Of a DNA stretch of 39,946 nucleotides, positions 1 to 39,946 are shown piece by piece (position 1 is the first letter of the stretch; each line of letters starts with the position of its first letter). Where the stretch lies: contig JAGWQH010000016.1 in assembly GCA_028870115.1 (NCBI GenBank), forward strand, positions 1 through 39,946, given 5' to 3'. The position numbers were made by a program, and so were the translations under genes. The stretch comes from Candidatus Methylomirabilota bacterium. Its GTDB lineage: Bacteria > Methylomirabilota > Methylomirabilia > Methylomirabilales > Methylomirabilaceae. The notes beneath the pieces were generated by a model, which ran no database searches, was not told where the DNA came from, and saw nothing but the letters and a program-made list of their open reading frames with translations.

Positions 1-1040
1 GACCACGGTCCCGACCAGTTGTGATTACCGTTACTGTCGATGATTGTAGCCTTTGAGACCATTGTCTCTGCCCATGCGAGGGCTCGTTCCAGATATTTCA
101 CATCGTGTGTGGCTTCATACATGGACAGCGTCCCGCCGAAGACATATTGGAAGGTGTAGTACGTCCCCCCATCGCCACTCGCCGCCATCGCATCAAGTGT
201 GGTTTGATTATTTTGGTACTCAGCATCGTAGATAGCCTGATAGTAAGAAACGGTTTCACCGCCGGCGCCTGCGCTAGCAGTCGTGAATGTATAGTCACTC
301 GAGAGCGCCGCATTCCCGGCGGCATCCTTGGACTGTACTTGGAAGTGATATGCCTTGCCTGCGGTCAATCCGCTCAGTGTGACGGCGTGGCTCGTCACAA
401 GGGAACTGTTGAGCGCTGTCGCGCTGCCGTAGGCAGCGGTGGTCCCATAGTCTGCCTGCGAGGTGCTTGACTTATCTGTGTTCCAGGTGACAGTGGCACT
501 ACTGGCGGTGATACCAGAGCTGGTTACGGAACTAATCGTGGGTGGGGTTGAGTTCTTAATGGAAATTGCTCCAGAAGAGGCGATATTATTGCTCTCATTG
601 CTCTCATTGATGACATTGGTCGAATCGGCGACCACGACCACATAGAATGTGCCGCTTGCAGTTGATCCGGGAACGGTGAAGGAGGTGACAAGCGCCACGC
701 TCGCGCCGGCCGCGAGACTCGATATATTCTGAGTACCCAGCACAGCCGCGCCAGTGGTGCTGGAAGGGCTCTTGGAAAGATAATACGCAACGCTAAAGGC
801 GTTCGAAGCCGCAGTGCCTTGATTCTTGATGGTGTCGGATACGACGATGGTCGCGCCTGAAGAGGCCGATGAGGGGGCGCTGACGGCGGGCACGGTCAAG
901 TCCGGCTTTGACCTTCGATAGTAAGCCTCGGCATGACCTGCAACGAGTTCCGTGAAGCACAGTGTGAGGGCGAGGGCGAAGGCAACCCGAAGCAGTAGGG
1001 GAAGACCAACCAGGCGGGATGTGAACTTGGCTGAATACAT
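1..1040 (-). CDS. Secreted CARDB / fibronectin type III protein, C-terminus cut by window edge
   Basis: The reading frame runs from ATG at 1040 off the left edge without a stop, giving 346 residues. Residues 1-39 look like a signal peptide (basic start, hydrophobic core, AGHAEA cleavage region). Residues about 46-160 resemble a CARDB adhesion-type beta domain (PDLTVPAVSAP, then NQGTAAS and VVADSTNVINES). Residues about 165-255 resemble a fibronectin type III domain (PTISSVTSSGITASSATVTW, ending in DYTFTT). From residue 265 the sequence turns helical and aromatic (VSYYQAIYDAEYQ, LERALAWAETMV), like the beginning of an alpha/alpha-toroid carbohydrate-active domain, but the catalytic part is outside the window. 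The start is fixed by an AAAGGAG ribosome site 8 nt upstream, which lies inside a regulatory hairpin. The gene is controlled by a sigma-54 promoter and a c-di-GMP riboswitch, so a role in surface or matrix formation is likely but unproven. Confidence 0.8.
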   Translation of the reverse strand, partial: MYSAKFTSRLVGLPLLLRVAFALALTLCFTELVAGHAEAYYRRSKPDLTVPAVSAPSSASSGATIVVSDTIKNQGTAASNAFSVAYYLSKSPSSTTGAAVLGTQNISSLAAGASVALVTSFTVPGSTASGTFYVVVVADSTNVINESNESNNIASSGAISIKNSTPPTISSVTSSGITASSATVTWNTDKSSTSQADYGTTAAYGSATALNSSLVTSHAVTLSGLTAGKAYHFQVQSKDAAGNAALSSDYTFTTASAGAGGETVSYYQAIYDAEYQNNQTTLDAMAASGDGGTYYTFQYVFGGTLSMYEATHDVKYLERALAWAETMVSKATIIDSNGNHNWSGPW

Positions 1041-1043
1041 GAC

Positions 1044-1088
1044 AACCGCTCCTTTCACTGAAGGTCGCTTTCCGTGAAAGGAGCGGTT
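1044..1088 (-). promoter_or_regulatory. Ribosome-site sequestering hairpin (riboswitch expression platform, copy 1)
   Basis: In the minus-strand RNA a perfect 15-bp stem pairs AACCGCTCCTTTCAC (1088-1074) with GTGAAAGGAGCGGTT (1058-1044) around a 15-nt loop. The 3' arm contains the ribosome binding site AAAGGAG at 1055-1049, and the ATG follows at 1040. When the stem forms, translation should be blocked. There is no U-tract after it, so it acts on translation rather than termination. The same 45 nt occur unchanged at 7987-8031. Confidence 0.85.
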
Positions 1089-1098
1089 GGTGTGGCCG

Positions 1099-1196
1099 CC
1101 CTTCCTTTCTTCGGTAACCCCGCTGTCAGCCCGATTGCTGATCGGTGGCTTTGCGTCCCAGCCTCGCGGCTGGTTTGCCTTTATCGGAAAGGACCC
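1099..1196 (-). promoter_or_regulatory. GEMM-I cyclic-di-GMP riboswitch aptamer (copy 1)
   Basis: The minus-strand RNA contains the conserved GEMM-I blocks in order: AAAGGCAAACC, a GCGA tetraloop hairpin closed by CCAGCC/GGCTGG, GGGACGCAAAGCC, and AGCGGGGTTACCG. The closing P1 stem is formed by TCCTTTC and GAAAGGA. The base matching Vc2 position 20 is G and the base matching position 47 is A, which is the c-di-GMP-type signature rather than the A20 of cGAMP-sensing variants. Against the copy at 8042-8139 the tetraloop stem changes by C to T and keeps pairing as a G-U wobble, and the tetraloop changes from GCGA to GTAA, both of the GNRA type. This shows selection on structure. Confidence 0.93.
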
Positions 1197-1215
1197 TTCT
1201 ATGCCAGATAAGATA

Positions 1216-1231
1216 AGCAATGGTTGTGCCA
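1216..1231 (-). promoter_or_regulatory. Sigma-54 (RpoN) -24/-12 promoter, copy 1
   Basis: The minus strand reads TGGCACAACCATTGCT. The GG (-24) and GC (-12) dinucleotides have the exact 10-nt separation required for RpoN, and the blocks TGGCAC and TTGC match the consensus. Transcription should start near 1205, just ahead of the riboswitch P1 stem, leaving a leader of about 165 nt. The same 15 bases (TGGCACAACCATTGC) stand in front of the other riboswitch at 8159-8174. Confidence 0.85.
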
Positions 1232-1368
1232 GTTCATTACCATGACGCGAGTTTTGCATAATCGCCATCGGGCTCCGTGTTTTTAAGGAGTTCCGTGAAT
1301 TTCTTGGCAGGGAAGAATGATTCATGGATTAATGGTCTCCTTTTGAAATGAGGGTATGGTGGCTCTGA

Positions 1369-1396
1369 CGTGACAGATATCGTCACGTTAGTGACG
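1369..1396. promoter_or_regulatory. Paired palindromes, probable sigma-54 activator binding site (copy 1)
   Basis: Two overlapping perfect palindromes, CGTGACAGATATCGTCACG (1369-1387) and CGTCACGTTAGTGACG (1381-1396), lie about 140 bp upstream of the -24 element. That is the usual distance for an enhancer-type activator. The second has the form GTCA-N6-TGAC, the same arrangement as the FleQ box of Pseudomonas. A similar GTCA-N6-TGAC palindrome lies at the same distance from the second sigma-54 promoter (8322-8337). The identity of the binding protein is inferred only from this pattern. Confidence 0.6.
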
Positions 1397-1586
1397 TTTG
1401 GTGTCCTGAGGAAAGACAGGCACTAATCTGCGATCGCCCCAAGCCGGATCGAGTTGCAGAGAGGTGGTGAGATGTGAAAAACGTTGTACTGGACTGCGGC
1501 GATGGACGTGCTAAATTATAAATGAAGCCACGAGCCGCGTAAGCGGGGAACATCTCCTCCTCCTGGGTGGGATGTTGTGGTTTCAG

Positions 1587-1626
1587 GAGGCCGCGACGGG
1601 CGCAATCCGTTGCGGCCTCGTTTTTT
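1587..1626 (+). terminator. Strong intrinsic terminator on the plus strand
   Basis: A 13-bp stem (GAGGCCGCGACGG with CCGTTGCGGCCTC, one G-U pair) with a 7-nt loop is followed by G and six T. No protein gene on the plus strand ends near it. The preceding 80 nt contain further hairpins (CCGC-GTAA-GCGG at about 1533-1544 and AACATC/GATGTT at about 1548-1576), so it may end a short structured RNA starting near 1515. Confidence 0.7.
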
Positions 1627-1667
1627 GGTTAGTCTGTCTTGAATGTTTCTGCCCCCGCACCCATCCC

Positions 1668-1703
1668 GAAATCCCCCCTATCCCCCTTTACTAAAGGGGG
1701 GGG
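1668..1703. repeat. C-run/G-run palindromic dispersed repeat (family A)
   Basis: A block starting GAAATCCCCCC and ending AAAGGGGGGG folds on itself. It is a divergent member of a family also found at 1789-1850, 2187-2295 and 5786-5900. Confidence 0.6.
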
Positions 1704-1788
1704 ATGTTGCCGGAGGCCGTATCTTTCATGGCCATGGGCGTGCCACCGGCGCACGGGTATTGCCGCGAATCTCCCTGGCCTCCGCTCT

Positions 1789-1850
1789 GAAATCCCCCTC
1801 GGTCCCCCTTTTTTAAAGGGGGAGGCTACTAGAGGTGTCGTGCGATGTGC
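1789..1850. repeat. Dispersed repeat family A with tail
   Basis: The block begins GAAATCCCCCTCGGTCCCCC, continues with a T/A stretch and AAAGGGGGAGGCT, then the tail GTCGTGCGATGTGCGCC. Core and tail are shared with 5786-5850, which shows that the unit is longer than the simple hairpin. No gene overlaps it. Confidence 0.65.
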
Positions 1851-2186
1851 GCCGGTAGGATGCTACGCAATTGCTGTACCAGGGATGTTCGAGGGCTGGT
1901 CGTCTAACTGGGGATGGCTACAGAGGCTTTCGTGTCAGTGAGTTGCGAGCAGCAGGCTGGACGGAACAGGGATGAGGGAATCGGCGGATGCGCCGGACGG
2001 AAGAGAAGGAACTACATCGCTAAAGCGAAGAAATTACTCGTAGAACCTGTCCTGCAAACCCCGTTTACCCTTGTACATGCTCAGGGCGAACGGTAAGGGC
2101 ATTGAAAAGAGTGACGGCAGTGGGTTCAGTACAGCCAAATCATTCTACAAGTTGAGTGAGTTATTACTCAGAGCATAAAATAGCTT

Positions 2187-2295
2187 GCTCCCTCCTTTCG
2201 CAAAGGGGGGTAAGGGGGGATTTGAACAATCAGGAAATCCCCCTCAATCCCCCTTTTTAAAGGGGGAGGCTGTTTGAGATGTCGTGCAAGAGTGC
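2187..2295. repeat. Head-to-head pair of family A repeats
   Basis: An inverted copy (about 2187-2222, ending AAGGGGGGATTT) faces a forward copy (2234-2270, AAATCCCCCTCAATCCCCC followed by AAAGGGGGAGGCT), about 11 bp apart. The forward copy again has the GATGTCGTGC tail. The surrounding 1851-2445 has no gene I can support. A block GAAGGAACTACATCGC at about 2006-2021 recurs at 5860-5875, with a weaker match at 8396-8408. Confidence 0.65.
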
Positions 2296-2445
2296 AATCT
2301 AGCTAGCGCTCCCCGTAATAAGACACCACCTATCAGAGATAGCAGGCTCTGCCCGGCATCGTTCGGTCTGTGCCATGCCTGACTCAAGTTGTGCAAATCA
2401 GAATTATAACTTGCTTTCTGCACAGACCTGGAGCATTATCGCGCC

Positions 2446-3636
2446 ATGATCACTCGAGACATTTCGGAAGAACTTGTCAGATCCGCCGTGGAGTATCCTG
2501 TGGTGACCATCCTGGGTCCCCGCCAATCAGGCAAGACCACGCTGGCCAGGATGACGTTTCCGGATAAACCATACTTTTCTTTGGAAGATCCTGATGTCCG
2601 GATCGCAGCTGAGGCCGATCCACGAGGATTCCTCAGTCAGGTGGAAGGCGGCGGCATCCTGGATGAGGTGCAGCGTTTTCCGGCGCTGCTTTCCTACGTC
2701 CAAGGGATGGTTGATAAAGCCCCCACGCGCGGTCGGTTTATCCTGACCGGCAGTCATCAACCGCAACTGCACGAGGCAATTAGTCAGTCGCTCGCGGGCC
2801 GAACCGCCATACTGACGCTGTGGCCGTTCTCGCTGCACGAGTTGGGCCGCTACACCTCCGCGCGTGACCCTTTCGGCCTGATCGTTCGCGGATGCTTTCC
2901 GAGGCTTCACGAGGAGGGTTTGGAACCCCGCAGGTTTTTCAACGGCTACCTGCAGACCTACGTCGAGCGCGATGTGCGCGCGTTGATCCAATTGCGCGAC
3001 CTGTCGCAGTTTCAGCGGTTTCTCACGTTGTTAGCGGGCCGGGTGGGCCAGATCGTCAACCTCGCTTCGCTCTCCAGTGATGTCGGTGTATCTGCTATGA
3101 CCATCAGGAATTGGCTCTCCGTTCTGAAAGCGTCGTATGTTGTGTTCGAGCTGCCACCGTTCTTCGAGAATATCCGAAAGCGTGTGATCAAGTCCCCAAA
3201 AATATTTTTCACGGATGTGGGTCTCGCAACCTTTCTGCTGGGCATCCACACGGAACAACAGGCATCCCGCGATCCCTTGCGCGGAAGTCTGTATGAAAAC
3301 CTTATCATTACGGATATCGTGAAAGGTGCTCTCAACAAGGGGATCAGGCCTGAGCTATATTTCTTCCGCGACTCCCACGGCAACGAGGTCGATTTGCTCA
3401 TCAGGGAAAAAGGCGTAATGACGCCGATCGAGATCAAGTCCGCGGGGACGTTTTCCGTAGATTTCGTCAAGGGGGTAGAGCGGTTTCGAGCGCTGGGGAT
3501 CACGCGCGGCTCCGAAGGCGCGGTCCTCTATAACGGCGAGCAGCAGTTCGCTGTCCGAGGCGTCCGCATTTTCAATCCGCTCCTTGTTGACAACATCTGG
3601 GAGACCCTGACCGCTCATCCGGCAGCCACGAGTTGA
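2446..3636 (+). CDS. AAA-family ATPase with DUF4143 C-terminal domain (first copy)
   Basis: This 396-residue protein has a Walker A motif GPRQSGKTT at residues 24-32 and a Walker B motif ILDEVQ at 71-76, typical of AAA_14 ATPases. Its C-terminal half matches the DUF4143 type: NIRKRVIKSPKIFFTDVGL near residues 242-260, and then RDSHGNEVDLLI with PIEIKS near 308-330, which looks like a restriction-nuclease-type E-x-K core. The role of the family is unclear; members are widespread and often sit in mobile or accessory regions. The last seven codons overlap a degraded fragment of a metalloprotease gene on the other strand, so the present C-terminus may be recent. A second member of the family lies at 29641-30819. 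No convincing ribosome site precedes the ATG. Confidence 0.88.
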   Translation: MITRDISEELVRSAVEYPVVTILGPRQSGKTTLARMTFPDKPYFSLEDPDVRIAAEADPRGFLSQVEGGGILDEVQRFPALLSYVQGMVDKAPTRGRFILTGSHQPQLHEAISQSLAGRTAILTLWPFSLHELGRYTSARDPFGLIVRGCFPRLHEEGLEPRRFFNGYLQTYVERDVRALIQLRDLSQFQRFLTLLAGRVGQIVNLASLSSDVGVSAMTIRNWLSVLKASYVVFELPPFFENIRKRVIKSPKIFFTDVGLATFLLGIHTEQQASRDPLRGSLYENLIITDIVKGALNKGIRPELYFFRDSHGNEVDLLIREKGVMTPIEIKSAGTFSVDFVKGVERFRALGITRGSEGAVLYNGEQQFAVRGVRIFNPLLVDNIWETLTAHPAATS

Positions 3637-3731
3637 TCGGCGATCGCTTCCCAGTCGGATCGGGGGATCGAGAGGTAGTGGAAGGTGAAATAGTGGGCCA
3701 GCTCGTGGAGCAGAAGGGTGCGGCGTGGAGA
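3615..3731 (-). pseudogene. C-terminal fragment of a HELAH metalloprotease gene
   Basis: On the minus strand this reads RTLLLHELAHYFTFHYL, then RSDWEAIAD and a stop at 3617-3615. It is almost the same as the last 35 residues or so of the intact gene at 7489-7983 (RTLLIHELAHYFTFHYL, RSQWEAIAD). The similarity stops upstream of about 3731 with no start codon, signal peptide or riboswitch. It is therefore a truncated duplicate. Its 3' end overlaps the end of the ATPase gene on the plus strand. Confidence 0.85.
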
Positions 3732-3865
3732 GGCTGCGGAGGAAGCTTATGTCGAGACCTTCTTCAATAGCTATTTTACAAAGCCGTCGGTCTGATGAGA
3801 CAAAGGTAAGGTTATCACGCCTGAAGTTTAAGGCGATAGCAAGTTGAATGCTATTGATCCATGGG

Positions 3866-3953
3866 TTTCGACCATAAGGTGTGCTATAGTGATTTTCGAC
3901 TATTCTGACAATAATTTAGCTATTTTCGACTATAGTAAAGGATTCTCGACCAA
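3866..3953 (+). promoter_or_regulatory. Fourfold TTTTCGACTAT direct repeats before fic
   Basis: Four related blocks precede and touch the fic start: TTTCGACCAT (3866), TTTTCGACTAT (3893), TTTTCGACTAT (3923) and TTCTCGACCAAT (3943). Their TCGA cores are 28, 30 and 20 bp apart, so several lie on the same face of the helix at multiples of about ten. The last block runs into the start codon. This looks like a multi-site operator. A TATAGT box at 3885 or 3931 could be the -10 element, but no good -35 is visible. Confidence 0.55.
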
Positions 3954-5533
3954 TGAAGCTTGGCCCGGCTCCTCTCACAGTCTTCCAGGAAAAGACCGTC
4001 CCCAACGGCACCAGACTGGCCGGCTGGGCGGCGCTCGTCCATGCGCTCGCTATTCCGGGGCCGGTTCGGCGGCCGAGTTGCGTCTCGGAGCAGCACGTTC
4101 GCGGGAGCCGTCGGAAAGAGGGAGTCTGGGCCGTTTTTGATAAACGCTACTGGCCAGGCGATACCTTTGCCGATCACCTGACTTTTGCGCTCCGCCATGA
4201 AGACATTGATCTCCTGATCCTCAAGCGGATCTTCGAGGCGGTGGCGCAGGCGGAGATCGAGGCCATTGTCCGCGCCACGCCGACCGGCATTCCGGCGCGC
4301 CGCGCGTGGTATCTCTACGAAACCCTGACCGGCCGAACTCTTCACGTGGAAGATGCGCCGCGCGCCGCGGCTATCGATGTTCTTGACCCCAAGGCGTACT
4401 TCACGGGCAAGCCGCGTCTCTCGAAGCGGTACCGCGTACGCGACAATCTCCTGGGTACCGGTCGTTTCTGCCCCATCATCCGGCGTACCAAAGTGCTCAC
4501 GGAATTCCTGGCACTTGACCTTGCCGCCAGGGCAAGGGACACCGTGGGGTGCACCAGCGCCCACCTGGTTGCGCGTGCCGCTCGTTTCATGCTGCTCGCC
4601 GACAGCCGGGCCAGTTTTGAGATTGAGGGCGAGCGCCCGCCGCGCAACCGGCTGGAGCGATGGGGCAGGGCGGTCCTGCAAGCCGGAAAGAACCGCCTCA
4701 CACTCGATGAAATCATCCGCCTTCAGCGCGTCCTTATCGAGGACACGCGATTCGTACGCGCCGGTCTGCGTCCCGACGGCGTCTTTTTAGGCGAACGGGA
4801 CCACCACGGCGACCCGCTCCCGGAATTCGTCGGTGCAAGGCCTGATGATCTGAACAATCTTATAGGCGGCTTGCTGGAGGCGAACGACCGCATGCGCGAT
4901 GACGGCATTGACCCGGTGCTGAAGGCGGCGGCTACCGCTTTCGGCTTCGTCTATGTCCATCCGTTCCAGGACGGCAACGGGCGTATGCACCGCTGCCTGA
5001 TCCATCACGTCCTCGCCGAGCGGAAATTTACGCCGTCGGGGATGGTATTCCCGGTTTCCTCTGTGATGCTGGACCGCATCGATGATTATCGCGCAACGCT
5101 GCAGGCCCATTCCGGCCCGTTGATGCCTTTTATCGAGTGGCGGCCCACACTTGGGCACAACGTCGAGGTCCTCAACCAGACTGCCGACCTTTACCGTTAT
5201 TTCGATTGCACGGAAGAGGCGGAGTTTCTGTATGCATGCGTTGCACGCACCGTCGAGCACGATCTGCCGCGCGAGATCGACTATCTGCGCCGTCACGACG
5301 AAGCGACCCGCCGGATCATGGACGCGGTCGACATGCCGGACCGAGTTGCTGAAAACCTCGTACTGTTCATCAGGCAGAACAATGGCACTCTGTCCAAGAA
5401 TCGCCGTGAGGGCGACTTCAAGAAGCTGAGCGAGGAGGAAGTGACTTTCATTGAAGGCATCGTCCGCGAGACCTTCGAGGGCTTCGATCAGGGTTCCGGC
5501 CGTCATGGCATCGGGGCTGACACGAAGTCGTAG
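3953..5533 (+). CDS. Fic-domain protein, probable AMP transferase
   Basis: This 526-residue protein contains the Fic catalytic loop HPFQDGNGRMHR at residues 336-347. Fic enzymes usually transfer AMP from ATP to hydroxyl groups of target proteins. An inhibitory helix motif SFEIEG (pattern S/T-x-x-x-E-G/N) lies at 221-226, ahead of the Fic core, which is the class II self-inhibited arrangement. The first 150 residues resemble no domain I recognise, and the last 100 are charged and could be a winged-helix region. The ATG at 3953 has AAAGG about 13 nt upstream. Target and physiological role cannot be read from the sequence. The gene stands alone behind a repeated operator and is not paired with a separate antitoxin, consistent with built-in inhibition. 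Confidence 0.9.
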   Translation: MKLGPAPLTVFQEKTVPNGTRLAGWAALVHALAIPGPVRRPSCVSEQHVRGSRRKEGVWAVFDKRYWPGDTFADHLTFALRHEDIDLLILKRIFEAVAQAEIEAIVRATPTGIPARRAWYLYETLTGRTLHVEDAPRAAAIDVLDPKAYFTGKPRLSKRYRVRDNLLGTGRFCPIIRRTKVLTEFLALDLAARARDTVGCTSAHLVARAARFMLLADSRASFEIEGERPPRNRLERWGRAVLQAGKNRLTLDEIIRLQRVLIEDTRFVRAGLRPDGVFLGERDHHGDPLPEFVGARPDDLNNLIGGLLEANDRMRDDGIDPVLKAAATAFGFVYVHPFQDGNGRMHRCLIHHVLAERKFTPSGMVFPVSSVMLDRIDDYRATLQAHSGPLMPFIEWRPTLGHNVEVLNQTADLYRYFDCTEEAEFLYACVARTVEHDLPREIDYLRRHDEATRRIMDAVDMPDRVAENLVLFIRQNNGTLSKNRREGDFKKLSEEEVTFIEGIVRETFEGFDQGSGRHGIGADTKS

Positions 5534-5785
5534 AGACCAACCTTATAGTGGTGATGATCGATGTGGTTTTCTTGCTACGCGTGTTTTATGGGCTGGTGGG
5601 GAAGTATACTCCTCAATCAGTGGACCCTCGTGCTCAACGGACCACACCAAGTCTTCGAACTGCACTGAGAGGATTCGCTAATGTCCTGAGTCGGAAGTGT
5701 GGTGCAAAAGTCTGCGCTCCATGTATCCTTAATTTCTCCGAAAGTTCCCCCGCGTCATTGCTCAGCAAGTCTTTCGTTCCCGTCT

Positions 5786-5900
5786 TGAAATCCCCCTCGG
5801 TCCCCCTTTTTAAAGGGGGAGGCTGCTAGAGATGTCGTGCGATGTGCGCCGACGTACGGGAAGGAACTACATCGCGCGGTCTGTAAAACCTACCATGGCA
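5786..5900. repeat. Dispersed repeat family A with long tail
   Basis: The core GAAATCCCCCTCGGTCCCCC plus AAAGGGGGAGGCT is followed by GATGTCGTGCGATGTGCGCC and by GGAAGGAACTACATCGC. It shares the first part with 1789-1850 and the last part with about 2006-2021. The stretch 5534-6091 has no other feature I can support. Confidence 0.65.
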
Positions 5901-6091
5901 GATGTTACGGTGAAGACCTACCTTTTGTTAGGCGGGGTTGCAACCGGGGCATGACGGGCGCTGGAGCGTGTGGATTCCGACCTTCGCGGGTCTGATCGAG
6001 GGTCACATGAAAGAAGGAGCGCCGCGGAACGTTCCTGTTTGGAAGTTGATCCGGGCGGTGGACAGCAGGCTCGTGGTGGCCATGAGGACGT

Positions 6092-6496
6092 TCAGATCGG
6101 TGTATGCAACATGATCGGAAGGTAAGCAGCATAGAGTGGAAAGTCTTTGTCTGTCGTGAAGATGGCAAGCTTGTGGTGAATGGCGACCGCGCAGATGAGA
6201 AAATCAGTGTTTGAGCCCTGAATCCCTTTCGTGCGGCAGAGGTTAAAGAACCGAGCTGCCGTAACATGATCGTCGGTTGCGATTGGCAGGTCTGGGAAGG
6301 CGGCCAGATGAACCGCCAGTGTTTTGAATTGCGCCTCGTCACGAATACCTGAGAGGAGTTCTTGCCGAATTGGTCCGATCATGCACACTCGGCCGTCGGA
6401 GATCAGGTTGCGGAGTTCCACGGCCGGCGCGGAAGCGCTCTGGCCCTTGCGGCGGAGCGCCAGAGACCACACGCTGGTGTCCACCAGGACCTTCAT
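6092..6496 (-). CDS. vapC: VapC-type PIN-domain toxin
   Basis: This 134-residue PIN protein keeps the acidic quartet expected for a metal-dependent RNase: D6 (VDTSVW), E46 (RQELLSG), D98 (NTDFLI) and D116 (TDKDF). Length and layout fit VapC ribonucleases, which cleave tRNA or rRNA. Its start ATG (6496) overlaps the stop of the upstream antitoxin gene by 4 nt, the usual translational coupling of vapBC pairs. All key residues are intact, so it should be active. Confidence 0.92.
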   Translation of the reverse strand: MKVLVDTSVWSLALRRKGQSASAPAVELRNLISDGRVCMIGPIRQELLSGIRDEAQFKTLAVHLAAFPDLPIATDDHVTAARFFNLCRTKGIQGSNTDFLICAVAIHHKLAIFTTDKDFPLYAAYLPIMLHTPI

Positions 6497-6693
6497 CGGC
6501 GCGCGCGCTGCTTTTTGTAATCGTATGTGGGATCGTAGTCGATCGTCCCGAATAGCGAGCCGATCTTGTCCTGCTCTAAGCGGTGGATGTAGTCGATCAG
6601 GGCCTGGGTGACCGCGGCTTTTTTTGTCCGGTGTTTGCCAAGCCTTACGGCCTGCGTGATCAGCGCGTCATCAATTTGAAGATTGGTCGCCAT
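6493..6693 (-). CDS. vapB: VapB-type antitoxin
   Basis: This 66-residue protein starts at ATG 6693, chosen because GGAGGTG stands 6 nt upstream; a farther start at 6708 would overlap that site. The N-terminus (MATNLQIDDALITQAVRLGK, followed by T-K-K-A-A-V-T-Q-A-L) is a short DNA-binding fold of the kind seen in VapB/DUF2191 antitoxins. The C-terminus (GSLFGTIDYDPTYDYKKQR) is rich in aromatic and charged residues and would wrap the toxin. It overlaps vapC by 4 nt and is likely autorepressed through the inverted repeat at its promoter. Confidence 0.9.
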   Translation of the reverse strand: MATNLQIDDALITQAVRLGKHRTKKAAVTQALIDYIHRLEQDKIGSLFGTIDYDPTYDYKKQRARR

Positions 6694-6742
6694 ACAGATC
6701 ACCTCCACACATATCTGTACACTGATGAATGTGTGATGTCAA
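6691..6742 (-). promoter_or_regulatory. vapBC promoter with inverted repeat over the ribosome site
   Basis: On the minus strand TTGACA (6742-6737) is followed after 17 nt by TACAGA (6719-6714). An inverted repeat TACAGAT ... ATCTGTA spans 13 nt; its second arm reaches into the start codon and the loop contains the ribosome site GGAGGTG. It could be the VapBC operator, an RNA hairpin, or both. Confidence 0.55.
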
Positions 6743-6802
6743 GCCCTCTTCACTAGGGCGGGGTTCCGAGGTGGGCAGCGCAACGCCCACGATGGTTCCG
6801 GC

Positions 6803-6892
6803 TTACGCCTTTATGACCTTGTCTCGGGGGATGCCTTTGAAGGCGTTCCGCGTCGTTACGATCAGAGGGGCGCGCTGAGTAGTCTCTTCGCG
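6803..6892 (-). pseudogene. C-terminal relic of a VapC/PIN toxin
   Basis: The minus strand reads RAPLIVTTRNAFKGIPRDKV-IKA-stop. This matches the usual end of VapC proteins (LVTRN, then F-x-GIP and a V-I pair before the stop). An in-frame stop precedes it at 6895-6893 and no catalytic start exists. It lies just downstream of the ribbon-helix-helix gene at 6908-7165, so that gene has lost its toxin. Confidence 0.65.
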
Positions 6893-6907
6893 TTAAAGGC
6901 GGAAGTC

Positions 6908-7165
6908 TCAAGAGGGGAAGCGGTGGAGGGCCTCACCCAAGTACGTGTCGTGGTGCTCGGAGATATCTTGACGGCCACTCGAGCCTAAGGCGACGATCTT
7001 CAGGTACGTCTCCGTGGGAAGGAGAGGTAGCCCTTGGCGCTCTTCCAGGTGCTGTTTCACAAGACGTCGCATGAGCTCAGCCAAGGAGATTCGCTGTGCC
7101 TTGGCCTCAGCCCGCAAGGCTTCGAGCTGTTCAGGGTCGAAATATGCCATTGTCCGCGCTTTCAC
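6908..7165 (-). CDS. Orphan ribbon-helix-helix (CopG/RHH) protein, probable antitoxin
   Basis: This 85-residue protein begins with a typical ribbon-helix-helix: TMAYFDPEQLEALRAEAKAQ, then RISLAELMRRLVKQHLEE. Such dimers bind palindromic operators. The GTG start at 7165 has AAGGAG 7 nt upstream. The second half (LPTETYLKIVALGSSGRQDISEHHD) is the kind of tail that contacts a PIN toxin. Downstream only a relic of a VapC gene remains, so it is an antitoxin without a working partner or a stand-alone repressor. A perfect 16-bp palindrome over its -10 box suggests self-repression. Confidence 0.8.
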   Translation of the reverse strand: MKARTMAYFDPEQLEALRAEAKAQRISLAELMRRLVKQHLEERQGLPLLPTETYLKIVALGSSGRQDISEHHDTYLGEALHRFPS

Positions 7166-7192
7166 CGTTCACTCCTTTTGAGGTGTTACAAA

Positions 7193-7225
7193 TAGCATTA
7201 TAATGCTAATGTCAGATATATCCAA
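7193..7225 (-). promoter_or_regulatory. Promoter of the RHH gene with palindromic operator
   Basis: On the minus strand TTGGAT (7225-7220), 17 nt spacer and TATAAT (7202-7197) form a good housekeeping promoter. The -10 box is centred in the perfect palindrome TAGCATTATAATGCTA (7193-7208). A repressor bound here would block RNA polymerase directly. Transcription should start near 7190, about 25 nt before the GTG start. Confidence 0.7.
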
Positions 7226-7252
7226 TATTTTCCGGAGCTTGGGACCCTGCCA

Positions 7253-7325
7253 TGAGCTTTGTCGAAGGGTCGGTCTTAAACATCCAAGCCGTTTCCTTCG
7301 ACCAGCTCATGACGAACGACTGGGG
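7253..7325. repeat. Inverted dispersed repeat with TCGAA cores (family C)
   Basis: ATGAGCTTTGTCGAAGG (7252-7268) faces CCTTCGACCAGCTCATGACG about 30 nt later. The same style of element is at 11720-11805 and 17520-17590. The region 7226-7488 holds no gene I can support. Confidence 0.5.
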
Positions 7326-7488
7326 GATGTCGAGGGGCTAATCACGAACGGAAGATGAAGGGATTTATCACGCACTACTTATGCAGTCTTCTTCACTGTT
7401 ATAACCACTTTGATCTGTCGACCCGCCATGTCAGGCTTCCTGTTTATACGCCGCAGCAGATCCTGGGCTGACAATGGTGGCCCAGCTC

Positions 7489-7983
7489 TCAACCCCCAGA
7501 CTCTTCGGCATCGACGACCTTATCGGCGATCGCTTCCCACTGGGAGCGGGGAGCAGACAGATAGTGGAACGTGAAATAGTGGGCCAGCTCGTGGATCAGA
7601 AGGGTACGGTCGAAATGCGGAATCAGGATCCTGTTTGCATGAGGGACGTAGAGTGCGAGGGCGATACCAGCCTGCGCCTTGGCCGATCGGCCGAGCCGGA
7701 GATACTCCTGATGGATCTGGGCAGGGGAGACGACGAGTACCTGCGGCCGGGGTTTGGAAGGGTCCGGAGTGATGCCCATGAGACGGGCGACATCGAGATA
7801 GACCTGGTCAACCGTATTCGGGTCGATTTCGCGGTCACTGAAGTTCAGGATGTCGGCGTGGAGCCCCGCCCGAACACCCGGACTGGCCAGATACTGAACG
7901 CTGCCAAGGCACCCCTGGAGCAGAAGGGGTAGCAGAACCAGCGCACAACCAACGAGGTAGGATCGTACCTGGAGTGCAAACAT
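7489..7983 (-). CDS. c-di-GMP-controlled lipoprotein with HELAH zinc-protease motif
   Basis: This 164-residue protein starts at ATG 7983, fixed by AAAGGAG 8 nt upstream inside the regulatory hairpin. Residues 1-25 form a lipoprotein signal with lipobox LLQG before Cys25. HELAH at 131-135 followed by YFTFHYL is a short zincin-type HExxH metal site, and E150 in WEAIAD could be the third ligand. The protein is small for a peptidase, so it may be a minimal metalloprotease or a metal-binding surface protein; no family name is recognised with certainty. It shares the sigma-54 promoter, riboswitch and hairpin module with the gene at 1-1040. A truncated duplicate of its C-terminus is at 3615-3731. 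Confidence 0.85.
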   Translation of the reverse strand: MFALQVRSYLVGCALVLLPLLLQGCLGSVQYLASPGVRAGLHADILNFSDREIDPNTVDQVYLDVARLMGITPDPSKPRPQVLVVSPAQIHQEYLRLGRSAKAQAGIALALYVPHANRILIPHFDRTLLIHELAHYFTFHYLSAPRSQWEAIADKVVDAEESGG

Positions 7984-7986
7984 GGC

Positions 7987-8031
7987 AACCGCTCCTTTCA
8001 CTGAAGGTCGCTTTCCGTGAAAGGAGCGGTT
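7987..8031 (-). promoter_or_regulatory. Ribosome-site sequestering hairpin (expression platform, copy 2)
   Basis: It is the same 45 nt as at 1044-1088: a 15-bp stem with a 15-nt loop whose 3' arm holds AAAGGAG (7998-7992), followed by the ATG at 7983. Even the loop is unchanged, although the genes behind the two copies differ. Confidence 0.85.
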
Positions 8032-8041
8032 GGGAGTGCCG

Positions 8042-8139
8042 CCCTTCCTTTCTTCGGTAACCCCGCTGTCAGCCTGATTGCTGACCGGTGGCTTTGCGTC
8101 CCAGCCTTACGACTGGTTTGCCTTTATCGGAAAGGACCC
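8042..8139 (-). promoter_or_regulatory. GEMM-I cyclic-di-GMP riboswitch aptamer (copy 2)
   Basis: It contains AAAGGCAAACC, a GTAA tetraloop closed by CCAGTC/GGCTGG, GGGACGCAAAGCC and AGCGGGGTTACCG, with the P1 stem TCCTTTC/GAAAGGA. The base matching Vc2 G20 is G, supporting c-di-GMP. It is 98 nt long like copy 1 and differs at only a few positions, mostly in helices where pairing survives. Confidence 0.93.
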
Positions 8140-8158
8140 TTCTATGCCAGTTAAGATA

Positions 8159-8174
8159 GGCAATGGTTGTGCCA
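8159..8174 (-). promoter_or_regulatory. Sigma-54 (RpoN) -24/-12 promoter, copy 2
   Basis: The minus strand reads TGGCACAACCATTGCC with correct GG-N10-GC spacing. It lies 20 nt upstream of the riboswitch P1 stem, exactly as in copy 1. The sequence upstream of -24 is unrelated to that of copy 1, so the conserved unit ends at the promoter. Confidence 0.85.
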
Positions 8175-8310
8175 ATAGACCGTCAGGCTATTGCTGTTCT
8201 ACCATTGGAAATGACTCCACTATTTTCACCAGGTTACGTTGATATGCCGGGATGGATGATCCCGAATGCAAGACCAGACATGCTGAAGGATTCAGGTACT
8301 GCAGTTCCGC

Positions 8311-8337
8311 GTCACAATTTCTGTCACGCTGATGACA
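8311..8337. promoter_or_regulatory. GTCA-N6-TGAC palindrome, probable sigma-54 activator site (copy 2)
   Basis: TGTCACGCTGATGACA at 8322-8337 is a perfect TGTCA-N6-TGACA palindrome about 150 bp upstream of the -24 element. A further GTCAC half-site stands at 8311. Copy 1 has CGTCACGTTAGTGACG in the corresponding place (1381-1396), where the bases between are not otherwise conserved. Confidence 0.6.
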
Positions 8338-8495
8338 AAATGAGGTCAGAGCGAACGGGTGTGTGGGATCGGCGTACGCGATGTGGAGAAAGAGGGAGGA
8401 ACTACATTACTCGGGTTATAAAAATTACCATTCGTCGGCTGCGGCGATACACCGGGATTACCCGATTGCCTGGAGGGAGAGGAGGTCTTTATTGG

Positions 8496-8529
8496 TCCCC
8501 CCTCGCCTCGGTTGGAGGGGAGGGGGGGG
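8496..8529. repeat. C/G-rich inverted repeat downstream of the ligase gene
   Basis: CCCCCCTC and GAGGGGGG form a stem of 8 bp around about 15 nt. It lies 30-65 nt after the stop of the minus-strand gene at 8560 and could act as a transcript end, but it has no U-tract. The stretch 8175-8559 otherwise holds only the activator site and a divergent copy of the block GGAACTACATC at about 8396. Confidence 0.4.
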
Positions 8530-8559
8530 TGAGGAGGGACTTTCTGGGCAATGATGTCC

Positions 8560-10011
8560 TTAATTCTGTTCCTGGTTATCATACAGTGACGGGCGCTCAG
8601 GCTGACCGTTCACAGCTCGTCCTGGCGAGATAACGCGAACCGCGTTGAGCGTGATAGCCAATACCGTGACCGTGACGATAGCGTTTGCCGGGATATGCAG
8701 GTTGAAATCCGTAAGGCTGTGGATGAGCATAGCAAAGACGGCAGTCATGCCGGCCAATGTCATGATGCCGGCAAACGGATCTTGGCGCACCAGCCACCTT
8801 CCGAACAGATCTCGATACCAGACAATGAGGCACCAGATAACGAGGCAGAAAGCGCCGATGCCGCCTTCAGCCAGCAGTTGCAGGTAATCGTTGTGTGCGT
8901 ATTGGAAAATCATCTGGGCAGTGGAGGTCTTGTATGTCGGGAACACTTCTTCGAAGGTGTTGAAACCGGAACCCAAGCGGAGATAATCCCCGGCCATCCG
9001 AAGGGTGTCTTGCCAGAGAATCGATCGCTCTTCCACAGTTGGTTCCTGAAATGTTTGTTCGAGCCGTTCCATCGACAGGAATGCGCGGTTTCCCCCCATC
9101 CACACGGCGGCGATCAGCACGAGGCCGAAGAAAGCAAGCGCCAGCCGCCTCCCCTTTGAATGCGATGCTCGCCTCATTGTCGCCATGACAACGAAAAACA
9201 CCATGGAGCCTACGAAACTGACAAGGCCGCCGCGAGAGCCGGTCAGCAATAACGCGGCGCCCATAAATATCGCGGCAAACATAAGCAGCACCGATTTACT
9301 GGTCTGCTGGGAGGTCCACAGGAGGAATCGTTGCCTGATGGTGAGACGCCCCTTGCGTACGGGAGCCTGGACCAAGAGATATCCAATGGTCAACGGGATG
9401 GCAATCTCCATGTAGCCGGCGAAATGGTTCCTATTAACATAGGGGCCAAAGGGCAACCCGCCATACGGCAGCACGTGAACCCAGTAGATCTTACCGCCTC
9501 CGGAAAAAAGTTGCGTGATCCCGAGCACCGCCAGAAACAGACCCATGCCGATGATGATAACGATAACCCTCTCGATCTCTCTGCGCTCCCGGAAGTTGTT
9601 GAATAGGATCCAGAACAGCGCGACGTAGGCCAGAACTCTCAGGAACTCTTCACGGGTGGCGATCGGATCGAGTGAGATCGTCCGCCATCCCATCTGAAGA
9701 TTAAGGGCAGATGCGCCATCGATGTAGACCGAATACGCTGCAGGCGAAAGTAGCCTGATCGCACTCAAAGGTAAGGGGAGCATTTGCAAGAGCATCAGAG
9801 TCAGAAGAAGAAACACCGGGGTATTCAGCGCTGTTGGCTGGAATTCGATTGCTCCATCCCGTATCATCCGAAGGGTCCAGATAACCCCCATGAAGAGTAC
9901 CAGTAATTCGGCGATTGCGATGGACCAGACCTCGACGGTGCCGAAGGCGAGCGGCGTAAAAATCAGCAGGGCGGCAAGCATCCATGGGAGGAGACGGTCG
10001 AAGAAGGGCAT
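8560..10011 (-). CDS. O-antigen ligase / polysaccharide polymerase-like membrane protein
   Basis: This 483-residue protein has about ten to twelve hydrophobic segments spread along its length (LLPWMLAALLIFTPLAFG at the start, VTVTVLAITLNAVRVI at the end). It has a long periplasmic loop around residues 320-385 with the Wzy_C/WaaL-type stretch RSILWQDTLRMAGDYLRLGSG, FNTFEEVFP and AHNDYLQLLAEGGI. This H-N-x-Y-L-x-x-x-x-E-x-G pattern is characteristic of O-antigen ligases and Wzy polymerases, which join sugar chains on the outer face of the inner membrane. No other glycan genes adjoin it, so ligase and polymerase cannot be told apart. It ends 221 nt upstream of the activator site of the c-di-GMP-regulated lipoprotein, which may be coincidence. 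Confidence 0.88.
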   Translation of the reverse strand: MPFFDRLLPWMLAALLIFTPLAFGTVEVWSIAIAELLVLFMGVIWTLRMIRDGAIEFQPTALNTPVFLLLTLMLLQMLPLPLSAIRLLSPAAYSVYIDGASALNLQMGWRTISLDPIATREEFLRVLAYVALFWILFNNFRERREIERVIVIIIGMGLFLAVLGITQLFSGGGKIYWVHVLPYGGLPFGPYVNRNHFAGYMEIAIPLTIGYLLVQAPVRKGRLTIRQRFLLWTSQQTSKSVLLMFAAIFMGAALLLTGSRGGLVSFVGSMVFFVVMATMRRASHSKGRRLALAFFGLVLIAAVWMGGNRAFLSMERLEQTFQEPTVEERSILWQDTLRMAGDYLRLGSGFNTFEEVFPTYKTSTAQMIFQYAHNDYLQLLAEGGIGAFCLVIWCLIVWYRDLFGRWLVRQDPFAGIMTLAGMTAVFAMLIHSLTDFNLHIPANAIVTVTVLAITLNAVRVISPGRAVNGQPERPSLYDNQEQN

Positions 10012-10162
10012 CGGTCACACGTTACGATAGGATCCTCACGACGACAGTTGGATCGCCTCGCCACCCCCCATATCTCCTGGCCAGCAGGCGATGTTCGAAG
10101 AGGCGGAAGTTGAAGCACTCCCGGAGCCACGGATGCGCGCATGATGAGACGGAGGCACTCAC

Positions 10163-10176
10163 ATACTTACAAGTAT
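10163..10176. repeat. Perfect short palindrome in an otherwise featureless intergenic stretch
   Basis: ATACTTACAAGTAT is a perfect palindrome about 150 nt upstream of the ligase-like gene. It could be an operator for that gene. Nothing else recognisable lies between 10012 and 10400. Confidence 0.3.
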
Positions 10177-10401
10177 AACCCTTCCGCCCCCTCAAGACAA
10201 TGCGCCTGGTCGTTTCGCCGCTCCGGCCTGTTGTATAGTGGCAAAGGCGGTTGTTATCTGTCAATGAAAATGTGAGTCTGTGTACCGCGAAGACTGCACA
10301 GCGCCATCGACCCTCCGGCCGTTTCGCCTTGAAGCGCCCCGCCTCATTGGGTATAGTGATCGCCGGCTCTTTATGCCATATTATCAGGTGCATCGACAAG
10401 C

Positions 10402-10430
10402 TTGATACTGTTTCCAATATTCATTATAAT
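10402..10430 (+). promoter_or_regulatory. Housekeeping promoter of the gene at 10552
   Basis: TTGATA at 10402-10407, a 17-nt spacer and a perfect TATAAT at 10425-10430 form a strong sigma-70 promoter. Transcription should begin near 10437, leaving a leader of about 115 nt that is AT-rich at first. Confidence 0.7.
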
Positions 10431-10551
10431 TCTGCAGATAAATTTGTGATATCGGAACTCTTAACGAAAATTTATCGATCTACGAGCGTACAATTGGTTC
10501 GCCACGAAACCGGAGTAGTGCTGGTCCTGTCGGGTGAAGGGAGATAGATGC

Positions 10552-11094
10552 ATGTCCGAAACGGAAGTGGAAACGACCTACGTTGACAACGTATTCGGGA
10601 TAGTGACAGACCAACGGGTCGTCTATCATCCGAACAGAGGGTGGTTGACGGAAGGGCGCAAGGAGGACGTGCCTCTCAGTTCTATCGCGTCGGTCGAATT
10701 CGTCATATCCCGCAGCCTCAGCAATGGGATCCTTCTTATTATCATGGGGGTGCCGACGATACTGGTGCTTATCGGTGTGATCTTTATCCTGTTCGGCTAC
10801 TGCCTTCTCAGAGGTACCCCAACGGTTATTGTCAACACGACGGATGGCAAGCGCGAGGTCATGAAGGGCTGGCCGTGGCAGCGCGAACAGGCTGAGGAGT
10901 TCGTGAAGGCGCTTCAAGGCCGCATCGCACCGGGTCAGGAGGTTCGCGTTGAGTATGTCAGTTCGGGCTCCGTCGGGACATCGGGCCAACAGCTCAGTGG
11001 ACCCATCCTTTTTGTGATCGTAATCTCGTTGTTCGTTATTGTGTTCTGCGCTATCGCCTGGCTGGTCATGCTGTTTGGCTGGTCTCCCTTTTAG
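10552..11094 (+). CDS. Small membrane protein with PH-like soluble part, function unknown
   Basis: This 180-residue protein starts at ATG 10552 with GGGAGA 8 nt upstream. Residues 8-57 (DNVFGIVTDQRVVYHPNRGW, then DVPLSSIASVEFV) read like a bacterial PH-type domain. A long hydrophobic hairpin follows at about 59-85 (ILLIIMGVPTILVLIGVIFI). A second beta/helix section ends in RGTPTVIVNTTDGKREVMKG and EQAEEFVKALQGRI. A last transmembrane helix lies at about 150-175. This layout is known from uncharacterised bacterial PH-like membrane proteins. It does not identify a function. It is followed 42 nt later by another small gene. Confidence 0.72.
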   Translation: MSETEVETTYVDNVFGIVTDQRVVYHPNRGWLTEGRKEDVPLSSIASVEFVISRSLSNGILLIIMGVPTILVLIGVIFILFGYCLLRGTPTVIVNTTDGKREVMKGWPWQREQAEEFVKALQGRIAPGQEVRVEYVSSGSVGTSGQQLSGPILFVIVISLFVIVFCAIAWLVMLFGWSPF

Positions 11095-11136
11095 GCACTG
11101 CAACGAATAGTACGCAGGATGTGAGGAGGAGCTGCG

Positions 11137-11352
11137 ATGTTCTTAAAAGACAGACAGACCGGTCACCTGGTAGAGGTCATTGATCTTTCTGCGCTGTTTG
11201 ATCCACATCAGTCGGTTGTGATGGGCCGAATCCATGCCGGCGAGGAGATGCAGGATCCTGCCGGTTTTGATAAGTCCGATCTGATCTTCCCCTCCGGCGA
11301 GTGCCTGCCGCGCTACTGGGTGGATGTGCACTACAAAAGCGCCGCGGGGTAG
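11137..11352 (+). CDS. Conserved-looking 71-residue protein, function unknown
   Basis: The ATG at 11137 has GGAGGAG 5 nt upstream, a very good ribosome site, which is the main reason for accepting it. The product is acidic and soluble (MFLKDRQTGHLVEVIDLSAL, ending in YWVDVHYKSAAG). It has no signal peptide or helix-turn-helix, and I recognise no family. It lies 42 nt behind the PH-like membrane protein and may be co-transcribed with it. Confidence 0.65.
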   Translation: MFLKDRQTGHLVEVIDLSALFDPHQSVVMGRIHAGEEMQDPAGFDKSDLIFPSGECLPRYWVDVHYKSAAG

Positions 11353-11408
11353 TGTCCTCATTCAAGCTTACCCGAGGAAATATCGCTGATTCGGAAACTC
11401 TCTTCGCG

Positions 11409-11508
11409 CGTCATTGCGGGTCGAAGGCGAAGCAATCTCACCGTTCTTGATGAGCTGCAGAGGAGAACGGATAGATTGCCGCGCTCCCGTTGGTCGCTCG
11501 CAATGACG
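11409..11508. repeat. CGTCATTGCG-ended dispersed repeat (family B), copy 1
   Basis: A 100-bp element begins CGTCATTGCGGG and ends CTCGCAATGACG, so its ends are inverted repeats. A second member of similar length is at 21114-21214. There is no open frame inside. It resembles a miniature inverted-repeat element. Confidence 0.7.
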
Positions 11509-11578
11509 GTGCTGTCAGACGTGATACCTTGGGCACGGCTGCATGTAAATTAGGACACTACCCCCCCGCGAGAAAGAG

Positions 11579-11607
11579 TTGACATTGCAAAGCGCGTATG
11601 AAATATT
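11579..11607 (+). promoter_or_regulatory. Candidate promoter upstream of glpX
   Basis: TTGACA (11579-11584) is followed after 17 nt by AATATT (11602-11607). The -35 box is perfect and the -10 box is weak. It lies 230 nt upstream of glpX, with an intrinsic terminator-like hairpin only 15 nt downstream. Confidence 0.45.
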
Positions 11608-11621
11608 TCTCCAACAGCAAC

Positions 11622-11659
11622 ACGCCTTCTCAGGTCTTATGACCTCTGACGGCGTTTTT
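11622..11659 (+). terminator. Terminator-like hairpin between promoter and glpX
   Basis: ACGCC pairs with GGCGT, and inside it AGGTC pairs with GACCT around a TTAT loop; TTTTTG follows. It could end transcription from the small genes upstream or act as an attenuator for the promoter at 11579. From there to 11840 only family C repeat pieces are visible. Confidence 0.5.
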
Positions 11660-11719
11660 GTTTGAATCCAGCTTCCGATGAGTTCTTGCAACATAGGTGA
11701 GCCTGTCCTGTAAACCCCT

Positions 11720-11805
11720 CGTTGTGCTTCGACGGGCTCAGCACGAACGGGACACCAATCTTTTCAATGGCCATACCGTTCGCCCCGAGCATGTCGAGGG
11801 GTGAG
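11720..11805. repeat. Dispersed repeat family C near glpX
   Basis: GTGCTTCGACGGGCTCAGCACGAACGGG-type sequence (about 11726-11753) is followed by a partly inverted copy (CCGTTCGCCCCGAGCATGTCGAGG, about 11776-11800, here split over its two halves CCGTTCGCCCCGAG and CATGTCGAGG). Similar elements are at 7253-7325 and 17520-17590. Confidence 0.45.
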
Positions 11806-11840
11806 CGGGAGTTTGCAGAACCAGATCAGAAAGGATACCT

Positions 11841-12854
11841 ATGAGCAATGTGTCGACGATGAATGGGTGCCTGGGGCGCGACCTTGCGCTCGAACTGGTC
11901 CGCGTGACCGAGGCCGCCGCGTTGGCCGCGGGGCGATGGATGGGACGCGGGCAAAAAGACGCGGGCGATGAGGCGGCCGTCCATGCCATGCGGGCGATGC
12001 TCAGGACGGTCGATATCGACGGTGTGGTTGTCATCGGCGAAGGCGAGAAAGACGAGGCGCCCATGCTTTTCAATGGCGAGACGGTCGGGACCGGCCACGG
12101 ACCTGCCGTGGACGTGGCGGTGGACCCGGTGGAGGGGACCAGTCTGCTGGCGCATGGCCGGCCGGATTCGATCGCTGTGATCGGCGTGGCGCCCCGCGGT
12201 ACGATGTGGTCCCCCGGCCCCGGCTTTTACATGAGCAAACTGGTGGTCGGACGCGAGGCGCGGGACGCCATCTCTCCTTTGAGTCTCGCCGCGCCTGTGG
12301 CCGACACGCTTGCGGCTATCGGTGAGGCGAAGCATAAGGCCGTGGCGGACCTTACGGTATTCATCCTCGATAAGCCGCGCCATGCCGGACTCATCGCCGA
12401 TGTGCGAGCTGCCGGCGCGCGCGTGTTGACGCGCACCGATGGCGACGTGGCCGGCGCGCTGATGGCTGCGACGCCCGGTTCGGGGGTGGATATTCTGATG
12501 GGCATCGGCGGGACGCCGGAAGGCGTCATCGCGGCCTGTGCCGTGCGCGCATTGGGCGGGGCGATGTTGGGTCAACTGGCTCCCCAGAAACCCGGCGAGC
12601 GCGAGGCGTTGGTCGATGCGGGTCTCGATATCAACCGGGTTCTCACCGAGCGAGACCTTGTGTCCAGTGAGGATGTGTTCTTTGCGGCGACAGGCATTAC
12701 CGATGGTCTGTTGATGCATGGCGTACGATATTCGGACAACGTCTCGACGACTCACTCGATCGTGATGCGTGGCAAGAGCCGGACGAGGCGCACGATTCAG
12801 GCGGAACACTGCCCGGATGAACTAAAGACTATCAAGTTGTGTCACGAGATTTAA
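11841..12854 (+). CDS. glpX: Fructose-1,6-bisphosphatase class II
   Basis: This 337-residue enzyme removes the 1-phosphate of fructose 1,6-bisphosphate; in autotrophs the class II enzyme often also acts on sedoheptulose 1,7-bisphosphate. Motifs are typical for GlpX: GQKDAGDEAAV (37-47), VIGEGEKDEAP (64-74, metal-binding acidic residues) and DVAVDPVEGTS (91-101). Its length equals that of the family. The ATG at 11841 has AAAGGA 7 nt upstream. It heads a row glpX - aldolase - rpe on one strand with gaps of 37 and 3 nt, a Calvin-cycle/gluconeogenesis operon. Confidence 0.96.
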   Translation: MSNVSTMNGCLGRDLALELVRVTEAAALAAGRWMGRGQKDAGDEAAVHAMRAMLRTVDIDGVVVIGEGEKDEAPMLFNGETVGTGHGPAVDVAVDPVEGTSLLAHGRPDSIAVIGVAPRGTMWSPGPGFYMSKLVVGREARDAISPLSLAAPVADTLAAIGEAKHKAVADLTVFILDKPRHAGLIADVRAAGARVLTRTDGDVAGALMAATPGSGVDILMGIGGTPEGVIAACAVRALGGAMLGQLAPQKPGEREALVDAGLDINRVLTERDLVSSEDVFFAATGITDGLLMHGVRYSDNVSTTHSIVMRGKSRTRRTIQAEHCPDELKTIKLCHEI

Positions 12855-12891
12855 GACAGGCACAGGACAGAAAACGAGATAGGAGGAAGGC

Positions 12892-13956
12892 ATGTCACTC
12901 GTTTCGATGCGACAGTTACTCGATCACGCCGCCGAGCATGGGTATGGCGTCCCCGCCTTTAACGTGAACAATATGGAACAGATTCAGGCGATCATGGAGG
13001 CAGCCCATGAGGTAGACAGCCCGGTCATTATGCAGGCCTCCGCCGGCGCCCGCAAGTATGCCGGTGAACCATTTCTCCGCCATCTGTTTCTGGCGGCGTC
13101 GGAGATGTATCCCGATATCCCGGTCGTTGTCCACCAGGATCACGGCGCATCCCCAGCGGTGTGTATCGCGTCGATCCGCTCCGGATTCAGCAGTGTCATG
13201 ATGGACGGCTCGCTCCTGGCCGACGGTAAGACCCCGTCGTCGTATGAGTATAATGTTGCGACAACGGCTCATATTGTTGATGTGGCCCACGCGATCGGCG
13301 TATCGGTGGAAGGGGAACTGGGTTGCCTTGGCTCCCTCGAAACCGGGACTGGCGAGAAGGAAGACAGCCACGGCGCCGAGGGAACGCTCTCCCGGGATCA
13401 ACTCCTGACCGACCCCGAGCAGGCCGCGCAGTTTGTCAAGGCGACCAGAGTGGATGCCCTGGCTATTGCCATCGGCACCAGCCACGGGGCCTATAAATTT
13501 TCCCAGAAGCCGCAGGGCGATGTCCTTGTGATGGAGCGGGTTAAAGCGATCCATGCGCGTATTCCGGACACCCACCTGGTCATGCACGGCTCCTCCAGCG
13601 TTCCACAGGAGTGGCTGAAGATCATCAGGGAGTTTGGTGGCGACATGCCGCAGACCTACGGGGTGCCGATCGAAGAGATTCAGCTTGGGATCAAGCATGG
13701 GGTGCGGAAGGTGAACATCGACACCGATCTGCGTCTGGCGGCCACCGGTGCTATTCGACGGGATCTGGCGCAGAATAAGAAGAACTTTGATCCGCGGAAG
13801 TTCCTGACGGCGGCCACCAAGGCGATGCGGCAGATCTGTAAAGAGCGCTATGAACAGTTGGGGAGCGCCGGTCACGCGAGCAAGATCCGTCCGATCTGTC
13901 TGGATGATATGGCCCGCCGCTACACCAAGGGCGAGCTCGACCCGCGCGTCAACTAG
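12892..13956 (+). CDS. cbbA: Class II fructose-1,6-bisphosphate aldolase, Calvin-cycle subtype
   Basis: This 354-residue zinc enzyme makes fructose 1,6-bisphosphate from the two triose phosphates, and probably sedoheptulose bisphosphate too. The zinc site HQDHG is at 81-85. The long [20 protein letters not shown] insert (142-161) and GTSHGAYK (195-202) mark the longer Calvin-cycle subtype, as does the length of about 350. [14 protein letters not shown] near 270 is the phosphate loop. GAGATAGGAGGAAGG provides a strong ribosome site before ATG 12892. It follows glpX by 37 nt. Confidence 0.95.
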
Positions 13957-13959
13957 CCA

Positions 13960-14637
13960 GTGACTACGTATAAGATCGCCCCTTCGATTCTGTCTGCCGA
14001 CTTTGCCAGACTGGGTGAAGAGGTGCGCGCCGTCGATGCGGCCGGCGCCGACTACATCCACGTTGATGTAATGGACAATCACTTTGTGCCGAATCTCACC
14101 ATCGGGCCGGCCGTGGTCGCTGCGATCCGACCCCACACGGCCAAGCCGCTGGATGTTCACCTGATGATCGAGCCGGTAGACCAGATCATCCCCGACTTTG
14201 CGAAAAGTGGGGCTGACATCATCACGGTCCATCCGGAGGCGACCCGCCATCTGGATCGAACGATCCAGCTCATCAAGAGTCTCGGCTGTCGCGCAGGTGT
14301 CTCTCTCAATCCGGCGAGCCCCATCGCCTGGCTGGACTATGTGCTGGAGCGGCTGGATCTGGTGCTGGTGATGAGCGTCAACCCCGGCTTCGGCGGCCAA
14401 AGTTTCATCGACTACGTGCTGCCGAAGATCACAGCCCTGCGACACCGCATCGACGCTCTTGGGAAGGCGATCGACCTGGAGGTGGACGGCGGCGTAAAAG
14501 CAGAGAACGTCCGTCGCGTTGCGGACGCCGGAGCCGACACTTTCGTGGCGGGTTCCGCTATCTTCGGGACTTCCGACTACGCGGCCACCATAGCCCAGTT
14601 TCGGACTGCCCTTGGCGGTGCAAAAAGTTGGTGTTGA
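13960..14637 (+). CDS. rpe: Ribulose-phosphate 3-epimerase
   Basis: This 225-residue TIM-barrel enzyme interconverts ribulose 5-phosphate and xylulose 5-phosphate in the Calvin and pentose phosphate cycles. Motifs are complete: APSILSADF (7-15), [12 protein letters not shown] (34-45), DVHLMI (65-70), [10 protein letters not shown] (about 141-150) and VDGGV (about 172-176). The start is GTG at 13960, only 3 nt after the aldolase stop, with no clear ribosome site. Translation is therefore probably coupled to that of the aldolase. Confidence 0.95.
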
Positions 14638-14794
14638 CCCATAAACCGGCAGACTGCGGGCTCGACGTACCTCATCAAGCAGATCGAGACCTGGCTTCCC
14701 GAGGCGTCGCAGGGTTATCGCCCGGAACCAGGTACGCGATAACCACCTGCGAGCTTCCCCTGAAGCGCTTACCTTCGTGATAAGTACGGTGACT

Positions 14795-16744
14795 ATGGCG
14801 ATCACCAAGAGCCCAAGCAACACCCCGATCAGCGCCCCTCTGAAGGAGAGACGGAAGTTCAGACCGCCGGCGACGTTCGCCAAGCGCGCGGTTGTGAATA
14901 AGGCCTCCGTCTATAAGGAGGCGTCGAAGGATCCGGTCAGGTTCTGGGAGCGCCAGGCGAAGGCCCTTCACTGGTTCAAGTCGTGGAAACGGGTCCTCCA
15001 ATGGAAGGCGCCGCACGCCAAGTGGTTTATAGGTGGCAAGCTCAACGTCGCTTACAACTGCCTCGACCGCCATGTAAACGGCTCCTTGCGCACCAAGGCA
15101 GCCCTCATCTGGGAGGGAGAGCCGGGCGAGAGCAGGACCTTCACGTACTGGGATCTGTATCGTGAGGTGAACCGCTTCGCGGCGGCCCTCAAGCGGCACG
15201 GCGTCAAGAAGGGGGATCGAATCACCATCTATATGCCGATGATCCCGGAGGTCGCCATCGCGATGCTGGCGTGCGCGCGAATCGGCGCGCCTCACAGCGT
15301 AATCTTCGGCGGCTTCTCACCGGAGGCGGTCAGGGACCGCATCCTTGACGCCGACTCGGCCCTCGTGATTACGGCAGACGGCGGCTACCGTCGGGGCGCG
15401 GTGGTACCGCTCAAGAAGAACACGGATGAGGCGCTCAGGGCGTGTCCAGGTGTCAAGACGGTGATCGTCGTGAAGCGGACCGGGCAGGCCATAGACATGG
15501 AGCCAGGCCGGGACGTCTGGTGGACCGATTTCATTAAGGATGCGCCGGCCAGGTGCGCCCCGGAGATCATGGACGCCGAGGACATGCTCTTTCTCCTCTA
15601 TACCTCCGGTTCGACCGGGAAACCGAAAGGAATCATTCACACCACAGGCGGCTATCTGACCGGGGTCGCCGCTACGCATAAGTGGGTCTTCGATATCCAG
15701 GACAACGATGTCTACTGGTGCACAGCTGACGTGGGCTGGGTGACTGGTCATTCATACGTCGTCTACGGGCCGCTGGCCAACGGGGCCACTACCGTCATGT
15801 ATGAGGGAAGCCCGGACTACCCGGATAAGGATCGCTTCTGGCGTCTCATCGAGAAGCATGGGATTACGATATGCTACACGGCGCCGACGGCCATCCGCAC
15901 CTTTATGAAGTGGGGCGAAGAATACCCGAAGCGTTGCGACCTATCGAGCCTTCGCCTGCTCGGTACCGTCGGCGAGCCGATCAATCCCGAGGCGTGGGTC
16001 TGGTACTGGCAGGTGATCGGCGGCGGCCGCTGTCCGGTGGTGGACACCTGGTGGCAGACTGAAACCGGCCATATCCTCATCACGCCGCTGCCGGGGATTA
16101 CCACGCTCAAGCCCGGCTCGGCGGCCCGCCCCTTCCCGGGGATCGACGCTGAGGTCGTGGATGAGAACGGCAGGCCTGCCGCGACCGGCTACCTGGTGCT
16201 TCGCCAGCCCTGGCCCGGCATGCTCCGCGGGATCTGGGGCGATTCGGACCGCTTTACCAAGGAGTACTGGTCGAAGTATAAGGGTATCTACTTCACCGGT
16301 GACGGGGCCGGCCGAGACAAGGATGGTGATTTCTGGCTGTTGGGTCGCGTCGATGACGTCATGAACGTGTCAGGGCATCGCGTCTCGACGGCGGAGGTTG
16401 AGTCTGCCCTCGTGGATCACTCCTACGTAGCTGAAGCGGCCGTCATCGGTCGTACCCACGAGATCAAGGGGCAGGCCGTCGCCGCCTTCGTGACCATTCG
16501 TGACGGCATCAGGCCCACTCCCGAACTCCAAACCGAGATCAAGGCGCATGTTGTCAAGAAGATCGGCGCCTTCGCCAGACCGGACGACCTGATCTTCACG
16601 GCCGAGCTGCCCAAAACCCGGAGCGGCAAGATCATGCGTCGCCTGCTTCGTGACATTGCTGAAGGTCGCGCGTTGGGCGATACCACCACACTGGCAGACG
16701 CCAATGTGGTGGCTGAGCTCAAGGCCAAGTACGGCGAGTCGTAG
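14795..16744 (+). CDS. acs: Acetyl-CoA synthetase (AMP-forming)
   Basis: This enzyme activates acetate with ATP to acetyl-adenylate and then acetyl-CoA. From ATG 14795 it is 649 residues, the usual length. Motifs are [19 protein letters not shown] near the N-terminus, the P-loop [34 protein letters not shown], and [11 protein letters not shown] near the C-terminus. The lysine of that last motif is the site of acetyl control in the family. A GTG at 14777 would add six residues; neither start has a strong ribosome site (GGTGA 2 nt before 14795). It lies 157 nt after rpe in the same direction and ends 33 nt from the convergent ydbL. Confidence 0.95.
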
Positions 16745-16777
16745 CGCTCACGATCCGATAAATAAATAGGCCCGAAA

Positions 16778-17449
16778 TCACTTACGTGCCCAGGTTCCGT
16801 TCGGAAGCTGTACCAACCAGCCAGGGTGAGCCGCGTCGCGGCGGATCGAGGCAAAGGTCTCGGCGGCCTGCGTCTTTACCCTCGCCAGATTCGCAACGGT
16901 TCCCTCTTGCTTAGTAAGCTTGAGGATCGCTTTGGCCATCCCGTTGATAATCACCTCCCGATCTTGGTTCACCTCCCGCAGCAACGCGGCTTCCGCCTCG
17001 CCCACTTGCGACGGGCTCACGCGAAACGCCGCCTTTCCATCGTTCGCCTCACCCACCAATCCTTGATCTCGAAGTTGGTTGAGTCTCGCGAGCCGCTGGC
17101 CGATCCCTCTATACGCGGCGATTACCTCCGGATAGGTCTTAATCTCCTCCGTAATTCGCCGCGAGAGATCGTCCTGGGCCATGGCTTCAGTCACCAGTGC
17201 CATGTGCCATGCACGTGTCATGACCAGCAGCGGTTGTCGCCCTTGCCGTAGGCTTGACTTCGGCGGCTCTGCCGGCGCTTCTTGCTGTTCCTTCTTTGGA
17301 GTCTGCAGCAACTCCTCTTCCAGCGACTTGTAGGCCGACTTGACATCCTTTTCCGGAAAATAGACGTTGACGGTAATGACCGCGCACGCGGCGAAGCTGA
17401 ATAGAGCGCTCAAGGCGAGCATGACAAGCGATTTTCGGTGGTTGCGCAT
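16778..17449 (-). CDS. ydbL: YdbL-family (DUF1318) lipoprotein
   Basis: This 223-residue protein starts at ATG 17449, chosen because AAGGAGG stands 6 nt upstream. The signal ends in SFAAC, a lipobox. The segment after the cysteine (VITVNVYFPEKDVKSAYKSL) resembles the beta-strand of the small lipoprotein YnbE. The C-terminal half (RRITEEIKTYPEVIAAYRGI, then RLNQLRDQGLVGE) is the DUF1318/YdbL domain. In E. coli ydbH-ynbE-ydbL form an operon for phospholipid movement between the membranes. Here the YdbH-like gene lies directly upstream (170 nt gap with a repeat), and the YnbE-like and YdbL parts appear joined in one chain. The fusion reading is inference. Confidence 0.8.
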   Translation of the reverse strand: MRNHRKSLVMLALSALFSFAACAVITVNVYFPEKDVKSAYKSLEEELLQTPKKEQQEAPAEPPKSSLRQGRQPLLVMTRAWHMALVTEAMAQDDLSRRITEEIKTYPEVIAAYRGIGQRLARLNQLRDQGLVGEANDGKAAFRVSPSQVGEAEAALLREVNQDREVIINGMAKAILKLTKQEGTVANLARVKTQAAETFASIRRDAAHPGWLVQLPNGTWARK

Positions 17450-17519
17450 CCACGTCCTCCTTCTGCCTACGGTCCTTAATGACTGTAGCTCAGTGGTTCG
17501 TTTCACAATTACGGTCACG

Positions 17520-17590
17520 TATCCGTTCGTGGTGAGCTTGTCGAACCATGAACGGGGAGGCCACCCTTCGACTGGCTCAGGGTGAACGGA
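17520..17590. repeat. Dispersed repeat family C between ydbH and ydbL
   Basis: TCCGTTCGTGGTGAGCTTG (17522-17540) with TCGAACCATGAACGG faces CCCTTCGACTGGCTCAGGG followed by TGAACGGA. The two halves are inverted. The element occupies most of the gap between the two genes. Confidence 0.55.
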
Positions 17591-17619
17591 TTTGTGGGCA
17601 TAGTTATGAAATGCTGTAC

Positions 17620-20600
17620 TTAGTGATTTGTCTTGGCCGAGGTCCTCATCCGCTCGATCGCCTCGCTGATGCTCTCGATCAGGTGAGCCACACCAATCTT
17701 GTTAAAGGAAGGCGAGACTCGAACGTCCAAATCCTTGAACCCCAGAACTGTGTGGGATATCTCAAGTTCATGAAAGATCAGATCGCCCGCTTTTAAGGCT
17801 ACATCCAGTACGCCTCGGTCATAGCGACGAGCCACTCCAAACAGACTGAAATAGCGGATCCGCTGCCCCGCCAACTGTTCGATCAAGGTGCGGCTGATCT
17901 TCCGCTTTTCCTGCGGGGAGTCCACGGCCCAGAACCGCGCGCTGCCTTGTGCTTGGTCGAGGGCAAAGTGGGGAATCTCGAGGTCGGCCATGCCGTTAAT
18001 CCGACCATTAATATACCCTGTGATGGGCGGAAAGGCATCACAAATCGCGCGTAGGCTGAGCCCCTCAGTGAGTAAGGTCAGAGTGATCCCCTCACTCAAC
18101 GGCTCGACCATCCCCCAGCCGCTCCATCGCCCATCCCAGGCCGCAAAGGCAAACCGCTGTACGACGATTCGGTTCTCGGACGAGGCGAGGGCGATCTCGA
18201 TGTTGCGAAGCTCGATCGGGTCGTAGCGGAGCGAGTTGATGGTCAGTGAGAATGGCGCCTTGGCAGGTACGTTTGATAACCTCTCCAGCGCTGCGCGATA
18301 CTCAGGTTCGGTGAGATGGGACCAGCCTGCTTTCTGCCGGGCCGCGACCTGATGCAGCGGTGAAGTTGAACCCTGATCGATCCGCCCGTACAGCGGGATT
18401 ACGCCTGTTGCGCCATCCACATGGAAGAAGTTCGACCCTATGCCGACATTCCGCAGAGCAAGCGCCCCATGATATTCCTGGCCAATCAGTTCCAGATCAG
18501 CCCGAAGCTGACCGGTTAGCTGAGTCGCCTCAGGCCGGCCCCCCGTCAGGGCGGTCAGCGGGGAGCGGAGCGCGGCGGCCTCTGTCCACGGGACGGACAG
18601 GTGAACACGAGCGGCGCTGGGGTCGTTGTGGCCAAGCGGCAGGCTGCCGGTGAGGATGAGCGTGAGCTTTTCGTCGGTCCGAAGGGCCGTCTCGGGAATC
18701 GTCAGCAGGCCCTTATCGAGGGTGAAGGCGACTGCGCCCCGGATGCCCGTGAGTAGAGGCGTCGGCTCGGCCTTTTCCCGCGCCAGATTGAACGAAAGAC
18801 CATGAAACGTTATCGCGCCGCCGGCAGTAGGAGGTTGCGATCCGCCGAACGTGGCATCTGCCGATATGACCAGGCGTCCTTCCCTGCCTACGATCCGCCG
18901 GCTGGCCAGCCGACCGATCATGGGGCTGAGCTCAGCAGCCGACAAGTCGAGTTCGTGAGCTTTGAGCGTGAGCAGACCATCACGGTAGGCGACGGCAAGT
19001 TCAACAGGGAGCACCCGATTCGTCGGATCCCCACCGGCCAGCAGTTCGCGGAGCCCTCGCACTCTGATCGAACCGGACGCCTGCACGCTGTGGCCGGATT
19101 GGAGGGTTCCTTGCGCCTGAAGAAGAATATGGCCGCTGGCCGCGCCGGTGGATGCCATGGGTGGGGACTTCAGGATCAATTGGTGTAACTGCTCGGTCAC
19201 GGCAGGCGGCAGATCGATGGTTGCCGTCACGAGACCGTGGGAGAGCGCCGCCGACAGTTCGGCGTCGAAAGGGATCGCCAGTAACTCGGCCGGTTTTTCT
19301 GTAGGGGCGAACAGCGACTGCGGACGGAGGCCGCGCACCGAAAGCGCCACACGCATCTCGTGCAGGGGCGCAGTTCTCGAAAACGAGGCGTGGCCCTGGA
19401 CATCCCCATCACCCGTGGCAACGTGCAACTCTGAAATTCGAACCTGGTCAGGGTCCATCTCGAACCTGGCCCTGAGTGCGCGCAGGCGCCGACCGGGGAG
19501 GTCGGCCTGTTCGATGGCGAGTGCGCCGTCAAGATTGCGCCCTGATGTTCCTGACCATTGGACGGTGATCTGCGCGCGCTGCAGTGTTGCGGCACCGCTT
19601 ATAGCGGCAGCGTGGAGCTGTATCGATCGGCTCACGATCTCTGCCTTCCACGAGCGGCCTGTGCCTGGCCACCAGATATGGATCGAAGGATCGACAAGTC
19701 TGGTGATCGACACGCCCCTATCGGCCAAATGAAAGAGTTGTGTGAGGAGGGTTGGCTCGATCCTCAGATCGGTCGTCGTGACGTCGAGGCTGTCGCGTCC
19801 CCACCGCTGTCCGCTCCCTTTGGCTCGGATCTGCGCGCCGGAGAGCGATGCGACCAGTTCCTCGGTGACGACGTCACCACTGGTCGGATCGACGCTGATC
19901 AAGGCCTGAAGCGACGGATTGCTGTGTCGCTGTCCGAGCAGTTCAAGCGCCTGACCGCGCAGCCCCGCTTGCAGCCGGAGCCCGGTCTCTGTACGCTGAA
20001 GGCGCATGCCTCCGGTGAGCCCGCTGATCTTCAACTGTTGCGTGGGAAGCGCCAATCCGCCATCTTTAAAGATGGCCGCGAGCTGCCCAACGGGCAGGTC
20101 GGGCCAGTGGCCCTGAAGCGTGGTCGGCTCGCCTTCCATCATCCCCGTAAAGCCGGAAAACCAAGGGAGAGAGAACTGACGCGCCAATGTGCCGAGATCC
20201 GCTTGCCACTGCGCGACGGTCAGCGTATAAGCGGGCGGCCAGTTGCCATATCGAATGGCGGCGTTCCCGCGAACCAGCGCCCCTTCAGCCTCGAACGACC
20301 AGTCGGGAATGGTTACGGCCCGATCCGGATAATCAAGACGAAATCGTACTGCGCCCCGCAGCCTCTCCTCCTGGACCAGCGCCTGGATTTCCCCCTCGAG
20401 CGTGTGCTTCAAGGCGCTACTGATCCGAACTGTTCGTCCGCCGACGGTAGCCTGCGCCTGCATCTCTAACAGCAGAGGATCCGGCTTCGGCTCGAGAGTA
20501 ACATTGACATCGGTGATCTGATGGCTGTCGATCTGAATCATGCCGGCGGTGATAGAGGTCCGGGGGAACAGCAATGTAGTGGGCCGGGTGGCGGGTTGCA

Positions 20601-21003
20601 GATGCTGTTGCACCTCCTGAGCCAACGCCAGGAGATTCCACCGACCATCGTCAAGCTGTCGGAATAACAGTTCCGGGCTATCGATCCGCACATCGGTCGG
20701 CATGACCTGACGCGTGAGGATCAACGACGGAATGTTCAGCGTGGCGGCAAGGCGCTTTACCCGCAGCGCCACACTCCGGCCATCAGGATCAAACAGGGTG
20801 AGATGGTCAATCATCAGGTCTGCGGTCAGATTCGGGCGAGGGTGGATACTCGCCGCCCCAATGGCGCAGCGAATCCCATACGGAGCGCAGCCAAGCCGCT
20901 GGAGAAGGGTGGGCAGGAAGAGGGTGAGCAGAAGAGAGGCGACGACAACAGCGGTCGTCAATCCCGCCAGCAGAACGATCAGCGTCGACTTGAGTTTTCT
21001 CAA
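17620..21003 (-). CDS. ydbH: YdbH-like (AsmA-superfamily) envelope protein
   Basis: This very long protein (1127 residues from the proposed start) has one N-terminal transmembrane helix (STLIVLLAGLTTAVVVASLL) and then mainly beta-structured sequence, as in AsmA/TamB-like bridge proteins. The last 250 residues match the YdbH/dicarboxylate-transport domain: GVIPLYGRIDQGST, FSLTINSLRYDPI, then ITGYINGRINGMADLEIP and FGVARRYDRGVLDVALKAGD. Proteins of this family span the periplasm and are implicated in lipid transport to the outer membrane. I place the start at TTG 21003, with GGAG 10 nt upstream and the transmembrane helix following at once. An ATG start at 21396 would translate the 100-bp family B repeat, which is unlikely. 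ydbL lies downstream. Confidence 0.85.
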   Translation of the reverse strand: MRKLKSTLIVLLAGLTTAVVVASLLLTLFLPTLLQRLGCAPYGIRCAIGAASIHPRPNLTADLMIDHLTLFDPDGRSVALRVKRLAATLNIPSLILTRQVMPTDVRIDSPELLFRQLDDGRWNLLALAQEVQQHLQPATRPTTLLFPRTSITAGMIQIDSHQITDVNVTLEPKPDPLLLEMQAQATVGGRTVRISSALKHTLEGEIQALVQEERLRGAVRFRLDYPDRAVTIPDWSFEAEGALVRGNAAIRYGNWPPAYTLTVAQWQADLGTLARQFSLPWFSGFTGMMEGEPTTLQGHWPDLPVGQLAAIFKDGGLALPTQQLKISGLTGGMRLQRTETGLRLQAGLRGQALELLGQRHSNPSLQALISVDPTSGDVVTEELVASLSGAQIRAKGSGQRWGRDSLDVTTTDLRIEPTLLTQLFHLADRGVSITRLVDPSIHIWWPGTGRSWKAEIVSRSIQLHAAAISGAATLQRAQITVQWSGTSGRNLDGALAIEQADLPGRRLRALRARFEMDPDQVRISELHVATGDGDVQGHASFSRTAPLHEMRVALSVRGLRPQSLFAPTEKPAELLAIPFDAELSAALSHGLVTATIDLPPAVTEQLHQLILKSPPMASTGAASGHILLQAQGTLQSGHSVQASGSIRVRGLRELLAGGDPTNRVLPVELAVAYRDGLLTLKAHELDLSAAELSPMIGRLASRRIVGREGRLVISADATFGGSQPPTAGGAITFHGLSFNLAREKAEPTPLLTGIRGAVAFTLDKGLLTIPETALRTDEKLTLILTGSLPLGHNDPSAARVHLSVPWTEAAALRSPLTALTGGRPEATQLTGQLRADLELIGQEYHGALALRNVGIGSNFFHVDGATGVIPLYGRIDQGSTSPLHQVAARQKAGWSHLTEPEYRAALERLSNVPAKAPFSLTINSLRYDPIELRNIEIALASSENRIVVQRFAFAAWDGRWSGWGMVEPLSEGITLTLLTEGLSLRAICDAFPPITGYINGRINGMADLEIPHFALDQAQGSARFWAVDSPQEKRKISRTLIEQLAGQRIRYFSLFGVARRYDRGVLDVALKAGDLIFHELEISHTVLGFKDLDVRVSPSFNKIGVAHLIESISEAIERMRTSAKTNH

Positions 21004-21113
21004 TGGTGAGATGCTCCAGTTGAAAGGGGCGCTTGCAACCTTCGCATAACCATACGCAAGGGGAGCAAGGGTTGGCAAGCAAATCCTTGATTGCAAGAAT
21101 AGAGAATGCGACT

Positions 21114-21214
21114 CGTCATTGCGAGTGACCGAAGGGAGCGTGGCAACCTCAGCCTTCTCGATGTTGCGAAGAACAGTAGGATTGCTTCGGTCGCTGTGCT
21201 CCCTCGCCATGACG
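21114..21214. repeat. CGTCATTGCG-ended dispersed repeat (family B), copy 2
   Basis: The element begins CGTCATTGCGAG and ends CTCGCCATGACG. It lies in the divergent gap between ydbH and the DUF433 gene, and matches 11409-11508 in its ends and length. The frame upstream of ydbH runs through it by chance. I see no clear promoter for either flanking gene between 21004 and 21457. Confidence 0.7.
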
Positions 21215-21412
21215 CGGGCGGGGGACTTTCTAACCAATGAGAGACAAACGAACGGATTGCGCGGCCGGTCTGTACTCTTGGGATTCTCATAGACAGCGAA
21301 GAGCCAAGCGTGATACCTATAACGTTGCGGTTTCAAGGGCGTCGTTTCCCCGATATCCTGGAGATCACCCAGCACGTTGAACGCCGTGCTGCTCATGGAC
21401 GCAACGCGATAG

Positions 21413-22125
<713 letters not shown>

Positions 22126-22165
22126 TACATGGTCGGCCACTGCGGCGCGCCGGTGGATAACAGTG

Positions 22166-23077
22166 ATGAACGGGGCTCTTGAAAAGCGCGTCCGGATCGG
22201 CACCTCTGGCTGGTCGTATCCAAGAGGGCAGGGGAGATGGAACGGGATCTTCTATCCCGCAAAGCCCAAGAACGAGTTGGAACTCTACAGCCAGGTCTTC
22301 AACGCCGTGGAGGTAAACTCTACCTTTTATCGACTACTCGATTCCGAGACGGCAAGGGCGTGGGTCACGATTACGCCCAGGAATTTTGAGTTTGCGATCA
22401 AGGTCTGGCAGAAGTTCACACATCCGGGGATGTTCAAGAAGGCGACCGGCGCCGAGCCGGAGGTAACGCAGACAGATTACGATAACTTCAAGCGCGGCAT
22501 CCAACCGATTGCCGAGGAATGCAAGCTCGCCTGCCTGCTGATCCAGTTCTCCGAGTGGTTTGCGCGCACGCCTCAGCGCCAGGATACGCTGTCCAACCTT
22601 CTACGGCAGTTTCAAGACTACCCCATGGCTGTCGAGTTGCGCCACGCCTCGTGGGACGAGCACAGCAAAGAGACCAGGGCGCTGCTGGAAGCGTTCAATG
22701 CGGGCTGGGCCTGCATCGACATGCCGCAGTTGAAGGATACGATCAAGCAGGAACTGGAGCCCCAAAAGTTACTGTACCTGCGCTTCCACGGCAGGAACCG
22801 CGAAAAGTGGAGGCAACATGAGACGGCAGAGGAGCGGTATGACTACCTGTATTCAGAAGCGGAACTGAAACCGTTCACGGAGAAGGTTCGGGAGATCGTA
22901 GCGGCTGGAGAGAGCAAGGTGCTGATCTTCTTCAACAACCACGTGCGAGGCCAGGCCCCGGCGAATGCCTTGATGATGGCGCGTCAGATCGGACTACCGC
23001 CTACAGCGACCGTCCGCGAGGAGTTCGCCAAGGCGTTTCCTGCGATCAACGAGGCTGTTAAGGCAATTGCGGCCTGA
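22166..23077 (+). CDS. DUF72 (YecE-like) TIM-barrel protein
   Basis: This 303-residue protein starts most likely at ATG 22166 (MNGALEKRVRIGTSGWSYP); the longer frame from 22079 would overlap osmC by 47 nt and has no family similarity. The DUF72 landmarks are present: IGTSGWSYP, FNAVEVNSTFYRL, FEFAIKVWQKFTHP, LACLLIQFSEWFARTP, MAVELRHASW, YLRFHGRN and VLIFFNNHVRGQAPANAL. The fold is a TIM barrel. Its reaction is not known for any member to my knowledge. It follows osmC by 40 nt in the same direction. Confidence 0.9.
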   Translation: MNGALEKRVRIGTSGWSYPRGQGRWNGIFYPAKPKNELELYSQVFNAVEVNSTFYRLLDSETARAWVTITPRNFEFAIKVWQKFTHPGMFKKATGAEPEVTQTDYDNFKRGIQPIAEECKLACLLIQFSEWFARTPQRQDTLSNLLRQFQDYPMAVELRHASWDEHSKETRALLEAFNAGWACIDMPQLKDTIKQELEPQKLLYLRFHGRNREKWRQHETAEERYDYLYSEAELKPFTEKVREIVAAGESKVLIFFNNHVRGQAPANALMMARQIGLPPTATVREEFAKAFPAINEAVKAIAA

Positions 23078-23081
23078 ACGC

Positions 23082-23399
23082 CTACCGAGGCAGATTTGGG
23101 ATCTTGTGGATGGTCGAGTTGGAGACCGCAAAGGCCTGCACCTGCGGCTCGCCGTCGATCACGCCTTCGAGCGCTTGCAGCACCTGGGGGTAGGTCTCGC
23201 GATGGTACGCATCCGCGCTATCAGCCCTGTCCCACAGGCTGATGGCGACCGCCTCGTTGCGCTCGCCGGAGACGAAAGAGATTTCATCACAAAACCCGTC
23301 CTGCGACCTGAGGATCGGGATGATTTCACTCTGCAGCGTTCGGGAAAATTCGACAGAGCTACCCGGGCGAAGCTTTACACAGACCTTTCTTGCAAACAT
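23082..23399 (-). CDS. ABM-type dimeric alpha/beta-barrel protein
   Basis: This 105-residue protein starts at ATG 23399, with GGAGGAACGC in front. The sequence (MFARKVCVKLRPGSSVEF, IIPILRSQDGFCDEISFVSG, then AVAISLWDRADSADAYHRET) follows the ferredoxin-like antibiotic biosynthesis monooxygenase fold. Members include haem-degrading and quinol-oxidising enzymes, but many have no known activity, and no haem ligand can be assigned here. It converges with the DUF72 gene (4 nt apart). Confidence 0.78.
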   Translation of the reverse strand: MFARKVCVKLRPGSSVEFSRTLQSEIIPILRSQDGFCDEISFVSGERNEAVAISLWDRADSADAYHRETYPQVLQALEGVIDGEPQVQAFAVSNSTIHKIPNLPR

Positions 23400-23597
23400 G
23401 CGTTCCTCCAGAATCAGAGCAAAGACGATAAATGGGATTCCAGGTGACCTGAACGATGAGGACGACCGCGGAACTCCCGGTGGCAGGAATTCAGTCAACG
23501 GATTCTAATCGAGGCGATAGTGTGTGTCAACAAAAATATCCCCTCACGTTGCCTTAGCAGAACAGTTAGCGCCCGCGCCGCGGGCCGTCTAGTGCTT

Positions 23598-23687
23598 TCA
23601 GCCGGACCCTCGCTTGCGGAAGACGATCAGGTACGCGAGAACTCCAACGAGCACGACCCCTCCGAGCTGCCACAGCAGATTTTCCAT
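23598..23687 (-). CDS. 29-residue single-helix membrane peptide
   Basis: A short frame starts at ATG 23687 with GGGGGTGAGC directly upstream, 9 nt behind the aconitase stop. The peptide begins MENLLWQLGG, continues with a hydrophobic run VVLVGVLAYLIVF and ends in the basic RKRGSG. That is one transmembrane helix with its positive tail on the cytoplasmic side. Close coupling to aconitase, a good ribosome site and a stop right after the basic tail support a real small gene. I recognise no family. Confidence 0.6.
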   Translation of the reverse strand: MENLLWQLGGVVLVGVLAYLIVFRKRGSG

Positions 23688-23696
23688 GCTCACCCC

Positions 23697-25625
23697 CTAG
23701 GCTGTCGCCTTGATAGTATAGTTCAGCATCCCACCGGCCAGGACGATGTCCACCTCCCGAGAGGTGAGATCATGTCTGACCATAAAGTTCGTCTCTTTTG
23801 TGACATTGCGCACGATAATCTGCCGTCCCTCTCGGATCTGTTGCGCGAGTTGTTCGATTCGCAGATGGTCACCCTGCGCGACTGTGTCATACGCTGTCTC
23901 ATCCATGAAGATCAGCGGGAGGATCCCGAAGTTAATCAGGTTGGCCCGATGGATGCGGGCGAACGACTTGGCGATAGCCGCCTTGAGGCCGAGGTACATC
24001 GGCGCGAGGGCAGCGTGCTCCCGGCTGGAGCCTTGGCCATAGTTGCTGCCCCCGACCACGAAACCGCCGCCCTTCTCTTTTGCGCGCTTGGCGAACTCCG
24101 GATCGATCCGGCTGAAGGCGTACTCCGCGATGGCCGGAATGTTGCTGCGCAAGGGCAAGATCTTCGAGCCGGCAGGCAGGATATGATCGGTAGAGATGTT
24201 GTCGCCCATCTTCAGGAGGACCTCGCCCTCGATGGTGGAAGGCAACTCCCCCCGGATCGGTACCGGCTTGATGTTGGGGCCCCGCATAATCTCGACCTGC
24301 TCCGGGTGGGGCGAGGGCGGGACGATCAGATTATCGTCGAGGGTGAACTTCTCCGGCAGACTGATTGAAGCGGGTTGGCCGATGCGCTTCGGGTGAACGA
24401 TTTTGCCGGCCAGGGCGGAGGCCGCGCAGACCTCCGGACTGGACAGATACACTTTGTCGTTGGGCGCGCCGCTCCTGCCCTCGAAGTTCCGATTAAAGCT
24501 TCTGAGCGATGCCGTCCCGCTGGCCGGCGCCTGCCCCATGCCGATGCACGGGCCGCAGGCCGACTCGAGGATCCGTCCGCCCGCTGCGATCAGATCGGTC
24601 AGCGCGCCATTGGCGGCGATCATAGTGTAGACCTGCTTGGAACCTGGTGTGACCGTGAAGCTGATGTCCGGGTGGACGGTCTTGCCCTTCAGCATCGTCG
24701 CGACCGTCATCAGATCCTGGAACGAGGAGTTCGTGCAGCTTCCGACGCAGACCTGTGAGATCTTGGTCCCTTCGACCTCGGAGACCGGGCAGACATTGTC
24801 CGGGCTTGAAGGCCGGGCCACCATCGGCTCCAGTCGGTCCAGGTCGATCTCCAGCAGTTCGTCATAAGTGGCATCGGGATCGGGCGCCAGGGAGACCCAA
24901 CTACTCTCGCGGCCCTGCGCCGCGAGATAGCGGCGTGTCTGCTCGTCGCTTGGAAAGATGGACGTCGTCGCGCCCAACTCAGCCCCCATATTGGTGATCG
25001 TGGCTCGCTCCGGCACACTGAGGCTGGCTACTCCCTCCCCGCCGTATTCCAGAATCTTCCCTACGCCGCCTTTTACGGTAAGCCGCCGCAAGACCTCCAG
25101 GATAATGTCTTTGGCCGAGACCCACGGGCCCAATCGACCATTTAGTCTGATCAGCATGGCCTTCGGCATCGGGAGATAGAAGGGACCGCCCCCCATGGCG
25201 ACGGCGACATCCAGGCCGCCCGCTCCGATGGCGATCATCCCGACGCCGCCGCAGGTGGGGGTGTGGCTGTCAGAGCCGAGCAACGTCTGACCAGGCGCAC
25301 TGAATCGCTCCAGGTGAACCTGGTGGCAGATCCCATTCCCCGGACGCGAGAAGTAGATGCCGTACTTGGCCGCAATGCTCTGCAGGAACCGATGATCGTC
25401 GGCGTTTTCGAAACCGGTCTGCAGCATGTTATGGTCTACGTAGCTGACCGACAGCTTCGTCTTCACCCGGGGGATGCCCATTGCCTCGAATTGCAGATAG
25501 GCCATCGTCCCGGTCGCATCCTGCGTCAGCGTCTGGTCGATCCGGATCGCGACCTCTTTGCCCGGGACCAGCTCTCCAGCGACCAGGTGGGCCTCAAAAA
25601 TCTTTTGGACCAGGTTCATCCCCAT
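23697..25625 (-). CDS. acn: Aconitate hydratase
   Basis: This 642-residue enzyme interconverts citrate and isocitrate through a [4Fe-4S] cluster. The cluster cysteines are in VCVGSCTNSS and ACGPCIGMGQ. Other family marks are GICHQVHLERF, LLGSDSHTPTCGGVGMIAIG, GDNISTDHILPAG and GSNYGQGSSREHAAL with the active-site serine and arginine. The length is shorter than that of AcnA (about 890) and matches the compact bacterial type first seen in Aquifex. Of several nearby ATG codons, the one at 25625 has AAAGGA 6 nt upstream. The gene is followed by the 29-residue membrane peptide. Confidence 0.95.
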   Translation of the reverse strand: MGMNLVQKIFEAHLVAGELVPGKEVAIRIDQTLTQDATGTMAYLQFEAMGIPRVKTKLSVSYVDHNMLQTGFENADDHRFLQSIAAKYGIYFSRPGNGICHQVHLERFSAPGQTLLGSDSHTPTCGGVGMIAIGAGGLDVAVAMGGGPFYLPMPKAMLIRLNGRLGPWVSAKDIILEVLRRLTVKGGVGKILEYGGEGVASLSVPERATITNMGAELGATTSIFPSDEQTRRYLAAQGRESSWVSLAPDPDATYDELLEIDLDRLEPMVARPSSPDNVCPVSEVEGTKISQVCVGSCTNSSFQDLMTVATMLKGKTVHPDISFTVTPGSKQVYTMIAANGALTDLIAAGGRILESACGPCIGMGQAPASGTASLRSFNRNFEGRSGAPNDKVYLSSPEVCAASALAGKIVHPKRIGQPASISLPEKFTLDDNLIVPPSPHPEQVEIMRGPNIKPVPIRGELPSTIEGEVLLKMGDNISTDHILPAGSKILPLRSNIPAIAEYAFSRIDPEFAKRAKEKGGGFVVGGSNYGQGSSREHAALAPMYLGLKAAIAKSFARIHRANLINFGILPLIFMDETAYDTVAQGDHLRIEQLAQQIREGRQIIVRNVTKETNFMVRHDLTSREVDIVLAGGMLNYTIKATA

Positions 25626-25727
25626 CATCCATCCTTTCAAAAATATCCTAATGAAAAGCCCCAACCTCGTCAATGGAAAAGGGACCCTGGGAACGATGAC
25701 CGCTGTTTCTGGAAATACACGAGTTGC

Positions 25728-25756
25728 TTGACAGATGGTGTAAGAATTCCTACACT
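25728..25756 (+). promoter_or_regulatory. vapBC promoter with internal operator; leaderless start
   Basis: A perfect TTGACA (25728-25733), 17-nt spacer and TACACT (25751-25756) form the promoter. The inverted repeat GTGTAAGAATTCCTACAC (25738-25755) fills the spacer and overlaps the -10. This is an ideal place for AbrB-type self-repression. Only 6 nt separate the -10 from the ATG at 25763, so transcription should start at or next to the start codon. Confidence 0.75.
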
Positions 25757-25762
25757 AAGAGT

Positions 25763-25993
25763 ATGAAAACTATCGTGTCGGAAAAAGGGCAGGTGACCAT
25801 TCCCAAACCGCTGCGGGATCGCTTGGGGATCCGACCGGGTCAGGTGCTGGAACTGTGGGAGGAAAAGGGGCGACTCGCTGGCGTCAAGGTGAGTTCGGAG
25901 GACCCGGTGGCGAGTGTCTACGGTATCCTCAAGCTGGACCGGTCGACGGATGAACTGATGCGGACCCTGCGCGGTCCAGCCGACCTACAGTGA
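25763..25993 (+). CDS. vapB: AbrB/SpoVT-type VapB antitoxin
   Basis: This 76-residue protein begins MKTIVSEKGQVTIPKPLRDR and continues LGIRPGQVLELW, the complete swapped-hairpin AbrB DNA-binding domain. The C-terminal half (VYGILKLDRSTDELMRTLRG) is the PIN-binding tail. The start at 25763 matches the AbrB domain; an upstream frame from 25724 would include the promoter itself. No ribosome site precedes it, in line with a leaderless message. Its stop overlaps the GTG start of the toxin (GTGA at 25990). Confidence 0.92.
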   Translation: MKTIVSEKGQVTIPKPLRDRLGIRPGQVLELWEEKGRLAGVKVSSEDPVASVYGILKLDRSTDELMRTLRGPADLQ

Positions 25994-26400
25994 TCACAGC
26001 GGTCGATACCAACGTCTTACTGGATCTGTTTGGCGCAGATCCGGTATTTGGACCGCGATCGCAGCAGGCGCTTCGATCCTCACTGGCCGAGGGTCGCCTT
26101 ATCGCGTGTGAGGTGGTCTGGACCGAGGTCGCCAGTTTCTTCCCGTCGCCCAAAGCCGCGCGGGAGGCGATGGGACGTCTTGGCGTTGAATTCAGCCCCG
26201 TCGCAGTGGAAACGGCCCTAGCGGCCGGTCAGGTCTGGAAGGTGCATCGCAGTCGTGGCGGGAAACGAGCCCGTGTGGTCGCAGATTTCTTGATCGGCGC
26301 TCATGCTCAGTTACAGGCCGAGCGCTTGCTCACTCGGGATCGCGGGTTCTATCGAACCTATTTTTCCCGCCTTCGGCTTCTTGACCCGGTCAGGTCGTAA
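25990..26400 (+). CDS. vapC: VapC-type PIN-domain toxin, second pair
   Basis: This 136-residue PIN protein keeps D6 (AVDTNVLLDLF), E46 (WTEVASFF), D99 (VADFLIGAHA) and D117 (TRDRGFYRTYF), the full metal-binding set of a VapC ribonuclease. The start is GTG overlapping the antitoxin stop. The block between motifs differs from that of the toxin at 6092-6496, and the antitoxin families differ (AbrB here), so the two systems are not recent copies of each other. Confidence 0.92.
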   Translation: MITAVDTNVLLDLFGADPVFGPRSQQALRSSLAEGRLIACEVVWTEVASFFPSPKAAREAMGRLGVEFSPVAVETALAAGQVWKVHRSRGGKRARVVADFLIGAHAQLQAERLLTRDRGFYRTYFSRLRLLDPVRS

Positions 26401-26514
26401 GGTGAGAGTCATTCTTCCCCTGACTCATTCATATATTCATGTGAATCTCCAGGACAGTGGTACGATCGAACGATATAAGAGGAGGTCAAACTGTTTCCGT
26501 CCAGGGGAGGAACG

Positions 26515-27210
26515 ATGGCGCTGAAGGCTGTGATCTTCGATGCCGGCAATACCGTGATGCTGATCAACTACAGCGTGGTGGTTGAGGCGCTGGCGGCTGA
26601 AGGCTGTAATGTCGATGAGGCGGCAGTGCGAGGGGCGGAGTACCGCGCTCGGGTGCGTCTCGATTCGGTCCTGGCCAGGCGCAACTCCACCGAAGCGCCG
26701 CATATCTTTCAAACGTACATGCGCTTTGTCTGCGATGGCATCGGTGTACCGTGGGGAGCGGCCGCTGAGCAGGCTCTACGTCGGCTTGCCGAATACCATC
26801 GGGAGCATAACCTCTGGAACCGGCCCGATCCTCAAGCCCATGCTGTCCTTCAGGCGCTGCGTGGTCGCGGCCTCACGCTCGGCATGATCTCGAATTCGAA
26901 CGGTTGGGTCGAGCGGCTTGTGACGGAGAGCGGGCTGCGCCCGTATTTTCATTTCGTACTGGATTCGCGGCTGATTGGGGTGGAAAAGCCCGATCCCAGG
27001 ATCTTTCAGATCGCGCTGGACCAGGTCGGAATCAGTCCGGCCGAGGCCCTGTACATCGGCGACCTGTACTCCATCGATGTCGTCGGATCGAGAGCGGCGG
27101 GGATGCGCGCGATCCTGCTTGATCCTGCCGGCCTGTGGGACCATGTGGACTGCCCCAAGGCGCGCGATCTATCGGAAGCCGCCGACCTGGTCCTGATGCA
27201 GCATTCGTAA
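26515..27210 (+). CDS. HAD-superfamily hydrolase
   Basis: This 231-residue protein has the four HAD motifs: VIFDAGNT (motif I, nucleophile D9), MISNSNGW (II), GVEKPDPRIF (III, lysine) and YIGDLYSIDVVGSRAAGM (IV, D). The normal DxD of motif I is D-A-G-N-T here, so the usual general acid/base aspartate is replaced by glycine. This occurs in a subgroup whose members are annotated as HAD-IA hydrolases. A helical cap lies between motifs I and II. GGGGAGG stands before ATG 26515. Its substrate is unknown. It converges with the DUF2064 gene. Confidence 0.88.
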   Translation: MALKAVIFDAGNTVMLINYSVVVEALAAEGCNVDEAAVRGAEYRARVRLDSVLARRNSTEAPHIFQTYMRFVCDGIGVPWGAAAEQALRRLAEYHREHNLWNRPDPQAHAVLQALRGRGLTLGMISNSNGWVERLVTESGLRPYFHFVLDSRLIGVEKPDPRIFQIALDQVGISPAEALYIGDLYSIDVVGSRAAGMRAILLDPAGLWDHVDCPKARDLSEAADLVLMQHS

Positions 27211-27240
27211 ACCGGCCTCCTCAGAGAGTCCACCGCGATC

Positions 27241-27915
27241 TCAGCCTTCCTGCTCACCGAACAAGAAGTACCGGGTATAGGGCGCCACAGTGGTTCCGGT
27301 AGTCGCCAGGTCGCACCGAAGCCTGGTCAGGTCGTCCGGCGTATCCACATCGAACCAGGACGGCAGCGTTGCAACCTGTAATCGTAGTGTTGCAGCGCGG
27401 TGGAGTGTCTCGTTGAAAACCGTGGGGCCGCTCCACGGGATGTCATCGAAGAGTGCGCGGCAGGGGCGCTTGAGCCCGATGAGGTAATAGCCTCCGTCTT
27501 CTGCCGGGCCGAGCACGAGGTCTGTGGTCCCGCTCTGAAGTCGCGCGATCGCATCCAGCAGGTAGGGCGTGGGCAGGGTCGGGCTGTCGCTGTCGATGAG
27601 GATGGCCGCCGGGTGGCCTCGCTCCAGGAGGATCGCCGATAGCCGGTGAAGCCGGTCTCCAAGAGTTGAACCGGCTTGCGGAATCAGCGTAAAGGTCTCC
27701 GGCAACAGTGGGAGCATCGACTGTCTGGCCTCGATAGGAGTGTAGGCCAGGTACGGATCGATACCCGGGAGCCCGGCCACCTGCTGCAGCTTATCCAGCA
27801 GGAGACACCGATACAGTTCCGCCGCGCTCGTATCACTTAATGGCGGGACGAGACGCGTCTTGACCTGGCCCGGTTCCGGCGCCCTGGCCATCACCGCGAG
27901 AGCGTATTGTCGCAT
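27241..27915 (-). CDS. DUF2064 / TIGR04282 glycosyltransferase-like protein
   Basis: This 224-residue protein has the small nucleotidyl/glycosyl-transferase fold of the TIGR04282 group: VMARAPEPGQVKTRLVPPLS at the start, then AAILIDSDSPTLPTPYLLDA, DLVLGPAEDGGYYLIGL and WSGPTVFNETLHRA. This group is found with radical SAM proteins and in arsenosugar synthesis loci. No such partner is in this window. It lies 11 nt behind the molybdoenzyme gene on the same strand and is probably co-transcribed with it. Confidence 0.9.
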   Translation of the reverse strand: MRQYALAVMARAPEPGQVKTRLVPPLSDTSAAELYRCLLLDKLQQVAGLPGIDPYLAYTPIEARQSMLPLLPETFTLIPQAGSTLGDRLHRLSAILLERGHPAAILIDSDSPTLPTPYLLDAIARLQSGTTDLVLGPAEDGGYYLIGLKRPCRALFDDIPWSGPTVFNETLHRAATLRLQVATLPSWFDVDTPDDLTRLRCDLATTGTTVAPYTRYFLFGEQEG

Positions 27916-27926
27916 AAGGTAAGCAG

Positions 27927-29528
27927 TCAGGACAGTGTCACGTGAATCGTATGATACCCTGAGGCGCCATCCGGCAAAACCGTGGTGACCTGGGCTGTCT
28001 GGGTGTTGCCGTTGCCATCGGTCGCCCGGACCTTCAGGGTGAGGGAGGAGCCGTGCCTCGTCCCTACGTTCCCAGGCGCAGGGGGCAGCTCCCCTACGAG
28101 CCCCCAGAGGACCCAGGTGTAGGCGCCGAGAGCCGGTTTCAGCATGGCCTTTCGCCAGGTGATCCCGTCGTCAAGGCTTACCTCTACCTGGCGGATGCCC
28201 CGGTCGCCGGCGAAGGCGATGCCACCCGTGTCCACCCCACGTGCGGAGAGTTTCGACCCATGAACGGGCGTGTCAATCCGGGACATCGTTTTCACCCTCG
28301 CCTCGTCGGACCAGCCGCGGCTCTCCCAGTAGCCCTTATAATCGTTTTCGGTCAGCTCGATCTCGGTAATCCACTTGGGGTTCTTCATCCCATAGTGTCC
28401 CGGATTGATGAGGCGGACGGGAAAGCCATGGTCGTCAGGCAATGGAACCCCGTTCATCTCGATGGCCAGGATCGTATCGGGGTGCATCGCCTTCACCAGC
28501 GGGATGGCCGTCGAGTAGCCGTCCGCGGCGCGAAAGACGACCTTTTTTGCGCTTGATTTCACGCCGGCCCTGGCCAACAGCCCTCCCAATAGAATCCCTT
28601 TCCAGCGGGCGTTGCTGATCAGGTCGCCGCCGACCTCGTTGCTGATGCACTCCAGCGTGTCGTACTGCTCTTTCATGGGGAGGGCCTTCAACTCGCTGTA
28701 GGTCAATTTCATCGGTCGCTCCACGAGGCCCTTCAGTTCCAGGCTCCAACGTGAGACGCTCACCTTGGGATCGAAGATGTTCTTCGAGATCTTGTAGAAC
28801 TTCTCATTGGGCGTCACGTCGGGCGGCAGGCCCTTGAGCCGCTGGAACAGATCCTGGGCGAAGGCGCGACTTCGCGCCGTGAGAGTCTCGAGGAGAGGCA
28901 AGAGAACCGAGAAGGTCCCAGCCGCCAAGATACCGGTCAGCAGTCGCTTGGCGAAGGCCCGCCGTGACGTGTCGAGCGGCGGGACAGAGGAGCCGGCCGT
29001 CGTGAGGGTATCGCTTGAGTGTCGCAGAAGCCGACCTGCCAGTAGGCCCAACATCGCGCCATACACCCAATAGAGGATCAGAAGAGAGCTGGAGGACAGC
29101 AAGAGACCGCCTTCGAGGTCGGCTCCGAATAGACCTCCTCCCAGGAGCGGGGAGCCAACTGCACCGAACAGCACCCACAGCAGGCTCCCGTAGAGAAGTC
29201 CGCCACGCCAGTGAGCCTTCAGCCGGTGATACGTCGCCAGCCACGTGAATACCACGCCAAGGCACGCGCCGATCAGAACAAACAGGCCCACCATCCCCCA
29301 GAAGGCGAGATACTTCGCCTTCAGCCCGAACAGCCTGATGCCGAACGAGAACAGGCCCATCGGTATCAGCGCGAAGAGCTGTTCGGCCATCAGTTCCGGG
29401 ATCAGCGGGGTTCCCAGGGTAAACCGCCAGAAGAACATCAATCCGGTCATCAGCAGAGCGCCGACAAAGCCGCCGACGGCTCCTGCTATTACCCATTGCC
29501 GCCTCGAAAGCCGCTCCTGTGCGTCCAT
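27927..29528 (-). CDS. Membrane-anchored sulfite-oxidase-like molybdenum enzyme
   Basis: This 533-residue protein joins three parts. Residues 1-165 carry four or five hydrophobic helices. A further basic-hydrophobic stretch, RRAFAKRLLTGILAAGTFSV near 187-206, looks like an internal Tat-type anchor. The molybdopterin domain follows, with the cysteine ligand in YDTLECISNEVGGDLISNARW and the cofactor loop LPDDHGFPVRLINPGHYGMKNPKW. The C-terminal 110 residues form the dimerisation domain (RQVEVSLDDGITWRKA, LTLKVRATDGNGNTQ). Sulfite oxidase or YedY-like reductase activity is possible. The fused membrane domain suggests electron transfer at the membrane. The start at 29528 has GAGGA 12 nt upstream. 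Confidence 0.88.
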   Translation of the reverse strand: MDAQERLSRRQWVIAGAVGGFVGALLMTGLMFFWRFTLGTPLIPELMAEQLFALIPMGLFSFGIRLFGLKAKYLAFWGMVGLFVLIGACLGVVFTWLATYHRLKAHWRGGLLYGSLLWVLFGAVGSPLLGGGLFGADLEGGLLLSSSSLLILYWVYGAMLGLLAGRLLRHSSDTLTTAGSSVPPLDTSRRAFAKRLLTGILAAGTFSVLLPLLETLTARSRAFAQDLFQRLKGLPPDVTPNEKFYKISKNIFDPKVSVSRWSLELKGLVERPMKLTYSELKALPMKEQYDTLECISNEVGGDLISNARWKGILLGGLLARAGVKSSAKKVVFRAADGYSTAIPLVKAMHPDTILAIEMNGVPLPDDHGFPVRLINPGHYGMKNPKWITEIELTENDYKGYWESRGWSDEARVKTMSRIDTPVHGSKLSARGVDTGGIAFAGDRGIRQVEVSLDDGITWRKAMLKPALGAYTWVLWGLVGELPPAPGNVGTRHGSSLTLKVRATDGNGNTQTAQVTTVLPDGASGYHTIHVTLS

Positions 29529-29640
29529 TGCGTACTACTGTCCTCTGTGTCAGATCGTGTCCTCCTACGCGCTGATCGATGATCAGTACGATCATCGGTA
29601 GCTCTTTTCACTATAAACCTATCGCACCACTACCGGCCTG

Positions 29641-30819
29641 TCAATGAGAGCGCGTTCGCATCTTGCGACTCGTATTCCTCTGCACGTACTGAAGGAAGGT
29701 CGGTAGGTTACAGGAGACGCGACGTTCGTCACCACTTGATCGACCGGTCTGTGAGACCAGGAAGCGGTGTGATGCCCTGATCATATCGGCGGTCCTGTCC
29801 AGGCGTGTCATATCCTCTATCGTAGGTGTGGAGGTCAGCTTGACCTCGACGGCCCACAATTCGTTCCCGAAATCCAGCACTAGGTCTAGCTCGTACTGAT
29901 CGCTTGTTCGGAAGTAGTAGGCGTCGGCCTGTCGTCCCCGCGCCGACAGTTCGCCCAGTACTTGTTCAATCACGAAGCCTTCCCAACTGGCGCCCACCCA
30001 CGGTTGCGTGAGTAATGCGCGCCCGTCGGGCACGTTCAATAACGCGTGGAGCAGGCCACAATCGCGCCAGTAGACCTTGGGACTCTTGATCAGTCGCTTC
30101 CGGATATTGGCGTGATAGGAGGGCAATCGTCTGATCAGGAAAGCCCCGGTAAGATACTCGAGGTAACCATTGACGGTATGGTACGAGAGCCCTAAGCTTT
30201 GCCCAACTTGCGAGGCGTTCCAGATCTGGCCGTGCAGCGCGGCTAGCATGCGCAGAAGCCGATCCGTTGTCTGCGGCTTGGCGGGTAGACCCCAGGTCGG
30301 AAGGTCGCGCTGACTCAGGAGCGAGAGGTAGTCCATTTGCCATCGCGGATATCGGGCGGGTTCCAACACGCCACCATCGGGGTAGCCCCCGCACAACCAC
30401 CGCCGCTCACGCGATGCGTTCGTTGAGAGTTCGGACAGTAGAAACGGCGTCAACTCGACCAACGACAGGCGCCCCGCCAGGGACTCCGACACGTGGATCA
30501 TCAGCGCAGGCGACACGGAGCCTAGAAGCAAGAAACGACCCATGCGCGCGCGATCCAGGTCGATGGCCCCTCTCAGGCGCGCAAAGACGTCAGGCCAGGA
30601 TTGGACCTCGTCCAGGACGATCAGGTCCTTTCCGGCCGTGATGCGGTCCCAGTCGAGGTCCAGGCGGAGACGCTCGGAGTGCTGTTCAAGGTCGAAATAG
30701 ACTCCACCGAGGGATTTTGCCAGGGTGGTCTTTCCGCTCTGACGCGGTCCGATCATGGCCACGGCTGGGTAGCGTGTCAGTCGTTCTCGTAGCTGGTCTA
30801 TAACCAATCGCCGGATCAT
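29641..30819 (-). CDS. AAA-family ATPase with DUF4143 C-terminal domain (second copy)
   Basis: This 392-residue protein has Walker A GPRQSGKTT at 24-32 and Walker B DLIVLDEVQ at 65-73. The DUF4143 half has NIRKRLIKSPKVYWRDCGLL and then YELDLVLDFGNELWAVEVK, the D-x-E-x-K nuclease-like core. It shares its whole layout with the protein at 2446-3636 but is clearly divergent, so the two are old paralogs and not a recent duplication. It stands alone next to a region of gene remnants. Confidence 0.88.
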   Translation of the reverse strand: MIRRLVIDQLRERLTRYPAVAMIGPRQSGKTTLAKSLGGVYFDLEQHSERLRLDLDWDRITAGKDLIVLDEVQSWPDVFARLRGAIDLDRARMGRFLLLGSVSPALMIHVSESLAGRLSLVELTPFLLSELSTNASRERRWLCGGYPDGGVLEPARYPRWQMDYLSLLSQRDLPTWGLPAKPQTTDRLLRMLAALHGQIWNASQVGQSLGLSYHTVNGYLEYLTGAFLIRRLPSYHANIRKRLIKSPKVYWRDCGLLHALLNVPDGRALLTQPWVGASWEGFVIEQVLGELSARGRQADAYYFRTSDQYELDLVLDFGNELWAVEVKLTSTPTIEDMTRLDRTADMIRASHRFLVSQTGRSSGDERRVSCNLPTFLQYVQRNTSRKMRTRSH

Positions 30820-30901
30820 GGGATGTATTATAGAAGTCTATTTCTAATGTGCAACACAAAAACGCTGTGCGAGCCATCATGTCGGCGGCACAGGCGCATG
30901 G

Positions 30902-30997
30902 GGAAAGCGGGGGGCAGTGGTTCCTCAGACCGGGAAGACACGCATCACGATCTACATCGATGACGATACCCTGGAAGCATTTCGTGATCGAGCGGCG
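30902..30997 (+). pseudogene. Relic of a BrnA/CopG-type antitoxin
   Basis: The frame reads KRGAVVPQTGKTRITIYIDD, then D-T-L-E-A-F-R-D-R-A, the core of BrnA-like ribbon-helix-helix antitoxins. The expected continuation (G-Y-Q-T-x-I-N-x-A-L) is missing and no good start or ribosome site precedes it. No toxin gene is near. Nothing else between 30820 and 31399 can be supported as a gene. Confidence 0.6.
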
Positions 30998-31399
30998 CTG
31001 CTGGGACCACCGGCTGCGGCTCGGCGTAGCGTGGGGTGTCCTCCCACGGACGTGCAGGGGCTCGGCGGGCGACTGCGATGCCCGGGCTGGCTGTAATCGG
31101 TTCAGGTCTCATGGTATTTTCTCCTCCCCGCCCTCTACACTAATTGAAAGGGGGGCAGGTGTCTCACTTATATTGACACAGAGGGCTATACCGTCGATCT
31201 GAAGCCCTAATTCTGTGAGCATACGCCACAAATCTCGGTTCTGCTAACTAGCGAGTATCATTGCCTTTCCTCAAGGCGCTTGCCTACGACTGTCGAACCC
31301 AGGGTAATAGATGTTCCGCAAGCTCACCCGAAAGTAATAGTCACCCGTTCCCCTTGGATCGACAGAGGGTTCATTCCCCTCGGTAAGCGGCGTGGGAGC

Positions 31400-32656
31400 T
31401 CATCGCTCGAGAGTTATATCCGACCAGGGGAGGATCGGGAAGAACCGAATGAAAGCAAGATAGGAAAGCGTGGCCGCACTGGCAAATCCTGCGCTGATTA
31501 AAAGCTCTGGGATGCCCATGGGCGCGGCCGGGCCTTTCCAGAGCGCCGGGACGACGAGCACGTACCGCTCCACCCACATACCGCCAGCGATTGCCAACCC
31601 CATCGGCAGCAGGGCAAAGGGATCCTGCTTGGCGCGGCGGCTGAAGAAGACGATCAGGGGTCCCAGAAATCCCGCAATCAGCGCGACCCAGGAGAAGAGT
31701 GCCCACGGGAGCACCTGAGTTCTCAGGATCACATACTGGGTCTCCTCAGTGATGTTGCCGTACCAGATGACGATGTACTGGGCCCACAGAAGGCCGATGA
31801 CCAGCATATCGAAGCCGAACAGCAGCTTACCCAGGTCATGGAAATGGGCAGGCGTGATCCATTGCTCTAATCCGAGGGTCATCCGGAGTACGATGGTAAT
31901 GACGACGATCCCGGCGAGGCCCAGATACAAGCTGCTCATAAAGAAGTATCCGCCGAACAGGCTGCTGTACCAGTGGGGATCTAACGTCATAATCAGGTCG
32001 AACCCTAGCAGGCTGAATACGATTGCATAGGCGACAAGGATCGCCGGTCCGAGGACACCGAGGGTACGGCGCGACCGTTGTTCCTCTGCCTCAAATCCTC
32101 GCCAACCGCGCGTCAGCCACGTGTAGAGCGGAGTAGCCGGGACGAGCGAGCGCTCCAGGGCGAGTCCGATCTGCGGGCGGAGGTTGTAGTAGAGAAAGAG
32201 TAGGCTGAGCGTCACCATGACCGTCAGGCCAAGGCCGTTTCTGAAGAAGAAGAGGGGCACATTCAGCCATGCCGCCTTCTCGGGGATCGGATGACCCACC
32301 CATGGGTAGAGCCAGTAGCGGCCAAAGAAGAGCGGGACGTACATCAACAGGGCGACCGGCAGGAACGAACCCATCCCCAGGGCGACCCGTTTGATGACAG
32401 GACCCCAGCGCGCATTGCAGATATCGTAGATGGCTGTAAAGACCACCCCGGCCTGGGCCAGTCCGGTCCAGAAGAGGAAGTTTACCAGGTAGATCTCCCA
32501 TGCTCGGACTGGTTGCTCTGCGAAGATACCCAGTAAGAAGGTGAGCAGGCCGACTGCCAGAAATCCCGTCAGGACTCCAATAGCCGACCGCGGGCTCCGG
32601 CGCGGAATCTTGCGGATACTCTCCTCCAGGCCGGCCAGTTCAGTCAGTTCGGTCAT
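31400..32656 (-). CDS. actF: Alternative complex III subunit ActF (NrfD-like membrane protein)
   Basis: This 418-residue protein has about ten transmembrane helices (AIGVLTGFLAVGLLTFLLG first) and the NrfD/PsrC fold, which binds quinol at the periplasmic side. It is the second NrfD-type subunit of alternative complex III. The start at 32656 is chosen because ATGA overlaps the stop of actE. Conserved pieces include NFLFWTGLAQAGVVFTAIYD and FDLIMTLDPHWYSSLFGGYF, both found in ActF. It is the last gene of the cluster; no terminal oxidase gene follows. Confidence 0.92.
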   Translation of the reverse strand: MTELTELAGLEESIRKIPRRSPRSAIGVLTGFLAVGLLTFLLGIFAEQPVRAWEIYLVNFLFWTGLAQAGVVFTAIYDICNARWGPVIKRVALGMGSFLPVALLMYVPLFFGRYWLYPWVGHPIPEKAAWLNVPLFFFRNGLGLTVMVTLSLLFLYYNLRPQIGLALERSLVPATPLYTWLTRGWRGFEAEEQRSRRTLGVLGPAILVAYAIVFSLLGFDLIMTLDPHWYSSLFGGYFFMSSLYLGLAGIVVITIVLRMTLGLEQWITPAHFHDLGKLLFGFDMLVIGLLWAQYIVIWYGNITEETQYVILRTQVLPWALFSWVALIAGFLGPLIVFFSRRAKQDPFALLPMGLAIAGGMWVERYVLVVPALWKGPAAPMGIPELLISAGFASAATLSYLAFIRFFPILPWSDITLER

Positions 32657-33147
32657 TGTCGCTGCAAGCTCCTGAGGAAGTTCACGATCTCCCACCGCTC
32701 CTTGGGGGCGAGAACCGCGCCGTACGCAGGCATAATCGCGCCGCCATTTCGGATCGTTCCATAGATGAAGCCGTCAGCCTTCTGTTGAAAGAACGGGAGG
32801 GTCAGGTCCGGTGGAGGAATAAACTTGATGGCGACGGGGCCCATCCCCTTTCCATTAGCTCCATGGCAGAGCGCGCAATAGATCTCGAACAGGCGCTTGC
32901 CGTTGTCGACGGATTGCCGCGTGAACGGCACCGGATTGGTAAGGCTCTTTCCCATCTCCTCGCGAGTCATCGGACGCTCCCACCCGTCTCGTGGGATCGT
33001 TCCAGCCGGAGGGCGTCTAGGCGCCTCTTGCGACTTGATCGAGGGCTGGTCCTTCATGTCTCTGCTCCATGGGAAACCATGAGCCGAGCCGACCCAGATC
33101 GCGAGGAAGACGGCTACCATCAAACTGACACGTCTAGACTTCAACAC
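32653..33147 (-). CDS. actE: Alternative complex III subunit ActE (mono-haem cytochrome c)
   Basis: This 164-residue protein has one haem-binding motif CALCH (in FEIYCALCHGANGKG) and a downstream methionine ligand in GGAIMPAYG. The start is GTG 33147, with AGGTGG 5-6 nt before it, overlapping the end of actD by 14 nt. The signal peptide runs from KSRRVSLMVAVFLAIWVGSA to the G before FPWSRDM. ActE carries electrons from the complex to a downstream acceptor. It overlaps actF by 4 nt. Confidence 0.92.
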   Translation of the reverse strand: MLKSRRVSLMVAVFLAIWVGSAHGFPWSRDMKDQPSIKSQEAPRRPPAGTIPRDGWERPMTREEMGKSLTNPVPFTRQSVDNGKRLFEIYCALCHGANGKGMGPVAIKFIPPPDLTLPFFQQKADGFIYGTIRNGGAIMPAYGAVLAPKERWEIVNFLRSLQRQ

Positions 33148-33661
33148 CGTCTTCCACCTGACGTACCTCCGCTGCGCCAGCCTTGCGGAGGATCTGCAAT
33201 GTGGGCTCGATTTCGTTCGGCGCACAGAAGACGAAGAGGCCGAACTGATCCTGGCAGAAGCGAGGGTGAAACGCGGGCCCGATGTGTAGTCGGGGGAAGC
33301 GGGCATTGACCAACAATCCCAGCAGTGTTCCGATTGCTCCGAAGAGAATGGTCAGCTCGAAGGCGATGACGATGAACGCGGGCATCGACACGATCGGCTT
33401 GCCTCCAGTGATGTGCGGATAGCCGAGAGAGGTGTTGATAGTCAAGCCCAGCCCGAAGATCGCGCCAATGATCGCACCAACGAGGGTAAACACCCGTACC
33501 GGACTCTCCCGTCGACCCAACGCCTCATCGATCTCATGGCGGGGGACAGGGGACGCGACCCGGAGGTTATCGAAGCCTGAGGCGCGCAACTCGTGGATGG
33601 CTGCGAGAAAACGATCGAGCTGATCGAAATGCCCCACCACGCCGATGGCTCGGCCACTCAT
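33134..33661 (-). CDS. actD: Alternative complex III subunit ActD (DUF3341)
   Basis: This 175-residue protein starts at ATG 33661 (MSGRAIGVVGHFDQLDRFLA) with GGGGAGGAGG upstream, overlapping the actC stop by 4 nt. The N-terminal ferredoxin-like part is followed by two helices (LVGAIIGAIFGLGLTINTSL and IVIAFELTILFGAIGTLLGL), the DUF3341 layout. ActD is a structural membrane subunit without cofactor. The helix pair contacts ActC and ActF in known complexes. Confidence 0.93.
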   Translation of the reverse strand: MSGRAIGVVGHFDQLDRFLAAIHELRASGFDNLRVASPVPRHEIDEALGRRESPVRVFTLVGAIIGAIFGLGLTINTSLGYPHITGGKPIVSMPAFIVIAFELTILFGAIGTLLGLLVNARFPRLHIGPAFHPRFCQDQFGLFVFCAPNEIEPTLQILRKAGAAEVRQVEDGVEV

Positions 33662-35025
33662 CGGATGGCCTCCTCCCCTTTTCCTGCTTCCGGCCTCCGG
33701 CTTCCTGCCTCCTCCATCACAGGCGGCGGAAGCTGCTCCTTCACCTCCACGATGGAAACGACCGGCAGTAGTTTCGCAAACAGGAGAAACCAGAGGAAGA
33801 ACCACCCGAAGCTCCCTGCCGTGATGCTAAGGTCGACCCAGGTCGGTCGGTAGAGGCCCCAGGTGTACGGATCGTAGTCGCGCGCCAGCGAGGTTACGAT
33901 GATGATGAATCGTTCGAGCCACATCCCCACGTTGATGAGGAGCGAGATCGTAAGCAGCCACGGGGTGCTCGTCCTGATCTTCTTTACGAAGAAGAGGAGG
34001 GGGACCAAGGAGTTGAAGACGATCATGATCCAGAAGCCCCAGGCGTAATCGCCCAGCGCCCGGTATCGGAAGGTCTCCCACTCGAATGTGTTGGCGCTGT
34101 ACCAGGCGATGAAATACTCGGTCGCATAGGAGTAGCCGACAATGAGGCCGGTCAGGACGATGAGCTTCGCCAGATTCTCCAGGTGGGTCTGCGTGAGGTA
34201 GGCGTCGAGGCGGAAGGTCCGCCGGAGCAGGATCAGGAGGGTGATCACCATCGCGAGACCTGAATGGATTGCGCCTGCCACGAAGTACGGCGCGAAGATG
34301 GTCGAGTGCCAGCCGGGGACCATCGACATGGCGAAGTCCCACGAGACGACGCTGTGGACCGAGATGACAAGGGGTGTAGCCAGGGCGGCCAGGAACAGGT
34401 AGGCGCTGGTGTAATGCCGCCACTGGCGGTCGGTTCCCTGCCAGCCTTGGGCCAGGAAGCCATACAGGCGGCGACGCCAGCCGCGCGACTGGTCCCGAAC
34501 GACCGCCAGGTCAGGAACCAGGCCGGTGAAGAAAAAGACCATACTGACCAGCATGTAGGTGAGAACGGCGAAGACGTCCCAAATGAGCGGAGAACGGAAG
34601 TTGGGCCACAGCCCACCCACTTGCGGGTAAGGCAGCAGCCAGTAAACGTACCATGGACGTCCCAGGTGAATGATCGGAAAGAGGGCCGCGGTCATCAATG
34701 CAAAGACCGTCACCGCTTCCGCTGCCCTGTAGATTGAGGCCCGCCAACGGACCCGGAAGAGAAACAGGATGGCCGAGATGAGCGTCCCGGAGTGGGCGAT
34801 GCCGACCCAGAAGACGAAGTTGGTGATGTCGATCGCCCACATCGTCGGGTGCGTGAGGCCCCAGACCCCCATCCCATACCGGATCTGGCGGCTAAAGGCG
34901 AAGCCGCCCAGCGCCACCAATGCGATGGCGACAGTCAGGAGGATGTACCAGGTTCGCCCCGGCGCCTCCATCGTCTTCAGTAGATCCTGATCGACTCTGC
35001 TATAGCTGAGCTTGTAGTCGGCCAT
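33658..35025 (-). CDS. actC: Alternative complex III subunit ActC (NrfD-like, quinol site)
   Basis: This 455-residue protein has ten transmembrane helices of the NrfD type (YILLTVAIALVALGGFAFS first). Conserved ActC pieces are DITNFVFWVGIAHSGTLISA, FPIIHLGRPWYVYWLLPYP and SVHSVVSWDFAMSMVPGWHS. ActC is thought to hold the quinol oxidation site next to the iron-sulfur chain of ActB. The last 20 residues (EEAGSRRPEAGKGEEAIR) are low-complexity and seem encoded by a GGAAGCCGGAGGCCGGAAGC-type repeat. The gene begins 2 nt after actB. Confidence 0.94.
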   Translation of the reverse strand: MADYKLSYSRVDQDLLKTMEAPGRTWYILLTVAIALVALGGFAFSRQIRYGMGVWGLTHPTMWAIDITNFVFWVGIAHSGTLISAILFLFRVRWRASIYRAAEAVTVFALMTAALFPIIHLGRPWYVYWLLPYPQVGGLWPNFRSPLIWDVFAVLTYMLVSMVFFFTGLVPDLAVVRDQSRGWRRRLYGFLAQGWQGTDRQWRHYTSAYLFLAALATPLVISVHSVVSWDFAMSMVPGWHSTIFAPYFVAGAIHSGLAMVITLLILLRRTFRLDAYLTQTHLENLAKLIVLTGLIVGYSYATEYFIAWYSANTFEWETFRYRALGDYAWGFWIMIVFNSLVPLLFFVKKIRTSTPWLLTISLLINVGMWLERFIIIVTSLARDYDPYTWGLYRPTWVDLSITAGSFGWFFLWFLLFAKLLPVVSIVEVKEQLPPPVMEEAGSRRPEAGKGEEAIR

Positions 35026-35027
35026 CT

Positions 35028-38006
35028 TCAGCTCTGCTCTGGATGAGAGATGATCTTCTTCAGATAGGTAATCGCCGGTTGCGTGTTCAGGTGCTCGAAG
35101 ACCCTGTAACGGCGCGGGCTGTGGCCGAATCGTGACACCTCGCTGGTCAGGTCCTTCAGATCGCCAAATACTATTGCCCTTGTGGGACAGGTTTGAGCGC
35201 AGGCCGGCACGATCTCGCCATCCCTGATCGGCCGCCCTTCATCTTTTGCTCTGGCCTTCCCAGCGGTGATCCGCTGTATACAAAAAGAGCACTTTTCCAT
35301 CACGCCGGTTTCGCGGACGGTGACGTCAGGATTGAGTTGGAGGTGGAGCGGCTCCGGCCATGGATAGGTGAACCAATTGAACCGGCGGACCTTGTATGGA
35401 CAGTTGTTGGAGCAGTATCGGGTTCCAACACAGCGGTTGTAGACCTGGATGTTCAACCCTTCAGGGTTGTGCAGCGTGGCATAGACGGGGCAGACTGGCT
35501 CACAAGGGGCGTTATCGCAATGCTGGCAAAGCATCGGAATAAACCGAATCTCAGGCTGATCTGAAGGACCCTCTTCAAATCGCTCGATCCGGATCCACGA
35601 CATCTCCCGACCCTTGACCACCTGCTCCTTGCCGACCACAGAGATATTGTTTTCCGCATAGCAGGCTACGACGCAGGCGGAGCAGCCGATGCATGCATTC
35701 AGATCGATGGCCATGCCCCATCGGTGGGTGGGGTGTTCATGGGGCGGGTACATCTGGCGAACGTGGTGTGCCTCTTCGCGTTCGGGTTCATCCTCCTCCG
35801 GCCCCTCTGCCATCTTCTCCAAGGCTACGGCCTGGGCAATCCCCCGATCGTATTGCCGGGCGCTCCCAGAAACCGACGCCAGGGGATATTTCGTCCCGGT
35901 GTTGGTGAGGGTCACTGGGGTAGAAAGCAGCAGGCCGCCAGAGCCCGACTCCGGCTCAGTAGCAAGCAGCGCAAACGGGTTGCCGCCTCTTCTCTTGTCG
36001 CCGAATCTGTTGGCGTTGGGATCATTGGGATTGGCGTATCGGCCATAGGCGGTGTGGCCCTGACCGATCGGGGCGGCCACTATGCCTCGTCTTACCCCGG
36101 CATAGAGGTGAGCGGGAATCTCGATCTCTCCGTAAGCGGACCTGACCCTGAGAAGGTCGCCCTCGCTGACCGCCAGGCGCTGTGCGTCCTGGGGATGGAT
36201 TTCGAGCCAACTGTCCCAGGTGAGCTGGGTCATGGGATCAGGGAGTTCCTGGAGCCATGGTCTGTTCGCTCCGCGGCCATCAAAATGATTAAACGAGGGG
36301 TAAGGCAGGAGGATCAGTGTATCAGGCTTCTGGTCGAACTCCTGAAGCCCTCTTAATGCTTCCGGTAACGCCCCGACATGCAGGTTGACAGATCGTGGGC
36401 GCACCTCTTGAAAGACTCCTCCACGCTGAAGTGCCTCGCTCCAGAACGTCTCAAATTCGGTGTGTGGACTGACCTGTCGATGAATCTCTCGCCACCGAAT
36501 TCGGAGAACTTCGTAGAAGTTTTCTTCTGCGAAGGGCATGGCCTGCAAGCTGCCCGATCGCTTCGCCAGCGACAGCAAGAGGTCGCCAAGCGATCTCGTC
36601 TCGAAGATCGGTTCCATAGCAGGCTGCATCAGGCCATGTAGGCCTTCCCAGGGCTCATCGTCCCCCCAGCTTTCGAGAGGGGTATGAGTCGGAAGGACCA
36701 GTGTGGCCTGCGCCGTCGTCTCATCCATGAAGCTGGAGCAACTGACAACCAGCGGCACCTTGTCCAGCGCCTGCTCGAAACCTGCCGACCTGGGGAGCGA
36801 GAAGACGGGGTTGACCTCGGAGAAGAAGAGGGCGGCGATCTCGCCAGCGTTCATGGCCTGGATCAGAGCAACCAACTTCCGATGAGGGGACAGTCTGCTC
36901 AGACTGGACAGGGGGCCGAAGCGGACGGTTCGGTCCAGATTGCCGGCCACGTAGTTTAAGAGGTTCACGGCTGCGACTGTTGCGGTGGCTTGCTGACCGC
37001 CTGTAGCCACCCCGCCACCCAGGGCGAGCCCGGGATTAGCCGCGGCAAACAACCTGGCGAGATCTTTAAGATCCTCCGGCGTGACCCCTGTAGCCTGCGA
37101 CACCAGGTGTGATGTGTAACGGTCAACCAGACTCTTGATCCGCTCAATCTCGCCCTTCGGCACCCTCCTGGTGAGTCCTTCAGTGATGATGACGCGAACC
37201 ATCCCTAACGCCATCATCCCTTCACTGCCGGGAGGGACCGAGACCCATCGGTCGGCGTTGACTGCCGTCAGGGAGAGCCTAGGTCCAATAAAGATGAAGC
37301 GTCCCATGCGGCCGTTCCGATATCTTCGCATGGCGGCGAATTCTCCGGCGTACATTACAGGAGAGATCCAGGTTTCCAGAAAGTCCGATCCGAATGAGAA
37401 GATGAGCTGTGAAGATTGGAGATCGTACGTTGGGATCGCTTCGAGCCCGAACATGAGCCTGTTGGCAGTCTTGATCGCCTCGTAGGCGAACGGCTCATAC
37501 CGTAGTCGTCGCTGTGAGCCAAACGTCCGCAGCCACCGGTCGATCAGTTGATCCAATGCTCCAGTCAGGTGTGGGGTAAGCCAGGCGATCTCCCGCCCTT
37601 GCTTACGTAGCTCCTCCAGACGCGCTATCAGCCACTTCTCGGCTTCCTCCCAGCTTAGTGGCTTGAACCGGCCTGACGTATCTCTCAGAAGCGGCTGTCT
37701 GATCCGATCCGGGTTGTACAGTCCCTGCAGCGAGGCCTGGCCACGGGCACAGAGCCGACCTCTGTTCACCGGATGATCCGGGTTCCCTTCGACCTTTACG
37801 GCGCGCCCCTCCAGGGTCTTGACAAGCATCCCGCATCCGGCAGGACATTCCCGGCAGACAGTGGCATACCACGTGGCCTGGCCCGGGATGATCTCCTCCA
37901 CGGGAATCAGATATGGGATCAGCCTCTCAGGGGCCTGACTGGAGCAGCCCGTGAGGGTCGCCGCCCCGCCGATCCCGAGCAGCTTGAAGAAGTTGCGTCT
38001 ATTCAC
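35028..38006 (-). CDS. actB: Alternative complex III subunit ActB (molybdoprotein-like and iron-sulfur fusion)
   Basis: This 992-residue protein starts with a Tat-like signal (RRNFFK) and lipobox LTGC (Cys21). The first two thirds resemble molybdopterin oxidoreductases, with the motif C51-x2-C54-x3-C58-x27-C86 (CRECPAGC ... LCARGQ). In characterised complexes this domain carries no molybdenum. The last third is a four-cluster ferredoxin part with CIGCSACVVACYAENN, CQHCDNAPCEPVCPVYA, CVGTRYCSNNCPYK and CSFCIQRI ... CAQTCPTRAI. It conducts electrons from quinol to the haem subunits on the periplasmic side. It lies between actA and actC. Confidence 0.95.
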   Translation of the reverse strand: MNRRNFFKLLGIGGAATLTGCSSQAPERLIPYLIPVEEIIPGQATWYATVCRECPAGCGMLVKTLEGRAVKVEGNPDHPVNRGRLCARGQASLQGLYNPDRIRQPLLRDTSGRFKPLSWEEAEKWLIARLEELRKQGREIAWLTPHLTGALDQLIDRWLRTFGSQRRLRYEPFAYEAIKTANRLMFGLEAIPTYDLQSSQLIFSFGSDFLETWISPVMYAGEFAAMRRYRNGRMGRFIFIGPRLSLTAVNADRWVSVPPGSEGMMALGMVRVIITEGLTRRVPKGEIERIKSLVDRYTSHLVSQATGVTPEDLKDLARLFAAANPGLALGGGVATGGQQATATVAAVNLLNYVAGNLDRTVRFGPLSSLSRLSPHRKLVALIQAMNAGEIAALFFSEVNPVFSLPRSAGFEQALDKVPLVVSCSSFMDETTAQATLVLPTHTPLESWGDDEPWEGLHGLMQPAMEPIFETRSLGDLLLSLAKRSGSLQAMPFAEENFYEVLRIRWREIHRQVSPHTEFETFWSEALQRGGVFQEVRPRSVNLHVGALPEALRGLQEFDQKPDTLILLPYPSFNHFDGRGANRPWLQELPDPMTQLTWDSWLEIHPQDAQRLAVSEGDLLRVRSAYGEIEIPAHLYAGVRRGIVAAPIGQGHTAYGRYANPNDPNANRFGDKRRGGNPFALLATEPESGSGGLLLSTPVTLTNTGTKYPLASVSGSARQYDRGIAQAVALEKMAEGPEEDEPEREEAHHVRQMYPPHEHPTHRWGMAIDLNACIGCSACVVACYAENNISVVGKEQVVKGREMSWIRIERFEEGPSDQPEIRFIPMLCQHCDNAPCEPVCPVYATLHNPEGLNIQVYNRCVGTRYCSNNCPYKVRRFNWFTYPWPEPLHLQLNPDVTVRETGVMEKCSFCIQRITAGKARAKDEGRPIRDGEIVPACAQTCPTRAIVFGDLKDLTSEVSRFGHSPRRYRVFEHLNTQPAITYLKKIISHPEQS

Positions 38007-38052
38007 TCTTTTTTCCGGTCTTTTTGCTCATCGCTGACCGCTGATAGCTGCC

Positions 38053-38541
38053 TTACTTATGACACGTCACACAGTCGATGCTCGTCTGCCGGTCGCGATG
38101 GCAGCCCAGACATCGATCCATCGTCAGGTCCACTGCTCTGTAGACGCGATCCATCTTCCCAATCGGGCCGTGGCAATCCTCACAGGCAACGTGAGCCCGG
38201 ACGTGCGCCACATGCGAGAACGCCACAAAATCCGGCTGGCCGAAAATCTTCACCCAGGGGATCGGCTCCTGCCGATCCCAATACCCCTTGAGCTTCCGGA
38301 CGTCAGGCTTATCGGCAGCGGTAATCTTGTGGCATCCCATGCAGAGTTGAACGGATGGGATCCCCGCAACACGGGACCGGCGGGCATTGGCGTGGCAGTA
38401 CAAACAACGGATCTGATAGTCCCCGGCGTGGATCTTGTGACTGAAATCGACAGGCTGCGCAGGCGCTTTCTTCCGCGAACGAAAGAAAGCTAATCCGGAA
38501 ATGGTGATAAAAATCACAAGCGTAAGCAGAATAATAACCAT
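38053..38541 (-). CDS. actA: Alternative complex III subunit ActA (pentahaem cytochrome c)
   Basis: This 162-residue protein has an N-terminal membrane anchor (VIILLTLVIFITISGLAFF) and five CxxCH haem motifs: CLYCH, CMGCH, CEDCH, CLGCH and CVTCH, the last at the very C-terminus. Pentahaem ActA is the first gene of act operons in most genomes. Distances are as expected: 46 nt to actB. No strong promoter is seen in 38542-38779; an imperfect ribosome site GGTAAAG precedes ATG 38541. Confidence 0.93.
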   Translation of the reverse strand: MVIILLTLVIFITISGLAFFRSRKKAPAQPVDFSHKIHAGDYQIRCLYCHANARRSRVAGIPSVQLCMGCHKITAADKPDVRKLKGYWDRQEPIPWVKIFGQPDFVAFSHVAHVRAHVACEDCHGPIGKMDRVYRAVDLTMDRCLGCHRDRQTSIDCVTCHK

Positions 38542-38681
38542 CCGCTTTACCAGCTCTCGCCCCCTTCCTCTTTTCGGGCCCGTTGCATAGAGGTGCCGTT
38601 CCGGGGAGTCAGCTCACCAGACTCGAATGCCTGGTGAAAGGCTGCCAACGACCAAGCTGATGAGTGACTGTTAGGCTGCGA

Positions 38682-38717
38682 GAAGGGGGAGACAGCCCCG
38701 TAGGTGTCTCCCCCTTC
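38682..38717. terminator. 13-bp perfect hairpin between the outer membrane protein and actA
   Basis: GAAGGGGGAGACA and TGTCTCCCCCTTC pair over 13 bp with a 10-nt loop. It lies 63 nt behind the stop of the minus-strand gene at 38780 and 140 nt ahead of actA. It would separate the two transcripts, but it has no U-tract in either direction, so it may be a repeat or RNA-stabilising hairpin instead. Confidence 0.5.
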
Positions 38718-38779
38718 ACTCCCAATGTCTATGCCATGTTGCATCGTTCTCCGTCTCAATTGGAGGAACAACTGTTCCG

Positions 38780-39655
38780 CTAGAAATTGATTCCGACATA
38801 ACCCCCAGTAGTGAAGTGGCTGAGTCGTTCGTCCGGGATGTCAGGACCCCAGTAGTAGCGGAAGTCCACACCGAGGCTAAGCCGATTGTTCCAGAACAGT
38901 CGCTCAATTCCTGCTCCGGTGGTCCCACCAACGCTGATATTCGTGACGGCCTTTGATACCGGGGTGTTCACGTTAAAGGTGAGGCCAACGGGAATAATCC
39001 AGGGCCTGATCGAGGCCAACGAGGGCCAAATCGAGCCCAGGGTATCGATTCGATATTTGGGGGCGATAGCGACAGTCAGGATGTTTTCCAGTCCCCTTCC
39101 CACCGCGAGTTGCTTCCCGGGGGCTCCTGGTTCCACTTGGGCAGGCGAATCGCCGGTGGTGTGCTGGGACTGGACATACTCGACCATTATCTCTCCAAGA
39201 AGGGGGTTGTTGAAGATCTTCATCAAGGGGAGATCCAGTCCGCCTCCAACCTGCCAACCGCTCTTTTTATTCGGGTCGTCCTGAACCGTCAATAGTGAGT
39301 TACGGCGCGGTGAATCCATGCGGAGGTAGCCACCCTTGAAGAACACCTGACCGCCCCACAGCTTAGGGGTCTCTGCTCTTGCGGCTATCTCCGTCTTCAT
39401 CTCTTCCTTCAGGGCTGTCATTTTTTCTTCCACGGGGCGCGGAATTTCCGCCTGTATCTTCGTTTCGAGTGCCTCCAGACGCTCCTGCATCCGTTTGATT
39501 GCGTTATTCTTGGTTTGAACTTCCTCCCGTAACATTTGTAATTCCTGTTTGAGTTGGTTTAATTCACTATGCGTCTGTCCCTCCGCGTTCCCTAAGAAGG
39601 GCGAGACCAGCGACGTTAACAACAGTGCGAGTACGGTCCAGCCTGCTTTGCTCAT
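38780..39655 (-). CDS. Coiled-coil outer membrane beta-barrel protein
   Basis: This 291-residue protein starts with a signal peptide (MSKAGWTVLALLLTSLVSPF, cut near NAEG). Residues about 29-85 form a heptad coiled coil (LNQLKQELQMLREEVQTKNN, then IKRMQERLEALETKI), like an SLH-free periplasmic stalk. The C-terminal 200 residues alternate as beta-strands, with GGQVFFKGGYLRM, GWQVGGGLDLPL and LSLGVDFRYYWGP, and the chain ends GGYVGINF with a terminal phenylalanine, the outer-membrane insertion signal. A GTG start at 39676 with AGGGGGG upstream is also possible and would add seven residues. It may be a porin-like channel or an anchor; no substrate is inferable. Confidence 0.8.
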   Translation of the reverse strand: MSKAGWTVLALLLTSLVSPFLGNAEGQTHSELNQLKQELQMLREEVQTKNNAIKRMQERLEALETKIQAEIPRPVEEKMTALKEEMKTEIAARAETPKLWGGQVFFKGGYLRMDSPRRNSLLTVQDDPNKKSGWQVGGGLDLPLMKIFNNPLLGEIMVEYVQSQHTTGDSPAQVEPGAPGKQLAVGRGLENILTVAIAPKYRIDTLGSIWPSLASIRPWIIPVGLTFNVNTPVSKAVTNISVGGTTGAGIERLFWNNRLSLGVDFRYYWGPDIPDERLSHFTTGGYVGINF

Positions 39656-39832
39656 ATAAGTCCCCAAGATTTTCACTATTCCCCCCTTAGTAAGATGTGA
39701 TCGCTCTTTCGGTGGTGAAGCTCCATTGATCCACTAGCATTAAACTGTACAGGCTGACCGGTCTGGTGCGAACAATAATCGTTCTACACTCTGTCCGTCC
39801 CACTCTGCAACACCTGTCCGACGACACCTGTC

Positions 39833-39946
39833 TCACGGTGAGTCAATCTGGATCTGCCGTTTCAGCCCAAACTGCTCCAGCTTGCGGTACAGCGTGCTGC
39901 GGGAGATGCCGAGCTGAGCCGCCGCCTGCGACAGGTTGCCGGCGCA
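39833..39946 (-). CDS. C-terminus of a Fis-type helix-turn-helix activator (probable NtrC family), cut by window edge
   Basis: The last 37 codons read NLSQAAAQLGISRSTLYRKL, then EQFGLKR and a short polar tail before the stop at 39835-39833. This is the Fis-type DNA-binding helix-turn-helix that ends NtrC-family, sigma-54-dependent activators. The AAA+ core with its GAFTGA loop would lie outside the window, so the family is inferred from the end alone. It is transcribed toward the outer membrane protein, with a 177-nt gap. Confidence 0.75.
   Translation of the reverse strand, partial: CAGNLSQAAAQLGISRSTLYRKLEQFGLKRQIQIDSP

What the first reader, a model, noticed from the sequence alone, without database searches (positions are those of the whole stretch)
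1040..1396. Sigma-54 promoter, c-di-GMP riboswitch and translational hairpin stacked in one leader
A secreted-protein gene is governed by three layers in a row: a perfect -24/-12 promoter, a GEMM-I aptamer and a stem that hides the ribosome site, with a palindromic activator site about 140 bp upstream. Each element is visible in the sequence. The combination would make expression depend both on an activated sigma-54 regulator and on the c-di-GMP level sensed by RNA. I do not know a described case with this exact stack.
Basis: partly seen in the sequence, partly recalled or inferred. Interest (0 to 1): 0.9.

Follow-up and report, generated by a model that had tools for sequence, protein, structure and literature searches.

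The report
Sigma-54 promoter fused to c-di-GMP riboswitch
Two genes for exported proteins in this Methylomirabilis bacterium, and dozens of genes in its relatives, start at an activator-dependent (sigma-54) promoter placed so that the RNA begins with a c-di-GMP sensor and a ribosome-blocking hairpin, which would let a regulator protein and a second messenger jointly decide whether the protein is made.

Summary
At 1040-1396 (minus strand) there is a -24/-12 element (TGGCACAACCATTGC, 1231-1217), a c-di-GMP-I aptamer (RF03167 69.4 bits; RF01051 72.9 bits), a 15-bp hairpin burying the Shine-Dalgarno (SD) sequence, and a GTCA-N6-TGAC palindrome upstream. The window holds a second full copy at 7983-8336. 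Across the class (Methylomirabilis and Rokubacteria), 86 of 100 aptamers have a strong sigma-54 site 28-65 nt upstream, against 0-5 of 100 in control windows. In six genus loci, both window copies among them, the palindrome lies 154-164 bp upstream of -24. The SD hairpin and a competing 5'-leader helix both pass a partner-swap test (p<=5e-5 each). Folding of the growing transcript predicts a translational OFF switch: without ligand the leader and P1 strands trap the anti-SD and the SD stays open; with P1 held shut the hairpin closes. The stack also occurs in Desulfobacterota and, as single hits, in records of other phyla. I found no published description in the open-access library. Ligand binding, rpoN dependence, the activator and the switch direction are untested. 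Verdict: a new variant of a known kind, conserved and testable.

The parts
1381..1396 (-). Palindrome CGTCACTAACGTGACG (GTCA-N6-TGAC), candidate activator (EBP) site
   Evidence: Found; GTCA-N6-TGAC is the top dyad of an unbiased class scan (13 loci vs 0.5 expected); exact in 6 genus loci at 154-164 bp upstream of -24
1217..1231 (-). Sigma-54 -24/-12 promoter TGGCACAACCATTGC; TSS expected near 1205
   Evidence: Pattern scan; 86/100 class aptamers have a strong site at the same relative place
1186..1199 (-). 5' leader strand GAAGGGTCCTTTCC (includes the P1 5' strand); pairs with 1060-1073 in the SD-open fold
   Evidence: 13 pairs in all seven genus leaders; class-wide swap test p<=5e-5
1109..1188 (-). 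c-di-GMP-I (GGC subtype) aptamer
   Evidence: RF03167 69.4 bits; RF01051 72.9 bits
1096..1109 (-). P1 3' strand and extension GAAAGGAAGGGCGG; near-copy of the SD arm, can pair with the anti-SD
   Evidence: 10 pairs; preferred intermediate in growing-transcript folding
1044..1088 (-). SD-sequestering hairpin: 5' arm/anti-SD 1088-1074, loop 1073-1059, 3' arm 1058-1044 with SD AAAGGAG 1055-1049
   Evidence: Sequence; minimum free energy fold; class-wide swap test p<=5e-5
1..1040 (-). Regulated gene: signal peptide, CARDB and fn3-like domains; cut by the contig end
   Evidence: Translation, Pfam CARDB E=8.2e-19
8323..8336 (-). Second copy: palindrome GTCATCAGCGTGAC
8160..8174 (-). Second copy: sigma-54 promoter TGGCACAACCATTGC; TSS expected near 8148
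8052..8131 (-). Second copy: c-di-GMP-I (GGC subtype) aptamer
   Evidence: RF03167 74.3 bits; RF01051 79.6 bits
7987..8031 (-). Second copy: SD-sequestering hairpin, same 45 nt as the first
   Evidence: Alignment
7489..7983 (-). Second copy: regulated gene, 164-aa predicted lipoprotein with an HExxH motif, no Pfam match
   Evidence: Translation, Pfam

Best explanation
A two-input expression module. An enhancer-binding protein on the GTCA-N6-TGAC palindrome activates sigma-54 polymerase at the -24/-12 site, so that transcription starts about 10-20 nt in front of a c-di-GMP-I aptamer (presence of the sites shown; their use inferred). While c-di-GMP is low, the 5' leader plus P1 5' strand pairs with the hairpin-loop region and the P1 3' strand pairs with the anti-SD, so the SD is open as it leaves the polymerase and the exported protein is made. 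When c-di-GMP binds, P1 is held shut, the anti-SD is free and closes on the SD, and translation stops. The output is roughly 'activator present AND c-di-GMP low'. The alternative helices are supported by complementarity, partner swapping and folding; ligand identity, direction and timing are inferred. The same design controls mostly secreted Ig/fn3-type proteins, some pilins and response regulators across Methylomirabilia.
For: Sigma-54 site at fixed spacing in 86/100 class aptamers vs 0-5/100 control windows and 0.9 in Markov sequences; exact-pattern repeat 40/69 with control 0. Palindrome at 154-164 bp in 6 genus loci. Partner-swap tests for the SD hairpin and the leader helix, p<=5e-5 each. 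13-pair leader:loop helix in all seven genus leaders. Growing-transcript folding: SD-open form preferred by about 8 kcal/mol at +46 to +56; SD paired at +60 only if P1 is held. Enforcing P1 raises SD:anti-SD pairing in 21 leaders and lowers it in 2. c-di-GMP-contacting bases G20, A47, C92 read as present by comparison with Vc2 numbering from memory. rpoN, 11 activators and 3 GGDEF genes in the genome.
Against: No experiment. In the window's own leaders equilibrium folding shows the SD closed whether or not P1 forms, so switching there must be kinetic. Over 73 leaders SD accessibility itself hardly changes with P1 (mean +0.01). In many Rokubacteria leaders the leader helix uses only part of the P1 strand, so the two might coexist. 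The activator is not identified.
Confidence: 0.66

Rival explanations
1. Same module, but c-di-GMP is an ON signal: ligand-stabilised P1 stacks on the leader:anti-SD helix, which takes the anti-SD away from the SD.
For: The leader strand lies directly 5' of the P1 5' strand, so a leader:anti-SD helix could extend P1 in some Rokubacteria leaders. Leader:3' pairing rises on P1 blocking in 25 leaders but falls in 23, so the folding data do not exclude it there.
Against: In the genus the alternative helix uses the whole P1 5' strand and so excludes P1. Enforcing P1 raises SD:anti-SD pairing in 21 leaders and lowers it in 2.
Confidence: 0.2
2. In this genome the leader is locked: the hairpin has become so stable that the aptamer no longer controls translation, and only the sigma-54 activator matters.
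For: The window's hairpin is the most stable of the genus (16 pairs, about -31 kcal/mol), and equilibrium folding shows no effect of P1 on the SD here.
Against: Both copies keep the full aptamer and the competing strands, and the SD-open form is still the preferred intermediate of the growing transcript.
Confidence: 0.1
3. The aptamer senses another cyclic dinucleotide, such as cGAMP, while the architecture is as described.
For: GEMM-I relatives in Geobacter bind cGAMP (PMC8835794). Five class aptamers read AGC where most read GGC.
Against: Both window aptamers keep GGC; 91 class aptamers do so. A G-to-A change at position 20 marks the cGAMP type (my knowledge of Kellenberger 2015).
Confidence: 0.1
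4. Promoter and aptamer are side by side by chance, and the leader is made from another promoter.
For: No transcript has been mapped.
Against: The spacing is conserved over the class, and no sigma-70-like site was found on this strand.
Confidence: 0.02

Closest known systems
c-di-GMP-I (GEMM-I) riboswitch, Rfam RF01051 and RF03167 (GGC subtype)
   Same: Aptamer passes both models and sits in the 5' leader of exported-protein genes
   Different: Behind a sigma-54 promoter at fixed spacing, with a leader strand that competes for the anti-SD; I found no description of this pairing
Geobacter GEMM riboswitches in front of fibronectin-III protein genes (PMC2996986; PMC13194489)
   Same: GEMM-I leader controlling fn3-domain surface proteins
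   Different: The passages read do not mention sigma-54 in connection with these riboswitches; many Geobacter GEMM-I aptamers bind cGAMP (PMC8835794)
Vibrio cholerae Vc1/Vc2 and Bacillus Bc1-Bc5 c-di-GMP-I riboswitches (PMC4744006, PMC11218506, PMC4759541)
   Same: Class-I c-di-GMP aptamers in 5' leaders; Bacillus examples include a collagen-adhesion protein gene (PMC4933901)
   Different: The abstracts seen do not describe sigma-54 control; Bc1 is reported to use terminators, whereas here the output is SD pairing
FleQ-type c-di-GMP-responsive sigma-54 activators
   Same: Couples c-di-GMP to sigma-54-related control; the FleQ box as I recall it is also GTCA-N6-TGAC
   Different: FleQ senses c-di-GMP in the protein; here the RNA would do so, and the full activators found have receiver domains

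Membership tests
c-di-GMP-I riboswitch (RF01051/RF03167) | Covariance-model score above the gathering cut-off | tested here: met
   RF03167 69.4 and 74.3 bits (cut-off 59), RF01051 72.9 and 79.6 bits (cut-off 35)
c-di-GMP-I riboswitch (RF01051/RF03167) | Guanine-contacting bases (G20, A47, C92 in Vc2) | tested here: met
   Read from the aligned sequence: GGCAAACC, CGCAAAG, ACCG in both copies; the numbering is from memory
c-di-GMP-I riboswitch (RF01051/RF03167) | Binds c-di-GMP | not testable with these tools
   Needs in-line probing or calorimetry
c-di-GMP-I riboswitch (RF01051/RF03167) | Expression platform mutually exclusive with the ligand-bound P1 | tested here: met
   In the genus the alternative helix uses the whole P1 5' strand; both competing helices pass the class swap test
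Sigma-54-dependent promoter | -24 GG and -12 GC with consensus spacing | tested here: met
   TGGCACAACCATTGC at 1231-1217 and 8174-8160
Sigma-54-dependent promoter | rpoN and bacterial enhancer-binding proteins in the genome | tested here: met
   Sigma54_DBD E=9.3e-62; 11 full activators
Sigma-54-dependent promoter | Upstream activator site | tested here: inconclusive
   Conserved palindrome at 154-164 bp in the genus, but no protein is known to bind it
Sigma-54-dependent promoter | Transcription lost without rpoN | not testable with these tools
   Needs a reporter or mutant
FleQ-regulated promoter | GTCA-N6-TGAC box | tested here: met
   Palindrome fits; the FleQ consensus is from memory
FleQ-regulated promoter | A FleQ orthologue in the genome | tested here: inconclusive
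   All 11 full activators begin with a receiver-like domain, judged by reading the translations; no dedicated FleQ search was run

The most novel reading that the evidence does not exclude
The GGC subtype of the c-di-GMP-I riboswitch is a dedicated partner of sigma-54 promoters: promoter, leader strand and aptamer form one inherited module spread over Methylomirabilota, Desulfobacterota and other phyla, working as an 'activator AND NOT c-di-GMP' gate for surface proteins.
Probability: 0.4. Interest if true: 0.75.

Novelty: new variant of a known kind. Interest (0 to 1): 0.63.

Why it matters
As far as the papers I could search show, riboswitches have not been described as fused to sigma-54 promoters. 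A conserved fusion of the two would be a clear two-input gate for surface proteins in nitrite-dependent methane oxidisers (Methylomirabilis) and in the uncultivated Rokubacteria, groups for which I found no riboswitch literature. The design can be tested with reporters in laboratory strains, and the fixed promoter-aptamer spacing gives a search rule for further sigma-54 targets.

Tried and rejected
(1) Chance co-occurrence: rejected. (2) A sigma-70 promoter driving the leader: no minus-strand site found in 1-3000 or 7400-8700. (3) An intrinsic terminator as output: no minus-strand terminator in these stretches; the hairpin has no U tract. (4) Naming the activator by phylogenetic profile: the PilR-like activator (L117) is found at 75-89% identity in 12 of the other 14 genus genomes, including ones without the aptamer, so it is uninformative. 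(5) Other activator sites in the genome: palindromes with one mismatch are no more common than the reversed control (4 vs 4 per strand), and the three elsewhere have no strong sigma-54 site at the right distance. (6) Equilibrium folding of the window's own leaders shows no effect of P1 on the SD, so I turned to growing-transcript folding. (7) A class-wide test of the P1 3' strand against downstream pairing failed technically (invalid energies) and is not used. (9) Literature: no paper in the held library combines Methylomirabilis or Rokubacteria with riboswitches, and I found none describing a sigma-54/c-di-GMP riboswitch stack; subscription papers are mostly not covered.

Full report
WHAT IS THERE. 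On the minus strand, reading toward lower coordinates: a palindrome CGTCACTAACGTGACG (1396-1381), a -24/-12 element TGGCACAACCATTGC (1231-1217), a c-di-GMP-I aptamer (1188-1109), a 15-bp hairpin (1088-1044) whose 3' arm contains the SD AAAGGAG, and ATG at 1040. The aptamer scores 69.4 bits with RF03167 (c-di-GMP-I-GGC, cut-off 59) and 72.9 bits with RF01051 (cut-off 35). The gene encodes a protein with a signal-peptide-like start and CARDB and fn3-like domains, cut by the contig end. A second full copy sits at 7983-8336 in front of a predicted lipoprotein gene. From -24 to the start codon the two leaders are nearly identical and the hairpins are identical; upstream they diverge except around the palindrome. 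These are the only two such aptamers found in the genome.

WHERE IT COMES FROM. The complete genus relative G005 is 2,752,854 bases, which from memory is Methylomirabilis oxyfera.

IS THE STACK MORE THAN CHANCE? RF03167 was found in 60 of 148 genomes (relatives plus outgroups). I took 100 class aptamers with at least 300 nt upstream, from 48 genomes. A sigma-54 matrix score of at least 10 occurs 28-65 nt upstream in 86 of 100. Equal-sized windows further upstream give 0-5 of 100, and Markov sequences give 0.9. The matrix used approximate consensus weights from memory, so I repeated the test with exact patterns: 40 matches to TGGC-N8-TGC plus aptamer core at the right spacing, out of 69 matches to the aptamer core alone, in 95 class genomes, with the reversed-pattern control at 0. 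Of eight aptamers from six outgroup genomes, none has a site at that position; G136 has one further off, at 88 nt. An unbiased dyad scan of the upstream DNA put GTCA-N6-TGAC first (13 loci, 0.5 expected). Six genus loci, including both window copies, have it exactly, 154-164 bp upstream of -24; a few Rokubacteria have it at 77-86 or 143 bp. One further genus leader of the same type (G009a) lacks an exact match.

BEYOND THE CLASS. A strict pattern (TGGCAC-N5-TTGC, then the aptamer core) hits 18 places in the 84,980-species genome collection. They include Desulfosarcina alkanivorans, Desulfatitalea, NaphS2 and Syntrophobacteraceae, plus records titled Myxococcota, Gemmatimonadota, Armatimonadetes and Ignavibacteria; Rfam confirms aptamers in all 15 loci not titled Rokubacteria. 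The Ignavibacteria record comes from the same soil series as the Rokubacteria and has a Rokubacteria-like leader, so it may be mis-binned. In four Desulfobacterota genomes 7 of 7 GGCAAA-type aptamers have the promoter against 1 of 12 of the other types. Four of the seven were the hits that led to those genomes, so the unbiased count is 3 of 3.

HOW IT SWITCHES. Over 68 non-redundant class leaders I asked whether each strand pairs better with its own partner than with partners from other leaders. The SD hairpin does (-17.7 vs -13.7 kcal/mol, sd 0.35, p<=5e-5), and so does the 5' leader with the anti-SD/loop region (-16.5 vs -14.5, sd 0.34, p<=5e-5); P1 gives p=3.5e-4. The test ignores relatedness among leaders, so the p-values are optimistic. 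In most Rokubacteria the leader strand GGGAAGACC(CC) pairs with the anti-SD GGTCTTCC and often extends into the P1 5' strand. In the genus the same idea is built from other sequence: leader GAAGGTTCCTTTCC pairs with loop GGAAAGCAACCTTC (13 pairs in all seven leaders), and the P1 3' strand GAAAGGAAGGGCGG, a near-copy of the SD arm, pairs with the anti-SD (9-11 pairs). In G009a the changes GCGG to GCGA (P1 extension), CCGC to TCGC (anti-SD) and GCGG to GCGA (SD arm) keep both competing helices.

DIRECTION. In growing-transcript folding of the window's leader, from +46 to +60 nt past the aptamer the preferred fold is the alternative with the SD open (-62.7 kcal/mol at +56, against -54.8 with P1 forced). 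At +60 the SD is paired only if P1 is held. From +64 both converge on the closed hairpin. Ligand holding P1 during transcription should therefore close the SD, and its absence should leave it open for a time. Over 73 leaders, enforcing P1 raises SD:anti-SD pairing in 21 and lowers it in 2 (p=5e-7), but mean SD accessibility hardly changes. OFF is favoured, not proven.

WHAT IT CONTROLS. Among 76 downstream genes with a good leader, Pfam finds fn3 (23), Big_7 (14), other Ig-like domains, response regulators (10), PilZ (2) and pilin N-methylation motifs (2). Exported or surface proteins dominate, as expected for c-di-GMP. The genome has rpoN, 11 full NtrC-type activators and three GGDEF genes above cut-off. 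Which activator acts here is not known; a PilR-like candidate gave no information by profile.

COMPARISON AND NOVELTY. The aptamer is an ordinary c-di-GMP-I family member, and sigma-54 promoters are ordinary. Fibronectin-III genes behind GEMM riboswitches are known in Geobacter (PMC2996986). What I did not find described is the fixed fusion of the two, with the competing leader strand, as a rule in a whole class. The literature search covers open-licence papers only. I file it as a new variant of a known kind.

Noticed in passing
window 1109-8131 and L036 3693-13095: Both G000 and its congener G009 carry two aptamers about 7 kb apart in the same orientation, the first in front of a lipoprotein gene and the second in front of a CARDB protein gene; other congeners keep only one of the two.
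   Followed up: partly
L149-L167: In four Desulfobacterota genomes, GGCAAA-type c-di-GMP-I aptamers have a sigma-54 site upstream (7 of 7, four of them the entry hits), the other types mostly not (1 of 12).
   Followed up: partly
class aptamers: Five class aptamers read AGC instead of GGC at the ligand-contacting stretch, which might mark cGAMP-type specificity.
   Followed up: no
L147 3973-4162 and L048: Tandem c-di-GMP-I-GGC aptamers: in L147 (Armatimonadetes record) both lie behind one sigma-54 site; L048 (G146) has a pair without one.
   Followed up: no
window 1668-1828 and 2196-2272: Several short inverted-repeat stretches of the form AAATCCCCC...CCCCTTT..AAAGGGGG in the intergenic region; possibly a repeated intergenic element.
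   Followed up: no
window 3953-5533, 2446-3636 and 29641-30819: A Fic-domain protein gene and two AAA_14/DUF4143 ATPase genes lie in the same contig.
   Followed up: no
L055, L061 (Rokubacteria): Some class riboswitches precede type IV pilin-like genes, and others precede response-regulator genes.
   Followed up: partly
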